IMG/VR virus record: IMGVR_UViG_3300042922_001182
Location: 124,001-188,000 of that record
DNA: 64,000 bases
Strand: one strand, 5' to 3'
Source of the DNA: a virus
The notes beneath the pieces are model-generated. The model was given only the letters and a program-made list of their open reading frames with translations, did no database searches and was not told the origin of the DNA. Positions 1 through 64,000 of this stretch are shown in pieces (within the stretch, counting starts at the first letter, position 1; each line of letters begins with the position of its first letter). A program made the translations under genes and the position numbers.

Positions 1-43
1 CCTCATCAGCGGTGAGGAACGCCATCGACGTGTTGTCTTGCAT
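1..43 (-). CDS. 5' end of a truncated unknown gene
   Basis: Only the first 14 codons are in the window (MQDNTSMAFLTADE). The ATG at 41-43 is preceded on the minus strand by a GGAAAGAGAGAA ribosome site and lies 21 bases after the stop of the next gene upstream, so it continues the terminase transcription unit. Nothing can be said about its function. Confidence 0.6.
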   Translation of the reverse strand, partial: MQDNTSMAFLTADE

Positions 44-64
44 TTTCTCTCTTTCCTTCCTGTG

Positions 65-838
65 TTAGCGGGAGACCAGGGCGATGAAGTCCGCCCGGAC
101 CTTGACCTGGAGCGACGGGCCGGAGACGTCCGAGATCGAGGGGGAGATGAACTTCTCGCAGAAATCATCACCGGCCAGGAATCCAGACTCGCCCTCCTCG
201 TCGAAGAGGATGCCCTTCACCATCTGGTAGTTGTCGTTCTCCTCGTCCTGGGCTAGCAGGACCTGGAGGACGTACACCGGGTCGTCGATGGTCCCCGGGA
301 GATCCCGGAGCACCTCAGCCAGGTGGTAGACGACGATGGCATCCTCCTGGGTCCGGACGGTCTTGCGGACGGTGGACATCATCAGGTCCTTCTTGCTCTC
401 CTCCGACTTGTAGGCCCCTGCCAGGGCCTTGCGGTTCTCGAAGCAGTAGGACACGAGGAAGCGGGTGAGGTTGTTCCTGTACGAGAGCACGAAGAACTCG
501 TACAGCTGCCTCGTGACCAATGCCATCGCGGACTCCAGGAGGTAGGTCTCCGGGAGGACGATGTTGAAGGACAGCGAGATCGCATCCAGGACCTTCTTGT
601 AGCCCTGCTTTCGGGCGGTCCTGAGGTCGTTGAGCATCTCCGAGTCGCCCTCGTTGAGGGCCTTGAGCATGCTGTGGCGCTCCTCGAACTCCCTGAGGAG
701 GTCGATCGGGCCGCCGGGCCCTCCCAGCTGGCCCACCTGCTCCGTGATGTTGCCCAGGAGGACGTCGTCGGACAGGTAGGCGATGATGTCCTCCCTGTTC
801 ATGATGCCTGCGGGGCGGTACTCCTCTTTGTCGATCAT
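65..838 (-). CDS. unknown protein downstream of terminase
   Basis: A 257-residue, mostly alpha-helical soluble protein with no signal peptide, membrane segment or motif I recognise. A Gly/Pro-rich patch (GGPGGP) near residue 40 is followed by long helices. The ATG at 838 has an AAGGAAAGAG ribosome site embedded in the terminase stop region (17 bases between the genes), so it is co-transcribed with and probably translated after the large terminase. Position suggests a DNA packaging or virion role (small terminase, portal accessory), but the sequence does not show it. Confidence 0.75.
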   Translation of the reverse strand: MIDKEEYRPAGIMNREDIIAYLSDDVLLGNITEQVGQLGGPGGPIDLLREFEERHSMLKALNEGDSEMLNDLRTARKQGYKKVLDAISLSFNIVLPETYLLESAMALVTRQLYEFFVLSYRNNLTRFLVSYCFENRKALAGAYKSEESKKDLMMSTVRKTVRTQEDAIVVYHLAEVLRDLPGTIDDPVYVLQVLLAQDEENDNYQMVKGILFDEEGESGFLAGDDFCEKFISPSISDVSGPSLQVKVRADFIALVSR

Positions 839-855
839 TCTTGTCTCTTTCCTTC

Positions 856-2835
856 TTACTCGTTGAGTCCGAATACCTTGCCGAACTTCCTGGCGAGGGC
901 GCTGCCGTAGCCGTTCCTGGAACGGCGGGCTATCTCCTCCCTCACTATGGAGTCGCCCAGCGATTCCTGGCCGTGTGTCGATGCTCTCTTGTTGGCCTTG
1001 CCGAGCTGGGCGATCTGGCTGAGCGCCTTGCCGTGACCTTCTGTGGTGAGCGACCCGTCTGCGTTCTTCGTGTACTTCACGAACTTGGGAATGTTCTTAC
1101 CGTAGGCCATGCCGTAGCGGACCATCAGGTACGCGAAGAGCACGTCGTCGTGCTCGCCGCTGCGGTGCTCGATCTTGCCGTTCTTCTTGCGTTCCAGGTT
1201 CTTGATCTCGTTGAAGATGTCCTGGACGCGGACGATCTCGGGTTGGTCGTTGACGATGCCGTACAGCACCTCGTTGATCATCTTCTGGCGCGAGGACTGA
1301 TCCGTGTTGATGCCGTAGGTCCTGTCCTGGACGGGACGGGTGGTCTTGGCCGTCGGGGGCTTGACCTTCTTCTCGGCCTCCTTGGTCTTGAGCTCGTAGT
1401 AGACGTTGCGCTCGAAGTGCGTCTTGAGCAGGTTGTCGATGACGCCCTTGCCGTACGAGTTCCGCTCGATGAACATCACGCAGTTGGGCATGAGCGTCGC
1501 CAGCTCGCACAGAAGCTCTGTCAGCTCGGCGGTGTCGATGGCGCTGCTCTTGAAGTGCCCCATCGGTCGCAGGTCCTCCGGGTCGCAGATGACGATGGAG
1601 CTGGGATCTCGCATCAGGCCACCGGCGACGTCCACGCCGATCAGCCACGGCCTCCTCCAGTCGGTGATCTGCTCCACGAAGTTGAAGACGTAGTTGTCCA
1701 GGAGGTAGAGCTTACCGGCCGTGGTGCGGATAACGCCGTCTGCAATGGCGCTGAGCTGTTCCTCCTGGAAGGGGGAGGTGTTCGAGGCGTAGGTCCACTC
1801 CAGCAGGATCTCGCGCTTGACCATAAACATGTCGTTGTTCAGGTTTCGGCACTGCGTCCTGTACCAGCGCTCGCTGCGCCCGAGCTCCTGGTAGCTGAAC
1901 TTGATGTAGACGAAGTCGTTGGTGGAGATCTTGTCGATGTAGGCCTTGACCCTCTCGTGATCCCACTCGTAGAAGATCTCGTCGAAGGGCACCGCCGCCT
2001 GCATCATGTCGTAGCACTCCTTACCCGCCGGGTCATCCAGGTTGTTAGGAGTGGTGGTGATGACCTTGCCGTAGGGGGTGCCGTTCTTCATCGCGTTCTC
2101 CATCGCTCGGGATTGAGCCGGAGCAGCGGAGGAGTAGATGAACTTATTGAACTTGAGGAAGGCGAACTCGTCCCAGTAGATGCAGGCGGTGGTGGCGCCG
2201 CGCCCGAGCTTCTCGGCCTGGGAGTGGGAGGTGGCCGACGCCATGGTCTTGATCGTGTTCTTGTTCTTGGTGGAGCTGATGTACTCCAGGGCGTTGTTGT
2301 CCTGCTCCTCGACGAACTTGAGGTAGGAGGGGTTCAGCTCCCTGATGTTCTTCAGGCGCTGGAGGTTCAGCTTGGAGTCGGCGTACTCCTTGTTGCCGAA
2401 CAGGATGGTGGAGTTCTTCGTCCCGAAGTCGTAGATCCACGCGTAGACGCAGAGGGTCCCGATGGTCTTACCCGTCTGTCGGGGGAGCTCGACCATGATG
2501 TTCAGGTTGTTGAGCATGCACCAGACGAGGGCGAGGTTGCCACGGTTCAGCACGAACTGGGTGATGCCGCCGTCCTCCGGGATCCTCACCACCTCCCTGA
2601 TGTAGTACCAAGGGTTCCTGGCCACCTCCACTGAGATCCTCAGCTTCTGCTCCTGGGTGAGCGTCTCGCTGTGAGGGTCCACGCCCCGGAGGGTCTGGTC
2701 GTAGAGCTTCAGGAAGAACTTGTTGTTCTTGACGCCGAGCCTGCGGAGCTCGTACCACATCTTGATGAACGACTCGTTGTGGGTCTTGTCGTCGTAGATG
2801 AACTCGCCCTTCTCGTCCTGTTGGGGAAGGATCAT
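856..2835 (-). CDS. terL: terminase large subunit
   Basis: The 659-residue DNA-packaging motor (ATPase plus nuclease), T4 gp17 type. The N-terminal ATPase shows Walker A PRQTGKT (residues 118-124) and Walker B CIYWDE with Asp222/Glu223. The C-terminal RNase H-like nuclease shows the acidic residues in IGVDVAGG (Asp402), MFIERNSYG (Glu457) and a late GEHDD. Size is typical of T4-like terminases (about 610-660). It starts 3 bases before the stop of the metalloprotease gene upstream; its ribosome site AGGAGG lies inside that gene's end, implying translational coupling. It should dock on the portal and pump DNA into the prohead. No intron or intein interrupts it, although terL is a common target of such elements. 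Confidence 0.97.
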   Translation of the reverse strand: MILPQQDEKGEFIYDDKTHNESFIKMWYELRRLGVKNNKFFLKLYDQTLRGVDPHSETLTQEQKLRISVEVARNPWYYIREVVRIPEDGGITQFVLNRGNLALVWCMLNNLNIMVELPRQTGKTIGTLCVYAWIYDFGTKNSTILFGNKEYADSKLNLQRLKNIRELNPSYLKFVEEQDNNALEYISSTKNKNTIKTMASATSHSQAEKLGRGATTACIYWDEFAFLKFNKFIYSSAAPAQSRAMENAMKNGTPYGKVITTTPNNLDDPAGKECYDMMQAAVPFDEIFYEWDHERVKAYIDKISTNDFVYIKFSYQELGRSERWYRTQCRNLNNDMFMVKREILLEWTYASNTSPFQEEQLSAIADGVIRTTAGKLYLLDNYVFNFVEQITDWRRPWLIGVDVAGGLMRDPSSIVICDPEDLRPMGHFKSSAIDTAELTELLCELATLMPNCVMFIERNSYGKGVIDNLLKTHFERNVYYELKTKEAEKKVKPPTAKTTRPVQDRTYGINTDQSSRQKMINEVLYGIVNDQPEIVRVQDIFNEIKNLERKKNGKIEHRSGEHDDVLFAYLMVRYGMAYGKNIPKFVKYTKNADGSLTTEGHGKALSQIAQLGKANKRASTHGQESLGDSIVREEIARRSRNGYGSALARKFGKVFGLNE

Positions 2836-2837
2836 AC

Positions 2838-3680
2838 CTAAGCCCTCCTGATGATCCTCAGCTGCTCGGAGATGAGCTTCCGCTGAGAGTCGGTCTTGGC
2901 TTCCCTGAGCTCCCGCTCAAGCTCTCGGATGATCTCCGCCCTGCGGTGGTGGAAGCTGAGGAGGGTGGTGGCGGCCCACTGGACCTTGCGCTCCGTCTGG
3001 GTGTCCCTCTGGGACTCCGCCATGGCGCCGAGCTTCTTGAGGACGGAGTGCAGCTCCGGCCCGTAGCCGTAGGAGATGGCCATGCTGTCGGCGGACTGCT
3101 CGATCTTGGAGCGTCGCATCTCCTCGACGAAGCCGCTGGAGAGGATGAATGCCAGGGGGATGGCGATCACGGCACCGGCTCCAGGGATGACGGCTAGCGC
3201 GGCCCCGGTCAGCCCCAGTAGGACCAGCTGCGTCGCGAGGTAGGCGGTGGCCCAGTTGCTCTCGCCCTTTAGGTCGGCCTTGTGGCCCACCTCGTGCAGC
3301 AGGACGGCCGTCATCTCCTTGGCGGTGAAAGCGCCGTCCGCAGCGCGGTCGAGGGCCTTCCCGTCGAGGGTGACGACCACCCCGGTCAGCCGGTCGAAGG
3401 TGATGCCCTTCTCCCCGCGAGCCATCCCGTTGGACACCTGCATGATGTCCTCCACCGAAGGCGAGCAGCTCATGAAGAAGAACTTATCGCCCGGAGAGGC
3501 CGGATAGATCTCGACGACGCACTGGATGCCGAAGACCTCCCTCATCAACCCACCAAGCATCTCAAGATCCGAGCTGCAATCGGGGCGATTCGACCTCTTG
3601 CACTTGCCGATGATGTTTGCGAAGCACTGATCGACCGCGTCGAGCCTAGGCTCCTCGTATACCTTCTCCATCAGATACAT
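2838..3680 (-). CDS. M48-like membrane metalloprotease
   Basis: A 280-residue protein with a zincin motif HEVGH (His129-His133) and a likely third ligand in EQSAD (residues 194-198), the HExxH...ExxxD arrangement of M48/HtpX-type peptidases. Two hydrophobic segments (about 145-165 and 166-183) follow the active site, also as in HtpX. The gene begins at an ATG with AGGAGG at ideal spacing and overlaps the terminase translation signal. In a phage this could be a virion-associated protease, a prohead-maturation enzyme or an agent attacking host membrane proteins; context next to terL and capsid genes favours the virion, but this is inference. It starts the minus-strand transcription unit that runs to the window edge. 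Confidence 0.75.
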   Translation of the reverse strand: MYLMEKVYEEPRLDAVDQCFANIIGKCKRSNRPDCSSDLEMLGGLMREVFGIQCVVEIYPASPGDKFFFMSCSPSVEDIMQVSNGMARGEKGITFDRLTGVVVTLDGKALDRAADGAFTAKEMTAVLLHEVGHKADLKGESNWATAYLATQLVLLGLTGAALAVIPGAGAVIAIPLAFILSSGFVEEMRRSKIEQSADSMAISYGYGPELHSVLKKLGAMAESQRDTQTERKVQWAATTLLSFHHRRAEIIRELERELREAKTDSQRKLISEQLRIIRRA

Positions 3681-3718
3681 GTCGGTTCCCTCCTACCGGC
3701 CTCTGGGCCGCGTTATCA

Positions 3719-3764
3719 ACCTGTTAGGCGGACGCCAAACAGGTAACTCTCCGAGCTTCGGAGA
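3719..3764. repeat. two adjacent inverted repeats between divergent genes
   Basis: ACCTGTT (3719-3725) pairs with AACAGGT (3738-3744), with inner GGC/GCC pairs; then TCTCCGA (3748-3754) pairs with TCGGAGA (3758-3764). They lie between the metalloprotease (minus) and the small gene at 3845 (plus). They may be operators or 5' leader hairpins of the minus transcript. Confidence 0.5.
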
Positions 3765-3803
3765 CACGTCTTACAAAAATCGAAACTATTGGCTAAGCGG
3801 ACA

Positions 3804-3811
3804 AATATTAT
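3804..3811. promoter_or_regulatory. AT-rich promoter-like box AATATTAT
   Basis: One of eight boxes of the CATATTAT/TATATTAT type found before genes in this window. It lies 34 bases before the ATG at 3845. Its reverse complement (AAATAATATTT in context) is nearly the same, so it could also serve the minus-strand metalloprotease gene. Confidence 0.5.
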
Positions 3812-3844
3812 TTTGGTGAGCAGATGAAGAAAGGACCTATCATC

Positions 3845-4210
3845 ATGAATCTTAGCACCGCCGCTCGCCTCCTCGACATGGGCCTCCTGGCTCGCTCCAA
3901 GAGGAAGATCGTCGTCAACTCCGAGGACCTGGACAAGGTCATGGAGCTGGCGGCCAAGGTCAACTCACCGGGGGCCCGTATCAGCACCGATGGCCACGAC
4001 GTCACCGTCGAGCACGCCGGTGGCGTGGACACCTACCAGGTGTTCTGGAGAGGCCACAAGCAGCTCCTGGCGTCGGAGTGCCCGGCCTACAAGAAGATCC
4101 TGGACAAACAGGACTTCACGGCCAATCTTGGTCGGCTGTCCGACCTCAACCCGGAAGAGTCTATGATCCTGCCCCTGGATTTCGGTGAATTCGAGGAGCC
4201 CCAGTTCTAA
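3845..4210 (+). CDS. unknown 121-residue protein
   Basis: First gene of a three-gene plus-strand cluster behind an AT-rich promoter-like box. I place the start at ATG 3845 (MNLSTAARLL) because AAAGGA lies 10 bases before it; the in-frame ATG at 3824 has no ribosome site. The protein is small, soluble, mixed charge, with a Val-rich beta-like stretch (residues 45-65) and an acidic C-terminus (FGEFEEPQF). No family recognised. The promoter class and small size suggest an early host-takeover gene, which is inference. Confidence 0.7.
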   Translation: MNLSTAARLLDMGLLARSKRKIVVNSEDLDKVMELAAKVNSPGARISTDGHDVTVEHAGGVDTYQVFWRGHKQLLASECPAYKKILDKQDFTANLGRLSDLNPEESMILPLDFGEFEEPQF

Positions 4211-4246
4211 CCCAACCGCTTAGCCTCCCGAAAGGAGACAATTACA

Positions 4247-4390
4247 ATGAAGAACAACATCGACGTTACCAAGCCCGAAGATCTCGCCAGCATTTTCACC
4301 TACAAAAAGGCCGAGACCAAGAAGACCACGAAGACCGTTCAGCCCGACGTCACCGATCCCAAGTACCTTCGGTCCATCTTTTCCTACTAG
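4247..4390 (+). CDS. unknown 47-residue peptide
   Basis: A short gene with a perfect AAAGGAGA ribosome site 7 bases before ATG 4247. The peptide is lysine/threonine rich in the middle (AETKKTTKTV) and has two related blocks, DLASIFTY (residues 12-19) and YLRSIFSY at the C-terminus, which may be a duplicated short linear motif binding the same partner twice. It lies between genes at 3845 and 4434 with about 40-base gaps, all three with near-identical ribosome sites, so they form one operon. Confidence 0.7.
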   Translation: MKNNIDVTKPEDLASIFTYKKAETKKTTKTVQPDVTDPKYLRSIFSY

Positions 4391-4433
4391 CGCCCCACCA
4401 CTTCCACGCCCTCCCGAAAGGAGACACTCCACC

Positions 4434-4823
4434 ATGTACAAGAACAACGCCATCAAGCCCATGCACTCCGAGGTTGAGGAGGCCAAGCTGGCACACTGGC
4501 ACGTCATCCGCGACACCCTCAAAGGGGTGGACAAGGTCAACGGCGAGGAGATCAAGCTCATCCAGCTGACCAGCGACCTCACGGTCTTGGTCCAGACGGT
4601 CATGGGCTTCTACGAGATGGTCATCGACGGTGACTCGGTGGTCGCTCGCCCCTGCGTTATGACCATCGAGGATATCGACCTCCCCGTCATCTGCACCATC
4701 TACCGCGATATCAACCTCATCGGTAAAAATGATCGCAAGTCCACTGCCAAGGAGAAGATCGATACCACCGAGGTAAACCCTGCGACCTCCCTCGGTTCGA
4801 TGCTCGGCGGTATGTTCAGCTAA
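4434..4823 (+). CDS. unknown 129-residue protein
   Basis: Last gene of the 3845-4823 operon, with ribosome site GAAAGGAGAC and followed at once by a strong terminator. The protein is soluble with an alpha-helical N-terminal half and beta-rich middle; the C-terminal tail SLGSMLGGMFS is small and hydrophobic, after a Lys/Asp linker. No family recognised. Confidence 0.75.
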   Translation: MYKNNAIKPMHSEVEEAKLAHWHVIRDTLKGVDKVNGEEIKLIQLTSDLTVLVQTVMGFYEMVIDGDSVVARPCVMTIEDIDLPVICTIYRDINLIGKNDRKSTAKEKIDTTEVNPATSLGSMLGGMFS

Positions 4824-4862
4824 AAAGAAAAGGGGTACCCGGTGGGTACCCTCTTCTTTTTT
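4824..4862 (+). terminator. rho-independent terminator
   Basis: Stem GGGTACCC/GGGTACCC (4833-4840 and 4844-4851) flanked by AAGA and TCTTCTTTTTT. Ends the 3845-4823 operon; its A/T flanks also allow use on the minus strand against capsid transcripts. Confidence 0.85.
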
Positions 4863-4873
4863 GCAAGCGAGAA

Positions 4874-4895
4874 CCCGCATCCTCTCGGATGCGGG
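4874..4895 (-). terminator. hairpin after the capsid gene
   Basis: CCCGCATCC (4874-4882) pairs with GGATGCGGG (4887-4895), located 40 bases after the capsid stop on the minus strand. It probably ends or protects the 3' end of capsid mRNA; the T-rich tract is weak and the next hairpin (4833-4851) may supply it. Confidence 0.6.
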
Positions 4896-4935
4896 CTATC
4901 ACTTGCGAAACGGCTCTCGTCAGGAGGAACGAGAA

Positions 4936-6540
4936 CTAGGCGGGCATCGTGCCGTTGTTGTTGAGGATGGTGATCTCGCACGCCACCGGGTTCAGCTCCT
5001 CGATGGTGTCGCGACGGGTGACCATGATGTTCGGCACGTTGCCGTTCATCGGGTCGCGGTAGTCGCGCTCCACGTTGAAGGTGTACGGGTAGTACTTGAA
5101 CGTCATCTGCTTGTTGCTGGAGGGGATGAAGATCATGCGGATCTTGCCCTGCGGCACGTTGTCGGACGACACCACGGCGTAGCGGTTGGCCGCGCCGGAC
5201 ACCACGCCGAAGTTGTAGTTCACGTCCACGCCGCCCATGTCGGCCGTCGCGTTGGTGAACTGCCACTCCACGCCCACGAGCACGGCGGCGTCGATGGGGT
5301 TGCAGATGATGGCGTAGGAGCCGGAGTAGTACGAGGAGTCCGACTTCATCTTGTTGGCGAAGTAGTCGATGACGCCGCGCAGCTCCTTCTTCCACTCGGT
5401 CGGCGAACCGGCGTAACCGGCCGACGGGTGGCAGTCGAAGGAACCCTGGTAGATCTCGCCGTGGAAGTGGAACGAGCGATCCAGGAACTTCAGGATCTCG
5501 CGGTCGACCTTCTGGGCGTGGACGTTGGAGATGATGTCAACCGCCTCCAGCGCCGAGTCGATGTTGTACAGGGCCAGGTTGTCCTGCAGGAACTCGATGG
5601 GCAGGGGCGAGTTGATGTGGGCGCCGGTGCCGATGACGACTTCCTTCAGGCGGATGTCGAAGCCGACGGCCTCGCCGTGGTTGCTGTTCTCATCCGTCAG
5701 GTAGCCGCGAACGACGACGCTCTTGGCGGTGCCTTCGACCGAGGTCAGGCGCAGCAGGCCGGTGACGCGGTCCAGGGCGCCCGTCAGGGTGCAGACCACG
5801 GTCTTGGCGGTGGGGGCGGCGGAGTCGGTGTAGGGCACGACGACCTCGCCGAAGAGGCGGTTGTCGTTGCTGAGGCGCAGCTCGACATCCTCGACCAGCA
5901 CGTCGACGGTGGTGGTGTCGGTCTTGGTGACGGTCACGGTGACCTTGTCGATGACGAAGTTGGCGTCGATCGAGTCACCGGCCTCCAGCGAGGCGCCAGC
6001 GACCAGCGTGATCAGGTTCACGCCCTTGGCGGGCATGGTGATCGGGTCGGTCGACAGCTTGGTCTTCTCCAAGATGGTGTCGGCGTCGGTGCGCATCGCC
6101 TGCGGCAGGTAGGCCTTGGTGCCGTCCTGGCGCTTGATGTAGGGGGTCAGCCAGGAGATCGAGAACTTCGGCAGGCGGACCGCCTCGGTGGGGATCGCCA
6201 TCTTGAGGCCGATCTTGGGCCACGACTTGCGGATCATGGGCATCGACAGGGCCGACACCGCCGCGATGTTCGCGGTCACGCTCTCGCTCAGGAAGTGGGT
6301 GCGGTTGTTCTTGATGAGCTGCTCGAAGGCAGCGGCATCCTCGGCCCGCAGACCCTTGCTGAGGAGCTCGATGTAGCTCTCGAAGTACGCCTGGTCGGCC
6401 ATGATTTCCTTCACGCCCTCCAGGGTGGTGACGCGCACACGGTCGCCTTCGAACTTCTCGGCGGCCTCGCGGATCACCTGAGACGCCTTGTCGGTCGTGA
6501 CGGGCGCCTGGTGCATGCTGGGGTAGATAATCTCGGACAT
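4936..6540 (-). CDS. major capsid protein
   Basis: A 534-residue HK97-fold capsid subunit of the T4/jumbo-phage type. Residues 1-75 are helical (possible delta domain). Then comes the signature of these capsids: a helix ending in LSMPMIRKSWPKIGLKMAI (about 100-120) and a beta region KFSISWLTPYIK. A Thr/Val-rich beta domain spans about 200-300, and the C-terminal half contains ADMGGVDVNYNFGVVSG and a beta-strand-rich P-domain. Its own upstream intergenic gap (6541-6646) and downstream hairpin fit a highly expressed monocistronic message. The ribosome site is AAAAGGAGCGATGAGGA. The prohead protease and portal were not recognised in the window. Confidence 0.9.
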   Translation of the reverse strand: MSEIIYPSMHQAPVTTDKASQVIREAAEKFEGDRVRVTTLEGVKEIMADQAYFESYIELLSKGLRAEDAAAFEQLIKNNRTHFLSESVTANIAAVSALSMPMIRKSWPKIGLKMAIPTEAVRLPKFSISWLTPYIKRQDGTKAYLPQAMRTDADTILEKTKLSTDPITMPAKGVNLITLVAGASLEAGDSIDANFVIDKVTVTVTKTDTTTVDVLVEDVELRLSNDNRLFGEVVVPYTDSAAPTAKTVVCTLTGALDRVTGLLRLTSVEGTAKSVVVRGYLTDENSNHGEAVGFDIRLKEVVIGTGAHINSPLPIEFLQDNLALYNIDSALEAVDIISNVHAQKVDREILKFLDRSFHFHGEIYQGSFDCHPSAGYAGSPTEWKKELRGVIDYFANKMKSDSSYYSGSYAIICNPIDAAVLVGVEWQFTNATADMGGVDVNYNFGVVSGAANRYAVVSSDNVPQGKIRMIFIPSSNKQMTFKYYPYTFNVERDYRDPMNGNVPNIMVTRRDTIEELNPVACEITILNNNGTMPA

Positions 6541-6646
6541 TCCTCATCGCTCCTTTTCTTGAAAGCCATTCGCAGGGCATCTCGCGCAATCCCATCGAAA
6601 GTACCTTATTCGAGGTCGCCCGGCGCCGCTAGTTTATTTTATTGTT

Positions 6647-7264
6647 TTAGTTGGTGCTGAACTTGGAGAGCAAGTTCGCGCTGACCTCGGTGCTCATTTG
6701 CATGGCGAGATACACCGCGAGCATTTTCGTGTACTGGATGGTCGTGAGGTCGCGGGATAGGAGGAACCTCATCTTGTCGACGTTGTCGGAGACCGTGGCC
6801 AACAGCTCTCTGTAAACCTCCAGCTCCTTCCCACCCATCTCCGTTGTGTTGATCTTCTCATACGTGTTGAGAAGGTCCTCGGAAGTGGTGATGAGGTCGA
6901 GGACGTCTCCTGCAAGCAGATACTTCTTCCTCTTGTCCTCGGGGGTCTCGGGGGCGGGCTCCTCCGGGATCTCCTCCGTCTCCTCTCCCTCGACGGGCTC
7001 CTCGCCGGTGTCCTCGACGGGCTCCTCCTCGCCGAAGCCGTCGTCGGCTGGTTCCTCCTCGCCGAAGCCGTCGTCGGCGGGCTCATCCTCTACGGGCTCC
7101 TCCTCTCCCTCCTCGGGAGCGGGGGTGTCTCCGTCTCCCTCGGTGTCGTCGGGGGCTTCGAGGTCGGTTCCGACTTCCTCGCCGGTCTCCTCTACCCCCG
7201 CCGTCTTGGCCTTGGGGGCCTCGGTCAACAGGTCCCGACGGTTTCTGTATTCACTCAGGAACAT
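6647..7264 (-). CDS. acidic repeat protein, possible prohead core component
   Basis: 205 residues in two parts. Residues about 20-105 are extremely acidic, with tandem repeats of PADDGFGEEE and related EEP blocks; residues 110-205 are a compact helical domain. The gene lies directly upstream of the capsid gene, and such very acidic small proteins (T4 gp67/68 type) act as prohead core scaffolds; that role is inferred from position and composition. The N-terminus (FLSEYRNRRDLLTEA) resembles that of the next protein (TAYYNRNRLLTEEE). Ribosome site AGGAGGGAAG before ATG 7264. The nucleotide repeats could change copy number. Confidence 0.75.
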   Translation of the reverse strand: MFLSEYRNRRDLLTEAPKAKTAGVEETGEEVGTDLEAPDDTEGDGDTPAPEEGEEEPVEDEPADDGFGEEEPADDGFGEEEPVEDTGEEPVEGEETEEIPEEPAPETPEDKRKKYLLAGDVLDLITTSEDLLNTYEKINTTEMGGKELEVYRELLATVSDNVDKMRFLLSRDLTTIQYTKMLAVYLAMQMSTEVSANLLSKFSTN

Positions 7265-7277
7265 CTTCCCTCCTATC

Positions 7278-7727
7278 CTATACGGCCTTGTAGCCCTTGA
7301 TCTTGTTGATGCTCCATTCGAGCTTGTGCTTGACCTCGATGAGCTTGTACCTGGCCTGCTTGGCCGATTCGCCCTTGTCCTCCTCCAGGTCCTTGATCTT
7401 GGCGTCGGTGGTCTCCAGCTCGGCGCTGAGGCGGTCGAGCAGCCTCTCCTTCTGGGCGTCGGTGATGGTCTTGGAGACCCTGCGGTTGACGAACCAGACC
7501 ATCAGCGCCAGCAGGGGGTTGATGGGCAGGATGGCGATGGAGATCAGCGCGTGCTTCAGCGTGGAGAAGAACTCCGAGTCGGCTCCTCCGTCCTCCAGCT
7601 CCTTCTCGTCCACCTGGTACATGGCCTTGACCATGTCCATGAAGCCGCTCTTCTTCTCCTCCTGCTTCTTCTCCTCCTGCTTCTCCTCCTCGGTCAGCAG
7701 CCTGTTCCTATTGTAGTACGCGGTCAC
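7278..7727 (-). CDS. coiled-coil membrane protein, possible head-associated protein
   Basis: 149 residues read from a GTG start at 7725-7727 (ribosome site AGAGGAGAG). The N-terminus carries YYNRNRLLTEEE followed by Lys/Glu repeats (EEKKQEEKK); residues about 60-80 form one hydrophobic helix (ISIAILPINPLLALMVWFV); residues 85-140 form a charged coiled coil. It sits 13 bases from the acidic protein gene and shares its N-terminal motif, suggesting the two are handled by the same partner during head assembly. Function otherwise unknown. Confidence 0.75.
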   Translation of the reverse strand: MTAYYNRNRLLTEEEKQEEKKQEEKKSGFMDMVKAMYQVDEKELEDGGADSEFFSTLKHALISIAILPINPLLALMVWFVNRRVSKTITDAQKERLLDRLSAELETTDAKIKDLEEDKGESAKQARYKLIEVKHKLEWSINKIKGYKAV

Positions 7728-7740
7728 GTTTCTCTCCTCT

Positions 7741-9252
7741 CTAATCGGCGGTCAGCATGTAGAGGCACAGCACCGCCTCGTTGCCCAGCTTGCGGCTCGG
7801 CTCGCCTGCGGAGTCCAGGAGGTTCTTGGTGCTGCGCATGTTCTTCTCTGCCTCCTGGTTGGCCTCCTGGGAGAAGACACCACGCACGGAGACCGTATCG
7901 CCGTCGTAGTCGCCGTTGAGGGCGGCCAGGTAGGCGTTGGACATCTGGAGCGTGTCGACGAAGCCGTTGTCCTCCTCGGGGTAGTCGGGGAAGATCTCCG
8001 GGTAGTCCTCGAACATCCTGTTGCCCAGCTTCTGCACCTTCGTCTTCCTGGTGGAGAGAACGTGGATCTTCGAGGCGTGGATGTTCTGGTGGTGCTCGAC
8101 AGGGTACCGGGTGATGTAGACGTGCTTGTCGGCCGTCACCTTCTTCGCCACGATGTAGAGCAGGTCGATCAGGGTGAAGTCCCTGAGCAGGTCCTCCCTG
8201 TAGAGGGCCAGGGGGTACTCCTTGCCGTCGTCCGTCTTGATCATGATGGGGTCGAAGCGGTTCTCCTCGCTCTTGATGTAGAGCTGGATCATCTTCTTGA
8301 TCTTGGGGAGGGGGAACTGCGACAGAGGGTCCTTGAGCGTGTGGCGCTTGCCCTTCTCGTCCTCGATGAACTGGACGTCCCCGATCTCTGCCTGGAGGAA
8401 CTCCTGGATGCCGTGGACGAAGAAAGGGAAGAACTCCACGCACAGGTGGGACAGCGGGACGCCGGTCCTCTCGAAGCTGACCTTCATCTCCTCCGGCCGT
8501 TCGGCGTTGATCTTCGGGGCGCTGATGACGGCGCGGACGGCGTAGTCGATGCTCTTACCGAGGACGCCCTTCTGGATGATGCCGTTCTTCTTCGCCAGGC
8601 GCTGGGTCAGGTGCTCGAAGATCTCAAGCAGCTGGTCCTGGAGGGCCGCCTCGGTGGCGTGCCCGACGAAGCTGAACCCGCCGCTGGGGGAGGCGATGGT
8701 CAGGGAGAGGTTGAGCAGCCTGGAGTACATGGTGTTGAGCTCGTCAACCGAGATCTGGCCCTTCTGGGCCTTGGAGAGGTTGACGTCCCTGAAGAATGGA
8801 GGGATCACCAACCACTTGCCGACCAGGATCTCATCATCTTTGAGGGAGTTAACCAGGGCACGGCGTTCGTCTCGCAGGGCGCTGCCCGTGCTGGCGAACG
8901 TGAGCTTGCGGATGTTCCTGGTGAGGAAGTCGATACCGGTCTCGCCAGCCTCGTCCTCCACCAGCTCGCCGCCGACGATCTTGAACCTGGAGGTGCCCTC
9001 CAGGGCCTTCCGGAAGTTGCGGTCCATCGACACCATCGCCTTGAAGGCCACGGGGTGGATGAACTTCTTGCCCAGATCGATGTGGCCGAAGATCTCCCGC
9101 CTGTCCCTGCTACCGTAGGGACCGAACATCTCGTAGGAAAGCAGCCCGTCGCTCGTCGGCATGTTCCCCGGGTCGAACAGGATGGGGTTGGTGACCCTGG
9201 GGCACTGGTTGACCTCGACGATCTTGTCGAGAGGATTGATATCTAGCAGCAA
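7741..9252 (-). CDS. RNA polymerase beta' subunit, N-terminal part
   Basis: 503 residues matching the N-terminal part of bacterial beta'. The catalytic loop is NGDYDGD (residues 446-452), with the three Mg-binding aspartates at 448, 450 and 452; Tyr replaces the usual Phe of NADFDGD. GVLGKSIDYAVRAVISAP corresponds to the beta' LLGKRVDYSGRSVI block, and the C-terminal STKNLLDSAGEP...CLYMLTAD matches MSTNNILSPANGEP...GLYYMTRD, after which the protein stops. The rest of beta' is encoded at 21002-22873 on the other strand. Splitting of beta' is known in phiKZ- and AR9-type phage RNAPs. It sits among virion genes, which hints at a virion-packaged enzyme, but this is inference. Confidence 0.93.
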   Translation of the reverse strand: MLLDINPLDKIVEVNQCPRVTNPILFDPGNMPTSDGLLSYEMFGPYGSRDRREIFGHIDLGKKFIHPVAFKAMVSMDRNFRKALEGTSRFKIVGGELVEDEAGETGIDFLTRNIRKLTFASTGSALRDERRALVNSLKDDEILVGKWLVIPPFFRDVNLSKAQKGQISVDELNTMYSRLLNLSLTIASPSGGFSFVGHATEAALQDQLLEIFEHLTQRLAKKNGIIQKGVLGKSIDYAVRAVISAPKINAERPEEMKVSFERTGVPLSHLCVEFFPFFVHGIQEFLQAEIGDVQFIEDEKGKRHTLKDPLSQFPLPKIKKMIQLYIKSEENRFDPIMIKTDDGKEYPLALYREDLLRDFTLIDLLYIVAKKVTADKHVYITRYPVEHHQNIHASKIHVLSTRKTKVQKLGNRMFEDYPEIFPDYPEEDNGFVDTLQMSNAYLAALNGDYDGDTVSVRGVFSQEANQEAEKNMRSTKNLLDSAGEPSRKLGNEAVLCLYMLTAD

Positions 9253-9313
9253 TTCGTTATCCTCCGTCTTTAGTCCCTTTTTTCGCTAATGTTTTGTTGA
9301 GAGACAAAGGTAG

Positions 9314-9342
9314 AGCCCCAACACCTGGTCGGTGTTGGGGCT
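9314..9342 (-). terminator. hairpin terminator after the heptad-repeat gene
   Basis: AGCCCCAACACC (9314-9325) pairs with GGTGTTGGGGCT (9331-9342). It lies just past the stop of the 1540-residue gene (9350) and before RNAP beta'. The following U tract is weak, so some read-through into beta' is possible. Confidence 0.65.
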
Positions 9343-9349
9343 GTTGACC

Positions 9350-12300
9350 TTACATGCTCTCGATCTGGGGGCTGACCCAGACGTCGAGCTGCGTGTTGAT
9401 GGGAGCGAAACGGCGCTTGATCGGGATCTCGGAGAGATCGCCGTAGACGCCGGTGGCATCGCCCTCTAGGTTGGTGGCGTCTCCACTCAGCCCGGAGACG
9501 TCGCCGGTGAGCCCGCCGATGTTGCCGGAGAGGTTCGACACGTCTCCCTTGAGGCCGAAGTCGATCGCGGCGATGACCGCGCCGAGGTCGGCGTTCTTGA
9601 GGACGTTCGCGCCCATCTCGACCAGCTCCGACTGGACGCTCTCGATCAGGGCCTTGACGGCGTTTGAAGCCGTTGCGATCGACTCGATCTCCTGGCGGGT
9701 GCCGTGCGCCACGTCGGCGTTGGCCTGCCGGAAGATCTCGTACGGGGGCTGGTTGGCCGGGACCTGGACCTCCTCCAGTTTGACGAGCGTCCCCGCCTTC
9801 GTCTCGAACCCGCCTAGGCTCCCGGTTGCCACCGACAGCGTCTGCTTGATGGCCTCGACACCGGAGACGATGGCCACGATGATGTTGACGCCGTCGTAGA
9901 CCGAGTTGTAGAGGTCGTCGGCGTTGTCCTCCGTCTCCCAAGCCTTCTTGCGAAGGTCCCTGGCCTCGGTCCGCAGCGCCGCCCTGAGCCTGGTGGCCCT
10001 GGTGAACGCGTCGGAGTCCTTGGTGATGGAGTCCGCCATGCTGAAGGCGGAGTCGCAGGCGGCCCCGATCATCGCGGTGATGGACGCGACCGTGGTGCCT
10101 GGGATGAGCCTGCTCCTGGTCGAATCAGAGGCGACGCCCGCCGTCATGGTGGCGCTCGCAGCCTTGAGGGCCTTGAGCTCCGTGACGGCCAGCGGGACGT
10201 GCTCCCTCAGCTCGGCGATCCTGGTGTCGGTGGCCGCCGACGAGTCGACGGTCGTCATGAGCATCTGGTCGACCCGGGCCATGAGGAGGGTCAGCCTGTC
10301 CACCATCGCCTTCAGCTTCTCCAGGGCATGCGCTGGGGTCTCGATGAACGGGACGAAGACGGAGGAGGACGACTGCACGAAGCCGTTGTAGGTGTTGGCT
10401 TGACCGAGGGCCAGGTTCGAGACCGTCGCCATGGCGTCCAGGGAGTCGCTGATATCCTGCCTCACATCGGCGGATGGCATCAGCGTCTCCGAGGCCTGGA
10501 TGAACGCCTTGGCATCCGCCAGGGCGGTGTTCAGCGCTCCGAAACCAAGCGGCTCCTGAGGGGTTCCGCCGCCCACGATGGCCTGTACCATGGCCTGGGT
10601 CTGGGTCTTGAAGGGAGAGGTGGCCCCTGGTACGATGTCCTTCAGCGTACCGAGGATGTCCTGGGGCCTATTCCCCTGCAGCAGGGAGTCCAGCTCTCCG
10701 ATCTTCTGGGCCGTGAGGGAGAAGGAGTTGGCGATGGCGTTCATCTTCACCGACAGGTTCTCGTCGAACCCGACCCGCACCAGGCTCTCGTCGTGCAGGC
10801 CGAAGGCCGAGACCCTGATCGTGGAGCAGCGGGTCGCTAGCGCCGTGACGGGGCCGTCGATCGTCGTCCTGATGTACGCCAGGGCGCTGGAGTAGAGGGT
10901 GATATCCGAGAGGTTGGAGGTGATGACGCTGACGTTGGACAGCAGCTCCTCGATGGCGCCCTGGGACTGGCCGAAGCCGGTGATCTCCTCTCCTCCTTCG
11001 ACTTCCACGATGTAGGGTGCGACCTTGGATCGGAAGGACGAGTTGAGGGTGTTCAGGGCAGTGCTGACCTGGTTGGAGGAGTTCGTCGCGTCGGTGTGCT
11101 TCGTGTTCTCGTCGGCGGTCAGCGACGAGTTGCTGGTGTAGGCATCCCTGGCCACGGTCGTCACCTGGTCCCCGATCTCGAACACCTTGGTCCTGATCTC
11201 CTTGGAGAACTCCGTGGAGTAGGGGGCCAGGGTGCCGGTGACGGGGGCCTTGTGGGCCTCGATGTAGGTGAGGAGCGAGTCCACCGAGGTCTTGACCGCG
11301 TTGATGGATGCTGAGATCGATGTCCGTGAGGCCGCCTCGTACGGAGAGGTCCCTGCCGTGACCGACGTTCGGACGTGCTCAAGGGTCTCGTAGAGACGGT
11401 AGTCATCCGGCCCTGCCACGGTCCCCGATGCCTTCATGGAGACGGAGATCTCCTCAAGGATGGCGTTGATAGCCTCGTGGAGCTGGAGCATGTCCGCCTG
11501 GCCCACCGAGGGCATCGACGCCTCTCTGGCCAGGTCAGCCAGCTGGAGCGAGAGGCTGCTAGCCGCCTGCGACAGGGAGACCGCGTTCGGGATGCTGGCC
11601 TCGATGACCTCGCTCATGAAGTCGCTTCTCTGTTGCATCGCAGTAGCAAAGAGCGCCAGCGAACCCGTATCCGCACCGCCCCCCGTGCCGGGGGTAAGGA
11701 GCGAATCCGCCTTGGTCTTGAGGTCGTCGAGAAGGGGCGGGTAGGACGCCGCGAGGGAGCGCTTGACCACGAGATAGTCGGAGTTCTCCGTCGCCCCAGC
11801 GGACGTTTCTTGGGCAGCTGCCGCCAGGTTATCGGCGGCCTCCGTGGCAGAGTCCCGGAGCTGTTCCGACACGAGGTCGTCCAGGGTCCCCGGTACTTTT
11901 GCGGCGGCGCTCAAAGCGTTGCAGAGGATAAGCAGCTGAGAGGCTTTCCCCTTGAGCGCCAGAGACGCGTCAACGGCGTTCTGCTCGGTCGGGTAGGGGA
12001 GGGTGGTGTGAGATAGGAAGTTCTCGATTAGAGAAAGACTGCTCTCGCACGCCTGAAGCTGTGTTGTCACCTGGTCGTAGGACGAGGAGATCGCCGCCGT
12101 GTAGGAGTCGATGCCGTCCAGCTCCAGGCCGAAGGCCGTGGAGCGGCTCGCGAGCTCCCCCTGGATGGTGGTAACTGCGGCCTCCTCTACGGCGACTGCG
12201 GCGGTTTCCTCGGCAGTCGCCGCAAGGGGATCGAGCGCCAGCTTGGCCTTGAAGTCGATCACCTTGGTCTTGATCTGGTTGGCGGCCAGGTCCACAGCCG

Positions 12301-13972
12301 AGTTCTTGGCCGCTGCGACCGATGTACTGGAAGCGGCGGTCATCTCGGTGGCGGCCAGGTCCATCGCATCCGCCTTGGAACGGATGTCGGTAGGGTGTCC
12401 GGAGACCACCGCCAGCAGGGACTTCTTATCGTCGTAGGCCGGGCGGATGGCCGCGACCGCATTGACGATGGTCGCGCAGTAGTCGGTGATGGCCTCGATC
12501 GAGGTCGCCACACCGTCCTTGTCGTTCTCCGGTACGGACGCGTAGTTCGTGTCCACCCAATTCTGGACGGGGGTCAGCGCGGTGGTGACCTCGTCGGTGT
12601 GCCCCGACGCGGCCGTCATCGCGGCCTCCGCGTTGGCCTGGTTGAGGGTGGCGCCGGAGGCAGCGGTCGAAAGGGCCGTGATATCCGCTTCGAGGACGGC
12701 GATAGCGGCCAGCAGGTCATCTGCCAGGTCGTTGAAGGTGGCGTTCCCCGGAGTGTTTACCAGCTTGTCCTTGAGGTCTGAGGTCTCGGTGGACGCCTGG
12801 TCGATCGCCTCCCCGACCGAGTTGGCGGCGGCGCTGCAGTACGCCTTTAGGTTGAGCAGGCTGTCGATGGAGGTGGCGAAGGCCCTGGCCTTGGAGGAGA
12901 GCTCCGAGGACTTCTCGGAGACCCCGCTGATGTGAGGCGCCTTCGAATCCTCGTAGAGGCCCGCCTCCGAGATGGTGTCGAGCGCCTCCGTCAGGGTGTC
13001 GACGGCCGACCGGATGGAAGGGACATACGTGTTCAGGTTGTTGGTGGTGTCCACCTCAGAGGCAAGCGACGAAGACAGACCTTGGAGTAATGAGCTGACC
13101 TGCAGCGCCGACGCCCTTGCGATCAGGGCGTCGGCGGATATCTTCTGCGATGGGTTGGTGAGCTTCGCCGTCTCCTGGCGAACGGAGTTGATCGCCCCTG
13201 AGGCGGTCTCGGCCAGGGAGGCGGCGTTGCTGGACATGGACGCCGCAAGCACGGCGGAGTTGCAGGCGTTCAGGAAGGTCATCTCCGCATCGAAGGCGAC
13301 CTGGGACAGGCTACCAGCGATGTCCTTGAAGCTGTCGGCGGCCCCCATGACCGCGTCCATGATGTCCCTGTCGGTCCCGGCCTCGGGCATAGCCATCACC
13401 GCGTCCGCCAGGGCGTTGAACAGAGGGGTACCGAGGCTGGGGAGCTCGACCTTGATGAGGCCGTAGATCCTTGAGCAGTCCCCCTCCAGGGTGGTGATCA
13501 TCCCGGCCAGGCCGGACACGTCTCCGCTGAGCCCGGTGGCGTCCCCCCAGACCTTGGAGACGTCGCCCCTGAGGCCGGACACGTCGCCGCTGAGCATGGC
13601 CACGAGCCCGGAGATGTTGCTGACGTTGCCCCTGATGGCGTTGGTGATGCCGTAGATCCGCGTGCAATCGCCTTCGAGCTTCGTCACGTCCCCGATGAGA
13701 CCGGACACGTCGCCGCTCAGCTTGGAAACGTCGCCAGCGATCTTGGTGATGTCGCCGCTGATGTTGGAGCAGTCGCCGTAGATCATGCCGGTCAGCATGC
13801 CGCGAAGGCCGGAGCAGTCGCCCCTGAGCCCCATGGCGGTCCCCGTGATGTTGGAGCAGTCGCCCCTGAGCTCGAAGATGTTGACCACCAGACCGAGACG
13901 CGGGCCGCTGATGGGCAGCCTGTGCGTCGCGAGATCGTGGTGGTAGAGTCTCTTCTTCTTCCTTACAAGCAT
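9350..13972 (-). CDS. giant protein with terminal GD(V/C)S heptapeptide repeats
   Basis: 1540 residues. Residues about 35-171 consist of about 19 heptads of consensus (L/I)xGD(V/C/A)(S/T)x, nearly all in strict phase; residues 1474-1515 hold six more. Between them lies about 1300 residues of Ala/Ser/Thr/Asp-rich, predicted helical sequence without Gly repeats. Similar Gly-Asp heptads occur in elongated trimeric fibre proteins, so a virion fibre or whisker is the best guess. Repeats at both ends could zip together. Several heptads carry Cys at the same position (GDCS), four times near the N-terminus. Ribosome site GGAGG 9 bases before ATG 13972. It is encoded between RNAP beta' and nucleotide-metabolism genes, not with the tail genes. 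Confidence 0.85.
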   Translation of the reverse strand: MLVRKKKRLYHHDLATHRLPISGPRLGLVVNIFELRGDCSNITGTAMGLRGDCSGLRGMLTGMIYGDCSNISGDITKIAGDVSKLSGDVSGLIGDVTKLEGDCTRIYGITNAIRGNVSNISGLVAMLSGDVSGLRGDVSKVWGDATGLSGDVSGLAGMITTLEGDCSRIYGLIKVELPSLGTPLFNALADAVMAMPEAGTDRDIMDAVMGAADSFKDIAGSLSQVAFDAEMTFLNACNSAVLAASMSSNAASLAETASGAINSVRQETAKLTNPSQKISADALIARASALQVSSLLQGLSSSLASEVDTTNNLNTYVPSIRSAVDTLTEALDTISEAGLYEDSKAPHISGVSEKSSELSSKARAFATSIDSLLNLKAYCSAAANSVGEAIDQASTETSDLKDKLVNTPGNATFNDLADDLLAAIAVLEADITALSTAASGATLNQANAEAAMTAASGHTDEVTTALTPVQNWVDTNYASVPENDKDGVATSIEAITDYCATIVNAVAAIRPAYDDKKSLLAVVSGHPTDIRSKADAMDLAATEMTAASSTSVAAAKNSAVDLAANQIKTKVIDFKAKLALDPLAATAEETAAVAVEEAAVTTIQGELASRSTAFGLELDGIDSYTAAISSSYDQVTTQLQACESSLSLIENFLSHTTLPYPTEQNAVDASLALKGKASQLLILCNALSAAAKVPGTLDDLVSEQLRDSATEAADNLAAAAQETSAGATENSDYLVVKRSLAASYPPLLDDLKTKADSLLTPGTGGGADTGSLALFATAMQQRSDFMSEVIEASIPNAVSLSQAASSLSLQLADLAREASMPSVGQADMLQLHEAINAILEEISVSMKASGTVAGPDDYRLYETLEHVRTSVTAGTSPYEAASRTSISASINAVKTSVDSLLTYIEAHKAPVTGTLAPYSTEFSKEIRTKVFEIGDQVTTVARDAYTSNSSLTADENTKHTDATNSSNQVSTALNTLNSSFRSKVAPYIVEVEGGEEITGFGQSQGAIEELLSNVSVITSNLSDITLYSSALAYIRTTIDGPVTALATRCSTIRVSAFGLHDESLVRVGFDENLSVKMNAIANSFSLTAQKIGELDSLLQGNRPQDILGTLKDIVPGATSPFKTQTQAMVQAIVGGGTPQEPLGFGALNTALADAKAFIQASETLMPSADVRQDISDSLDAMATVSNLALGQANTYNGFVQSSSSVFVPFIETPAHALEKLKAMVDRLTLLMARVDQMLMTTVDSSAATDTRIAELREHVPLAVTELKALKAASATMTAGVASDSTRSRLIPGTTVASITAMIGAACDSAFSMADSITKDSDAFTRATRLRAALRTEARDLRKKAWETEDNADDLYNSVYDGVNIIVAIVSGVEAIKQTLSVATGSLGGFETKAGTLVKLEEVQVPANQPPYEIFRQANADVAHGTRQEIESIATASNAVKALIESVQSELVEMGANVLKNADLGAVIAAIDFGLKGDVSNLSGNIGGLTGDVSGLSGDATNLEGDATGVYGDLSEIPIKRRFAPINTQLDVWVSPQIESM

Positions 13973-13990
13973 TGGCGACCTCCAGTTTGC

Positions 13991-14689
13991 CTAGCGGTTG
14001 TGTACGTCGTAGTGACCGGCGGTCTCACCCTTTTGGAAGTCCTGCCGGTAGCCGAGAAGTTCGATGTGCCGCAGGCTGGCCTCGATGCCAGCCGCGTCCA
14101 GGTCGGTGTTGTAGCCGAGGATCGGGTAGAGGAACTGCTTGCCGATGGAGTCGCTGTTCCGCATGACTTCGAGGAGAATGTCGATGCGGTCGTCGATGTA
14201 CATGGTGTAATCGACGGTCTTCAGGAATTCGGACTTCGGGACCCCGGGCGGGACCGCGATCAGCTCGATCTTGTCTGAGGGCATGTGCCTGCGGAGCCAG
14301 TCCAGCTTGCTCTGCTCGGTGCCAGGGATGGTGTGGCTGACGACGTAGATCTGGTCGACGCCAGAGCTCTTCGAGGCGAGCCAGATGGCCTTGCCCATCT
14401 CGGTGATGTCGCAATCCGCATAGAAGTCGTCCTCGATGTAGAGGGACATGAACTCGGAGTGGACATCCCTGGGAAGGCCGCCGACGTTGGGCCTAGTCAG
14501 CCACTTGTCGAGGTAGTACTCGCCTCTCCCCATGATCTCCTCGATGGTCTTGGGGTCCACGTCCAGCCACGGGCCGAAGAAGTTGGCCCTCTCGACGAGC
14601 TTGCGGTGCCAGACGGGGCAGATGTTGACAAGCACCTCGTCCATATCCGTGGCGATTATGGACTTGTTCAACGCGCTGGCGAAATCCAT
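13991..14689 (-). CDS. HAD-superfamily 5'-nucleotidase-like phosphatase
   Basis: 232 residues from ATG 14689, chosen because GAGGAGTTAGGA precedes it; longer frames upstream run through a terminator. Motif I is ATDMDEVLVN (nucleophile Asp15, acid Asp17), motif II YVVSHT, and motif IV YIDDRID. This pattern fits the deoxyribonucleotidase (NT5C) branch of the HAD superfamily, which removes the 5' phosphate of (d)NMPs. It is encoded near the DNA polymerase and an HD-type nucleotidase, so a role in adjusting the dNMP pool is likely. Polynucleotide phosphatase activity is an alternative. Confidence 0.75.
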   Translation of the reverse strand: MDFASALNKSIIATDMDEVLVNICPVWHRKLVERANFFGPWLDVDPKTIEEIMGRGEYYLDKWLTRPNVGGLPRDVHSEFMSLYIEDDFYADCDITEMGKAIWLASKSSGVDQIYVVSHTIPGTEQSKLDWLRRHMPSDKIELIAVPPGVPKSEFLKTVDYTMYIDDRIDILLEVMRNSDSIGKQFLYPILGYNTDLDAAGIEASLRHIELLGYRQDFQKGETAGHYDVHNR

Positions 14690-14732
14690 TCCTAACTCCT
14701 CATTTGTCTCTTGTGTGGGGGGAAAAGGGAGG

Positions 14733-14760
14733 ACGGAGCCAAGATCTCTCTTGGCTCCGT
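14733..14760 (-). terminator. hairpin terminator
   Basis: ACGGAGCCAAGA (14733-14744) pairs with TCTTGGCTCCGT (14749-14760), 17 bases after the stop of the possible SSB gene on the minus strand, followed by a pyrimidine-rich CCTCCCTTTTCC tract. Confidence 0.75.
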
Positions 14761-14776
14761 CGTTGTACAACCGTTG

Positions 14777-15574
14777 CTAGCCTTCCGAGTCGAACAGGTT
14801 GTCGATCTCGCCCTCGGCGACCTTGGTCACGGGGGACTTGCCGCCGACGGCGGGGGCGCCGGGCAGCTCGCGGCGGCGGCGGCGCTGACCGCCACCCTGG
14901 ACGGACTCCGTGGCCTCGCGGCGGGGCTGGTTGCCGCCAGCGGGAGCGGGACCGGCGGACAGCAGGTGCTCCTTGTTGCAGACGCGCTCAGCCGCCTGGA
15001 GGAAGCTCTCCAGGGTGTCCAGCTCGTGGTTGAACTTGTGGGTGTGGTCCGAGTGGCCGTCGTCGTCGGGGTTGAGGGTGATGACGCGGTGCAGCGCCTC
15101 CTCGGGAAGGATGTAGATGTTGTCGGCCTTGATCTTGCCGTCGGCGTCGTACTCCTTGAGGGCCAGGTACCACAGGCCGATCTCGTTCGGGGCGAGCTCG
15201 GTCTCGTCATCGATCGCCATGTCGTTGCCGATGATGAGGACCTTCTTGCCGTTGCGGCCGGGGTGGGCGATGGCGAACGACTGCACGCCGCTGGTCTCGG
15301 GGTCCTTGATCCAGGTGAGGCCCTGCTGGATGCCCTTCACGTCGCCGAGGTCGACCTGGAAGAAGACCTTCGCGTCGTGGTTGTACATCTGGAGGCCCTT
15401 CTGGGGCTCCTTGCCAGCGTGCTCCTTGAAGACCGGCGACAGGCTGAAGAAGGCCTTGTCCTGCCAGAAGCCCAGCTCCAGGGCGCCGTAGTTGTTGTTG
15501 TAGAGGATATGGGCTCGGACAGACGTGCCCTTCTGCTGGGTGTCCTGGCCGCCGTTGGCGTTCTGCTCGGTCAT
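14777..15574 (-). CDS. possible single-stranded DNA-binding protein
   Basis: 265 residues in three parts: a beta-rich N-terminal region (about 20-175) that could be an OB fold (NNNYGALELGFW, VKVFFQVDLGDVKG-like strands), a Gly/Gln/Arg-rich linker with RRRRR near 235, and an acidic tip EGEIDNLFDSEG. A basic linker plus acidic hydrophobic tip is the classic layout of bacterial and phage SSBs, whose tip recruits replication enzymes. The gene is flanked by hairpin terminators and lies next to the DNA polymerase, which supports the call. No catalytic motif is visible. Confidence 0.5.
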   Translation of the reverse strand: MTEQNANGGQDTQQKGTSVRAHILYNNNYGALELGFWQDKAFFSLSPVFKEHAGKEPQKGLQMYNHDAKVFFQVDLGDVKGIQQGLTWIKDPETSGVQSFAIAHPGRNGKKVLIIGNDMAIDDETELAPNEIGLWYLALKEYDADGKIKADNIYILPEEALHRVITLNPDDDGHSDHTHKFNHELDTLESFLQAAERVCNKEHLLSAGPAPAGGNQPRREATESVQGGGQRRRRRELPGAPAVGGKSPVTKVAEGEIDNLFDSEG

Positions 15575-15627
15575 TTCCGGGGTGTCCTTTCTCTCGTTGG
15601 GGGAATTGCGGTATCGACTTGTTGGGG

Positions 15628-15654
15628 CCCCCCTAACCGGATAAGCTAGGGGGG
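15628..15654 (-). terminator. hairpin after DNA polymerase
   Basis: CCCCCCTA (15628-15635) pairs with TAGGGGGG (15647-15654), directly past the polymerase stop on the minus strand. No U run, so it may be a partial terminator or an mRNA-stabilising hairpin. Confidence 0.55.
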
Positions 15655-15668
15655 AACCCGAGACGCTC

Positions 15669-16432
15669 CTAGAACGTCACGATGTTGCTGTACTGGGAAC
15701 CAGCCGGTGTCTTGATCACCTTGAGGTCCATGCTCTCAAGAACGATGAAGCCGTTCCTGACGTTGTCGGAGGCGATGGTGTCCATGTCGATGAACTGGAT
15801 CAGCCACTCCGGGATGCGGTCGACCGACTTGGGGATGGCCAGGATGGTGAACCCGAACCGCTCCATCTTGGGGCTCTTGAAGACCGCCCTGTGGATGGCC
15901 TCGTACTGCGGGGTGCCGAAGATGGGGGCGAGGTCGCCGATCTTCTCCGCCTTCATCTTGAACAGGAGCACGTCCTCCGGGGCCGACAAGACCGGGAGTC
16001 TCTCCTCCGGGGGCAGCGCCTCCTGGAGGGCGTTCCACACGATGGAGCCGCGCACGGGGGCCTGGGTGTACGGGGCCTTGTACGCGCCGGAGCCGTCGAT
16101 GTACTCGTCGTTCGCGTCGCGGTCGCCGGGGTCGTTGAGGCGACCGGGCACGCCGAAGGTCACCTCGCCACGGGCCAGGCTCTCCTTCACGGACTTCTCG
16201 AACTCGCGGAACTTGCCCAGGACCCCGGACGTGCTCATGTCATCCGAGCCGAGGACGTCGTCCTTGATCAGCTTGGTGAAGAACTGGCGGGTGGTCTTGT
16301 TGACCGTGGTCTTCTTGATCGACAGGCCCTTGATGTCCAGCTTGGGCGGATCGATGATCGTGCCCTCCTGGGCCTTCAGGAGCCCGGCGTACTGCTTCTT
16401 GTTGTTGGTGGTCATCAACCTTGTGTAGAGGA
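15669..16432 (-). CDS. DNA polymerase family B, exon 2 (thumb)
   Basis: Exon 2 of the polymerase. Read alone it looks like a separate 249-residue gene with a TTG/ATG start, but no ribosome site precedes it. Joined to exon 1 it gives MKNEFLYTRLMTTNNKKQY, the conserved palm-thumb linker with the KKxY motif. Downstream, QEG...KLDIKGLSIKK and the RGSIVWNAL segment match the thumb of family B enzymes. The exon begins with TC, completing the codon T|TC (Phe407). The spliced product, complement(join(15669..16432,17034..18252)), is 660 residues and stays in frame. Confidence 0.93.
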
Positions 16433-16625
16433 CTCGGTGTTCACCCGGGGTCGCAGGTCCCGGATCGCCCCTAGGGGCAGCTGCGCGTCTCCGCGCAGGA
16501 CAGACTATATCATCACCCGCTTGGGGTGCCTCCCGTTTGGGGTACCATTGGCTTGTACCCTACGTGCATAAAGCACTAGTCGTTGAACCTTCCCGAAAAA
16601 AGTGAAACTACCCGTCCGTCGACCA

Positions 16626-16633
16626 CATATTCT
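16626..16633 (+). promoter_or_regulatory. AT-rich promoter-like box CATATTCT inside the intron
   Basis: Context CCACATATTCTTTACATG, one mismatch to the CATATTAT box seen before seven other genes. It lies 78 bases before the ATG of the intron-borne ORF on the plus strand and inside the P6a loop of the intron. Confidence 0.5.
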
Positions 16634-16710
16634 TTACATGAGCAAGATAGGATTTAGGGTCCGTACTATCATGCCTACGTCAGCACAGGATCCCTTTAGG
16701 AGGAATAACA

Positions 16711-16896
16711 ATGCTCAGCTCTTTGTTCAACGGTATCGGTGGCGCTGTGGAGTCCATCGGCAACGGCGTGTTCGGCGCGGTAGACGAGATCTTGGACGGC
16801 ACCTGGAAGGCCGGTGAGAGCATCGTCAAGGGCGTCGGCGGTGCGGCCGATGGGGCCTGCAAGGCGGTCGACTCGCTGTTCGGCGACATCGACTAG
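16711..16896 (+). CDS. 61-residue Gly/Ala-rich peptide encoded antisense inside the intron
   Basis: ATG 16711 has an excellent AGGAGG ribosome site (about 16698-16703). The peptide (MLSSLFNGIGGAVESIGNG...) is rich in Gly, Ala, Val and acidic residues and alternates GxVxExI-type blocks, so it may form an amphipathic helix; it has no long hydrophobic segment and no nuclease motif. With the promoter-like box before it and the terminator after it, it forms a complete transcription unit opposite to the polymerase gene. No family recognised. Known intron ORFs in P6 loops are usually sense-strand homing endonucleases; this is neither. Could be an early host-interacting or toxic peptide (inference). 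Confidence 0.75.
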   Translation: MLSSLFNGIGGAVESIGNGVFGAVDEILDGTWKAGESIVKGVGGAADGACKAVDSLFGDID

Positions 16897-16903
16897 TCCA
16901 TAG

Positions 16904-16936
16904 GAGGCGGGGGTAACACCCCGCCTCTCTTTTTTT
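16904..16936 (+). terminator. terminator of the intron-borne cassette
   Basis: GAGGCGGGG (16904-16912) pairs with CCCCGCCTC (16919-16927), followed by TCTTTTTTT (16928-16936). The same T run, read on the minus strand as A7, forms half of intron helix P6a, so the bases serve two structures. Confidence 0.85.
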
Positions 16937-17033
16937 CGGGCTTGGCTGCTGATTACCCGCTTCGGGCTTCCCAGCAATTAGAGAGGTTTGCATACGGGCG
17001 TTGCCACCCGTAGGAGCTAGGCCACGCGGGCCA

Positions 17034-18252
17034 ACTCGTTCTTCATGTTGATGATGGGGCGCTTGTCCTCGGGGATGTTCATGTTCCTGGTCAGGGTGGC
17101 GTAGGTGCTCTCGATGACCCTGGCGAGCAGGTAGATGACGACGTTGACGACGCTCACGCGGTCGACGTCCTCCTTCGTCTTGGCCCCCAGCTCGTCGCGG
17201 CAGAACCGGACGAAGGGGTCGACGTTGATGAAGTTGGAGTCCGTGTCCACCACCAGGACGGCGGCCCTGGGGTCCTGCTCGGCCCGCTGGAAGTGGTCCT
17301 CCGGGATGTGGTCGTGGTACACGAAGTGTGCCAGGTAGCCCCAGAGCTCCTTGAGGTAGGGCAGGACGTCCTCCGCCGGGTGGTCGGCGTTCGTGACCTT
17401 GAGGTCGCTGGCGAACAGGGATTCAAGCACCTTCCTGGCGTTGGCGCACCGGCGCAGGAACTCGTAGAGGTTGTTGCGGAAGAAGACTCGCGCCACCTCG
17501 TAGGGGTCCAGGGAGGACACGGCCTTGAGCAGGATCGCCCGCGCCTCGTCGGAGGGGTGCTTGCGGAACCTGGACAGCAGGTGGCCCATGAGCTCGTCGT
17601 GGGTCGGGGGATTGTCGAGGACCCACACCCTGTCCGCGCTGCGCTGGGACTCCTCCGGCATGCAACGCTCGACGAACAGCAGCGCCTCCGACAGGTCGTT
17701 GAACGGGCAGTTACCGGCGAGGAACTGCTCGAAGGCCATGACCGACGCGGTGATGATCGTGCGACCCGTGTACGTGACGCTGGGGCCGACTCGCGGGTTG
17801 AAGAAGATGCAGTTCTTCTCGCCCGACGCGCCGTAGTAGGAGTTGGCCAGGAGCTTGATCGTCTTCTGGTCGCGGTCGTAGTTGTCGTGGAGGGTGCGGT
17901 CCACGTCGTTGACGTGGGCCAGCATCTTCTTCTTCGCCACCTTGCGGCTCTTCATGAGCCACTCCAGCATGGCCGCGATCAGGTTGATCGAGTTGGAGTG
18001 CTGCTTGTAGGCGGTCCCGTAGGGCGTGAACACCGGCTGGTGCTTGCCCAAGAGGAAGTCCGAGAACTGCAGGACGTCGATCTGCTTGTCCGCCCCGGTC
18101 GTGTCGTTGTTGAAGGAGCACCCCGGCTTCCTCACCCTCTCGTCGACGATCGCGTCGACCTTGGCCCGGATGGCCTCGGGGTCCCTGTCGGGGAACTGGC
18201 GGACCAGGACCTCCATGACCTCTGCCTTGTAGGCCTCAAGAGTTGCTGACAT
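17034..18252 (-). CDS. DNA polymerase family B, exon 1 (fingers and palm)
   Basis: Exon 1, 406 codons plus one base. The fingers helix KKKM...DRDQKTIKLLANSYYG holds motif B (N137-S-Y-Y-G141), and the palm has motif C VVDTDSNF (Asp336, Asp338). It ends at MKNE (403-406), where the intron begins. The unspliced frame adds only LARVA and stops at a TAG within the intron's guide sequence. The protein starts at ATG 18252 with GGGAGGAAACTAAAC before it and has only about 85 residues ahead of the fingers, so the 3'-5' exonuclease and palm motif A (DxxSLYPS) are missing and must be encoded by another gene, not seen here. This segment replicates the phage genome together with the missing part. Confidence 0.93.
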
Positions 18253-18311
18253 GTTTAGTTTCCTCCCGTCTCTGTGGGTGATACCGGGGTGTTCCGGGCG
18301 GCCCTATTGGC

Positions 18312-19184
18312 CTAGAAGTAGAACCGTTGTCCGCCGACGCCGAAGCTGTGGAAGCCGTGGACCTTCGCCACCGCTTGCCTAACGTCGTTCTCGTCCTTGG
18401 TGATGTACGTACCGCAGTCGTACCGCAGGCTGTCGGGGATACCGTCTCCGTAGTGGACCAGCACCGTCTTCGCCCGGACCCACATCGAGAGCTCCCGATG
18501 GAGCTGCCAGAAGTTGGTATGGACGTCGCTCTTACCGGCGTTCGGGCCGACGAACATCTGGCAGTCGTGGAAGACCATGTCCAGGTCCTTGCCAAGGGTG
18601 CGGTACGGGTACTGCTCAAGGAGCATCGGGTGGATCTCCTTGCAGTCGCTGGTCCAGAGCACCCGCTGGTCGATGAGCAGGCCCCAGCTGTCGTGGCCGT
18701 GGACGTGCTTCATCTTCACGGGTTTCAGGTGGATGTTCTCGAACGTCATGGTCGTCTTTTCGTTGAAAAGCGCCACGTCGAAGTAGGTGCTGATGTCCGC
18801 CTTAACGTGATTGTCCTCCTCGTCCTGTATGTCGAGCATGCCTCCAGAGAGGACGCCGCTCCACAGGGTTCCGACCTGGTCCTCCGAGACGAAGAGCCTC
18901 AGCTTGCGGCCCTTGACGAAGTAGTAGTAGAACCCCAGCGTCTCCAGGCCACCGGCGTGGTCGTCGTGGAGGTGGGTGATGTAGACCGCATCGATCTTGT
19001 CCACGGAGCCGTTCTCCATGATCCGACGAACGGTGTCTGGGCTAGCGTCGATGAGCAGGTTGTATTCTTTCCCGTGGTCCCAGTTCTTCCAGGTGAGCAG
19101 GGCGTTGGTGTTTCCGAGTCCGGTCCTCGACATGGCGGAACCCACCCCGATGAGGGTCAGGCAAAACTTCTTCTTGTTGGACAC
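18312..19184 (-). CDS. metallo-beta-lactamase-fold hydrolase
   Basis: 290 residues from a GTG start (19182-19184) behind GAGAAAGGTAGAG. The metal site THLHDDHAGG (His71, His73, Asp75, His76) is intact, with later ligands likely in KHVHGHDSWG and LWTSDC, and MVFHDCQ downstream. The layout (GVGSA...N at the N-terminus, HxHxDH, late His) resembles RNase Z/phosphodiesterase-type members more than lactamases, so RNA 3' processing or cyclic-nucleotide hydrolysis are both possible. It lies between DNA polymerase and an HD nucleotidase in one minus-strand unit. A role in breaking host cyclic-nucleotide defence signals is possible but unproven. Confidence 0.85.
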   Translation of the reverse strand: MSNKKKFCLTLIGVGSAMSRTGLGNTNALLTWKNWDHGKEYNLLIDASPDTVRRIMENGSVDKIDAVYITHLHDDHAGGLETLGFYYYFVKGRKLRLFVSEDQVGTLWSGVLSGGMLDIQDEEDNHVKADISTYFDVALFNEKTTMTFENIHLKPVKMKHVHGHDSWGLLIDQRVLWTSDCKEIHPMLLEQYPYRTLGKDLDMVFHDCQMFVGPNAGKSDVHTNFWQLHRELSMWVRAKTVLVHYGDGIPDSLRYDCGTYITKDENDVRQAVAKVHGFHSFGVGGQRFYF

Positions 19185-19200
19185 GTTTCTCTACCTTTCT

Positions 19201-19833
19201 CTAGCTGCTAAGCCCGCCGTGCAGCCGCACGGCCATCTGCTCGTCGATCTCCGCGACGACGGACTGGAGTAGGACGGACTTGTTGTACACCCAGCTCTCC
19301 CGGACGAAGCGGAGGGCCTCCCACGGCAGGCCCCTGGCCGCCTCGTTGCCGGAGGACCACTCCTGGTGGCACCACAGGGCGAACTCCAGGCGGTCGGCCA
19401 CCTTCACGATGTCCGCGATGGCGTCGGTCTTGTGCTCCGACGAGAAGGTCCACACCTGACGGATGAGCTTCTCGATGCGGTCCCTGACCTCCACGGGGAC
19501 GAACCTGCGGAAGCCGTCCCGGATCAGGCTGGCGACGTAGCCCTCGTGGGCCCTGTCGGCTGCCCCGGCGATGGCCTTCTTCAGGTTCTCGTCGCCGTTC
19601 TTGAAGGGGCCGCTGACGTCCCCCGTGATGGCCTCGTCGTAATCGTGGAGGATGGCCGCCCTGAGCACCTTGCCGGAGTCCACGTCGTTGATGTCCATGT
19701 CCTCGACGAGCATCATGCAGATGAACGCCACCTGGAACGAGTGGGCGGAGACCGATTGCGGTTGGTTGACCCGCAGCCCCGGGGCCCGCCAGGTGTAGTC
19801 CAGCTTGCGGGCGAGCTCGAATGCCTTGATCAT
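19201..19833 (-). CDS. YfbR-like HD-domain 5'-deoxynucleotidase
   Basis: 210 residues from ATG 19833, chosen because CGAGGAGA precedes it at proper spacing. HD-domain metal ligands are visible: SVSAHSFQ (His31), LHDYDEAITGD (His63, Asp64, Glu67), and KVADRLEF later. The HDxxExxTGD block is the mark of the YfbR/OxsA family, which removes phosphate from dNMPs; the phage dATP hydrolase DatZ belongs to the same wider group. It heads the minus-strand operon leading into the MBL protein and DNA polymerase, so it probably reshapes the deoxynucleotide pool during phage replication. Which nucleotide is attacked cannot be told. Confidence 0.85.
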   Translation of the reverse strand: MIKAFELARKLDYTWRAPGLRVNQPQSVSAHSFQVAFICMMLVEDMDINDVDSGKVLRAAILHDYDEAITGDVSGPFKNGDENLKKAIAGAADRAHEGYVASLIRDGFRRFVPVEVRDRIEKLIRQVWTFSSEHKTDAIADIVKVADRLEFALWCHQEWSSGNEAARGLPWEALRFVRESWVYNKSVLLQSVVAEIDEQMAVRLHGGLSS

Positions 19834-20007
19834 TGATGAATCTCCTCGGGCCATCTCCAGGCCCCCTTGCATCGGAGGGTTCCGGCTGGCCCTACGTGGT
19901 TAAACGCGGCGGGCCGCCAGGCGCTCCCAGCCGCGAAACATTCAATTAGGCACGGATCCTATGCCAAGGATAAAACTGATAACACCTCTAGAGGAAGGAG
20001 ACACAAC

Positions 20008-20382
20008 ATGATGCGAGGGATTTTCCTTCAGTCGGAGAGCGCTTCCGCTCAGTACGACCCCGAAGTGACGCCCACCGAAGAGGGCAACCAGGCGATCCTG
20101 GAGATCGCTGAGCAGCTCGGCGTCCTGGAAGACGAGGGTATCGTTGTCCACCAGGAGAAGAGCATCGTCAAGCTCGACAAGCTCGCCCAGCGCGCCCGCC
20201 TCGTCAGCCAGTCGACCATGGTCCTGGCCCGCGAGGTCGGCGACTCCGACTGGGTCAAGCTGGAAAAGATCAACAAGGAGCGCCAGCGTCTCATGAAGAA
20301 GATCAGCGCCAAGTACAACAACAAGGCCGAGGCCCGCGTGAAGCAGATCCTCAAGCAGCAGAAGAGCACCATTCGCGGCTAG
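20008..20382 (+). CDS. unknown 124-residue charged helical protein
   Basis: Starts at ATG 20008 with GAGGAAGGAGAC before it. N-terminal 25 residues are Ser/Glu/Pro-rich, then a fully helical, highly charged body rich in Lys, Gln and Glu ends in KQILKQQKSTIRG. No recognised domain. Single-gene transcription unit: a divergent promoter region (19834-20007) lies upstream and a very strong terminator downstream. Confidence 0.75.
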   Translation: MMRGIFLQSESASAQYDPEVTPTEEGNQAILEIAEQLGVLEDEGIVVHQEKSIVKLDKLAQRARLVSQSTMVLAREVGDSDWVKLEKINKERQRLMKKISAKYNNKAEARVKQILKQQKSTIRG

Positions 20383-20454
20383 CCTGCTGAGCTCTGTGGC
20401 CCGTTTAGCGGCGGCGGCCACGCCGAGAGCTACCTCCACACCCCGAAACACTCC

Positions 20455-20499
20455 GGAAGCCCCCAACCCATTCACGGGTTGGGGGCTTCCGCCCTTCGT
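20455..20499 (+). terminator. strong rho-independent terminator
   Basis: GGAAGCCCCCAACCC (20455-20469) pairs perfectly with GGGTTGGGGGCTTCC (20476-20490), followed by a T-rich tract (CCCTTCGTTTTC). Confidence 0.85.
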
Positions 20500-20532
20500 T
20501 TTCTCCCGAAGGCGGGCGGGCAACTACGTTCA

Positions 20533-20540
20533 TATATTAT
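20533..20540 (+). promoter_or_regulatory. AT-rich promoter-like box TATATTAT
   Basis: Context GTTCATATATTATCTCC, 53 bases before the ATG of the 115-residue gene at 20593 and just after a terminator. Perfect match to the inferred box. Confidence 0.65.
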
Positions 20541-20592
20541 CTCCTGCGCGACCTCACGGTCAGCACCCCCCAACTACTAGAGAGGAAGCAGA

Positions 20593-20940
20593 ATGCACTC
20601 GATGAAGCCGGTACCCGAGGGGAAACAGGCCACCATGCTGATCTTCGTCCCCGATTCTGTCCCGGAATCCATGGACGGGAAGCTCTACTCGCGGGCCTCG
20701 GAGCTCAAGGAGGACCTCCCGGAGGCGGAGGAGGCCTACGTATCCTTCACCGTAGCCCTCAGCCAGGGCGCAGCCGGGGCCAAGATCGTCCGCGTCCCCG
20801 GGATCGAGCGAGAGCACATCGGGATGGACCAACCGTGGCTCCACCCTCTCCTGCTGGTGGACACCATGAAGATCGAGGAGTACCGGCAGGACTACCTGAT
20901 CATCAAGGAGTTCCTTGAGAAACAGTCAAAAGTTGCGTAA
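20593..20940 (+). CDS. unknown 115-residue protein
   Basis: Starts at ATG 20593 behind AGAGAGGAAGCAG. Alternating hydrophobic and charged residues suggest a small alpha/beta fold (TMLIFVPDSVPESMDGK; AYVSFTVAL). No family recognised. It lies behind a TATATTAT box, and a sigma70-like promoter for RNAP beta' begins inside its last codons (TTGCGT at 20933). Confidence 0.7.
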   Translation: MHSMKPVPEGKQATMLIFVPDSVPESMDGKLYSRASELKEDLPEAEEAYVSFTVALSQGAAGAKIVRVPGIEREHIGMDQPWLHPLLLVDTMKIEEYRQDYLIIKEFLEKQSKVA

Positions 20941-20961
20941 AACCTGCTTCCGTGGTACAAT
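20933..20961 (+). promoter_or_regulatory. host-type promoter for RNAP beta' C-terminal gene
   Basis: TTGCGT (20933-20938), a 17-base spacer, TG-extended -10 TACAAT (20956-20961). A hairpin GGGGTGC/GCACCCC (20964-20970, 20974-20980) follows at once, so the transcript would begin with a stem-loop, then AGGAGG and the ATG at 21002. The layout fits host RNA polymerase. Confidence 0.7.
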
Positions 20962-21001
20962 CGGGGGTGCCCCGCACCCCGCTAGCTCCTGGGAGGAACA
21001 C

Positions 21002-22873
21002 ATGGACACTCTTACCGAAACCTACGACCTGACGGCGATCACCGCCGACCGCAATCTCTACGATCAGACCCTTCAGGCCATGAGAGATATGGCCGTTACC
21101 AACTACGCCTGCCGCTCCCAGAGCGTGGTCGTCAGCATCGGCGGGGAGGGGCGCACCATGCGCTTCAGCGACCTGCTCGTCAACCTCATCCTGGCCCGCC
21201 CGTTCGCCCACCTGTCGGTCCCGTTCGAGGCCGGGTTCATCCTCCCCACCGAGCAGGGCTTCAGCTCCGGAGGGGTCGCGGGGCATATCGACCGCATCAT
21301 CCAGCGGTTCGAGGGCAGCGACTACGAGGCGCTCAACCAGGCGATCTCCGAGTCGATCGAGATCCTGGCGGACCTGGCTGGCAAGTTCAACATCGCGGCC
21401 GGGAACAGCATCTCCATCTATTCGCTGGTCAAGGCCGCCCAGACGAACGGCGAGCTGGCCGAGCTGCTCACCCTGAAGCTCCCGCCCAACCTCCAGTTCG
21501 ACGAGATCGAGGACTTCATCGCCGACAGCACCAAGCGGTTGGTGGAGATCCTCAAGACGGAGGACACCCCTTTCCGCCCCTACCTGCGGGCGGGAACGGG
21601 CATCAACGTCAAGCAGCTGTCCCAGGCGATCATGATGATCGGGCTCAAGCCCGACCTCATCGGCAACGTCATCCCCTTCCCCATCGAGGCGAACTTCCTC
21701 ACGGGGCTGCGCCACGTCCGGGACTACTACATCAACGCCGAGGCCGCCCGAAAGGCCCAGATCGTCAACAACAAGAACGTGAAGGAGTCCGGCTACCTGA
21801 CGCGCAAGCTGTCCCTCCTCATGGTGGACATCGAGCTCGACAACGACCTGGAGGACTGCGGCACCCAGCACTACCTCACCTGCCGCGTGGAGGACGAGAA
21901 GGTGCTCCGGCGCATCGTCGGCCGTAGGTTCCTGGCCGGTGACGGCTCCTTGCAGCTCATCGAGCACGGGGACGACTACCTCATCGGCTACGAGCTCATG
22001 CTCCGCAGCCCCGTGACGTGCTGCTCCCAGAGGGTCTGCCGCACCTGCTACGGCGAGAACCTGGCGACCCTCAACCGGGACGTCCACGCAGGGCTGTTCG
22101 CCATGCTCTACCTGACCCACCAGCTGACCCAGATGCTGCTCAGCTCCAAGCACCTCCTCCAGACGACCTCGCAGAAGATCGACTGGCCGGAGGAGTTCCT
22201 GGGGCGGTTCACCGTCGACCGGAACATGGTGACCCCGAACAACACCTCCAGCGACGCCATCGTCATCGACCAGATGGACATCACCGAGGCCGAGGACGGC
22301 GCCTACCGGAGCATCAGCCGGTTCTGGATCACCTCCCGCAGCAAGAACCGGACGGAGGTCTACGTTCCCATCGAGTTGGTGCTCAGCCGAGAGACCGAGC
22401 GCCTGCTCGCCAACTTCAAGACGTCCGACAGCGAGATCACCATCCCGCTGAAGGCGTACGACGCCGAGGAGGCCGCCTTCCAGATCATCATGGAGAACAA
22501 GGAAATCTCGTCCTCCCTGAAGGGCATCCTCGACCTGATCGACTCGTCCGGCCACCTCGGCCTGGACCAGATCGACGACATCTTCAACAAGTTCGTCTCC
22601 CTGCTCAACGAGAGCGGGATCCGCCTCCAGGGCGTCCACGCCGAGATGGTCCTTCGGGCCCTCGTCAGGGACCCCGAGGACCTCCAGAAGCGCCCGGACT
22701 TCAACCAGCCGGAGTACCCCCCGTACACGGTGCTGCGGGTGGCCGAGGCCATCCACAACAGCGGCTCCGTCTCGGTGAGCCTGGCCTTCCAGGAGATCAA
22801 GCGCCAGCTGTCCTCCCCCTCGACCTTCAAGAAGAGCGAGTCGAGCAATCTCGACGCTGTCTTCCGTGGTTAG
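21002..22873 (+). CDS. RNA polymerase beta' subunit, C-terminal part
   Basis: 623 residues from ATG 21002 (GGGAGGA before it). It continues bacterial beta' where the 7741-9252 product ends. Matches include IPFPIEANFLTGLRHVRDYY followed by AARKAQ...SGYLTRKL (trigger-loop region; E. coli ITANFREGLNVLQYF...SGYLTRRL), DCGTQHY (DDCGT), and the cysteine cluster CCSQRVCRTCYGENL (Cys340-Cys349), like the beta' zinc site before HCYGRDL. The usual AAQSIGEPGTQL follow-up is altered to AMLYLTHQLTQML. It is followed by small membrane proteins and a helicase in one operon. It must pair with the N-terminal half encoded 12 kb away on the other strand. Confidence 0.92.
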   Translation: MDTLTETYDLTAITADRNLYDQTLQAMRDMAVTNYACRSQSVVVSIGGEGRTMRFSDLLVNLILARPFAHLSVPFEAGFILPTEQGFSSGGVAGHIDRIIQRFEGSDYEALNQAISESIEILADLAGKFNIAAGNSISIYSLVKAAQTNGELAELLTLKLPPNLQFDEIEDFIADSTKRLVEILKTEDTPFRPYLRAGTGINVKQLSQAIMMIGLKPDLIGNVIPFPIEANFLTGLRHVRDYYINAEAARKAQIVNNKNVKESGYLTRKLSLLMVDIELDNDLEDCGTQHYLTCRVEDEKVLRRIVGRRFLAGDGSLQLIEHGDDYLIGYELMLRSPVTCCSQRVCRTCYGENLATLNRDVHAGLFAMLYLTHQLTQMLLSSKHLLQTTSQKIDWPEEFLGRFTVDRNMVTPNNTSSDAIVIDQMDITEAEDGAYRSISRFWITSRSKNRTEVYVPIELVLSRETERLLANFKTSDSEITIPLKAYDAEEAAFQIIMENKEISSSLKGILDLIDSSGHLGLDQIDDIFNKFVSLLNESGIRLQGVHAEMVLRALVRDPEDLQKRPDFNQPEYPPYTVLRVAEAIHNSGSVSVSLAFQEIKRQLSSPSTFKKSESSNLDAVFRG

Positions 22874-22882
22874 GGGGCGGGG

Positions 22883-23107
22883 ATGACTGGGGCGAACCGC
22901 AAGAAAAAGAAGAAGCCGAGCATGGCGCTGCTCATGCTCCTGGTGTACATGCTGGGGGCCAACTTCGCCCTCCTGGCCGCAGCCTCCACCGGGAGGCTGT
23001 CGCCGGGTACGGTGCTGCTGGGCGAGCTGGGGTCTATGATCCTGCCCTGCATGGTGCTGCTCGTGATGCGGGTGGCTAGCCGGAGCAGCGACGATGACCT
23101 TGGATAG
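22883..23107 (+). CDS. small two-helix membrane protein
   Basis: 74 residues: a poly-lysine N-terminus (RKKKKK), then two hydrophobic helices (about 15-34 and 45-65) joined by a short Gly/Ser/Pro turn, and an acidic SSDDDLG end. Positive N-terminus and two helices would place both ends in the cytoplasm. Size and topology fit a class II holin, but a holin role rests only on shape. It begins 9 bases after RNAP beta' and overlaps the next gene by 14 bases, so the three are co-translated. Confidence 0.65.
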   Translation: MTGANRKKKKKPSMALLMLLVYMLGANFALLAAASTGRLSPGTVLLGELGSMILPCMVLLVMRVASRSSDDDLG

Positions 23108-23480
23108 CGCTGTCGCAAGTCTGGTGATCGGCCTGGTTGTTGGAGTGCTGATCACCATCCCGGTGACCTTCGGTGATGAAATAGCGAGGTATCGCCAAAA
23201 GCGCAACCGCGATCGCCTGAAGGTGGAGACCCTGGTGGCGTCAACCAACAAGAGCCTGACCGAGCTCACCGAGGCGGCCGACAAGTACGAAGTGGGTAGC
23301 CCCGAATTCGTTCGTCGCTGCCACTGGATCGCCGACCTCTACAGATGGGAGGAGGACCAGATGCAAAAGGGATCCTTCAACGACCCAGGATGGGCGGTGA
23401 GGTATTATAGGAAGCTCAGGGGACCCGTCCCCGAGGACGTAGTGGAGATCGACCATGAGAATCGAGATCAGACCCTCTAG
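23094..23480 (+). CDS. single-pass membrane protein
   Basis: 128 residues with one N-terminal hydrophobic helix (about 6-27, VASLVIGLVVGVLITIPVTF) and a long charged domain with coiled-coil potential (EIARYRQKRNRDRLKVE) and a Trp-rich middle. It overlaps the upstream membrane gene by 14 bases and the helicase gene by 26 bases. With the two-helix protein it could form a lysis pair (holin and spanin-like), or a membrane anchor for the helicase; the sequence does not decide. Confidence 0.65.
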   Translation: MTLDSAVASLVIGLVVGVLITIPVTFGDEIARYRQKRNRDRLKVETLVASTNKSLTELTEAADKYEVGSPEFVRRCHWIADLYRWEEDQMQKGSFNDPGWAVRYYRKLRGPVPEDVVEIDHENRDQTL

Positions 23481-24906
23481 AATTGTCATCAAGGACTACA
23501 CCCAGCCTGTCTCCTGGTTGGAGCGGTCGCTGTCCGTGTGGGACCCGAAGATCCACTCCGTCACGTTCCAGGGGTTCGTCACGATGGAGCGGGTGGGCGA
23601 GCCCCCGGAGCTGGTCGTCCCCGGAGGGGTCCACTTCTCCGACATCAAGGCGCTGAGGGGCCTGGAGGTGGTCGACCTGCGCAAGGCGGCGGCGTGGAAG
23701 TGGAAGAAGATCAAAGCCGAGATGAGGAACAAGCCGCAGGACCAGGTCCAGGTCGACTCGGTGAACTTCCTCCTCGGCGAGGGCCGGTTCTCCCAGGAGA
23801 CCCAGAACTACCTGGTACTGGCTACGAGCAAGGGCAAGACCTTCTGCTCGCTCAACCACATCGTCAGGTCGGGTAAGCTGGCGGTGGTGTTCGCCGACCA
23901 GGACCACATCCTCGACCAGTGGGCCAGGGAGGCCCTGAAGCACACCACGATGGAGGCCGGGGACATCCTGGTCCTGAAGGGGACGGACAGGATCCGCGAC
24001 CTGAGGCGACTGGGGTCCGACCACCCCTACAAGCTCATCCTGGCGTCTCACAAGACCGTGTCGGCCTTCGCGGCCAAGGAGGGCTACCCCTCCATGGCAT
24101 CCGTCCTGGAGAGGGCGGGCGTCGGCATCAAGGTCTTCGACGAGGCGCACACGGAGTGGCTCAACACGCTCATGCTGGACCTCCACTGCGACGTCTCCGA
24201 GACGGTCTACCTCAGCGCCACCCCCATCAGGAGCAACGTGTCTGAGAACAAGGTCTACCAGGAGATCTACGCCACGGTACCGAAGCACGGCTGGGAGACG
24301 AAGTACGAGGAGGACGAGATGTACCACACGTCCATCCTCTTCGGCTACGACTCCCAGCCCAGCATGGAGGACATCCAGAGCATGAGGGGGCCCTACGGCT
24401 TCGACCTCAACGCCTGGGCGCAGTACATGATGAGGGACGACAAGTTCTACCCCTTCTTCGAGAAGTCCAAGAAGATCTTCGACAGCCTCTACAAGACCTA
24501 CCCGAACGCCCAGATGGCCATCTTCCTGCACAAGGACGCGCTGCTTGAGAAGGCGGCGGAGCACCTGAGGGAGCTCTACCCGGAGAAGAACGTCACCATC
24601 TTCTACGGCAAGGTCAAGGGCAAGAAGCGCGAGGAGGCGATGAAGGGCGACATCATGGTCACCAACCTCCAGATCTTCCAGAAGGCCGTGGACATCGAGA
24701 CCCTGGAGGTGGTGTACAACCCGGTGCCCATCCGGAGCCAGATGACGACGGAGCAGGCCATGGGGCGCCTCAGGGGCAAGAACGGCCGCAAGGCCTTCTA
24801 CATCGACGGCACCGACATGGGCTTCAAGCAGTGCAAGGACATGCGCAGCTCAAGGAAGCAGATCATCTACGCGAAATCGAAGTTGGTAAAGCAGTTGGAC
24901 CTCTAA
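23455..24906 (+). CDS. superfamily 2 helicase, UvsW-like
   Basis: 483 residues with SF2 motifs in order: motif I ATSKGKT (123-129), motif II DEAH (229-232), motif III SAT (254-256), motif VI QAMGRLRG (about 435-442). About 110 residues before motif I form a separate N-terminal domain, as in T4 UvsW, which branch-migrates recombination and fork intermediates. The motif I serine/lysine variant is unusual but keeps GKT. Its start overlaps the end of the membrane gene and has GTGGAG before it. Likely acts in origin unwinding or recombination-dependent replication. The nearby RusA-type resolvase (44021) could process the same junctions. Confidence 0.88.
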   Translation: MRIEIRPSRIVIKDYTQPVSWLERSLSVWDPKIHSVTFQGFVTMERVGEPPELVVPGGVHFSDIKALRGLEVVDLRKAAAWKWKKIKAEMRNKPQDQVQVDSVNFLLGEGRFSQETQNYLVLATSKGKTFCSLNHIVRSGKLAVVFADQDHILDQWAREALKHTTMEAGDILVLKGTDRIRDLRRLGSDHPYKLILASHKTVSAFAAKEGYPSMASVLERAGVGIKVFDEAHTEWLNTLMLDLHCDVSETVYLSATPIRSNVSENKVYQEIYATVPKHGWETKYEEDEMYHTSILFGYDSQPSMEDIQSMRGPYGFDLNAWAQYMMRDDKFYPFFEKSKKIFDSLYKTYPNAQMAIFLHKDALLEKAAEHLRELYPEKNVTIFYGKVKGKKREEAMKGDIMVTNLQIFQKAVDIETLEVVYNPVPIRSQMTTEQAMGRLRGKNGRKAFYIDGTDMGFKQCKDMRSSRKQIIYAKSKLVKQLDL

Positions 24907-24927
24907 CCGTCGAGCTGTGTTTTTTCG

Positions 24928-24968
24928 GTCGAGACAGCCCTAACGCCTAAAGCGTTAGGGTCCTCGAC
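24928..24968 (+). terminator. two-tier hairpin after the helicase gene
   Basis: GTCGAG (24928-24933) pairs with CTCGAC (24963-24968) around an inner stem CCCTAACGC/GCGTTAGGG (24938-24946, 24952-24960). There is no U run behind it, but T6 lies just before it. It ends the helicase operon or forms a leader structure. Confidence 0.5.
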
Positions 24969-24973
24969 TAACA

Positions 24974-24984
24974 GGTAAAATGGA
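24974..24984 (+). promoter_or_regulatory. extended -10-like box GGTAAAATGG
   Basis: TAAAAT at 24976-24981 in the GGTAnAAT context shared with 20954, 32891 and 42519. It lies 33 bases before the TTG start at 25014. No convincing -35 box. Confidence 0.4.
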
Positions 24985-25013
24985 GAGCGAACCGAACTCA
25001 ACTAGGAGGTCCA

Positions 25014-25730
25014 TTGTTCGAGTCATTGGAGAAAATCGATAAGAAGCTCTTCTCCCCTTGCAAGTACCTGAACCTGGGGATCAGCGTCAACTTGGGGAGG
25101 ACCGGGAACAACAACGTGAGGCTGGACGGCGTGTACGTCAAGACCTACCCCACGAAGAAGTACTCGGACGTCAGCACGGTGCACGCCCTGAGCATCGAGA
25201 CCAGCGAGTTCTTGGTCCTGACCTACAGCCGGGACAAGGAGTTCGAACAGGTCTACCTCAGCTACCCGCACATGAAGCAGTTCGTCACGGCCATCCAGGG
25301 GATCAACGCCCTGGTCCAGTCGAACGGCACCGAGGATAACCCCCTCTTCGTCCTCGACGAGGACGAGAGGGTGTGCATGAACTCCGCCTACGACGGGGTC
25401 GTCTTCGACGTGAAGGGCCTGGCGCAGAGCAAGAGCATCAAGATAAGGCCGGAGGTTGTCGGCTCCCGCGACGGGGACTCCCCGGGGGCGGTCATGTACA
25501 TCAACAACCCCGCCTACGAGGTGGAGATCGACGAGCTGGCCCTGGAAGCCCTCTGCTACTTCGTCGAGAACTTCAACCTCTTCTACGCCTCCCAGATGCT
25601 GGTCAACTTCGCCGGTCTCGCCGTCATCGACGCGGGCGGCGGCACGATCAGCATGGAGACGCCCAGCATGGAGACGGTAACCGCGCCCAAGAGGCGCAGC
25701 AGCAACAAGAGCAAGGAGACTCAAGAGTAA
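25014..25730 (+). CDS. unknown 238-residue protein with TTG start
   Basis: TTG at 25014 is the only start well placed behind AGGAGG (about 25004-25009). The protein is mixed alpha/beta with an N-terminal region rich in aromatic and basic residues, a central acidic loop (VLDEDERV) and a basic Ser/Lys tail (PKRRSSNKSKE) that could bind nucleic acid. No family recognised. The stop TAA overlaps the ATG of the next gene (TAATG), so both are translationally coupled. Confidence 0.75.
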   Translation: MFESLEKIDKKLFSPCKYLNLGISVNLGRTGNNNVRLDGVYVKTYPTKKYSDVSTVHALSIETSEFLVLTYSRDKEFEQVYLSYPHMKQFVTAIQGINALVQSNGTEDNPLFVLDEDERVCMNSAYDGVVFDVKGLAQSKSIKIRPEVVGSRDGDSPGAVMYINNPAYEVEIDELALEALCYFVENFNLFYASQMLVNFAGLAVIDAGGGTISMETPSMETVTAPKRRSSNKSKETQE

Positions 25731-26353
25731 TGGTCAGTCTCGAAGAACAGTACGTTGAGATCGAGGGGTTCCTGGCAAAGGTGGCCCCGGAGGACGCCGA
25801 AGAGTACGTCGTCGGCGACGCGTACGACGACGGCGAGGGTACGCTGTACCTCTTCCTCGGTAGCTACGAGGAGAACTCCCGCGACGGCGAGCGCCCCGGC
25901 ATCTACGAGCACGAGGGGGAGCCCGTGTGCATCGAGTACCCGGAGGGCGAGCGCATCACTGCGGAGATGGCGGTCTCCATGACCATGAGCCACGGCGAGG
26001 CCGTGCTCAACACCGCCAAGAAGAACAAGGCCCTCAAGGGGGTGAGGCAGCCCAAGGCCGAGTCCACCCGCTACGAGGACAACTCGAACAGCGAGGAGAT
26101 CAGCCAGAGCAGCTTCCTCTACTACGAGCCCAAGGAGGACGACCCCCCGGTGATCGCCCTCCTGAAGGAGACCATCAACGCGGCCAGGATCACCTACAAG
26201 GACGTGTACCGCCACTTCAACAAGACCAAGGGGTACAACCTGATCTACGGCCTCCGCGAGAGGTCCAAGATCACCCTGGAGTCGATCGAGAACTGGGCCA
26301 TCGTGCTCGACGTCGAGTTGCGCTGCTCCTTCGTACAACGGGAAGAACAGTAA
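25730..26353 (+). CDS. unknown acidic 207-residue protein
   Basis: Starts at ATG 25730 overlapping the upstream stop; AAGGAGAC lies inside the upstream gene. N-terminal 85 residues are very acidic with Asp/Glu/Gly/Tyr runs. The C-terminal 70 residues (INAARITYKDVYRHFNKTKGYN...RSKITLESIENWAIVLDVEL) look like a helix-turn-helix of the lambda-repressor/XRE type, often a DNA-binding fold. It could be a transcription regulator, but this is a pattern judgement only. A long palindromic terminator follows. Confidence 0.7.
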   Translation: MVSLEEQYVEIEGFLAKVAPEDAEEYVVGDAYDDGEGTLYLFLGSYEENSRDGERPGIYEHEGEPVCIEYPEGERITAEMAVSMTMSHGEAVLNTAKKNKALKGVRQPKAESTRYEDNSNSEEISQSSFLYYEPKEDDPPVIALLKETINAARITYKDVYRHFNKTKGYNLIYGLRERSKITLESIENWAIVLDVELRCSFVQREEQ

Positions 26354-26360
26354 GAAACGT

Positions 26361-26402
26361 ATATGGACCAACGCGGAATTCCGCGTTGGTCCATATTTTT
26401 TG
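26361..26402. terminator. bidirectional terminator, 36-base perfect palindrome
   Basis: Bases 26361-26396 (centre GGAATTCC) are perfectly self-complementary and followed by T runs on the plus strand, with GTTTCTTAC on the minus side. They separate the convergent genes ending at 26353 (plus) and 26407 (minus). Confidence 0.9.
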
Positions 26403-26406
26403 TTGC

Positions 26407-27051
26407 TTAGCGGCCCAGAGCCAGGTTCACCAGGTCGGCCTTGGTGGCGGACTTGGGGAACTGGATCTCGTTGGCGGTCAACAGCTCCTTGAGCTGCTGG
26501 ACGGTCATGGCCTGGGCGTCCTCCTCGGTCAGCTCCTCGGCCTCTTCGCCGTCCTGCTGGTCCTGCTGGTCCTGCTGGTCCTGCTGGTCGCCGTCCTGCT
26601 GGTCGCCGTCCTGCTGGTCGCCGTCCTGCTGGTCGCCGTCCTGCTGGTCGCCGTCCTGCTGGTCCTGCTGGTCCTGCTGGTCCTGCTGGTCCTGCTGGTC
26701 CTGCTGGTCCTGCTGGTCCTGCTGGTCCTGCTGGTCCTGCTGGTCGCCGGTGGGCTCGGTGGGCGGCGGCGTGGGCACCACGGGCTCGGTGGGCGGCGGC
26801 GTGGGGACGACGCTCGGGACGAAGGGGGGAGTCAGGAGGGCGGGGTCCGTGGCCTGCTGGGCGACGGGCTCGACGATGGCGGGAGCCGCCTCCTCCTTGA
26901 CCTCGATCACGGTGAAGCCGAGGCGCTTCAACGTCTCGACCTGCTTGCGGGTCAGGGTGATCGGGGTGCGGATTGGCCCCCGGGTGCAGACGATGGGGAT
27001 GTACTTCGCGTTCGAAATGGTGACCTTGACGTTTTCGTTCTCGTTGCTCAT
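26407..27051 (-). CDS. QQD-repeat protein with C-terminal HeH/SAP-like domain
   Basis: 214 residues. Residues 1-60 form a small domain (VKVTISNAKYIPIV...RKQVETLKRLGFTVIEV); then a Pro/Thr linker with two PTPPPTEP copies; then about 70 residues of DQQ and DGDQQ repeats; then residues about 178-214, TVQQLKELLTANEIQFPKSATKADLVNLAL, a helix-extended-loop-helix (HeH/LEM/SAP-like) motif. Such ends occur in phage head-fibre and other virion proteins. It forms the 3' end of the minus-strand unit. Ribosome site AAGGAGAT lies in the stop region of the next gene upstream. Confidence 0.8.
   Translation of the reverse strand: MSNENENVKVTISNAKYIPIVCTRGPIRTPITLTRKQVETLKRLGFTVIEVKEEAAPAIVEPVAQQATDPALLTPPFVPSVVPTPPPTEPVVPTPPPTEPTGDQQDQQDQQDQQDQQDQQDQQDQQDQQDQQDGDQQDGDQQDGDQQDGDQQDGDQQDQQDQQDQQDGEEAEELTEEDAQAMTVQQLKELLTANEIQFPKSATKADLVNLALGR
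26550..26750 (-). repeat. tandem 9-bp and 15-bp repeats encoding QQD and DGDQQ
   Basis: About 200 bases made of the 9-mer CTGCTGGTC (plus strand) and the 15-mer CTGCTGGTCGCCGTC in arrays: 9-mers, five 15-mers, then 9-mers again. Slippage would change protein length without frameshift because both units are multiples of three. Confidence 0.9.
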
Positions 27052-27053
27052 GG

Positions 27054-27218
27054 TTAGTTATCTCCTTGGTTGATGGGAGTCAGGGTCTCGACCTCAGCGA
27101 ACCTGTCGATGGTATCCGCGAGGATGCTCGACATGGGGTCGAGGAGGTCCCTCTGGCTCTTCCTGTCCTCTTCCTGCTCCTCAAGCGAGGAGATGTTCTG
27201 TTCCAGTTCGTTCAGCAA
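27054..27218 (-). CDS. 54-residue coiled-coil peptide, TTG start
   Basis: TTG at 27216-27218 lies 7 bases behind AAAGGAG; no ATG or GTG is available. The peptide (MLNELEQNISSLEEQEEDRK...) is an acidic coiled coil followed by a short amphipathic C-terminus. It sits between two minus-strand genes with 27 and 2 base gaps, so it is part of their operon. Function unknown; perhaps an assembly chaperone or adaptor. Confidence 0.6.
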   Translation of the reverse strand: MLNELEQNISSLEEQEEDRKSQRDLLDPMSSILADTIDRFAEVETLTPINQGDN

Positions 27219-27244
27219 TTGCCGCTCCTTTCTCTCTCCGTCTA

Positions 27245-28447
27245 TTATTTTGTTGTTGAGAGAACGGTCTCCCTGCACTTCCGAAGCGCGTAGATCGCGC
27301 AGGGAACCAGCGTGAAGGCCGTGGCATCGGCCAGCATGAACGCCGAGTCGATCCTGTCCAACAGGGCCTCCGAAGGGGTGTTGACCCCCGAGATGTACCC
27401 CGCGATCAGGTCCACGATTGGCCCCCACATGGGGTCGTCGGACTGCGCCTGGACGCCCTGCACCACGGATAGGAGGTCCGCGTGGATCGGATCGCCATCG
27501 TCGGCGTACACCGGGAGGTGGAACGGCTCCCAGTGACCACTGAACGGGAGGTCGTCCCCGGAGAGGGCGAAGACCCCGTCGTAGCGGTCCTTGGAGAGGA
27601 CCTCCGGCTTCCTGGTCCTAACGGCGTGGAAAACCGTCCCGATGTACTGGCTGATGGCGGCCAGGTTCCACTCCAGGCTGTCCTCGACCACCACGGAAGA
27701 GAGGACGGTCCCCGGGACGTAGAGGGTGTTGGTCTCCTGGATGAAGCGCACGACCATCTGATCGTAGATCAGCTTGCCCTCGCTCCTGACGGACACGATG
27801 CTACCGAACAGCTTGTTGCGGAAGCTATCGATGTAGAAGGAGGTGAGGCCGTCGGCCAGCTCCTTCATGTACTCCGCGAGGAGGAGGCCGCTCCTCTGGA
27901 CGACGAGGGGCTTGTCGTCCACTCCCCCGGTGTTGGCCGACACCACGAGGTCCCTCTCCACCTGCTCCTCGATGAGCGGGACGCTCTCCCTGGAGAGGAA
28001 GAACTCGATCCGGTAGAACTTCTTACCGTGGATGGTGTCGGGCGTGACTCCTTTGACCCTCATGAGATAGGTTGTCCCGGAGAAGGTCATCGAGAAGTAA
28101 TCGTCCACCAAGGGGCGGATGACGTCCGGGATGACGACCGCGTCCCCGCTGTAGTCGGTCGAGAGGCCGAACTGGTCGGACTCCACCGCCGCCTGAAGGG
28201 CCTGGAGGTCGTACAGCGCCAGGCCGTCCACGCGGTCGTAACGCAACGGGGACTCCGCACCGACCGTCTGGGTGACCGCATCCAGGATTACGTCCTCGGT
28301 AGAGGCCAGCCTGTTGCGGCTGTAGTAGGTCACGTAGACCGGGGTTCCCTCGAACATGGTCGAGTACTTCGAGACTACCTTGTCGCGGTACTCCTCGATG
28401 TTCTTGACGAGCAGGTCCCTGCTAGCGACACGGGTGATCCTTGCCAT
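27245..28447 (-). CDS. unknown 400-residue protein, probably structural
   Basis: Starts at ATG 28447 (MARITRVASRDLL) with GGAGGG before it. A mixed alpha/beta protein with many aromatic and Val-rich strands (TPVYVTYYSRNR; TTYLMRVKGVTP) and a C-terminal helical part. No catalytic motif. Large, beta-rich and located between RNAP beta and the QQD-repeat protein, it could be a virion component such as a neck or connector protein, but no homology is recognised. Confidence 0.75.
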   Translation of the reverse strand: MARITRVASRDLLVKNIEEYRDKVVSKYSTMFEGTPVYVTYYSRNRLASTEDVILDAVTQTVGAESPLRYDRVDGLALYDLQALQAAVESDQFGLSTDYSGDAVVIPDVIRPLVDDYFSMTFSGTTYLMRVKGVTPDTIHGKKFYRIEFFLSRESVPLIEEQVERDLVVSANTGGVDDKPLVVQRSGLLLAEYMKELADGLTSFYIDSFRNKLFGSIVSVRSEGKLIYDQMVVRFIQETNTLYVPGTVLSSVVVEDSLEWNLAAISQYIGTVFHAVRTRKPEVLSKDRYDGVFALSGDDLPFSGHWEPFHLPVYADDGDPIHADLLSVVQGVQAQSDDPMWGPIVDLIAGYISGVNTPSEALLDRIDSAFMLADATAFTLVPCAIYALRKCRETVLSTTK

Positions 28448-28465
28448 GTTTCCCTCCAATGTGGA

Positions 28466-28489
28466 GGGGAGGGCGGTTAGGCCCTCCCC
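28466..28489 (-). terminator. hairpin after RNAP beta
   Basis: GGGGAGGGC (28466-28474) pairs with GCCCTCCCC (28481-28489) between the beta stop and the next start. Without a U run it is probably an attenuating or processing hairpin within the operon. Confidence 0.5.
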
Positions 28490-28495
28490 CTGGCT

Positions 28496-31400
28496 CTAGC
28501 CGTTGAGGTAATCCTCAACGACCTTCCTTTTCAGCTCGACCAATATCTTGTTAAGGAAGAGCTTGTTGTACACATCCGTCGTCATACGCGAGACGATGGA
28601 GAGCGGTGATACGACCGCGTCGACCGATAGGTCGGGTCTGCCCTCCGAGTAGGGCTCCTGGCCGTTCGGAGTCACCTCCGCCACGATGGTCTTGAGGGCC
28701 GTGTCGAACGTGATCTTATCGCCCACGCCGAGCTTGTCCTTGTACCGCACGTAGAACTCGATCAGCACGCCGTCGAAGTCCACGCCGCCCACCTTGGCCT
28801 CCGGGGGGAGCTTCTGGACGGGCACCGGGGAGATGGCGCTCGGGGTCTGCGTATCCGTCCTGACCTTCTTGATCTTGCCCTGCCTCGTGCTGACTGAGGC
28901 GATGTAGCCCTTCACCAGCTTCTGCAGGGAGGGCGAGAGCTCCTCCAGGTCGCGGTTGTAGTAGACCTTGATGTCCACGATGTCGCCGGTGTACTTCGAG
29001 GCGATCGTGTTCTTGCCCAGCTCGTCCAGGATCTCCTCGAACTCTTCGCCGATCTTGCCGAGGAGGGCGTTGACCTCCTTGTCGTCGAACGACGTGTCGA
29101 ACTGGATGAGGGCCTCGCCGGTCTTGACCTTCTGGCCCTTCTTGGCCACCTTGAGCACGTTCGAGTTGGGGCCGATGGGCACGGCCTTCCTCATGGTGAT
29201 CATGGAGGACATGTCCTCCCGGAGGGCCATCGTCACCAGGGACGAGTCCTCGTAGGTGAACCAGCCGCTCGTGATCGCCACCCTGGTCAGCCTACCGCTG
29301 GTCAGGATGTGGTCGCCAGCGTCGTCGGGGGTGAAGTACTGGGGGTTGGCCGCGAGGACCTGGCCCTTGGTGAACTTCGCGCCCTTCTTCAGGTCGGTCT
29401 TCTTGCTGTTGGAGATGTAGAAGCCACCGGCGCTGTTCTTGGCGACGCTCTCCGAGAGGTCCACGACATCCTTCACGCCATCCTTGTAGCGGATGACCAT
29501 GATCTCGTTCTTCTCGTCGATCTCCTCCACGACGCCGTCCGCCGCAGCCTTGAACGCGAAGTCGGAGCCGACGATGTGCGCCAGGGCCTTCTCCATGCCG
29601 TTGCCGATCAGCGGCCGGTGCTGCTTGGTGATCGGGATGATGTGCTTGGACTGGGTCACCTGCATGCCGATACGCGGGGGATCGGCGTGCTGGCTGGTGA
29701 AGGGGGATAGCGCCTCCGAGGGGGAGAGCATGCCCATGGCGCTGATGGTCTCCGGGCTCATCGAGGCCAGGAAGCCACGGTTGTTCATGATCTTGGGGTT
29801 GAAGGTGAGCTGCCTCACCACGCCGACCGAGGCGCTGTCCGGGGTGTTCAGCGCAAGCAGGCCGATCATGGACTTGTCGTAGGCCCTCATCTCCCGGCTG
29901 TAGGCGTTGTCGTCGTTGATGCCGTTGGGGCCCTTGGCCGAGATCGAGCCCATCTTCTCGGCCTCAAGGACCGGGCTGAGGATCGAGTACTCGTCCAGGT
30001 TGGGGGTCTCCAGGAGGTTGCGGATGACCTCCTCCCTCGGGGCGGTGATCTTCACGGGCCTCCCGGCTCGGCTACTGTCCCTGTAGGCCTTGTAGGCCTT
30101 CGAGAAGGACTCGTAGACCAGGGAGGCGATGATCTCGCCGCCACGAACGCGGTAGTTGGTGACGTCGTTGGGCCTGGTGTGGCCGGAGGTCTCCAGCATC
30201 GTGTTGCAGTGGAGCAGCAGGCCGAGGAAGTCGTCCGGCAGCTTCATCTCGTCGAGGATGTCCCTGGTGATGGGGTCGATGAGGAGGGACGCCGTGTTCA
30301 GGATGCCCTTGGCGACGGCCCTGGACCCGGTCATGCCCTCCAGAGCCTCGACGTAGGCCTCGGGCTTCTCGAAGTCCTCGAAGGGGCGGTTAGCCGAGAA
30401 GGAGTTGAGGCCGTTGAGGAGCAGGGTGTAGCGGATGGGGTGCGCCGGGTAGTACAGGTAGCCGTCCTCGAACCTGACGACGTTCAGCCTGCGCTTCTCG
30501 TCGGGGCTCAGGTTGCGCCTGGTGGGGCTGAACTCGTAGTCGACCTTGTAGCGGTCGAGGACCGACTTGAGTCCGTACCGTAGGCCAAGCACCACGATCA
30601 GGGGTATGCGACGGCCGACAATGGTGACTCGGCTGTAGGCGTAGCTGGTACCGGCCGTCTGGGAGTAGACGGAGGCGACGACCTTGGGGTCGATGATCGC
30701 CAGCTCGTCCACCAGCATCGAGGAGATGCTGTCGGCGTAGTGGGCGCTGTGGCTGTCGTTCTTCCTGTAGACTCGCTTGAGGACTACGCCGCTCTCCCTG
30801 AGTACGGTGAAGAACACCTTCTCCGTCTTCGAGTAGCCGATGACGAACTCGTCCCAGTCCTCCAGGTTGAGGGACTGACCCGTGATGGACTCGACCTCCT
30901 TCTGGATGGCGTTGCGGTCGAAGGAGATCTTGATCTTATCGGTCTCGATCTCCATGAGGTCCTTGGAGAGCTCGTCGAACTCCACGCTGCTGGTGAGGCC
31001 ACGGTTGGAGACGCGGTTGTCCCCGAACTTGACCTTGAGCTTCCGCCCCAGGTCCTTGGCGTCGTCGGACTGGAGGTACTTCCGAAGCTGCACGGCGTGA
31101 CGGCTGGTCTTCTGGCCCTGGCGGGTGACGAAGAGGCGGTTGTAGTTGGTGGTCACCTTGACCTCGCCCTCGCCCACCTTGACGACGGGGAGGGGGATGA
31201 GCTGCTTCACGATCTGCTTCTTGCTTCCGTTGATGTGGACGAAGTTGCCGTCGATCACCTTCGGGACGTCGACCTTGAAGGTGTGCTTGGAGTTCTTGGA
31301 GTCGACGATCTCGAAGGTCAGCGTCTCCTTGATGGTCATCTCGTCGCTGGTGTCCTCCCTGTCGATCTTCTGGACGAAGACCGGCAGCTCCGGGTCCCCG

Positions 31401-32647
31401 GAGAAGGAGCTGCCGATGGCCGCCAGGTCCTTGTCGTACTGGAGCTTGTGGTAGCTCCTGTCGAAGTCCTTCAGCTTGGAGATCTTCGCGCTCTTGTTTA
31501 GAGTGGTGATCGGGATCTCCTCGACCTCGACCGCCTTGGAGCGGAAGTCCGACAGGATGTCGGAGAGCTTCAGGTTGCCGACCTTGGTGTCACCCTGCTT
31601 CAGCCTGAGCTGCTCGGTCTTACCGGCCTCCAGCTCCGCCTTCTTGGCCGAGGCAGAGTCCTCGGCGACCTTTGCAAGGTACTTGAGGAACTCCTCGTCA
31701 CCGTCCAGCTCCTCGGTGACCCTCTCCTCGGTGGCGCCGTCCCCCGCCTTCTCGGCGGCGTCCTCCACCATGTCGCGGATGCGGTCGGCGCTGTCGAGCT
31801 CTTCGCCGGTGAGGGCGTGGACCTTGGGGGTGAGGTTCAGGGCAGAGAGGATGCGGTCCGCGACCGCAGAGGCCACCGTCTTCGCGACCGTGGGGGCTGC
31901 CGCCCCAGTGGCGACGTCCAGGGCGGCCTCCCTCTCCTCGACGCCCATCTTGGCGTTCGGGTCGGAAGACTTGACGAACGAGGAGAGCTTGGAGGACAGC
32001 CTGGCGAGGTCCAGACCTTCGCCCGTCTCGAACAGGAAGAAGTCGCCCCTGGCGGGGCTGTACATGACGACCTTCATCCCCCGGAGCCTGTCCTGGAGGA
32101 ACTTCCCTCGGCACGCAACGAAGATGGCCTGCATGGCGCTACTGACCTCGTTGAGCTCCAGGGCCTTCTCGGCCCCAGCGGGGAAGTCGCAGTTGACCAC
32201 CAGGATGCGGTTCGACGCGTCGTACCTGGAGGCGATCTCCTCGATCAGGTCGAACAGGGCCGACGCCTTCGCCTTGACTGGGAGCCTCACCCGGTCGAAG
32301 AAGGTGTCCAGCTCGGCGTCCGTCGAGTAGACCAGGTTCAGGCCGCCGTAGGAACCGGTTGTCTGCATGGTCCTGACGGCCCCCGCCCTCTCCTTCAGCT
32401 CCTTGTAGTACGCCTGCTGGTTGACGCGCTTCCTGACCTCGGCGACGCCACCGGCCTTGATGCGGACCTCCCTGGGGTGGAAGACGCTCCGGAGGGCCCC
32501 CGGCTCGAACAGCCCGGACGTCACCAAGGCCCCTGCCTCGATGCCAAGGGGGATAACCATGTTGCCAGAACGCTTATCTTTCGTTGTGAATGACAGAGCG
32601 GCTCCAACGTAAGTCCGGAGCGGCACTACCTTATCAAGCTTAATCAA
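28496..32647 (-). CDS. RNA polymerase beta subunit, undivided, with N-terminal extension
   Basis: 1383 residues from a TTG start (32645-32647) with AGGAGG 9 bases before it. Residues from about 385 match beta-type polymerase: an INGSKK-like block around 470, then IGMQVTQ...PITKQHRPLIGNGMEKAL (about 990-1020; bacterial GMQRQAVP...PLVGTGMERAV), GVVEEIDEKNEI, and a C-terminal KVGGVDFDG...KLGVGDKITF (about 1305-1312), the beta VGDK block. The following HGNKG-type motif is not recognisable. Residues 1-385 are helical, Ala/Glu-rich and unlike beta. In phiKZ and AR9 relatives beta is split; here it is one chain. With the split beta' it would form the phage polymerase. Confidence 0.92.
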   Translation of the reverse strand: MIKLDKVVPLRTYVGAALSFTTKDKRSGNMVIPLGIEAGALVTSGLFEPGALRSVFHPREVRIKAGGVAEVRKRVNQQAYYKELKERAGAVRTMQTTGSYGGLNLVYSTDAELDTFFDRVRLPVKAKASALFDLIEEIASRYDASNRILVVNCDFPAGAEKALELNEVSSAMQAIFVACRGKFLQDRLRGMKVVMYSPARGDFFLFETGEGLDLARLSSKLSSFVKSSDPNAKMGVEEREAALDVATGAAAPTVAKTVASAVADRILSALNLTPKVHALTGEELDSADRIRDMVEDAAEKAGDGATEERVTEELDGDEEFLKYLAKVAEDSASAKKAELEAGKTEQLRLKQGDTKVGNLKLSDILSDFRSKAVEVEEIPITTLNKSAKISKLKDFDRSYHKLQYDKDLAAIGSSFSGDPELPVFVQKIDREDTSDEMTIKETLTFEIVDSKNSKHTFKVDVPKVIDGNFVHINGSKKQIVKQLIPLPVVKVGEGEVKVTTNYNRLFVTRQGQKTSRHAVQLRKYLQSDDAKDLGRKLKVKFGDNRVSNRGLTSSVEFDELSKDLMEIETDKIKISFDRNAIQKEVESITGQSLNLEDWDEFVIGYSKTEKVFFTVLRESGVVLKRVYRKNDSHSAHYADSISSMLVDELAIIDPKVVASVYSQTAGTSYAYSRVTIVGRRIPLIVVLGLRYGLKSVLDRYKVDYEFSPTRRNLSPDEKRRLNVVRFEDGYLYYPAHPIRYTLLLNGLNSFSANRPFEDFEKPEAYVEALEGMTGSRAVAKGILNTASLLIDPITRDILDEMKLPDDFLGLLLHCNTMLETSGHTRPNDVTNYRVRGGEIIASLVYESFSKAYKAYRDSSRAGRPVKITAPREEVIRNLLETPNLDEYSILSPVLEAEKMGSISAKGPNGINDDNAYSREMRAYDKSMIGLLALNTPDSASVGVVRQLTFNPKIMNNRGFLASMSPETISAMGMLSPSEALSPFTSQHADPPRIGMQVTQSKHIIPITKQHRPLIGNGMEKALAHIVGSDFAFKAAADGVVEEIDEKNEIMVIRYKDGVKDVVDLSESVAKNSAGGFYISNSKKTDLKKGAKFTKGQVLAANPQYFTPDDAGDHILTSGRLTRVAITSGWFTYEDSSLVTMALREDMSSMITMRKAVPIGPNSNVLKVAKKGQKVKTGEALIQFDTSFDDKEVNALLGKIGEEFEEILDELGKNTIASKYTGDIVDIKVYYNRDLEELSPSLQKLVKGYIASVSTRQGKIKKVRTDTQTPSAISPVPVQKLPPEAKVGGVDFDGVLIEFYVRYKDKLGVGDKITFDTALKTIVAEVTPNGQEPYSEGRPDLSVDAVVSPLSIVSRMTTDVYNKLFLNKILVELKRKVVEDYLNG

Positions 32648-32778
32648 TTATCGGTCCTCCTGATTGAGTGGCCTTTTCGCATATGGGTTTGTTCATCCTG
32701 AGGTCTCCCAGCCCGAGGCGGGGCCATCCCAGCAGCCCGTCCCCCGGGGCCATGCGGGGCGTGCAACCCCCGGCCCCT

Positions 32779-32786
32779 ATAATATA
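32779..32786 (-). promoter_or_regulatory. AT-rich promoter-like box TATATTAT for RNAP beta
   Basis: On the minus strand CCTTATATTATAGGGG, 132 bases before the TTG start of RNAP beta. Perfect match to the inferred box, in a long intergenic region. Confidence 0.6.
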
Positions 32787-32846
32787 AGGAATGGGGGCCG
32801 GAGCAACCTAGCCTTAAGGGATAAAACACCACGCAAAAATCAAACA

Positions 32847-32854
32847 CATATTAT
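32847..32854 (+). promoter_or_regulatory. AT-rich promoter-like box CATATTAT
   Basis: Context AAACACATATTATGATGG, 200 bases before the ATG of the Pro/Ala/Lys protein at 33056. Confidence 0.55.
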
Positions 32855-32890
32855 GATGGCGAGTTCAAGGTTTCAAACTTCGAGCTCCAG

Positions 32891-32916
32891 GGTATAATGG
32901 TGCTGAGGGCTAGCAC
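32891..32916 (+). promoter_or_regulatory. extended -10 box GGTATAATGG with 5' hairpin
   Basis: TATAAT at 32893-32898, with TTTCAA at 32871-32876 as a possible -35 (16-base spacer). A hairpin GTGCT/AGCAC (32900-32904, 32912-32916) follows at once, as at 20956 and 42521. The region 32648-33055 holds no convincing gene; it is the divergent control region of RNAP beta and the 33056 gene. Confidence 0.55.
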
Positions 32917-33055
32917 ATAACGCACCAATGATAACTACCACATAGAGTTTAGGCGTTTAATGAGCAGCCCAACATCCCACTAACCCCGGAAGCGAGAAAG
33001 CGAACCGGGACTGGTTACACGCGTGTTAAGACCAAATAGAAAGAGGAACGAAACC

Positions 33056-34018
33056 ATGAAGAAGCTTCCGCCTAAGAAGCCCGGCGCCCCCACCACCGCT
33101 CCCGCTGCTGCGCCCGCCGCTGCCGCTCCCGCTGCCCCGAAGGCCGCCCCCAAGGTCGCTCCTGCGGCCAACGCTGCCCCGAAGGCCGCTCCGACCGCCC
33201 CCAAGGCCGCGCCCGCCGCTGCCCCGAAGGCCGCCCCCGCTGCTGCCCCCAAGGCCGGTCCCGCTGTTGGTAGCGCGGCTCCCAAGGCCGCTCCCGCCGC
33301 TGCGCCCGCTGCCGCCCCCAAGGCCGGTCCCCGCATCGGTTCGGCTGCCAAGGCGGCTCCCAAGGCGGCTCCCAAGGCCGCTGCTCCGGCGAAGCGCATC
33401 ATCATCGGTGGCAAGAAGCCGCCCTCGACGGTGTTCGCCATCAACGAGGGTGGCCGCACGACCCGCGACTCCTTCGACCACCTGGTCCAGGACGCGCTGT
33501 CGCGCTACGGCATCGACGTGCCGGTGAAGGTCGCCAGCGACATCACCCTGGCGGTCGAGGAGACCCTCCAGGAGGTCACCTCGAAGTCGTCGTTCAAGTA
33601 CGCCGGTGCGATGTTCCGCCTCCGCAAGAACTCGGGCCGCATGTACGACCCCCCGAAGGGCGCCCTGGCGACCCTCGTGCTGGAGCACGACAAGGTCAAG
33701 TACGAGCGCTACGCCTCCGACCGTCCTGTGTTCCAGGGCTACGTCACCGGCGACAACAACGAGTACTTCCAGTCGGTGGAGCTGCACACCGAGGGCGAGC
33801 TGAAGGGCAAGCCCATGACGGACGCGCAGAACAACTACATCCTGGGTCCCATCTTCACCCTGGCCGAGGTGCTGGCTCCCGTGGAGCAGACCGAGGCCGG
33901 TGAGCAGGGCGAGGCCGAGGAGGGCGGCGAGCCCGAGGAGACCGGCGAGGGCGGCGAGCCCGGCGAGGTCGAGGAGGGCGGCGAGCCCGGCGAGGGCGAG
34001 GAGCCCGCTGCCGAGTAG
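33056..34018 (+). CDS. Pro/Ala/Lys-rich tailed protein, possible DNA-binding
   Basis: 320 residues from ATG 33056 (AAGAGGAACG before it). Residues 1-115 are a basic, low-complexity tail of repeated PKAAP/AAPAA units, like histone H1 or AlgP tails. Residues about 120-270 form a compact domain whose DLVQDAL...ETLQEVTSKSSFKYAGAMFRLRKNSGRMYDPPKG stretch recalls the HU-fold order helix, strand, basic arm. Residues 285-320 are an acidic Glu/Gly/Pro tail. Basic tail, core and acidic tail suggest a nucleoid-type protein packaged with or condensing phage DNA; this is inference. It has its own promoters and a strong terminator, so high expression is likely. Confidence 0.8.
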   Translation: MKKLPPKKPGAPTTAPAAAPAAAAPAAPKAAPKVAPAANAAPKAAPTAPKAAPAAAPKAAPAAAPKAGPAVGSAAPKAAPAAAPAAAPKAGPRIGSAAKAAPKAAPKAAAPAKRIIIGGKKPPSTVFAINEGGRTTRDSFDHLVQDALSRYGIDVPVKVASDITLAVEETLQEVTSKSSFKYAGAMFRLRKNSGRMYDPPKGALATLVLEHDKVKYERYASDRPVFQGYVTGDNNEYFQSVELHTEGELKGKPMTDAQNNYILGPIFTLAEVLAPVEQTEAGEQGEAEEGGEPEETGEGGEPGEVEEGGEPGEGEEPAAE

Positions 34019-34045
34019 CCACCAGCTACACAGTCGGACACACTT

Positions 34046-34096
34046 AGAGGGGTACCCGGAGAGATCCGGGTACCCCTCTTCCTTTTCTTTTTTTAC
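34046..34096 (+). terminator. strong rho-independent terminator
   Basis: AGAGGGGTACCCGGA (34046-34060) pairs with TCCGGGTACCCCTCT (34065-34079), then a T-rich tract. A second hairpin GTGGCGAC/GTCGCCAC (34120-34149) lies before the tape measure gene; no other gene is seen in this gap. Confidence 0.9.
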
Positions 34097-34222
34097 CCCC
34101 GAGACGTGTCTCGATCTTTGTGGCGACTCCCTTCACCGGGGGTCGCCACGCGTCGCTTCCCGAGTGACAAACAAACGATTAGCAACCGGCTTTGAGGCGA
34201 CGCCTTACAAGAGGGGATCTCT

Positions 34223-37200
34223 ATGATAAACATCCAGACCTACCTGAGGAATATGGGCGCCTCGTCCCTTCTCTCTCTGAGAGACGTGGGCAAGGGCCTG
34301 TTTCCCACTCTGTCGGAGAACATCGACCGCAATAGCGATGTTATCGAACAGGCTTTCCAGCTCGTGCAAGACACCCGAAAGATCCGCACCTCTGCGGGCC
34401 GGATGTTCGACCGCGAGGAGATCAAGCTTGCCAAGACCGGCTTCAAGAACGCGATCGCGGACCTGAAGAGCGGCAACCTCTACAACGAGGAGCGCATGGA
34501 GGCGGACGCCGGTGACTTCGGCGGCGACGGCGGGTTCGACGAGTCGGCCTTCGGCGGGTTCGACGAGTCGGCCTTCAGCGGCGACGCCTCCGATGGAGGG
34601 GCCACCGCCGAGGAGTCGTCCAGCGAGGGAAGCGCCATCGACCTCGACAAGCTCAAGGACTCGCAGGGACAGAGCCTTGAGGTCAGCGCCGTCACCAACA
34701 ACTACAGGCGCACCGTCAACGTCCTGAACCGTGGCTCCAACGGCAGGGTCTCCGACCCCATGATGCAAAAGCTGACGACGGCGACGAACGCCAGGCTCGG
34801 CCAGATGCTCATGACGAGCGTGGCCGTGTCGCAGCACCAGATCCACGCGTTGCAGTCCATCGACGGCAACCTCAACAAGATGCAGGAGTTCAACCTCAAG
34901 CACACAACGGAGTTCCACAAGCGCTCCATCGACTTCTACAACATCGCCACCGTCGCCGCCACCGCCACCCAGGCGGCGGTCGAGGACATCGCGCAGCGCT
35001 CCAGGGAGCAGGCCGAGAGGAACGAGAAGTTCTTCAACCCCAGGAAGAAGGAGAGCCAGCTGGAGAGCGTGTACGGAAGCGATGGTAGCTTCGACTTCGC
35101 CGCCTACCACAAGCTCCTCCTCCGGAAGTTCGACGACGACTACGGCATGTTCGGCAACGCCCTCGGGGACATGGTGAAGGAGTTCATCTCCAGCCCGTTG
35201 TCCAGCGCCATGACGTCCGCCATCGAGAGCTCCATCCCCGCCGCCTTCCGCAAGGCGGCGTCGGAGTTCGACGAGGTGATCGCGGGTATCCCCGCCGCCA
35301 TCCTCACCCAGATGAACGCGTGGGCCGACGACTTCGATAGCCCGTTCCTGCAGAAGATCGGTCAGTTCTTCGGCATGAAGGTCGGCAACAAGAACAACGT
35401 CAACCTCTCCTCCTACGAGAAGGGGGAGGTGCCCTTCGACGGCATGACCCGTAAGTCCATCGTCGAGGTCATCCCTTCCCTTCTCGCCAAGATCCTGGCC
35501 GCCGTTAAGGGCGAGGGCCGGGGCAAGGAGCTCATCTACGACTACGACGCCGGTAGGTTCAACACCCGTGGCGCCGTGGAGCGGGAGTTCGAGGACGGCA
35601 AGCGGACGGCCAGGCTCGACAGCATGGACGGAAGCAAGTCGAAGCTCATCGAGGGCTTCAACAGGGCCAACCCAAACGCCACCAGCGAGCAGGCTACCAT
35701 CGCTCAGGGGGAAATCGAGAACGCCCTCAACGCCCTCTCCAAGCGTCAGCACATCATCAAGACCAGTGGCAAATTCTCCATGGAGGAGCACCTGAAGGCA
35801 GAGGGCATCGGCGAGCAGACTGTGAACTTCATGAAGGAAGCCTACAGTCAGATGAGCCCCACGGAGAAGCACACTCTCCACAAGGAGATCATCGCCAGCG
35901 GCATCAGCATGGACAACTACGTCAATATGCGCCAGGCCAGCCTGGACGACTCCATCAGGGCAGCCTCCAACGACAAGCTGATCCGCAGGCAGGTCACTCA
36001 GATCCCAGGTACTACAGGCGGCCATACGGGGGGCCACGGTGGACCCGGTGGTGGCCCTGGTACGCCAGGTGGAGGACCCCTCCCCGGGGGCCCCACTCTG
36101 GGGCACGAGCGCCCGGAGACCGCCGCCATCGTCGGCGGGCAGATGCCATCTCACCATGTCAACATGCGCGGCGGCGACATCCCGGAGGAGGCGTTCCAGT
36201 ACGCCGACGGCTTCATGGGGACCCTCCAGAAGATCTACCGGACTCCCTTCGACCTGGCCGCCAAGGCCATGCGCGGGGCGAACGTCAAGATCGCGGAGTT
36301 CTTCTTCGGCCACCAGGAAAACCCTCAGGGTTTCCTTGAGACCATGAAGCTGAAGCTCTTCGGCAGCGAGGCTCTGGGCACAAAGGGGATCGTCGGCGAC
36401 CTGAAGCAAAGCCTGAACGACAAGGTCGTCGATCCGCTCAAGCGCTTCCTCATCGGAGAGCGAGACGAGAACGGCATGCTCAAGGGGCCACCCGGCTTCC
36501 TGGACCAGACACAAGCGTTCTTCACGGACAAGCTCTTCAATCCGACCAAGGAGTTCCTCTTCGGACAGGGGAGCACGGACGCGGACGGCAACACCGTCGG
36601 CAAGGGAATCCTCAACTCCCTGTGGGACGGCCTCAAGCTCCACTCGCTCCGCTTCAAGGACTACCTCTTCCGCGAGGAGGAGATGATGGGCGAGGACGGC
36701 CAGATGCTCAAGAAGGGGATCCTGAAGAGCTTCTGGGAGGGCATGAAGGTCTCCGGCCTCAAGCTCAACGACTGGCTCTTCGGACCTCCTACGATGGCCA
36801 TGGACGAGAACGGCAAGACCTTCATCAAGAAGGGCGTGCTGCGCTCCTTCTGGGACGGCACGAAGCAGGCCACCGAGCAGCTCAACAAGTACCTCTTCGG
36901 CTCGGCAGACCTCGTCAAGGATGAAGCCAGCGGCAAGTTCGTCTGGAAGAAGGGCATCCTCCGCGCCCTCTGGGAGGACAAGATCGTCCCGGGCTGGAAC
37001 AACTTCGGCAACTACCTGTTCGGCACCAACCGCGAGGTCACCGGCCCCGACGGCGTCAAGTACATGGCGAAGGGCATCCTTCGCGGCCTCTGGGAGGACA
37101 AGATCGTCCCGGGTTGGAACAGGGTCAACGGCTACCTGTTCGGCACCAGGACCGTCACCGACGAGAACGGCAACGATGTGGAGAAGGACGGCCTGATGCG

Positions 37201-40200
37201 CTGGACGTGGAAGGGCCTGTCCCACCACACGAAGCGCTTCGGGGACTACCTGATGAGGGGCTCCGACACGATCGACCCAGAGACGGGAGAGCTCCTGAAG
37301 AAGGGCCTGCTGCGCCGCGCCTACGACAGCATCACCACCCACGCCAAGAACGCCTTCAACGCCAGCGGCGAGTGGCTCTTCGGCAAGACTGAGAACGGCG
37401 TCCGGACCAAGGACGGCATCTTCACCACCTCGATCAACTTCTTCAAGGGCGAGATCCTCGACCCCCTGAAGCACACCGTCATCGACAGCTGGAATCGCAT
37501 GCACAACTTCTTCATGGAGGGCGTCGTGGCCCCCCTGAAGGGCACCCTGCAGCCGTTCATCACGGAGTTCAAGCTCCAGTTCATGCTGTTCAAGAAGTGG
37601 GGCCACGACCTGTTCACCAACGGCATCAAGATCGTTAAGGACACCGTGGACGACCTGTTCCGCGACGTCTTCGGCAGGCCCCTCACCGACCTCATGAAGC
37701 AGTACGTCATCGATCCGCTGAAGGATGCCCTCAGGAGCATCAAGGACTTCATCGGCAACGTGCTGAAGAACATCATCCTCGCGCCCGTCAAGCTCATCCG
37801 TCAGGCCTCCGACAGCCTGAGGGAGCGGCACAAGGCCATGGGGATCAACTACGATGACAACCGCATCGTCGACATCTTCACCCCCGGTAAGAAGCCCAAG
37901 GGAACCAAGTCCCCCGGTGCGGCCAAGGGCGTGTGGCAGGGCATCGTCGACGCCTACAACGATCGCCGTAACACCGCCGCCCAGAGGCTCGAAGAGAGCA
38001 AGAAGCGTGCGGAGGAGGCGAAGCGCAAGCGCGACGAGGAAGAGGGCCCGGAGGCCACGGGCGGGAGCCCGGTGCCCAAGCCCACCCAGCCGAAGGGAGA
38101 CCCCGGCGGGGCCGCCGCGACCGTCCCCACGTCGCACATCGGCGAGGTGGAGCGCAACCCCATCCAGCGGACGATGGACGCCGTCAAGGAGTACATCCAC
38201 AAGCTGGACGAGCGGCTCATCCCAGACCTGCACTCCGTCAAGGCCTCCGGTGACAAGACGGCGGAGCACACCGGCAACATCGACCGTGGCATCGGCAGCG
38301 TCCTCACCCAGGTGGAGAGAATCGCCAGCACCATGCCCAGGACCCACGTCGGCGACGGCGTGAAGCACCTGGGAGGCTTCGGCGAGGGGGGCATGGAGAT
38401 CGGGACCCTTGAGAGGATCTCCGAGCACACCAGGCACCTCGGCCCCATCTCCGACATGGTGTACCACATCATGAAGACCGTTACCAAGGGCAAGGGCCCC
38501 AAGCGCGGTCTGCTCAGCATGTTCGGCAAGAAGGGCGAGTCCCATGACGACGTCGGTGCTCCGATGTTCTTCAGAGCCGTCAAGGGCATCATCACCTCCC
38601 CGGTGAAGTTCGCCAAGTGGGCCACCGAGACCATCGCCAAGAGCGGCCTCGGGAGCGTCGTCTCCAGCCTCATCCAGGCCCCCATCGCCCTGATGGACAT
38701 GGCCGTCAAGCTGACCACCGGCATCCTGCACGCCGTCGCCGAGTCCGTCAAGGCACTCGGGAGCGTCATCGCAGGTGCCGCCCAGATGATCACGGCCGGT
38801 CTCCAGGCCATCGGTCCCGCCATCGGCGGCATCCTGGGGACGATCACGGGCGTGGTGCGCGAGGGCGTCGGACTGGTGGCCGGTGCCACCAAGGAGCTCG
38901 GCATCGGCCTGGCCGGTGCCACCAAGGAGATCCTGGTGGGCGTCGGGCTCGCCGGTAAGGGCCTCCTCAACTCCCTCGGCATCCTCACCACCGGCATCGC
39001 CAAGACGACTGCGGAGCTCCTCCCGGCGCTCGGCAAGCTCGGCAAGGGAGTCCTGAACGTCCTCAACGCCCTGACCTTCGGCCTCGGCGGTAAGCTCATC
39101 GAGGGCGTCGGCGTCTCCGTCGGCAAGGCGCTCGGCCTCAAGGTCAGAGCCAGGCACGAGGTATTCGTCATCGGCGGCCACCTCGACTTGGTCAAGAAGG
39201 TCGGTCAGGTCCACCACGTCGGATCCGTCGGCAAGATCGGCGGCAAGGGCGTCCCCACGGCGGACGACGCCGTGGCCGACGTCAAGGCGGGCGGTGGCAA
39301 GATCGTCAACGGCATCAAGAACACCTTCTCCCAGATCAGTGCCCACATGACCGCCAGGGCGGAGACCAAGAAGAAGGAGGAGCTTGAGTTCAGGGTAGCG
39401 GACGCCACCATCCAGGGCGAGGCGCACCTCGAAGAGATCAAGAAGACCGGTAAGGGCATGATGAGCTGGCTCCCCCTGATCGGCACCGCGCTGACCGGGT
39501 TGGCCCAGTGGTTCATGGCCAGCAAGTTCGCCACCTCGGTGGCCGGAGCAGTTGCCGGGGCGTTCGCCAAGGGCCCTCTCCTGGAGAAGATGTCCAGCAT
39601 GTTCCGACGCAACGCCGCTCCTGCGGCGGTGGTCGCTGGCGGGGGCAACGACAACGACATCCTCGATGGCGTTGACGGCCCCGAGAGCGACAAGGACCGC
39701 AAGCAGCGGGAGAAGGACGAGAAGAACAAGCGCAAGGGGAACAGGAAGGCCGCCAAGGCCCGCCTGAACCGCATGCGCGGTGGCAGCTCCCTTCAGAAGG
39801 CCGGCAGCGCGGTCGGCGGCGGCATCAGGGCCGTCGGCGGCGGCATCGGCAGGGCGGCAGGTGGTCTGGGTAGGCTCGCTGGCGGTGCCGCGAGGCTAGC
39901 CGGTAAGGCCTTCATCCCCCTCTCCATCGCCATGGGCGCCATGGACACCTTCAGCGGTGCTATGGACGCTGGCAAGACCCTCGGTAAGGCGGAGAAGGAC
40001 GTGAACCTCGGCGACAGGATCGCGGGCGGCCTCGGCGGCCTGGCGACCGGACTGTCGCTCGGTCTCCTCGACCGCAAGCAGACCACCCAGCTCATCAGCG
40101 GCTTCATGTCCGGCTCCGCGAACCTCATGTCCGCAGCCGGTACCAAGATCGTCGAGTGGGGCAAGGGCGCTGTCAAGGGCGCCAAGGACCTCCACGCGTG

Positions 40201-42517
40201 GGCGGTCGACGGCTCGTCCAGCATCATGGCCGGGCTCTGGACCGGGACGGGCCACCTCCTCAGCGAGGCGGGCAAGCGCATGCAGGCCTTCTTCACTGAA
40301 AAGCTCCAGCAGGGCAGCGACATGCTCGGCCTGGGGGTGAAGGGAGGAGGTGACTTCGCCAGCACCCTGGGCGGTGCCGCTCAGTCCATCATGGGCAAGA
40401 TCGGCTCCAACCTGTCGGAGAACTGGACCCGCTACGACAAGATGCTCGGCGGCAACATCTACAAGGTCGGCGACGCGCTCACCAACATGGTCACCAACCT
40501 GTTGGACGCCACAGGGAAGCTCATCGGCAACATCAGCATCAAGATGGGCGAGATCGTCACCAACCTCGGCTCCAAGGGATTCGCCCAGCTCCTCGGTAAG
40601 GACCCCATCGCCACCTTCTTCGGCATGCTGATCAGCCCCGCTGGTACGCTGCTGTCGATGCTCATCAAGGGCATGTCCAAGGAGGGTGAGGGCGACCACA
40701 ACCACGAGGGCAAGGGCGGTCCGGTCAGCGACTTCTGGACCCGGACCAAGGAGGAGATCGTCAACTCCCCGGCCAACCTCGTCGACAACATCAAGAACAT
40801 CGTCGTCGGCAACGTCGACAGCAGCAAGGTCGCCACGGGGGAGTACTCCCAGGCCCCTTGGTTCGCATCGGCTAAGGGCCACAACCTGACCATCACGAGC
40901 GCCTGGGGCGCGAAGGAGGGTTTCAGGAACAGTGGTCACAAGGGCTGGGACTTCGCTGGCCCGATGAACACCCCCCTGGTCTCCCAGACGGACGGCGTCA
41001 TCACCTCGGTCTACACCGGGGCGAAGCCGGTCGGCCACCTGGGTAGCAAGGAGGGCGGTGGCTGGGGCAACCACGTCATCATCCAGGACCAGAACGGCGC
41101 CCAGCACGTCTACGCCCACCTGGCCTCGGTGGCCGACGGCATGCGAACCGGCAGGCAGGTCCGTAGGGGCGAGATCATCGGCTACCTCGGCACCAGCGGC
41201 CGGAGCACCGGTCCCCACCTCCACTACGAGATCATCCGTGGCAGCAAGAAGGTCAACCCGGCCGAGTACTTCGCGAAGGACGGCGCGGCCCTCCTCGCGG
41301 GGAGCAAGACCGTCGCGGAGCACGTCGAGGGCGCCAAGGAGGCCGTCGTCGGAGGTGCGAAGTCCCTGTGGAACATGTTCGAGTCCTCCCTCCATAAGAA
41401 CGAGGGTGGGGCCGGGGTGGCCTACAAGTTCTCCGACGCGCAGGTCGGCACCAGCGGACTCAGCTTCGGCAGGTCCCAGTTCGACATCAAAAACGGCAAC
41501 CACGATGCCAAGCTCCTGGCGATGGGCTTCTCCAAGGAGGAGATTGCCAGGCTGAAGGGCATCAGGCTCAACAAGAGCACCAGCGCCGGGGACAGGGCCT
41601 TCGTCGAGGAGGCCGCCAAGCGACTCCAGGCGAACAAGGCGCTCATCGACCAGTATGACAACCAGCAGACCGGCGGATTGCAGGATACCGCCCTGGAGAG
41701 GCTGCGCAAGCTGCCCCCCTCGGTCAAGATCAGCAACCCCAGCGTCGTGGCCCAGATGGCCGACGCCTTCAACCAGTACGGCGACGGCATCAGCTTCGAC
41801 GGCGTGCTCAACAAGAAGAGCGGCACCATCACTCCCGAGGACTTCCTCAACTGGAGGCTGAGCACGCTCTACGGCAGGAACAACCCGAGAGACGCCAGGC
41901 GCAGGTACGAGAACATCCAGAAGACCTTCACGGGTACCCAGGATGTCAACGTCACCGGCCAGAAGCTGTACGAGATGCTCAAGGGGCACGCTGGACAGCA
42001 GGCTATCATCAGCAACGGCAGCGCCGGGGGTCCCCCCGAGGACCGCATGCCGGGCATCATCAGCAACGGAAGCGCTGGCGGTCCCATCGACCCCCACATG
42101 CTCCCCTGGGACCAGAGGGCCCAGGATGCACTTCCCAAGCCTGTCACCTTCACCGACGAGGCCGCCGACAAGCTCAGCGCGGCCCTCGAAAAGAAGAAGG
42201 AGATCAGCGCAGCCTCGGCCACCAGTTCCGCCCTCGGCGGGGCCAACGCCGAGGTGGTCAGCATGCTCAAGCAGGTGCTAGGCTACCTGTCGGATATCAG
42301 CGGCAACACCGCAGAGACCGCCAGGAACACCTCCATGATCGAGGAGAACACTCAGCAGGCGCTCGCGCAGGCCGAGAAGCACAGGGTGACGGCGGACGCG
42401 TCCGGGGGCGAGGGCAAGGGCAACCCCTTCCTGAACCTCGGCAGCGAGAGCCCCCAGAGGAAGACTCAGGGGTCCATCGCCTCTCCCCTGGCCAGCACGA
42501 TCGCCAGAGGGGCCTAG
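34223..42517 (+). CDS. tail tape measure protein with M23 peptidase and muramidase-like domains
   Basis: 2764 residues, the largest gene here. Residues 1-300 are helical with an acidic Gly/Asp patch (GDGGFDESAFGG twice). About 690-1075 carry roughly eight degenerate 45-residue repeats built on KGILRxxWDGxK...YLFG...DENG. Hydrophobic helices (about 1490-1640) should insert in the membrane during DNA entry. An M23 zinc endopeptidase follows (about 2211-2351: His2239 and Asp2243 in HKGWDF, HVYAHL, HLH at 2332-2334). Then a lysozyme-like domain (about 2382-2571, HKNEGG...GLSFGRSQFD). It sets tail length and cuts peptidoglycan at injection. Ribosome site AGAGGGGATCTCT. At about 1.5 angstrom per residue the tail would be near 400 nm, a general rule, not a measurement. 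Confidence 0.9.
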   Translation: MINIQTYLRNMGASSLLSLRDVGKGLFPTLSENIDRNSDVIEQAFQLVQDTRKIRTSAGRMFDREEIKLAKTGFKNAIADLKSGNLYNEERMEADAGDFGGDGGFDESAFGGFDESAFSGDASDGGATAEESSSEGSAIDLDKLKDSQGQSLEVSAVTNNYRRTVNVLNRGSNGRVSDPMMQKLTTATNARLGQMLMTSVAVSQHQIHALQSIDGNLNKMQEFNLKHTTEFHKRSIDFYNIATVAATATQAAVEDIAQRSREQAERNEKFFNPRKKESQLESVYGSDGSFDFAAYHKLLLRKFDDDYGMFGNALGDMVKEFISSPLSSAMTSAIESSIPAAFRKAASEFDEVIAGIPAAILTQMNAWADDFDSPFLQKIGQFFGMKVGNKNNVNLSSYEKGEVPFDGMTRKSIVEVIPSLLAKILAAVKGEGRGKELIYDYDAGRFNTRGAVEREFEDGKRTARLDSMDGSKSKLIEGFNRANPNATSEQATIAQGEIENALNALSKRQHIIKTSGKFSMEEHLKAEGIGEQTVNFMKEAYSQMSPTEKHTLHKEIIASGISMDNYVNMRQASLDDSIRAASNDKLIRRQVTQIPGTTGGHTGGHGGPGGGPGTPGGGPLPGGPTLGHERPETAAIVGGQMPSHHVNMRGGDIPEEAFQYADGFMGTLQKIYRTPFDLAAKAMRGANVKIAEFFFGHQENPQGFLETMKLKLFGSEALGTKGIVGDLKQSLNDKVVDPLKRFLIGERDENGMLKGPPGFLDQTQAFFTDKLFNPTKEFLFGQGSTDADGNTVGKGILNSLWDGLKLHSLRFKDYLFREEEMMGEDGQMLKKGILKSFWEGMKVSGLKLNDWLFGPPTMAMDENGKTFIKKGVLRSFWDGTKQATEQLNKYLFGSADLVKDEASGKFVWKKGILRALWEDKIVPGWNNFGNYLFGTNREVTGPDGVKYMAKGILRGLWEDKIVPGWNRVNGYLFGTRTVTDENGNDVEKDGLMRWTWKGLSHHTKRFGDYLMRGSDTIDPETGELLKKGLLRRAYDSITTHAKNAFNASGEWLFGKTENGVRTKDGIFTTSINFFKGEILDPLKHTVIDSWNRMHNFFMEGVVAPLKGTLQPFITEFKLQFMLFKKWGHDLFTNGIKIVKDTVDDLFRDVFGRPLTDLMKQYVIDPLKDALRSIKDFIGNVLKNIILAPVKLIRQASDSLRERHKAMGINYDDNRIVDIFTPGKKPKGTKSPGAAKGVWQGIVDAYNDRRNTAAQRLEESKKRAEEAKRKRDEEEGPEATGGSPVPKPTQPKGDPGGAAATVPTSHIGEVERNPIQRTMDAVKEYIHKLDERLIPDLHSVKASGDKTAEHTGNIDRGIGSVLTQVERIASTMPRTHVGDGVKHLGGFGEGGMEIGTLERISEHTRHLGPISDMVYHIMKTVTKGKGPKRGLLSMFGKKGESHDDVGAPMFFRAVKGIITSPVKFAKWATETIAKSGLGSVVSSLIQAPIALMDMAVKLTTGILHAVAESVKALGSVIAGAAQMITAGLQAIGPAIGGILGTITGVVREGVGLVAGATKELGIGLAGATKEILVGVGLAGKGLLNSLGILTTGIAKTTAELLPALGKLGKGVLNVLNALTFGLGGKLIEGVGVSVGKALGLKVRARHEVFVIGGHLDLVKKVGQVHHVGSVGKIGGKGVPTADDAVADVKAGGGKIVNGIKNTFSQISAHMTARAETKKKEELEFRVADATIQGEAHLEEIKKTGKGMMSWLPLIGTALTGLAQWFMASKFATSVAGAVAGAFAKGPLLEKMSSMFRRNAAPAAVVAGGGNDNDILDGVDGPESDKDRKQREKDEKNKRKGNRKAAKARLNRMRGGSSLQKAGSAVGGGIRAVGGGIGRAAGGLGRLAGGAARLAGKAFIPLSIAMGAMDTFSGAMDAGKTLGKAEKDVNLGDRIAGGLGGLATGLSLGLLDRKQTTQLISGFMSGSANLMSAAGTKIVEWGKGAVKGAKDLHAWAVDGSSSIMAGLWTGTGHLLSEAGKRMQAFFTEKLQQGSDMLGLGVKGGGDFASTLGGAAQSIMGKIGSNLSENWTRYDKMLGGNIYKVGDALTNMVTNLLDATGKLIGNISIKMGEIVTNLGSKGFAQLLGKDPIATFFGMLISPAGTLLSMLIKGMSKEGEGDHNHEGKGGPVSDFWTRTKEEIVNSPANLVDNIKNIVVGNVDSSKVATGEYSQAPWFASAKGHNLTITSAWGAKEGFRNSGHKGWDFAGPMNTPLVSQTDGVITSVYTGAKPVGHLGSKEGGGWGNHVIIQDQNGAQHVYAHLASVADGMRTGRQVRRGEIIGYLGTSGRSTGPHLHYEIIRGSKKVNPAEYFAKDGAALLAGSKTVAEHVEGAKEAVVGGAKSLWNMFESSLHKNEGGAGVAYKFSDAQVGTSGLSFGRSQFDIKNGNHDAKLLAMGFSKEEIARLKGIRLNKSTSAGDRAFVEEAAKRLQANKALIDQYDNQQTGGLQDTALERLRKLPPSVKISNPSVVAQMADAFNQYGDGISFDGVLNKKSGTITPEDFLNWRLSTLYGRNNPRDARRRYENIQKTFTGTQDVNVTGQKLYEMLKGHAGQQAIISNGSAGGPPEDRMPGIISNGSAGGPIDPHMLPWDQRAQDALPKPVTFTDEAADKLSAALEKKKEISAASATSSALGGANAEVVSMLKQVLGYLSDISGNTAETARNTSMIEENTQQALAQAEKHRVTADASGGEGKGNPFLNLGSESPQRKTQGSIASPLASTIARGA
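36300..37400 (+). repeat. internal 45-residue repeats in the tape measure gene
   Basis: The encoded blocks share a core of KKGIL(R/N)xxW(D/E)(G/D) and a (Y/W)LFG end, at about 135-150 base spacing. Two adjacent copies (around 36955-37140) are near identical (KGILRALWEDKIVPGWN and KGILRGLWEDKIVPGWN), which points to recent duplication. Confidence 0.8.
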
Positions 42518-42518
42518 C

Positions 42519-42563
42519 GGTACAATCGGAGGGGCGTAGGGGCCGGGAGACCGGTCCCTACGC
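42519..42563 (+). promoter_or_regulatory. extended -10 box GGTACAATCGG with 5' hairpin
   Basis: TACAAT at 42521-42526 in the same GGTACAATCGG context as the promoter at 20956. The hairpin GCGTAGGG...CCCTACGC (42534-42563, inner GGCCGG/CCGG) starts at the likely +1. It lies between the tape measure stop and the ATG at 42605. No clear -35 box. Confidence 0.5.
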
Positions 42564-42604
42564 TCAACTCTACAGTTCGGAAAACAAACCGAGGAGACAA
42601 GATA

Positions 42605-43960
42605 ATGCTCGATAAAGTAGTCAAGCCGGGGCTCCCCGGCACTGCGAAGCCTGGTGCCATTGAGACCGCTGATCCCAAGCAGCTCTCGAAGGTGATGGGG
42701 ATGCCCCACGTCTTCTCGGGGATGAGCGACCCCAGGGGGCGAGTCTACTCCAACACCATCATGGCGGACCTCCCGGTCCTCACCATCATCCCCGGGAAAC
42801 CGGCTATCAACACCCTCCTGCGGAAGGGACCAGATGGGAAGACACTCAGCGACAGTGAACTTTTGGAAGAGGTGAAGAAGAAGCTGAACTACAAGGAGGG
42901 CGGCGCCGACGAGACCTACGACTTCCTGGCGAAGGAGTGGTTCCACATGAAGAGCGACAGCAAGGGAGACGGTGGCAAGATCCCGGACATCCGCTACTTC
43001 TCCTTCCAAGCGGATTGGAAGGAGTACTTCGCCCACGTCACGGTCATGGTCGCTTTCCTCGCCGCACAGATGGGCCTGAAGAAGTTCTACAACTTCAACG
43101 ACGCCTTCGAGAAGCAGCTGATCGGCGGCGGCCTCCAGTACTTCGTGGACAAGGCGACCAGCATCACCGAGTCCGCCAGCAACGAGTACGGCGAGTCCGT
43201 CCTCTCGGTCACCAAGAGGGCCTCAGGCCTGGTCAACGAGCTGCGCATGATGCTCGGGACCGAGGCCACCGCCCCCGGTGAGGAGGACATGGCTGCAGCG
43301 GAGCGCGTCAAGGCGACCGAGGGCATGGTCGGTAAGATCATGGCCGGTTCCGGCGACATGATGCAGACCATCACGAGCGGCGCCAACCTGATCTACCCAG
43401 AGATCTGGAAGGACTCCAACTTCACCAAGAACTACAACATCACCATGAAGTTCAGCAGCCCCTACGGCGACCCTCAGAGCATCTTCGAGAACGTCTACAT
43501 CCCGTTCCTCAGCCTGCTCGCCCTGTCGCTTCCCAGGCAGTTCTCGGCTACCGGCTACAGCATGCCCATGGTGCTGAAGATGGGGTTCCCCGGGTGGTTC
43601 GCCTCCGACATGTGCATCGTCTCCGAGGTCTCCTTCAAGAGGGCCGAGGGCGACGACGACTGGGCGGTGAACGGGCTCCCGCTCTCCATCGAGGTCAACC
43701 TGACGGTGAAGGACCTCTACCCCACCCTCATGATCACCAAGAGCTTCCCCATGCTGACCTCCAACGTGGGCATGGCGATGTACCTCCAGAACATGGCCGG
43801 TATCCGCCTGGAGCAGCCCAACCTGACCGGCAACGTCCTGTCGTTCGTGGCTGACAAGTTCGGCTTCATCAGCAGGGGCGTCGAGAGCGTGAAGTCCACC
43901 GTGGGCCAGAACACCTCTACTGTGCTGAACGGTATCGGCAACTTCATATTCAACAAGTAG
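42605..43960 (+). CDS. tail or baseplate structural protein
   Basis: 451 residues from ATG 42605 (GAGGAGAC before it). N-terminal 110 residues are loop-rich; the middle is helical; the C-terminal 180 residues (YNITMKFSSPYGDP...GYSMPMVLKMGFPGWF...EVNLTVKDLYPTLMI) are beta-rich and resemble the tube-like domain of baseplate/tail-tube-initiator proteins in jumbo phages (T4 gp48/gp54 role). That match is from pattern only. Position directly after the tape measure supports a tube or hub role. Confidence 0.7.
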   Translation: MLDKVVKPGLPGTAKPGAIETADPKQLSKVMGMPHVFSGMSDPRGRVYSNTIMADLPVLTIIPGKPAINTLLRKGPDGKTLSDSELLEEVKKKLNYKEGGADETYDFLAKEWFHMKSDSKGDGGKIPDIRYFSFQADWKEYFAHVTVMVAFLAAQMGLKKFYNFNDAFEKQLIGGGLQYFVDKATSITESASNEYGESVLSVTKRASGLVNELRMMLGTEATAPGEEDMAAAERVKATEGMVGKIMAGSGDMMQTITSGANLIYPEIWKDSNFTKNYNITMKFSSPYGDPQSIFENVYIPFLSLLALSLPRQFSATGYSMPMVLKMGFPGWFASDMCIVSEVSFKRAEGDDDWAVNGLPLSIEVNLTVKDLYPTLMITKSFPMLTSNVGMAMYLQNMAGIRLEQPNLTGNVLSFVADKFGFISRGVESVKSTVGQNTSTVLNGIGNFIFNK

Positions 43961-44020
43961 CGTCGCTTGCGTTAAGCGCTCGCCGAACCTAAGTATAAAC
44001 GGAAAATGGAGGGAGAAAGC

Positions 44021-44578
44021 ATGGCGAGCGAGAAAACTATTGAGCAGCTGATGGCCGACCCTAAGGTCATGGCCAAGGTCGATGCGTTTGTGGCTACCCT
44101 GGAGGAGAAGAACCCGTTCTACGAGCTGCGGTTCGAGTTCGAGGGAGTCCACGAGTCGGCCAAGAGGCCGAAGGCCTTCCGAAGGGGAGAGCACGTAAAG
44201 TTCTACGACCCTGGAGACAAGAGCAAGAAGGCCATCCGGGAGAGGGTCAAGGACGCGGTCGAGGCCCAGGTGGGCGGCGAGATGGAGATCCCCCGTGGCG
44301 AGTGCCACCTGAGGGCCGTCTACTACACCCAGACCCCTACGTCCTTCAACTCCGTCGATAGGGTCCTGGCGGAGCAGAAGATCCTTCGTCCGCTGGCTAA
44401 GCCGGACGTCGACAACCTCGTGAAGGAGTTCATGGACTCCTGCAACGGCCTCCTCTGGGAGGACGACGGCCAGGTGGTGTACGCCGGGCCGGAGAAGTAC
44501 TACTCGGAGAACCCCAGGATGGAGTTCACCGTCACGTTCCGGTGCGAGCCGGTCACTTCCAAGGTCAAGAAGGACTAG
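44021..44578 (+). CDS. rusA: RusA-family Holliday junction resolvase
   Basis: 185 residues from ATG 44021, behind GGAGGGAG; the earlier in-frame ATG at 44006 is inside the ribosome site. The signature KPDVDNLVKEFMDSCNG (Asp129, Asp131) followed by WEDDGQV (Asp148/Asp149) matches the RusA catalytic core (DxD plus Asp about 20 residues on). An N-terminal extension of about 40 residues exceeds the usual 120-residue RusA. It would cut four-way junctions formed during recombination and trim branched DNA before packaging. A -10-like TATAAA lies at about 43993. Confidence 0.88.
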   Translation: MASEKTIEQLMADPKVMAKVDAFVATLEEKNPFYELRFEFEGVHESAKRPKAFRRGEHVKFYDPGDKSKKAIRERVKDAVEAQVGGEMEIPRGECHLRAVYYTQTPTSFNSVDRVLAEQKILRPLAKPDVDNLVKEFMDSCNGLLWEDDGQVVYAGPEKYYSENPRMEFTVTFRCEPVTSKVKKD

Positions 44579-44590
44579 AGGTAAAGAGAG

Positions 44591-45115
44591 ATGCAGACCG
44601 TTTCGAGAAAGAAGCAGGACCTGACGAACGATCAGGTCAAGACCCTCCAGGCCCTCAAGGCCGCCAGGCGTCAGATCATGGGCTACCTGAAGCCAGAGTT
44701 CCTGGTGGAGACCATGCGCTCCACGGTGAACGCGGCCCCCACCATCAAGTTCATGTCGGCCAACGCCGAGAAGTTCATCAACGCCAAGAAGCCCATCCTC
44801 AAGCTCACGCTGGACAAGGAGGTGGCCCTGGCCGCGTACGGCGAGATCCCCACCTCCAGCGGCAAGGACGACGAGGAGGGCAACGAGGCCGTAGCCTCCT
44901 ACGTCTCCCACATCGTCTCCCAGGAGTTCATCAAGCCGTTCTCGGAGATCCTGCTCGATGCGGTCATCGAGAACTCCGAGGCGAAGGAGAAGATGCAGTC
45001 CATCGCCAGCGACGACCTTCCCGAGGAGACCATGAAGCGGTTCATCATGACCAGCATGTTCGGCCTCGGAGTCGACGTGGTCCACCTCGACTGCCTCGTC
45101 GAGTTCATGATCTAG
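44591..45115 (+). CDS. unknown 174-residue protein
   Basis: Starts 12 bases after the resolvase. Basic, helical N-terminus (SRKKQDLTNDQVKTLQALKAARRQ), a central Lys/Leu-rich part and a helical C-terminus with several Met. No family recognised. Weak ribosome site (AAAGAGAG), so it probably depends on translation of the resolvase gene. A shared terminator separates it from the convergent gene at 45162. Confidence 0.7.
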   Translation: MQTVSRKKQDLTNDQVKTLQALKAARRQIMGYLKPEFLVETMRSTVNAAPTIKFMSANAEKFINAKKPILKLTLDKEVALAAYGEIPTSSGKDDEEGNEAVASYVSHIVSQEFIKPFSEILLDAVIENSEAKEKMQSIASDDLPEETMKRFIMTSMFGLGVDVVHLDCLVEFMI

Positions 45116-45126
45116 GAAAGAGAAGA

Positions 45127-45162
45127 CCCCAACCGCCAGTCTGGCGGTTGGGGCTTTTCGTT
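45127..45162. terminator. terminator between convergent genes
   Basis: CCCCAACCGCCA (45127-45138) pairs perfectly with TGGCGGTTGGGG (45142-45153), followed by CTTTTCGTTT. The minus side has TCTTCTCTTT, so it may work both ways. Confidence 0.85.
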
Positions 45163-46043
45163 TAGCTGATCCGGTGCGAGGAGAACTGGCGGCAGAGGTC
45201 CTGCGCATGGCGGGGGCGCAGGGTCGAGAGGCGCATGGTGTTCAGCGACTCCAGCGCCGTGTACATGGCGACGGACTCGGCGAAGACCTTACGCATGTCG
45301 ACATCGGTACCCTCCTTGGCGAGCTTGACGGTGCCGTACATGATCGACCTGAAGAGGCTGGCCTCCTTGATCGACTTCACGAGGAACTTCTCCTTGGCGG
45401 CCTCGGTGAGGCTGGCCTCCAGCTCCTCGTTCTCGGCCTCGATCTCTCGCTCGCGCTTGACGACCTCGGTCACCTTCTTCTTGACGGTGGTGGCGACGGT
45501 CGTGGCCGCGCTCTCCACCAGGGCGGTGAAGAGGTTCAGCGCCTCGTCCTGGTCGGCGCCCTCGTTCACCACCGCGACGGCGACGTGCTCGCATGCGCGG
45601 TAGATGTCCCGGACGGTGGGGCTGGGCGAGCTGGCGAAGGCGCCGATGGTGAGGACGCCCTGCTTGAAGCACTCCTGGTAGAACGCACTGGCGTTCTCCC
45701 GGATGCTGTCGCCGTTGTCGATCATGTAGTCGGAGTCGAACACCAGCGACTCGACGTAGATCTCGCTCAGGGCCATGACGAGCGTCTGCTCCAGAAGGGC
45801 CTTCTTCTGGTGAAGCTGGTCCTCGCGCTCGCGACGGCGCTCGACGTGCTTCATGTTGACGGCGCTCTCGGCGAGCTCGCGCATCTGCATGTTGCGGCGG
45901 TCCTCGGACTCCGCCAGCTCGATCTCGCGCTTCTTCGCCTGGCTGTCGATGAAGGACTGGATGCCCTCCAGGAACCGGCTGTTCCGCTGGCCGTGGACGG
46001 TGTCGCCGAGGCGGACACCCTTGCTGTTGCTGGTAATAAGCAT
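45162..46043 (-). CDS. unknown coiled-coil protein after the gp6-like gene
   Basis: 293 residues, almost wholly helical: residues 25-85 and 190-225 are long charged coiled coils (KKREIELAESEDRR; KREREIEAENEELEA). No membrane segment or catalytic motif. Ribosome site GAGAGGAGTG before ATG 46043. It is last in the minus-strand baseplate unit (48665 to 45162), so a virion or assembly role is likely but unproven. Confidence 0.75.
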   Translation of the reverse strand: MLITSNSKGVRLGDTVHGQRNSRFLEGIQSFIDSQAKKREIELAESEDRRNMQMRELAESAVNMKHVERRREREDQLHQKKALLEQTLVMALSEIYVESLVFDSDYMIDNGDSIRENASAFYQECFKQGVLTIGAFASSPSPTVRDIYRACEHVAVAVVNEGADQDEALNLFTALVESAATTVATTVKKKVTEVVKREREIEAENEELEASLTEAAKEKFLVKSIKEASLFRSIMYGTVKLAKEGTDVDMRKVFAESVAMYTALESLNTMRLSTLRPRHAQDLCRQFSSHRIS

Positions 46044-46069
46044 GACCTATGCACTCCTCTCGCTTCGCT

Positions 46070-48646
46070 CTACAGGTAGGTGATGTCGATTCTGGGGGTG
46101 AAGCGCCTGTCGGGTGACAGGTAGCTGTTCCTATCCATGCCAACGTTCAGGTACTCCGGAACGTGGTTAATGAGTTGTTCGGCCGTCATATCGTCGGGTT
46201 TGTCCTCCGTCGCAAGAACGTTCTGGAGGGCCGCGTTGCCGTTGACGGCGTCGAACTCGATGTACACGATCAGCGGGAACTCTTGTTCGAGCCCCCTGAT
46301 GAGGTTCGATACCGAGAACCGCCTCTGCTCGTTCTGCACCGAGACGTTCGAAGCCTCGATGGTGTCGACGATGAACTTACGGATCTCCGTGTCGAGCCTC
46401 TGGGTGAGCAGGCCACGGAGCTTGATCTTCAGCTTGAGGAAGAGGTCGGTCGTCCCCGAGTTGAAGTACTTGGAAGGCCCCCAGGTGTTGTAGAACTTGA
46501 GGTCCATGTCCGTGTTGTTCTCCAGGCTACCCTTGTTCTCCCGGAGCATGCTCTCGAAGGCGTCCAGGAGGGAGTAGATGTCCTTGTAGTTGGCGAGGTT
46601 GGAGTAGTACTCGTAGCCGATCGCGGGGACGGAGTGGATCGCGACGTTGCCCGTCTCGGGGTCCACCCGGAAGTTGGACGACACGACGTTCATCGACTTG
46701 AAGAGGCTCACCACGGGGGCGGTCTCGTAGACGACCATGGTGGCGTACTCCTCGACGTCCGTCATGTCGATGAAGGTGCCGTGACGGGTGAAGTCGATTC
46801 CGCCGTCGTGCAGCAGGCCGATCTCGATTGACATGTCCTCGTCGACGTACGTCCTGGGGATGGTCGTCCCGCTGAGGACCTCCGACAGGGAGCCCACCAG
46901 GGCCATGCGGTAGCCGCTGTTGAAGGTGTCGTCGGTGTAGAGCGTCGCGGTGCACAGGTAGTTGCTGTCGGACTGCGTCTTCTCGAAGTCGAAGAAGCCG
47001 TAGGGGGCTCCGTCCTTCTTCAGGACGCCACGGACGATGACGTCTTGCATCTCCTCCGCCGCCATGTTGGTGGTGAGCGAGAAGGACACCTTGTACTCGG
47101 GCACCAGGCTGCTGTTGCGCTCCAGGTGGACGTCGCTGATGATGAACTCGTTGTTGATCTTGTAGTTGACGAAGGTGAACGGCGCCGGGATGTCCTCGGA
47201 CATCATGTTTCGGTAGTACGCGATCCGGGGGAACGGTGTGTCACGGAAGATCATCATGTACGGGATGGAGTACACGTAGTCGTCGGCGGCTGGCACCTCG
47301 ACGTTGGACATCAAGCGGAACAGCTTGCTGACCTTGTCGTAGATCACCTGGGACCCCGAGGGGATGACGCTGTTCAGAGCGGTCAGCTGGGCCAGGCTCG
47401 TCTGGAGGTGGAAGGTGTTGGTCGGGATGATGTTGCGGTTGAAGTCCCTCATCAGCGCGTAGCAGGAGATGAGGCGCCTCAGAACATCGTCCCTCTTCTT
47501 GAGGAACAGGAACCTGGAGCCGTTCTGGCTGTTCTGGGAGGCCACTCGCTCGAAGAAGAGGTTGATGTCCGTCTCGTTGATGATCGAGCCACGCGAGAGC
47601 TGGTACTCGATGACGCTCTTCTTGATCTCAAGCAGGTTCTTCGTGTCGACGCCGCCGACGGCCCCAGTGAGCGGGGTCACCTTCGGCTGAAGGCGGGCGA
47701 GCTTGCCCGTGTCGAACTTGAACTGGAGGTCGCCGGTGAAGTCGAAGACGCCCTTGCTGCCCTCGGTGACGTAGTACGCGACGGTCAGCTCGGAGTTGAA
47801 CTCCGGGCGGAAGCTACCGGGGGTGGCCGAGAAGTAGACCTGCAGCTGGCCGCGATCCCTGAAGGTGTAGAAGCAGAACTTCTCGGTGTCCGCAGGGGCC
47901 CTCAGGTCGTTGAAGTACTTCGGCAGCAGTTGGGTGCCACGGGAGTGCTTGTAGAACACGTCGAACGACGACATCTGCTTCGGGAAATCGATGAGGTAGA
48001 TGAGGTTGTCCGAGATGTCCTCCGAGTAGACGCTGAAGGTCTTGACGACCCGCTCCATCTGGTAGACGACGAGCTCCATGAACAGCCATACCTCGTTCTC
48101 CACCTCCTGCGACCACGTCCTGACGTAGGGGTTGGAGGGGACGGGAAGGGAGTCCTCGACGCCCACGGTGTCGTAGGTGGCCGTCACGGCGTAGCTGCCG
48201 CCAGCCGGGGTGAGCGTGAGTCGGACGGACCTGGGGAGCATGAACTGGAACGCCCCCGCGAAGAAGGGCTGGTTGCGGTCGATGATGAGGAGCCTGCTGC
48301 CGTCGAGCTGGGGCTCGGAGTAGCGGATGGCCTCCTCCTTCCTGAGGGCGAAGTTCACCCGCATGTTGGAGGGGGTGGCGAACGCGATGTCGAAGTTGTT
48401 GAGCTTCGCGGAGTTGTACACGCTCCGTGGGAGCCTCGCCGTGTTCAGGAAGAACTCGCGGTACAGGACGTTCCGGTGGAACACGCTCGTGCTCACCGCA
48501 TCCGACATCAGGGCGGTCATGTAGCCCAGGAGGCCGACCTTCAGGATGTTGGTCTCCTCGATGTTGAAGAAGCCCTTGGCCAGCTCCAGCGCTCTCGCGT
48601 CAAAGTCGTAGCTGGTGCTACCAATCTCTTGGATGGGATCTGCCAT
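46070..48646 (-). CDS. baseplate wedge protein, gp6-like
   Basis: 858 residues. The N-terminal order of helices (YDFDARALELAKGFF...ILKVGLLGYMTALMSD...VLYREFFLNTARLPRSV) has the pattern of T4 gp6 and phage gpJ-type wedge proteins, where a multi-helix start is followed by beta domains. Size is above T4 gp6 (660). The rest is beta-rich with no enzymatic motif. Ribosome site AAGGAGC before ATG 48646. It would form the ring that contracts and opens in the baseplate with gp25-like and other wedge proteins. The match is a pattern judgement, not an alignment. Confidence 0.65.
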   Translation of the reverse strand: MADPIQEIGSTSYDFDARALELAKGFFNIEETNILKVGLLGYMTALMSDAVSTSVFHRNVLYREFFLNTARLPRSVYNSAKLNNFDIAFATPSNMRVNFALRKEEAIRYSEPQLDGSRLLIIDRNQPFFAGAFQFMLPRSVRLTLTPAGGSYAVTATYDTVGVEDSLPVPSNPYVRTWSQEVENEVWLFMELVVYQMERVVKTFSVYSEDISDNLIYLIDFPKQMSSFDVFYKHSRGTQLLPKYFNDLRAPADTEKFCFYTFRDRGQLQVYFSATPGSFRPEFNSELTVAYYVTEGSKGVFDFTGDLQFKFDTGKLARLQPKVTPLTGAVGGVDTKNLLEIKKSVIEYQLSRGSIINETDINLFFERVASQNSQNGSRFLFLKKRDDVLRRLISCYALMRDFNRNIIPTNTFHLQTSLAQLTALNSVIPSGSQVIYDKVSKLFRLMSNVEVPAADDYVYSIPYMMIFRDTPFPRIAYYRNMMSEDIPAPFTFVNYKINNEFIISDVHLERNSSLVPEYKVSFSLTTNMAAEEMQDVIVRGVLKKDGAPYGFFDFEKTQSDSNYLCTATLYTDDTFNSGYRMALVGSLSEVLSGTTIPRTYVDEDMSIEIGLLHDGGIDFTRHGTFIDMTDVEEYATMVVYETAPVVSLFKSMNVVSSNFRVDPETGNVAIHSVPAIGYEYYSNLANYKDIYSLLDAFESMLRENKGSLENNTDMDLKFYNTWGPSKYFNSGTTDLFLKLKIKLRGLLTQRLDTEIRKFIVDTIEASNVSVQNEQRRFSVSNLIRGLEQEFPLIVYIEFDAVNGNAALQNVLATEDKPDDMTAEQLINHVPEYLNVGMDRNSYLSPDRRFTPRIDITYL

Positions 48647-48664
48647 TTGAAGTGCTCCTTATAA

Positions 48665-50704
48665 TCAGACGGGATCGTAGAAGGTCAGGACGTACTTTTC
48701 GCCGCCGTGGCCGTGGTGGGGCCCGTGGGGCTTCCTGATCTCGACCCGGACTCTCTTGTTGTTGCTCAGGTCGGAGAAGGCGGCAGTCTCCTTGGGGAGC
48801 TGCTTCTTGATGTCGCTCTTGGAGACAGTCTTTCCCTTGTTGTCGACCACCTGGGTCTGCTGGAGTAGGCTGGCAGCGAAGTTGAAGGCCCCCTTGATCT
48901 TCTCGAAGCCGACCTCGTAGAGGGACTTCATGTCGAACCGGATAGGAGTCTTCTGCTCTTGCTCCACCAGGCCACCGGCGACCAGGTTGAAGTCGGCCAA
49001 GATGTTGGGGTCCATGTCCTCCTTGTAGCTGAACACGAAGGGGACGCTGAACTTGACGATCTCGCTGTGCTGGTCCCTCTTGGTGCCGTAGGCGCTGTAG
49101 GGGACGGCGGTGGGGGCCACGCCGGTCAGCTTCGACCAGTACACGATCTCCTTGCCGTCCGGTCCGACGACGAAGTAGTACATGCTTCCCAGGTAATCCA
49201 CGATCTTGTCGGTGACGTTGCTGGGCTTCGGGCGAATGTATCCCCTCCGGATGGCGAAGATGTAGTCGACCCAGGCCTTGAAGAGCTTGGTGATCTCTCC
49301 GCCGTGGATGTCCGTGAACTCCACCTGGAAGGTGCCGCCGGTGACGCTCTCCACGTAGGACGTGGGGGCGATGCGCTTGTAGCCGATGGTCGTCTCGTGC
49401 GTCTCCTGCGTCTTGACGACGACGTCCGACGGCTCGAACCCCTCCATCTGGTTGGTGAGGACGGGGATGAAGCGGGCCGGTGCGGCCTCCCCCAAGCTCA
49501 GCTGTTCGAGGATGCGGTGGTCCAGCTCGCCCACGATCGGCACGACCTTGGCCAGATTGGCGTCCCCGCTGATCAGGTTCATGTCCATGGCGGTGAAGAA
49601 CACGTAGCCACGGGTCTTCTCCTGGAGGTCGATGGTCGCGTTCACGATGCCCAGGTTGTTGAACGTTGTGACGACGCCCACCGGGGTCTCGCTGGTCTCG
49701 CCGTGGATCTTGCCACGGTTCCCCTCCCCTACCTTGTACCTGGAGATCGGGTTGTACGAACCGATGATCCCGTGGGAGCCGTGGGTCTCCTTAGGGTCCT
49801 TGATGTCGGCGTGGGGCTTGTTGGGGGTCTCCTTCGCCTGGCCCTTCTTGTCGGCAGCCCTCTTGGCGGCCGTATGGTACGGCTTGGGGGTTACGGATAC
49901 GGCATCCTTGGCAGATTTGACAGGGGAGAGAACGCTGTGGAAGGGGGGTCGAGATACGACTCCTGCTCCCTTCTTCCCGCTCTCGATCTTCCCCTTCGTC
50001 GTGTGGTGGGGGGACACCGACTCGACCTTGGCGCCCGCCCTGATGACCGCAGTGGGCTTCCCATCGGGGCCGGTGATGCGGAGGAAGGGGGCGACCGCGT
50101 TGGAGGTAGTGCCACGGCTGTTGCTCCTGACGGAGCGGACCAGGCTGTGGTAGTAGCCACCTCGTTGCGCGGAGCTCCTCGGAGCGCGGGCGGTCGGGAT
50201 CGCCTTCCCCGAGACCGAGATGAATGGCGAGAGGCCCTTGACCTTGGTTACCGGGGCGGTGGGGATGGTGAAGATCGCGCCCTTGCCCGTGATCCTCACC
50301 TTGGAGGTGATGTAGGGGCTGAGCGAAGGGTACTTGGTCGTGCCGTACCCAGCCCTAACTCGGAGCTGGGAGAAGGCGACCTTCCCATTGATCACGGTCG
50401 CATCCATCTGGATGGAGGAGGGGAAGACAGGGGATGTCTGCCGGTACTTGGCGATCGCGAACTCGGTGCCGCCGGTCGAGTTCACCCTCCTGCTGGTGGT
50501 GATCAGCGGGGTGACCCTTGGGGCGCTGGTGGTGGACAGGGGAACGGTAATCACCGCTCCACCCCTGGTGCTAAGCCTGGCCTTCATTAGGTGGAAGGGG
50601 GCCACGGGCTTGGTGGTAGGCCTTGACACCTTCAGCTTGTCTCGAAGGAGGCTGATATAGTACACCACCGGCTTGCTGGCGGTGGATCTGCTGGAGAAAG
50701 CCAT
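48665..50704 (-). CDS. virion/baseplate structural protein with basic low-complexity N-terminus
   Basis: 679 residues from ATG 50704 (AGGGAGA before it). Residues 1-330 are Ser/Thr/Pro/Lys/Arg-rich, nearly without acidic residues and probably disordered, with recurring (S/T)xPxx(S/T) motifs. Residues 340-620 form a folded domain (TTFNNLGIVNATIDLQ...FTDIHGGEITKLFKAWVDYIFAIRRGYI) typical of structural proteins of large phages. A His/Gly-rich patch (HGPHHGHGG) lies near the C-terminus. It begins the minus-strand baseplate operon; a CATATTAT box lies upstream but on the other strand. Confidence 0.75.
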   Translation of the reverse strand: MAFSSRSTASKPVVYYISLLRDKLKVSRPTTKPVAPFHLMKARLSTRGGAVITVPLSTTSAPRVTPLITTSRRVNSTGGTEFAIAKYRQTSPVFPSSIQMDATVINGKVAFSQLRVRAGYGTTKYPSLSPYITSKVRITGKGAIFTIPTAPVTKVKGLSPFISVSGKAIPTARAPRSSAQRGGYYHSLVRSVRSNSRGTTSNAVAPFLRITGPDGKPTAVIRAGAKVESVSPHHTTKGKIESGKKGAGVVSRPPFHSVLSPVKSAKDAVSVTPKPYHTAAKRAADKKGQAKETPNKPHADIKDPKETHGSHGIIGSYNPISRYKVGEGNRGKIHGETSETPVGVVTTFNNLGIVNATIDLQEKTRGYVFFTAMDMNLISGDANLAKVVPIVGELDHRILEQLSLGEAAPARFIPVLTNQMEGFEPSDVVVKTQETHETTIGYKRIAPTSYVESVTGGTFQVEFTDIHGGEITKLFKAWVDYIFAIRRGYIRPKPSNVTDKIVDYLGSMYYFVVGPDGKEIVYWSKLTGVAPTAVPYSAYGTKRDQHSEIVKFSVPFVFSYKEDMDPNILADFNLVAGGLVEQEQKTPIRFDMKSLYEVGFEKIKGAFNFAASLLQQTQVVDNKGKTVSKSDIKKQLPKETAAFSDLSNNKRVRVEIRKPHGPHHGHGGEKYVLTFYDPV

Positions 50705-50816
50705 GTCGTATCTCCCTATCACTTTCCGGAGCTATTCACATCTAAATGTTCCGGGGAGATTTTCCGCCGCAGGACCCAGGAGAGAATGGCGTCCAGGGGA
50801 TTCCGAGGTTCGTCCA

Positions 50817-50824
50817 CATATTAT
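50817..50824 (+). promoter_or_regulatory. AT-rich promoter-like box CATATTAT
   Basis: Context GTCCACATATTATATGGATG, 83 bases before the ATG of the 36-residue peptide at 50907, in a 200-base divergent intergenic region. Confidence 0.6.
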
Positions 50825-50906
50825 ATGGATGCGCGGACGAGCAACGGTTGTTGCTGGCGCTCCTAAGGTGCTTCGGTCTGCGCTGGTACAAGGAAGGTGC
50901 CTGTGT

Positions 50907-51017
50907 ATGTTTGATGATGATGACGACTTCTTCGGTTTCGGAGGGTTGTTGTCCATGGTCGAGGATGTCCTCGGTGTCCTTAGCGTCATCGAGGCAATAA
51001 CCTACGACCTGGTCTAG
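50907..51017 (+). CDS. 36-residue acidic-hydrophobic peptide
   Basis: ATG 50907 sits 7 bases behind AAGGAAGGTG. The peptide starts MFDDDDDFFGFGGLL and continues with a hydrophobic helix (VEDVLGVLSVIEAITYDLV). Like the 61-residue ORF in the DNA polymerase intron it is a lone small gene with its own AT-rich box and terminator. No family known; an early host-interacting peptide is a guess. Confidence 0.6.
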   Translation: MFDDDDDFFGFGGLLSMVEDVLGVLSVIEAITYDLV

Positions 51018-51087
51018 TTCGAGACCCACAGCTAAAGAAATACGGTCTCGGACCACGGCTAATGAGCATACCTCACCTAGAGCAAAG

Positions 51088-51146
51088 CCGGTTTACCGGC
51101 TGGGGATCGGAGGCGGGGCCCTAGCGGCCACGCCTCCCTTCTTTTT
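51088..51146 (+). terminator. tandem hairpins with terminator
   Basis: GCCGG/CCGGC (51088-51100) then GGAGGCGGGGCC paired with GGCCACGCCTCC (51109-51120 and 51126-51137) and CTTCTTTTTT. Ends the small-peptide transcript. The remaining gap to 51235 shows no gene. Confidence 0.8.
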
Positions 51147-51234
51147 TGGGTGTGACCAAGACCCCCGTGCAAACTAACATTTCATTATCGAAAGCGCATT
51201 AATCCCTTCAAGGAGAGAGCGAGGAAAACTGTTT

Positions 51235-52419
51235 ATGCTTAAGGACATTTTCGAAGTGGTCCGGGCGGTGGCGGACTACGCTGACGTCGATTCGGCCAAG
51301 GAGAACATCAAGGACGCTCTCCTCACCAAGAGGAGGGATTCCATCGTCAGCAGGGCGAAGGACTCGATCGCCATGTTCCCGGCGATCTTCTCGACCAGCG
51401 TCAGCCAGACCACGGCCATGATGCTGATCAAGGCCCTGGAGGTCGAGTACGCGGAGCTGTTCCGGATCGTGCTGAGCAACGAGGGAATCATCGACCTCGA
51501 CAGCAACGACGCGAACACCAAGCGGAGTCTCGTCCGCAAGTTCCACCAGAACACCTACGTCGGCGCCCGTGACGGCATCGATGTTAGCTCCGTCGTCAGG
51601 GAGCAGGTCCAGCCCGAGCACGTCTTCCAGGCCTGCCGCGAGCTGCTGACCGCCAGCGCCGAGGACCTCAACCTGGAGAGCCTCAACGACATGACGATCA
51701 AGAACGTGCGGATCTTCACCGAGGCCCGCGAGAACGAGATCAAGAACAACGGCGTCCGGAGCCAGATCGACACCAAGGAGATCAAGAAGTTCGGCACGAT
51801 GGAGCCCCTGATCCTCCGGATCGAGGTCCAGTACAAGACGAACGCCGGTAGCACGACCACCACCGAGCTGGTCCTCGGCGTGAAGGTCGTCCCCCACTTC
51901 GTCGACACGAACGAGATGACCTACTACGTGGGCAGCTCGATCAAGCACGAGTCGGTCGTCTTCCGCATCATCCAGTGGGCCACCGGCGAGATCCAGTTCT
52001 TCCGCGACCTGCTCCTGACCGTGGACCAGGCGAAGGACGACGCCCGCTCCAGCTCGTCCATGGGCCGCACCTCGGCCTCCCTGTGGTGGCACAAGCTCCG
52101 CAGCCTGGCAAAGTCGTCGAAGTTCCGCAACCTGCTCGGCACCGAGAAGATCCTGCCCAACGCGACGATGGTCCTGACCATGGACGAGGCGCAGCACCTC
52201 AAGGCCACCGAGGGCCTGGACCTCATGGACCCCAAGAACGCCCAGAAGCTCGTCGAGGTGTTCTTCCTCATGAGGCTCACCGTGGTGGACGAGGCCGATG
52301 AGATCGCGTACATGTACGACGAGGACACCATGTCGTACAACCGCTACTCCTACTCGTCGTTGTCGAAGTCCGGCAACACCAACGAGCTCAAGGCGCTAGT
52401 CTCCCTGCTCAGCAGGTAG
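51235..52419 (+). CDS. unknown 394-residue protein, probably virion
   Basis: Starts at ATG 51235 behind GAGCGAGGAAAAC. N-terminal half is helical; the middle (LILRIEVQYKTNAGSTTTTELVLGVKVVPHFV) is beta; the C-terminal half is helical with an aromatic/Ser end. No motif recognised. It forms an operon with the membrane protein at 52436 (16-base gap). The pair precedes head-type and baseplate genes, so a virion or membrane-contact role is plausible. Confidence 0.75.
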   Translation: MLKDIFEVVRAVADYADVDSAKENIKDALLTKRRDSIVSRAKDSIAMFPAIFSTSVSQTTAMMLIKALEVEYAELFRIVLSNEGIIDLDSNDANTKRSLVRKFHQNTYVGARDGIDVSSVVREQVQPEHVFQACRELLTASAEDLNLESLNDMTIKNVRIFTEARENEIKNNGVRSQIDTKEIKKFGTMEPLILRIEVQYKTNAGSTTTTELVLGVKVVPHFVDTNEMTYYVGSSIKHESVVFRIIQWATGEIQFFRDLLLTVDQAKDDARSSSSMGRTSASLWWHKLRSLAKSSKFRNLLGTEKILPNATMVLTMDEAQHLKATEGLDLMDPKNAQKLVEVFFLMRLTVVDEADEIAYMYDEDTMSYNRYSYSSLSKSGNTNELKALVSLLSR

Positions 52420-52435
52420 TAACGGAGAGAAGAAG

Positions 52436-53422
52436 ATGAACCAGGACTTCGTTTACAGGACGATCCCCAACGTGGGCATCAACAGGGACGCGTTCCTCAA
52501 GCACACCTTGGTGCGCGAGGCCTCCGACGCCATGCGTTGGAACCGCCTCAACGAGGACGACAAGAGGGAGCTCCAGGCCAAGGTGGCGGAGTCCCTCTTC
52601 TTCACCGTGAAGGACAAGTCGTCGGAGCTCGAATACGACTCCATCGACAAGAGCGGCGGCGATATCGAGGACATGCCCGGCTACGACGTGCTGAGCAACA
52701 GCATCCACAGCCTGCAGACCATGTACGCCAGCACCAAGTCGGCTCCCAGCGAGGTCAACGACCTCTTCCGGTGCCTGACCAACCTCCAGAAGTTCAAGCG
52801 CTACTTCACCCAGGCCTACGCCAAGGGCGACGAAGCCACCAAGCTGCTCTACCGCAACATGGTGGTGGCGCTGATCGCCGGTACCTCCTTCATGGTGGCG
52901 ACCCACGTCGAGTACATCAAGGAGCCGGGCGGAGAGTTCTCCGCGAAGCTGAAGACCCTGCGCACCATGGAGCGCAGCCTCTTCCTCGACAACATCGCGA
53001 AGTTCAACAGCATGGCCGACTCCGGCCAGCTGAAGACCTTCCTCGACGCCTCCTCCGGCCGCGACAACCTCGTCGGCATGGAGCTGGTGGCGGTGGGCGT
53101 GGGCGCGGTGGCGGTCGTGGGCTTGGTCCTCTGGACCCTGCGCGAGATCGTCTTCACCTACTTCAGGTTCCGAGTCGCCCTCTCGGAGGAGTTGAAGATG
53201 CTGGCGCTGTTCGTCCAGCTCCACTCCAACTCGCTCGCCCCCGAGAAGAAGAACGTGGCCGACAAGCAGCGGGCGATCGTGGACGAACTGAATAAGTGGT
53301 CCGACCGAATCGCCGTCGATCAGAAGGCGGCTACCAAGGCGGCCGTGGCCGACCTGTCGGACGCGGATCGCGGGGCCACCATGACGGCAGTGTCGAGCGC
53401 CCCCAGCGGAAACCTGCTGTAA
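52436..53422 (+). CDS. unknown membrane protein
   Basis: 328 residues with two hydrophobic segments: about 141-160 (MVVALIAGTSFMVATHV) and 220-240 (LVAVGVGAVAVVGLVLWTL). The rest is charged and helical. Ribosome site GGAGAGAAG. Co-transcribed with the 51235 gene. Function unknown; could be an injected or infection-stage membrane protein. Not holin-like in size. Confidence 0.75.
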   Translation: MNQDFVYRTIPNVGINRDAFLKHTLVREASDAMRWNRLNEDDKRELQAKVAESLFFTVKDKSSELEYDSIDKSGGDIEDMPGYDVLSNSIHSLQTMYASTKSAPSEVNDLFRCLTNLQKFKRYFTQAYAKGDEATKLLYRNMVVALIAGTSFMVATHVEYIKEPGGEFSAKLKTLRTMERSLFLDNIAKFNSMADSGQLKTFLDASSGRDNLVGMELVAVGVGAVAVVGLVLWTLREIVFTYFRFRVALSEELKMLALFVQLHSNSLAPEKKNVADKQRAIVDELNKWSDRIAVDQKAATKAAVADLSDADRGATMTAVSSAPSGNLL

Positions 53423-53458
53423 GGGACACCCTCGGGACAACAAAAAGATAAGGGTAAG

Positions 53459-53487
53459 AGGTGACCGCCGCTACGGTCCACTTTTTT
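53459..53487 (+). terminator. terminator with bulged stem
   Basis: GTG-ACCG pairs with CGGT-(C)-CAC, followed by TTTTTTG, between the membrane protein and the gene at 53517. Confidence 0.65.
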
Positions 53488-53516
53488 GCATGCAAAAAGA
53501 AAGAAGGAGAAGCGGA

Positions 53517-54524
53517 ATGTTTCTGAACGAGAACAACAACACTTTCCGGAACGTGAACACCGGTATCGAGGCCAGCGAGACCAACCTGATGGGCGGCTCG
53601 GTCGGCATGATGGACATCGCCCTGGAGTCGGAGACGACCTGGAACAACATCTGCGTCGCCATGATGCGTCTGGAGCACACCTCCTACGTGGAGAAGGACG
53701 ACGTTCTGATGGAGCGCGGCGTCAAGGCCTTCTGGGGCAAGGTCGTCGCCTTCTTCAAGAAGATGATCGCCAAGGTCAAGGAGTGGGCCAAGAAGACCTG
53801 GAACTCGATCCAGTCGTTCTTCGCCAACTCCAAGAAGTGGCTGGAGCTGAACAAGGCCGCCCTCATGAAGAAGAACCTGAACGGCTTCAAGTTCTCCATC
53901 AACACCTTCCAGAACATCGAGACCGCCAGCGGCAAGATGGACGCCGCCGCTGCCAAGCAGGCCGTCGCCGCCTCCGCCGCTGCTGGTCGCAGCACGAAGG
54001 AAGATGACATGGACGAGTACGACTCGAACTTCCGCGAGGCCTTCCTCCAGGCCATGGGCATCGACGATGACTCCGATGCCCTCGGCACCGCCTTGAGCCT
54101 CTACTTCCGCGCCGACGAAGGCGTCAAGAAGGAGAAGGCCCTGTCGGCGGCCGAGATCGTCAAGGTCCTCGAAGAGACCCCCAAGGCCCAGCAGCAGGTG
54201 GATACCGGCGCCAAGGTGATGGAGCGCCTCGCCGCCCAGGGCATCACCCAGGCCGAGAAGGCCGAAGCCGCCGCCGAGAAGAAGGACAACGACAAGGGCC
54301 GCAAGGAGGCCGCCGGTCACCAGCGTGCCGTCAGCGCGATCCGCAGCCTGCTGGGCCTCCAGCAGCAGGTCCTGTCGGCTCTGGCCGGTGCCATCGCCGA
54401 TCGCCACAACCAGTACTTCGCCGCTGCCAAGGCCGCGCTGTCGTACAAGCCCGCGAACGTGAAGGAGTCGACCGACTTCGGCACCGACGAGGACGACGTG
54501 CTCGACGCGTTCATGCCCATCTAG
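53517..54524 (+). CDS. unknown abundant-type helical protein
   Basis: 335 residues from ATG 53517 (AAGGAGAAG before it; the ATG at 53490 lies in a terminator tail). Residues 60-115 are rich in Lys/Trp/Phe (KAFWGKVVAFFKKMIAKVKEWAKKTW), an amphipathic basic stretch that could bind membrane or DNA; residues 140-250 are Ala/Lys/Glu-rich; the C-terminal tip is acidic (GTDEDDVLDAFMPI). Flanked by terminators on both sides, so it is a single strongly expressed gene. An internal head protein is one possibility. Confidence 0.75.
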   Translation: MFLNENNNTFRNVNTGIEASETNLMGGSVGMMDIALESETTWNNICVAMMRLEHTSYVEKDDVLMERGVKAFWGKVVAFFKKMIAKVKEWAKKTWNSIQSFFANSKKWLELNKAALMKKNLNGFKFSINTFQNIETASGKMDAAAAKQAVAASAAAGRSTKEDDMDEYDSNFREAFLQAMGIDDDSDALGTALSLYFRADEGVKKEKALSAAEIVKVLEETPKAQQQVDTGAKVMERLAAQGITQAEKAEAAAEKKDNDKGRKEAAGHQRAVSAIRSLLGLQQQVLSALAGAIADRHNQYFAAAKAALSYKPANVKESTDFGTDEDDVLDAFMPI

Positions 54525-54550
54525 TAGCTCCGGCAAGCAACCAAGGAAAC

Positions 54551-54594
54551 AAAGGACCGCATCCCCACTCGGGGATGCGGTCTTTCCTTTGCTT
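54551..54594. terminator. bidirectional terminator between convergent genes
   Basis: AAAGGACCGCATCCCC (54551-54566) pairs with GGGGATGCGGTCTTT (54571-54585), with T-rich tracts on both strands. Separates the genes ending at 54524 (plus) and 54594 (minus). Confidence 0.85.
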
Positions 54595-55922
54595 TATCTC
54601 TTCGAGAACGTGCACGTCATCGTGCAGATCATCTCCTCCGTCTGGAGGTTGCGACCGACCCCGTGCAGCGAGAGGGCGTAGTCCCTCATGACGTACTCGC
54701 CGTTGAGCTCCTCCGACCTCTCCTTGTTGCTGAAGATGACGAAGAAGGACTTGTTGGGGGTGAAGATGGAGGGGTCGACGCCGGAGAAGCTGAAGGCCAC
54801 CTCGCTGTTGTGCTCCGTGACGTGATGAGCGTGCGTCGTTTCGGCCATCGGGTTGTCGAACCTGTTGTAGAGGACCTTGATCTTGTCCTCCCCGGCGGCG
54901 AAGTTCCCTGGCCCGGCGGCCCCGTCCGTGCTGGTGCCCTCCTGGATGGCCACCTCCCTGATCTGTCCACCCAGCTCCTGGGAGTCCGAGAGGACGAAGA
55001 GCTTGGAGCCGAAGATCTCCTTCGTAGCTCGCCCTCCACGGTTGATGGCCACGGCGTTCTGCACCTTCACCTGGAAGGTCTTGTTCTTGGTGTCCTCGAA
55101 GACGCCGTTGAGCTCCGAAGAGGCGTCCACCTTGTCAGTGACGAAGATGTGGACCTCCCCGTACTCCGTCTTCTCCTTGACCTTGGAGTCCGCGCCAAGC
55201 ATGTAGTGGCGGTCCAGGTCGAAGAAGAGGCGCATGCCGCCCTTGTAGATGCCGTAGGCGTCCTGGAGGTAGCGGAGCGAGCTGATCACGTTCCCGGGCG
55301 GGACCAGGATCTGGTCGTAGACCTTGGTGTTGTCCGGGTTGCCGATCAGCTTGGGGGCGTCCCCGGAGGCGGTCTTCAGCATGTGAAGGACCACCGGGAG
55401 AACCGGGGTCTCCGTGTAGACGTCGTTGAAGATGGCCTTGTTGATGTCCAGGTGCTTCGAGGAGAGAAGCGTGGCCGTCCACTCGATGTCCCTTCGCTCT
55501 TCGGTCTCTACGGCCTGAGCTGGTTGCTCGGTGGGGGAGCGGTCGAAGTCGATGACCCGGAACTCCAGCTGCTTCCAGAGATCGGTCGGCGGCGGGGGCT
55601 CGGAGGCGCTGTTCTCGTCGGAGCTGTCGATGGTCCTATATCGCTTGATGCTGATCACCACCTTGGCGTCGTCGGTGTACTTCTGGAAGGCCAGCAGGAG
55701 CTCGTAGTTCAGCCGTAGGCCTAGGCCGATGACGGGGAAGAACTCGTCCCCGTCCACCTTGCCCTTGACCTGAATCTCCACGATGCTCTTGATCAGGCTC
55801 ATCACCCCGGCGTCCTCCGGGAGGATGAGGTCGGCCTGGGTGATTCGGAACTTGTACCGAGTCAGGTCCCCCAGGACCTTGTTGGACAGTCTGCCGTCTG
55901 CCTCGAAACCGGTGGGTGCCAT
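54594..55922 (-). CDS. putative baseplate hub protein
   Basis: 442 residues, beta-rich. The order of an N-terminal beta domain (SIVEIQVKGKVDGDEFFPVIGLGLRLNYELLLAF) and a central IL(V)PPGNVISSLRYLQDAYGIYKGGMRLFFDLDRHYML segment resembles gp27/gpD-type hubs, where a similar linker joins two barrel domains. There is no lysozyme domain; the tape measure carries the wall enzymes instead. Ribosome site AGGAGG before ATG 55922. It is the last gene of a three-gene minus unit with the SLOG and FEN-like genes, an odd mix. Confidence 0.6.
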   Translation of the reverse strand: MAPTGFEADGRLSNKVLGDLTRYKFRITQADLILPEDAGVMSLIKSIVEIQVKGKVDGDEFFPVIGLGLRLNYELLLAFQKYTDDAKVVISIKRYRTIDSSDENSASEPPPPTDLWKQLEFRVIDFDRSPTEQPAQAVETEERRDIEWTATLLSSKHLDINKAIFNDVYTETPVLPVVLHMLKTASGDAPKLIGNPDNTKVYDQILVPPGNVISSLRYLQDAYGIYKGGMRLFFDLDRHYMLGADSKVKEKTEYGEVHIFVTDKVDASSELNGVFEDTKNKTFQVKVQNAVAINRGGRATKEIFGSKLFVLSDSQELGGQIREVAIQEGTSTDGAAGPGNFAAGEDKIKVLYNRFDNPMAETTHAHHVTEHNSEVAFSFSGVDPSIFTPNKSFFVIFSNKERSEELNGEYVMRDYALSLHGVGRNLQTEEMICTMTCTFSKR

Positions 55923-55923
55923 T

Positions 55924-56292
55924 CTAGATCCTCCTGATAACCCGGTGGCGCTTGAGCCTCATGCGCTGCGCCACATCGTACATGTTCCTCGACCCCGGGG
56001 AGCAACCGTCCCAGAGGACGACGACCCCCTTGGCCTTGCCCTGGTGGGCCATCTGGTAGTTGCGGAGGTGCCCGGCCATGTCCCCCAGGCCCTCCCAGTC
56101 GGGGGAGAAGGGGTGGATGGGGATGCCCCGCTCTATGGCGAAGCGCTCCCCCAGGTTGTCGGCCCCCCTCTTGGCACGGCCGCTGATCACCGAGGTGATG
56201 ACGACGCCGTGCATGGCCTCGAACTCCTCGGCGGCCCGGACCATGGCCGCGTAGTCCCAGAGCCCCCTGGAGCCCGCTAGTATGACCCGCAC
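55924..56292 (-). CDS. SLOG-fold protein, YspA/DUF2493-like
   Basis: 122 residues read from a GTG start (56290-56292) that falls 2 bases after the stop of the FEN-like gene. Motifs: ILAGSRGLWDY (nucleotide-binding loop), SVISGRAKRGADNLGERFA, PDWEGLGDMAGHLRNYQM, and VVLWDGCSPGSRNM, all conserved in the YspA-like Rossmannoid SLOG family. SLOG proteins bind or process nucleotide-derived ligands and some act in phage defence signalling. Lacking a clear ribosome site, it depends on upstream translation. Its phage role is unknown; sensing or removing a nucleotide signal is a hypothesis. Confidence 0.85.
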   Translation of the reverse strand: MRVILAGSRGLWDYAAMVRAAEEFEAMHGVVITSVISGRAKRGADNLGERFAIERGIPIHPFSPDWEGLGDMAGHLRNYQMAHQGKAKGVVVLWDGCSPGSRNMYDVAQRMRLKRHRVIRRI

Positions 56293-56294
56293 GG

Positions 56295-57401
56295 CTAGGT
56301 GCCCACCACGCCGCTGAAGCCCTCGAAGAGGTAGTCCAGCTTGATGTAGTTGGCGCCGTAGTAGCGCTCGTTCACGCGCTTGAGCGACTCGGGGTCGTAC
56401 AGGTCGGTGATCTGGGAGCGGAGCATCGCCACCTCGGCGTCGGTGATGCAGGCGAAGGAGTCCTTGATGCTCAGCACTCGGAAGTTCTGCTCCAGGACCT
56501 TCAGCTCCTCGTCGGTTAGCGCTCCCTTCCGCTCGTCCTTGGACACGCGGGCGATGAGGTCATCGGGGTCGTCGTAGGCGGTCTGGGAGATCAGGCCGTC
56601 CTCCAGCCACCCCCGGATGCGCCCCAGGGCCTTCAGCGGGCCGATGCCCCGGCGCACCGCGTCGATGTCGTACCTCTTGGACCCGGAAAGGGCGAAGACG
56701 TACGGCAGGAGCTCGGGGCTGATGAAGCCGGGCACCTTGTCGTCGCTGCCCGCCACGGAGGCGATGGCGCTCTCCCGGTCGACGACGTCGCTCTTCTCGC
56801 CCTTGGCGGTCATGACGATGGCGTACTCGTCGATCTCGGTGTACTGAACGGCCAGCGGGTCGTTGCTGATGACGCAGGTGAGCTGCCCGGGGACGTGGAA
56901 CAGGTAGGGCACCACCCGGTGATCGGTCTCACCGGTGTCGAGGAAGTAGACGTAGGGGATGTACTCGCACACGCCCCGGGCCAGCTTGATGTTGATGTCC
57001 ATGACCTCGTTCAGACCGGCGAACTCCGGCGAGGCGGGACCGCGCTTCCGGTAGTAGTCGCTGCGGTACTTGTCGTTGATCTGAAGCATCCGCTTGGCGG
57101 GCTTGCCGGAGTAGTAGAAGTAGACGTTGGTGTACATCTCCAGGCGGCTCCAGAAGTAGTGCCGGTAGTGGGCGGCGGCGTTGAGGATGCCCTCGGAGGA
57201 GATCGCCAGCCGCTGCTCCCTCTTGAGCTTGCCGAACATCTGCAGCATCTCGGGCTTGTAGAGGCTGTTCAGGATGCTCCCCACATCCAGGAAGATGTTG
57301 ACGGTGTCGTAGCCCTCGGGGATCTTCGTCTTCGTCACCTCGTTGAGCACGTCGTACCGGATCTTCTTGCTGTGCAGGATCTTTTCAAGCGCGTCGTTCA
57401 T
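56295..57401 (-). CDS. FEN-like 5'-3' exonuclease (PIN/H3TH), tentative
   Basis: 368 residues. NIFLDVGSIL could hold the first metal Asp; YRSDYYRKRG is the Tyr/Arg arch region seen in FEN/T4 RNase H enzymes; SGSKRYDIDAVRRGIGPLKALGRI resembles the helix-hairpin-helix that binds DNA. A second acidic site is hard to place, so this is not certain. AAAGGAGG lies 12 bases before ATG 57401. It would remove RNA primers and flaps during lagging-strand synthesis. Confidence 0.55.
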   Translation of the reverse strand: MNDALEKILHSKKIRYDVLNEVTKTKIPEGYDTVNIFLDVGSILNSLYKPEMLQMFGKLKREQRLAISSEGILNAAAHYRHYFWSRLEMYTNVYFYYSGKPAKRMLQINDKYRSDYYRKRGPASPEFAGLNEVMDINIKLARGVCEYIPYVYFLDTGETDHRVVPYLFHVPGQLTCVISNDPLAVQYTEIDEYAIVMTAKGEKSDVVDRESAIASVAGSDDKVPGFISPELLPYVFALSGSKRYDIDAVRRGIGPLKALGRIRGWLEDGLISQTAYDDPDDLIARVSKDERKGALTDEELKVLEQNFRVLSIKDSFACITDAEVAMLRSQITDLYDPESLKRVNERYYGANYIKLDYLFEGFSGVVGT

Positions 57402-57817
57402 GGCCGGTCGGGGCCTCCTTTGCGGGTAGGGTCGGGGGAAGGTCGTATGGGGCTGTTGGCGGGGGCATTTCCAGGTTATGCGGAGGCGTGCCTCGCTCGC
57501 GGTTAATGATTCCGTATGTCAGAGTAAGTTCTAGGATACATAGTTGCAAATGAAAGAGAGAAAGGAGTACAACAACTCCTTTCTTCTTATTTAAACACGA
57601 AGTTACCTAGAGGTCCCCTAGAGAACCTGGAAAAGGTCATCAAAGGATAGTTTTGACCGGTAATTAACTTTTTAGGGAAGACCTTAAAGGTCTAAACGGT
57701 ATGTATCTGTAAATCGCGCGAAATCCCACCCAGGGAATAAAGCGAATCTAAGCCATTTCCGACCGTATATTATTGTTGTGACGTGATTGGATACTTAGCT
57801 ATAGGAGGTTATTAATC
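57402..57817. other. 416-base AT-richer intergenic region
   Basis: No convincing gene. It is clearly lower in GC than its surroundings and holds a hairpin GAAAGGAGT/ACTCCTTTC (57560-57568, 57575-57583), a palindrome AGACCTT-A-AAGGTCT (57679-57693), and a TATATTAT box at 57766. It is the longest free gap besides 32648-33055 and the intron. It may be a promoter region or replication origin; neither is shown. Confidence 0.6.
57766..57773 (+). promoter_or_regulatory. AT-rich promoter-like box TATATTAT
   Basis: Context GACCGTATATTATTGTTGTG, 45 bases before the ATG at 57818 (AGGAGG ribosome site between). Confidence 0.65.
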
Positions 57818-58579
57818 ATGAACAACAACAAGCCTTTCGTCCGTGGTAACTTCGAGCAGGCCACCTGGCTGACCGAGCGGATCATGCAGCACATCGTCAC
57901 CGGCAAGGCGAAGCGCGTGCGGGACTACCTGGAGTTCGCCCGCCGCCAGCTCCAGGTTTCTGAGATCCCGGCGGACAACAAGCTGAAGGTCAGCAGCCTG
58001 AAGGTCATCGGCATCCACGAGGACGTCCTCGAACTCGCCATCGAGCTCCTCAAGTCGGAGGGCTGGAAGGCGGGCAACGTCTCCCAGGAGGACTTCCTCA
58101 ATGGTTCCCCCTGGCTCCTCGACGCCAAGATGCAGGAAGATCTCCTGAAGAAGGCGGAGAAGGACGAGGAGAAGAAATCCGAATCCATCGGGTCCATCTT
58201 CCTCTTCGTCAAGGCCAACCAGGTGGTCCTGGACAAGACCACCATCTACCGCGCCGAGTGCGTCGCGGAGGACATCGTCCTCCAGAGCAAGATGCGCAGC
58301 TGCATCGGACTGACCGTCGAGGAGATCGAGGACCGAGGCGGCTTCCTCGCGGAGGCCATGCACGACCTCCAGGGCAAGATGCTCACGAAGACCTTCAACT
58401 TCCTGAAGAGCTTCGACGACAACGAGCTCAGCACCGCCCAGCGGGACAAGCTCTTGGGCATCATCCTGGGGAACACCGTCGCTCACCTCGACGCGATCAT
58501 CCCCGGCTGCGGGGAGGCCTTCGAGGCGTCCTCCAGCGCCAAGGTCCAGGCCCTGGTCAAGACCGGTTCCAAGCGCTAA
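57818..58579 (+). CDS. unknown 253-residue protein
   Basis: Helical soluble protein, MNNNKPFVRGNFEQ start, with an acidic/basic loop KKAEKDEEKKSES near 110. No motif recognised. It has its own TATATTAT box, AGGAGG and strong terminator, so it is a single-gene unit. The same box marks other lone small genes, so it is likely expressed in the same (perhaps early) phase. Confidence 0.75.
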   Translation: MNNNKPFVRGNFEQATWLTERIMQHIVTGKAKRVRDYLEFARRQLQVSEIPADNKLKVSSLKVIGIHEDVLELAIELLKSEGWKAGNVSQEDFLNGSPWLLDAKMQEDLLKKAEKDEEKKSESIGSIFLFVKANQVVLDKTTIYRAECVAEDIVLQSKMRSCIGLTVEEIEDRGGFLAEAMHDLQGKMLTKTFNFLKSFDDNELSTAQRDKLLGIILGNTVAHLDAIIPGCGEAFEASSSAKVQALVKTGSKR

Positions 58580-58582
58580 GAA

Positions 58583-58617
58583 GAAGGGGAAGCCAGGCGG
58601 CTTCCCCTTCTTTTTTT
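58583..58617 (+). terminator. strong rho-independent terminator
   Basis: GAAGGGGAAGCC (58583-58594) pairs with GGCTTCCCCTTC (58599-58610), then T7. The convergent endonuclease gene stops at its edge (58616). Confidence 0.9.
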
Positions 58618-59380
58618 AGCCCTCGGAGTCCTTCAACCGGACCAGGTAGGCCATGAACGAGTCGTAGTCCTTGTCGACGATCTTGAAGTACCTGATTCCG
58701 AGCCTCTTCACCTCGGCCTCCTTGGCGATCTCCTTGACCCGTTCTCGCTCCCTGTAGTCGTGGGTGTTGGCGATAGATGGGTCCACGCCGTCTGCAACGG
58801 AGGAACCCTTCACCTCCACGATGAGGTCGTAGCTGGTGAGGTAGAAATCGGGGATGTAGACCCGCTTGACGCCTCCCTCCTCGTAGACGATGGTCTGCGG
58901 GGCGGGGGAGATCACGTCGCTGGGGTTCCACTCAAGGACGACGTCCATGAACTCAAGGAAGTCCCTCTCGTAGGAGCCGGTGTAGGTGGAGCTGGTGCCG
59001 TCCCTCCACTCGTAGGTGCCCGAGATGCCACGGTTGGCGAGCATCTTGCGCTGCTGCTCGGGGTCGTCCAGAAGGTGCTCCTTCCCGAACTTCTTGACCA
59101 TCCGCTCCCTGAACTGGCTGCGGTACTTCTCCCGGCAGGAGGTCTCCGGACGGGAGCACAGGCGCTCGTAGCGGCCCGCCTTCTCGTTGAACGGGACGGA
59201 CTTGCGGCACATGATGCAGCTACCCCTACGGCCGCCGTTCCTGGAGTCGAAGAGGGCCTGGAGGGGGCTGACGCCGCCGATGGCCTTGAGCCCGTCCGAG
59301 TGCTCCCGCTCGATGTGCTCGCATAGGAGCTTCTCGTCCTTGCCCGTCCTGTCGCAGAACGGGCACTTCTGCTTCCTCAT
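58616..59380 (-). CDS. zinc-finger PD-(D/E)XK endonuclease, possible homing enzyme
   Basis: 254 residues. N-terminal zinc finger CPFC...HIEREH (Cys6, Cys9, His22, His27), a second cysteine set (Cys55, Cys58, Cys75, Cys82), then a nuclease core: TGSYERDFLEFM (Glu138), VYIPDFYL (Asp178) and IVEVKG (Glu189, Lys191), the E...PD...ExK arrangement of TnsA/Vsr-like PD-(D/E)XK enzymes. Free-standing genes like this in phages often act as homing endonucleases. It is the only recognisable candidate in the window that could move the polymerase intron in trans, but a link is speculative. Own promoter-like box upstream and AGGAGG before ATG 59380. Confidence 0.8.
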   Translation of the reverse strand: MRKQKCPFCDRTGKDEKLLCEHIEREHSDGLKAIGGVSPLQALFDSRNGGRRGSCIMCRKSVPFNEKAGRYERLCSRPETSCREKYRSQFRERMVKKFGKEHLLDDPEQQRKMLANRGISGTYEWRDGTSSTYTGSYERDFLEFMDVVLEWNPSDVISPAPQTIVYEEGGVKRVYIPDFYLTSYDLIVEVKGSSVADGVDPSIANTHDYRERERVKEIAKEAEVKRLGIRYFKIVDKDYDSFMAYLVRLKDSEG

Positions 59381-59405
59381 ATCGTCCTCCTGTTCTTTCC
59401 TGGCT

Positions 59406-59413
59406 ATAATATG
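59406..59413 (-). promoter_or_regulatory. AT-rich promoter-like box CATATTAT
   Basis: Minus-strand context AACACCATATTATAGCC, 26 bases before the endonuclease ATG. The plus-strand reading TATAATATGG could also serve the gp25-like gene at 59482. Confidence 0.6.
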
Positions 59414-59481
59414 GTGTTTCCACCAGAAGGGCGAAGGCCAACAAAACCATAACTTCGCAGAGCCAACAGGAGGAAAGACGG

Positions 59482-59910
59482 ATGGCAGACGAAATCGTGC
59501 CCGAGTACCAGAAGGAGGAGTTCTTCCTCCAGGTGGGCGACTTCAAGAAGGCCAACTCGGTGACCAAGAACCTAGCCCTCGCGAGGGTGCTGCAGACCCT
59601 CATCATCCTGATGCCGGGCACCTACCCCAACGCCCCCGACATGGGCGTCGGGATCGAGCAGTACCTCTTCGAGTTCCTGGACGGCGTGACCATCCAGCAG
59701 CTCACCCAGAGGCTGCGGGACCAGATCGACACCTACATCCCCAACAACGACATCAACGGGATCGAGATCCAACCGATCAAGGGCCCCGACGGCAAGACCA
59801 ACACCCTGGGAATGATCTTCACGCTGGGGAATTCGGAACAGGTGGCCTTGGCCTTCGACCTGGCCGCATCCCGCAAGACCAAGGTGGTCTCCCGCGTCGT
59901 CCTCGCCTGA
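59482..59910 (+). CDS. baseplate wedge protein gp25-like
   Basis: 142 residues of the T4 gp25/GPW family. The mark is LIILMPGTYPNAPDMGVGIEQYLFEF (about 37-62), where the family has its GxNPxxG-type linker, then a C-terminal beta domain. Length is standard (about 130-145). Ribosome site AGGAGGAAAG. With gp6-type protein it forms the wedge joint that starts sheath contraction. It begins a T4-like 25-26-51 gene order. Confidence 0.85.
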   Translation: MADEIVPEYQKEEFFLQVGDFKKANSVTKNLALARVLQTLIILMPGTYPNAPDMGVGIEQYLFEFLDGVTIQQLTQRLRDQIDTYIPNNDINGIEIQPIKGPDGKTNTLGMIFTLGNSEQVALAFDLAASRKTKVVSRVVLA

Positions 59911-60010
59911 CGAGTTTTAAAGAAAAAGGCATGGGGCCAACAACAGCAGTAGGGCCGCCCTGGGCCTGACCCACCGTGGCACAACACCACAGGAAAGGAT
60001 TCGAGGAAGT

Positions 60011-61534
60011 ATGGAAAGCTTCGACAACACCAACCCCCAGGCCGGGGCGGACTCCACCCCGGCCGGAACCCCCATGTACGGTAGCGATCAGGCTGAGCCT
60101 CCTTTCGCCCGTCCCAAGGCCAGCGAGCCCCAGCAGGCTCCGGCCTACGACCCTCCGTTCGAGAGGAACGCCGGTGTCCCGCTTCCCGGAGCCACCCCTC
60201 TGAAGCAGCTCGTGGAGAAGCAGCAGAGCGTGGCTCCCGTCCAGGGCTACGTCGTCGACATCGACAACGCCCCGGAGGAGACCCCCGAGGAGATCATGGG
60301 AACCGTCTCCGGCTACCTGGAGGCCTACGACAACCTCTTGGGAGAGACCCCGACCAAGAGCCAGGAGCCTTCTGCCCCGGCGGTCGAGCGGGAGCCCGTC
60401 GTCCACGCTCCGACGACCCCTCCCCCTGTGGTCGAGCAGAAGAAGGACGAGATGTGGTCGGAGCCGGTCTCGCCTCCCCCTGTCCACAACCCGCCCCCGG
60501 ATCAGCAGCCCGTCCTGGCCATCCAGCTCACCGAGGACGAGCGGCAGGAGCGAGAGAACGGCAAGATCACGACGCGCAACGTCTTCGACGGTCTGAACGT
60601 CTCGATCGACGTCAACAAGATCGTCCTCTCCGAGTCGAACAAGCTGGTCCAGATGACCTCCATGGAGTCGGTGTTCAACGCCGTGCCCACCATGAAGGTG
60701 ATCCTCACCCAGTCCGGCTGGTGGGGTGAGATGTCGGCCCTCAGCATGGCGGAGATCAACTCCATCAACCTGTCGACGAACGACCCCTACACGGACACCC
60801 GCCGCCAGTACCAGATCCTGCACAAGCACATCGAGTCCAGCAACCTGGGCAAGATCGGCTTCAACGACTTCCTGAAGGCCACCGCCTTCTACGACGTCGA
60901 CAGCTTGTACTACGGCTGCTACTGCATGACGTTCCCCGGCGAGAACGAGTTCGAGATCACCTGCCCGTCGTGCCAGAAGAAGACCGTCGCGATCATCACC
61001 AACAACAGCCTCTTCAAGCGCCCGTCGGCGGAGACGATCGCCAAGGTGAAGCAACTGCGCAACACGGTCGCCACCCCGCAGGAGCTGGTCGCCGCGTCGC
61101 TGCTCTCGGAGACGCACCGCGTCGCCCTGCCGGACAGCAAGATGGTCGTCGAGCTGCGTTCGCCCACGCTGGAGGACTACCTGGAAAACCTGAACGGCAT
61201 CACCCCCGAGCAGGCCGACAAGTACGCCAGCGCCGTCGGCATCCGGGCCTTCGTCAGCCGCCTGTTCATGCTGGACATCCCCGCCACCAAGCGGGCCAAC
61301 GAGCCCAGGTTCTTCGAGGTCCACGGCGACGTGCTGTTCGAGGCCCTGTGCCGCCTGAGCAAGGTCGACGGCAAGACCGTCAGCACGGCCATCGAGGGGG
61401 ACGTCAAGCGGTACATCATCGGCTACTCTCTGAAGCCGTTCCCCTGCCGCAACTGCAACGACACCATCCCGGAGATGCCCGTCAACATGGAGCGCGTGCT
61501 TTTCACCCAGATCGCGAAGGAGGTGAGGTCCTAA
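60011..61534 (+). CDS. baseplate hub assembly protein, gp26-like with zinc sites
   Basis: 507 residues. The first 170 are Pro/Glu/Gln-rich and disordered, an addition to T4 gp26 (208 residues). The folded part holds LKATAFYDVDSLYYGCYCMTF followed by ITCPSCQKKT (Cys318, Cys321) and a second CRNCND (about Cys479, Cys482), a zinc-ribbon pair typical of this T4 baseplate assembly family. The neighbours (gp25-like before, small gp51-like ORF after) repeat the T4 gene order, which supports the call. Ends with a perfect AAGGAGGTGA (61517-61526) for the next ORF. Confidence 0.75.
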   Translation: MESFDNTNPQAGADSTPAGTPMYGSDQAEPPFARPKASEPQQAPAYDPPFERNAGVPLPGATPLKQLVEKQQSVAPVQGYVVDIDNAPEETPEEIMGTVSGYLEAYDNLLGETPTKSQEPSAPAVEREPVVHAPTTPPPVVEQKKDEMWSEPVSPPPVHNPPPDQQPVLAIQLTEDERQERENGKITTRNVFDGLNVSIDVNKIVLSESNKLVQMTSMESVFNAVPTMKVILTQSGWWGEMSALSMAEINSINLSTNDPYTDTRRQYQILHKHIESSNLGKIGFNDFLKATAFYDVDSLYYGCYCMTFPGENEFEITCPSCQKKTVAIITNNSLFKRPSAETIAKVKQLRNTVATPQELVAASLLSETHRVALPDSKMVVELRSPTLEDYLENLNGITPEQADKYASAVGIRAFVSRLFMLDIPATKRANEPRFFEVHGDVLFEALCRLSKVDGKTVSTAIEGDVKRYIIGYSLKPFPCRNCNDTIPEMPVNMERVLFTQIAKEVRS

Positions 61535-61704
61535 GGTTCAAGTACCGCAAGTACGCTGAACTTTTGGTCTCAATCATCGACCTATTCGAGGGTCGCCTCC
61601 AGATAGAGCACGTCATGAACCAGCCGATGCCGATCGTGAAGGACATGATCGACGCTAAGATAAAGCAGATCGAGAAGGAGCGGGCCAAGATGCCCAAGGT
61701 GTAG
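61534..61704 (+). CDS. gp51-like small ORF without a normal start codon
   Basis: A 56-codon frame (FKYRKYAELLVSIIDLF...KEQIEKERAKM-type, helical) follows the gp26-like gene in the -1 frame. A perfect 10-base ribosome site AAGGAGGTGA ends 7 bases before 61534, where the overlap reads TAAGG instead of the usual TAATG. The codon in the start position is therefore AGG. Either the start was lost by one base change (or miscalled), an unusual codon is used, or a -1 frameshift fuses it to the gp26-like protein. In T4 the gene after 26 is 51, needed for hub assembly; size and position fit. Confidence 0.55.
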   Translation, partial: RFKYRKYAELLVSIIDLFEGRLQIEHVMNQPMPIVKDMIDAKIKQIEKERAKMPKV

Positions 61705-61744
61705 GTCCGCTCCCCTCCCACCCACAGAAAGAGAAAGAAAGTCA

Positions 61745-62071
61745 ATGAGCACCAACGAGCAGAACGCCCCCGAGCAGAACGACGAGCAGAACGCCCCCGA
61801 GCAGTCCCCTCCTCCCGTCGAGCTGAACCTGGAGCTCTACAGCGCCACCGTCGTCGCTCAGGACGGTAGCAGCGCCCAGACGGCGCAGCTGTGGCCCAAC
61901 CGTGGGACCGCCCTTGCCGAGGCCGAGGCCATGGCCGACCGAGCCAAGGTCGCCATCGTCAAGGTCGACGTCGTCACCCACCGCATCAACAGCTCCGTCG
62001 TGGAGGCCCTGTCGCAGCACATCGCGGCCCTCCGAGCCCAGATGGCCGAGCAGCAGCAGCCGCAGGGCTAG
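61745..62071 (+). CDS. unknown 108-residue protein
   Basis: N-terminal 25 residues repeat NAPEQN(DEQ) (two copies) and are Pro-rich; then a small alpha/beta part (LNLELYSATVVAQDG...AKVAIVKVDVVTH) and an Ala/Gln-rich helix. Ribosome site AGAAAGAAAG. No family recognised. It lies in the baseplate operon. Confidence 0.7.
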   Translation: MSTNEQNAPEQNDEQNAPEQSPPPVELNLELYSATVVAQDGSSAQTAQLWPNRGTALAEAEAMADRAKVAIVKVDVVTHRINSSVVEALSQHIAALRAQMAEQQQPQG

Positions 62072-62082
62072 GAGGTAGAGCC

Positions 62083-62130
62083 ATGCTGACCTCCGATATC
62101 CGGGGTCTGACGGTAGGAGGTCGGCTATGA
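62083..62130 (+). CDS. 15-codon minigene overlapping the next start
   Basis: ATG 62083 has GGAGGTAGAG before it and reads MLTSDIRGLTVGGRL, stopping at TGA 62128-62130 that overlaps the next ATG as ATGA. Its codons 11-14 contain the GGAGG ribosome site of the next gene. It may be a leader peptide that couples or tunes translation of the 62127 gene; it could also be chance. Confidence 0.35.
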   Translation: MLTSDIRGLTVGGRL

Positions 62131-62522
62131 ACATCGAGCTCTACCGTTCGGTGACAGGCGGGAGCGGCGACGTCAACGAGGACAGGGACCGCCTTCTCAA
62201 GGGCTTGAGCTTCACCAGCAACTTCAAGCGACTGGAGCAGGCGGTCAACCTCCTTCTCGAATACAGCCTCTTCTCCGTGGCCTCCAACTTCAGACCGGGT
62301 GAACTGGAAGAGTATCCCCAAGAGGCGAAGCTGGAGAGCGTCCGTCTGGACTTCTCCAGCTACGAAGACGCCGAGGCCCTCTACGAGAGGATGTCCTCCG
62401 GCGCAATCCCCCAGGTGACACCCCTCCGGTACGTCGTCCTGCACCAAGACAGCATCTACCTCTACCTCCACAACGAGGAAGAGCACGGTGTCGAGGCCAC
62501 CGAGTACTCCGTGGCACTGTAA
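62127..62522 (+). CDS. unknown 131-residue protein
   Basis: Small alpha/beta protein (MNIELYRSVTGG; KLESVRLDFSSYEDAEALYERMSSG; LRYVVLHQDSIYLYLHNEEE). No family recognised. Ribosome site TAGGAGGTCG lies in the overlapping minigene. Last gene before GroEL; a strong hairpin separates the two. Confidence 0.7.
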   Translation: MNIELYRSVTGGSGDVNEDRDRLLKGLSFTSNFKRLEQAVNLLLEYSLFSVASNFRPGELEEYPQEAKLESVRLDFSSYEDAEALYERMSSGAIPQVTPLRYVVLHQDSIYLYLHNEEEHGVEATEYSVAL

Positions 62523-62535
62523 GGGCGAAAGACCT

Positions 62536-62567
62536 CCGCTGCAAGGCCAATGCGCCTTGCAGCGGAA
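62536..62567 (+). promoter_or_regulatory. hairpin before groEL
   Basis: TCCGCTGCAAGG (62536-62547) pairs with CCTTGCAGCGGA (62556-62567). No U run follows, so it is more likely an attenuator, RNase processing site or mRNA shield for groEL than a terminator. Confidence 0.5.
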
Positions 62568-62611
62568 TGGTTCTCCACACTATACCAAGACAGGAAAGAG
62601 GAAAGACAACC

Positions 62612-64000
62612 ATGTCCCAGAAAAAGAAGACCGACGTGGACAGGAAGATGCCGTTGGAGGAGACCTTTATCACCTCGAACGTCGTGACCGAGGCCGACAC
62701 CCGTCGGCAGATCGGGGACACCCTGACCTTCGTCTCCAAGGCGCTCGCCAAGACGCTCGGCCCCTACGGCTCGACCACCATCGTCCACGATCGCGAGGCC
62801 ATGGCCCACTTCATGACGAAGGACGGCTACAAGGTGCTCAACTCCATCCAGATCATGGAGGAGGTCCCGCGCACGGTTCTGAACATCATCACCCGCGTCA
62901 GCCGGACCCTGGTCCGCACGGTGGGCGACGGATCGACGTCCTCGATCGTGGTTTCCAACAACCTCTACCACCGGATCGCCAAGCTCCTCCAGAAGTACTC
63001 CATCGCCCCCAAGGACATGGTGGACGCGCTCACCCTCGCCTCCCAGATGCTCGCCGACCTGATCGACAAGAAGGCGTACCAGATCCCCGACCTCGACACC
63101 GAGGAGGGGCTGGAGCTGGTCGCGTGCGTTGCCGCCGTGTCCACCAACAACGACCTGGCGTCGGGCGACCTCGTCGCCAAGATCTTCCAGGAGATCGGCC
63201 GACACGGCTTCGTCACCATCGACGACAACTTCTCCGAGACCGACGAGTACAAGATCACGAACGGCCTGGAGCACAACCGGGGCTGGATCGACTCTGTCTT
63301 CATCAACGACCACAACCGCAGGTCGGTAGAGTTCGAGAACGCATTCGTCCTCCTGGTGGACGACTTCATGACGCAGAACGACCTCCAGGTGCTGGCTGAG
63401 ATGATGACAGAGATCGTTGTCAATAACCGCTCTCCCATGGTCATCGTGGCACGCGGCTTCGACGATGCCACGACCAAGTTCTTCCGGGACAACAAGGTGA
63501 GCAGCCCCACGCTCCCCATCTGCGTGGTGGACATCGCCATGTCGAGCAAGGACCACCTGGAGCGCTTCGAGGACATCGCGGCCTTCATCGGCGGGCGACC
63601 CCTCCGCAAGAGCCAGGGCGAGAAGCTGAGCGAAATCAGCCCTGAGGAGCTCGGCATCGTGAAGGCCTTCAGCAGCGACGAGCTGAAGACGCGCTTCGTC
63701 GGCGGTCGGGGCGTCGCCACGGCGAAGCTGAACGAACGCGTGGAAAAGCTCAAGGAGAAGATCCAGGAGCTCTCCGGCGTCAGCGACCGGGTCAACCGGG
63801 ACGCCGAGATCCGACTGGTGGAGAAGCGCATCGCCGCGCTGACCTCCGGGATGGCCGTCCTCCGGGTCGGCGGCGCGACGGACTCCGAGCGGAGCGCCCG
63901 CAAGGACCTGTTCGAGGATGCCGTCTACGCCGTCCAGAGCGCCCTGCGCCACGGCATCGTCATGGGCGGCACCCTGGCGGTCCCGCACATCATCGCCTCC
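62612..64000 (+). CDS. groEL: GroEL-type chaperonin (3' end outside the window)
   Basis: 463 codons from ATG 62612 (AGAGGAAAG before it), open to the window edge. GroEL landmarks: KTLGPYGSTTIV (TLGPKGRNVV), MTKDGYKVL (ITKDG), GDGSTSSIV (105-113; GDGTTTATV with the key Asp106), AVLRVGGATDSE (VIKVGAATEVE), and FEDAVYAVQSALRHGIVMGGT (EDALHATRAAVEEG with the ATP-hydrolysis Asp). An N-terminal extension of about 20 residues precedes the usual start. Phage chaperonins of this kind (phage EL, AR9) fold phage proteins without a phage GroES. No groES was found upstream. Confidence 0.95.
   Translation, partial: MSQKKKTDVDRKMPLEETFITSNVVTEADTRRQIGDTLTFVSKALAKTLGPYGSTTIVHDREAMAHFMTKDGYKVLNSIQIMEEVPRTVLNIITRVSRTLVRTVGDGSTSSIVVSNNLYHRIAKLLQKYSIAPKDMVDALTLASQMLADLIDKKAYQIPDLDTEEGLELVACVAAVSTNNDLASGDLVAKIFQEIGRHGFVTIDDNFSETDEYKITNGLEHNRGWIDSVFINDHNRRSVEFENAFVLLVDDFMTQNDLQVLAEMMTEIVVNNRSPMVIVARGFDDATTKFFRDNKVSSPTLPICVVDIAMSSKDHLERFEDIAAFIGGRPLRKSQGEKLSEISPEELGIVKAFSSDELKTRFVGGRGVATAKLNERVEKLKEKIQELSGVSDRVNRDAEIRLVEKRIAALTSGMAVLRVGGATDSERSARKDLFEDAVYAVQSALRHGIVMGGTLAVPHIIAS

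Follow-up and report, generated by a model that had tools for sequence, protein, structure and literature searches.

A group IA2 intron in the family B DNA polymerase gene of a jumbo phage related to AR9/PBS1, with a probable antisense transcription unit in its P6a loop

A polymerase gene in two pieces

Why does a phage DNA polymerase gene fall apart into two open reading frames, and what does the DNA between them encode? The gene lies in a 64-kb window, i.e. the whole stretch that was analysed, which covers positions 124001-188000 of a 238,984-bp IMG/VR virus record; all coordinates below are those of the window unless a contig is named. The source virus is an AR9/PBS1-related jumbo phage, and relatives of the polymerase are found in AR9/PBS1 and in Staphylococcus, Listeria and phiR1-37 jumbo phages. 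As had been predicted for an unspliced reading, the polymerase appears as two ORFs on the minus strand, 18252-17017 (with a TAG at 17019-17017) and 16430-15669. The proposed arrangement is as follows:

17034..18252, minus strand: 5' exon of a divergent family B DNA polymerase (PF20286/PF00136), with the DTDSN motif C, ending in ...MKNE plus T
16433..17033, minus strand: group IA2 intron of 601 nt (RF00028 and hand-placed helices)
15669..16432, minus strand: 3' exon, starting with TC (which completes F) and continuing LYTRLMTTNNKKQY...

Both exons match PF20286 (divDNApol) in order and on successive parts of the profile, the 5' exon with 91.6 bits (and 55.3 bits for DNA_pol_B) and the 3' exon with 52.7 bits; the latter was also aligned with five phage polymerases. 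Joining 17034 to 16432 gives a single open frame of 660 aa, which aligns collinearly and end-to-end with AR9 g152 at 37% identity and reads MKNE-F-LYTRLM across the junction. When the 3' exon was used as a single-sequence query against viral contigs, no match was confirmed; an alignment query recovered 46 loci. The junction motif, mostly MK[NS]E[FY], is contiguous in about 30 distinct relatives that are uninterrupted here, in agreement with the original prediction that excision restores a conserved motif in frame. The exceptions are L026, which has an in-frame stop, and a few distant relatives that read LKNEF or FKNEF.

The insertion splits the F codon that comes after MKNE, behind its first base. 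The intron had been placed exactly between MKNE and KKQY; more precisely, it sits inside this F codon, ten residues before KKQY. The same protein is encoded when both splice sites are moved by one T, and the boundaries 17033-16433 were chosen because of the U.G rule and the terminal G.

Architecture of the intron

The covariance search that had been proposed as a check of the intron produced a match to Rfam RF00028 (Intron_gpI) at 17043-16481 on the minus strand, with 57.3 bits (gathering 50) and an E-value of 6.5e-12 over the full model (1-253). No other RF00028 match was reported for the 238,984-bp record. This is no proof of a single intron, because the initial survey of related records overlooked an intron in the phiR1-37 polymerase gene that was later detected. 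The helices P1, P3, P4, P5, P6/P6a, P7, P7.1, P7.2, P8, P9, P9.1 and P9.2 could all be placed by hand:

17014..17037, minus strand: P1, GAGU-UGG (17037-17031, the hyphen marking the splice site) with CUAGCUC (17020-17014)
16986-16981 (5' strand) and 16534-16529 (3' strand), minus strand: P3
16977-16972/16951-16946, minus strand: P4, enclosing P5 (P4-P5 span 16946..16977)
16966-16963/16959-16956, minus strand: P5, inside P4
16592..16940, minus strand: P6a stem, CCCGAAAAAA (16940-16931) with UUUUUUCGGG (16601-16592), 10/10 pairs, closing a 329-nt loop
16581-16577/16507-16503, minus strand: P7
16576-16573/16567-16564, minus strand: P7.1, GUGC/GCAC
16560-16555/16545-16540, minus strand: P7.2, GGGUAC/GUACCC
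16528-16524/16518-16514, minus strand: P8
16498-16493/16486-16481, minus strand: P9; 16433..16498 also holds P9.1 and P9.2

The 5' splice site follows U17034, in the U17034.G17017 pair of P1, and the last base of the intron is G16433. The TAG that ends the upstream ORF overlaps the 3' strand of P1 and supplies the G of the U.G pair; it thus lies in the guide sequence, as had been noticed at the outset. A convincing P10, pairing the guide with the 3' exon, was not found, one pair being placeable by eye; P10 is not evident in every group I intron. With a core that scores above the curated value, a U.G pair and terminal G at its ends and a frame that is restored by excision, 17033-16433 is, as a sequence feature, almost certainly a group I intron.

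The linkage of P7.1 to P7.2 by GUA (16563-16561), a hallmark of subgroup IA2 (PMC3428280), assigns the intron to that subgroup. IA2 introns with the same P7.1-GUA-P7.2 arrangement also interrupt DNA polymerase genes of Bacillus phages and of Pf-WMP3, although the polymerase and the insertion site are different ones, and the Pf-WMP3 intron carries a sense-strand HNH endonuclease gene that begins in P6a (PMC3428280). The present intron is ordinary in kind, and it is the probable antisense unit described below that raises its interest.

Introns in related polymerase genes

Group I introns occupy the same codon in the same phase in Yersinia phage phiR1-37 (RF00028, 63.4 bits) and in the IMG/VR contig L041 (68.5 bits). 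The site is therefore not new, having been occupied already in a sequenced phage, which the original prediction overlooked. The phiR1-37 intron shares the gene family, the U.G pair at the 5' splice site and the terminal G, but it measures about 354 nt and has a small P6 hairpin, and the antisense gene cassette was not seen there. In L041 the U.G pair is likewise present, whereas the intron is about 205 nt long and has no P6 loop that bears an ORF. Among the three introns the sequences of P5, P6a, P8 and P9 differ while the pairing is kept, as judged from hand-placed helices in these three sequences. With the present one, at least three phage sequences that are distantly related thus have a group I intron at this polymerase site. 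Together with the covariance match, the exact in-frame junction and the contiguous relatives, the two same-site introns uphold the claim of a group I intron in the polymerase gene. Architecture, junction and site conservation are all legible in the DNA, and from them we infer that splicing takes place in cells.

These observations also bear on whether the two ORFs could instead be two subunits of a split polymerase, made without any splicing. A TTG at 16418 could serve as the start of the 3' ORF, and separate polymerase pieces are annotated in related phage records. Starting at that TTG would however lose conserved residues upstream of it, and no strong Shine-Dalgarno sequence lies ahead of it. 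Moreover, a full catalytic group I intron stands exactly between the halves, its removal brings the parts of a conserved motif together in frame, and the interruption at the same site in phiR1-37 is a group I intron as well, all of which makes two subunits very improbable. With the intron recognised, the annotation of this essential gene can be put right.

In other family members the interruption has a different place: L003, L005, L034/L046 and L045 are split at the DTDS motif, and L013 between LLA and NSxYG. Group I signatures could be read by eye at these interruptions, whereas Rfam gave weak pieces in L003 and otherwise no match there. The L013 interruption contains a sense-strand BRO-N protein gene (3092-3940 of that contig; PF02498, 83.1 bits), and further along (8882-9805) the same contig has three consecutive group I intron matches inside 1 kb (66.6-75.2 bits). 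In L001 (7908-8081), within AR9 g145, RF02004 gave a match to a group II intron with 80.7 bits, near an ORF annotated as 'group I intron VSR'.

A probable antisense unit in the P6a loop

About half of the intron is taken up by an apparently self-contained gene cassette on the opposite strand, which the original prediction overlooked:

16625..16640, plus strand: early-promoter-like ACATATTCT-N6-G, starting 86 nt before the start codon of the antisense ORF
16698..16703, plus strand: Shine-Dalgarno sequence AGGAGG, 7 nt ahead of the ATG
16711..16896, plus strand: antisense ORF of 61 codons (P0001), within the P6a loop
16903..16936, plus strand: intrinsic terminator just past the stop codon (scan match and folding energy)

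Promoter and codon statistics were computed on the 64-kb window. The antisense ORF has a codon score of 0.48; the median among ORFs of at least 200 aa is 0.46, and 0 of 121 spurious ORFs score as high as the antisense ORF. In dinucleotide-shuffled inserts an ATG ORF of such length with a Shine-Dalgarno sequence arose in 0.6%, and the codon score was reached in 0 of 3000. The terminator hairpin folds with -22.9 kcal/mol (z -5.57, 0/200 shuffles) and is followed by seven T; this T-run (16930-16936) overlaps the P6a arm. Two sense-strand ORFs of the intron, 16680-16889 and 16696-16977, were rejected as genes on account of their poor codon scores.

The promoter-like element resembles sites in the window built on ATATTAT-N6-G, themselves similar to the early promoter consensus of AR9, AAATATATATTAT-N6-G (PMC5312081). 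Its 9-mer and the site at 50816 differ at a single base. Nine sites on the two strands of the window score equally well or better, and in the shuffled leader P is about 0.013, a value that serves as a guide only, the motif having been derived from six hand-chosen sites. ACATATTCT contains a nonconsensus C, and a single substitution can affect early transcription in AR9 (PMC5312081). No late promoter (AACA-N6-TA/G) was found upstream of the antisense ORF on the plus strand. Elsewhere in the window, candidate early promoters (ATATTAT-N6-G) occur at 3803(+), 20532(+), 32846(+), 50816(+), 57765(+) and 59414(-), and there are several intergenic AACA-N6-TA sites like the late promoters of AR9.

AlphaFold2, run on the single sequence, gave the 61-aa protein as one helix (residues 2-58, mean pLDDT 82), and its helical periodicity and hydrophobic moment were reached by 0 of 5000 shuffles, so that the product is predicted to be an amphipathic helix. 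Searches of viral and genome contigs, phages, the genome itself, 18 related records, Pfam and PHROGs returned only weak, compositional matches: there was none in Pfam, and the PHROG matches, to tape-measure proteins, are weak and look compositional. Since the ORF has no detectable homologue, purifying selection on it cannot be shown. It is the only ORF of the intron with a coding signal, and its product does not resemble a homing endonuclease. As to its role, a small early protein that is membrane-active or forms a coiled coil would be a guess.

The intron could be real while the plus-strand ORF is either a frame that arose by chance in a large extension of P6 or what is left of a former, decayed intron ORF. 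Such a reading would fit the lack of a homologue in any collection searched, the imperfect promoter, and the fact that an ATG ORF of at least 61 codons appears in 21% of the shuffled inserts. It would leave unexplained why Shine-Dalgarno sequence, codon usage, terminator, promoter-like site and helical periodicity concur, and the other window ORFs of similar size with a strong Shine-Dalgarno sequence and an ATG have low codon scores unless they are gene-like. We therefore consider a chance or decayed frame unlikely, and the antisense transcription unit in the P6a loop probably real; from the signals listed we infer that its promoter is used and its ORF translated.

A proposed model: a ribozyme and a gene on opposite strands

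It appears that the locus can be described by a single model. Minus-strand transcription of the polymerase gene would yield an RNA from which the 601-nt IA2 intron, once folded, excises itself by the usual two guanosine-initiated transesterifications, restoring one family B polymerase of 660 residues. The P6a loop would hold an independent plus-strand gene, equipped with an early-type promoter, a ribosome-binding site and a terminator of its own and expressed as a small amphipathic-helix protein. On the antisense path the terminator would sit just before the catalytic core, its T-run doubling as P6a; since the T-run is part of the P6a arm, antisense transcription should end before the ribozyme core. 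The antisense RNA would then be limited to the P6 loop, so that no pairing with the ribozyme and no blocking of it would be expected. We give this combination of a self-splicing intron and an expressed antisense gene a probability of roughly 70%.

Alternatively, the plus-strand unit might produce an antisense RNA that tunes expression or splicing of the polymerase, the ORF being incidental. Antisense RNAs have been reported in phiR1-37 (PMC12197685) and AR9 (PMC5312081). The predicted RNA (16640 to about 16936), however, pairs with the P6 loop only and ends before the core, and the coding signals in the ORF are strong, which makes a purely regulatory RNA even less likely than a chance or decayed frame.

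A close parallel to the antisense gene of our model is found in AR9, where an intron of the late gene g189 contains the early HNH gene g190 together with a promoter for it (PMC5312081). Gene g190 is likewise intron-borne in a related phage, but it is on the strand of its host gene and encodes a homing endonuclease. The six annotated intron-borne ORFs of AR9 that were examined (g122, g146, g147, g190, g206 and g207) are on the host-gene strand, and for 20 covariance-model matches in related phage records the overlapping ORFs with a Shine-Dalgarno sequence are on the strand of the match, locus strand being deduced from the contig ranges. A gene opposite the ribozyme strand and located in a peripheral helix is known from nuclear rDNA group I introns, as in Didymium; these are eukaryotic, and their antisense gene encodes a His-Cys homing endonuclease, is located in P9.2 and has a proposed RNA polymerase II promoter (PMC9548176). 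Among the open-licence papers searched, no phage group I intron with an antisense gene was found, which is weak evidence.

We tentatively suggest, at slightly less than even odds, that this is a phage group I intron in which an autonomous antisense early gene replaces the homing endonuclease, with its terminator fused to P6a and both strands encoding working, mutually insulated RNAs. Should the antisense unit prove real, the strand opposite a phage group I intron would bear a non-endonuclease gene, with terminator and ribozyme helix sharing bases. The locus would then be a testable case of a ribozyme that coexists with an overlapping antisense gene, a question already posed for eukaryotic rDNA introns (PMC9548176).

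Neighbours of the polymerase gene

Directly upstream of the polymerase gene, 18312-19184 (minus strand) encodes a metallo-beta-lactamase-fold protein with a match to Anti-Pycsar Apyc1 (PF23023, 75.3 bits). Beside the polymerase cluster, at 19201-19872 (minus strand), a YfbR-like 5'-deoxynucleotidase is encoded (PF12917, 76.6 bits); a 5'(3')-deoxyribonucleotidase gene adjoins the polymerase gene of AR9. Finally, 9350-13972 (minus strand) encodes a protein of 1540 aa, the N-terminal part of which contains many short repeats of the GDVS/GDCS type.
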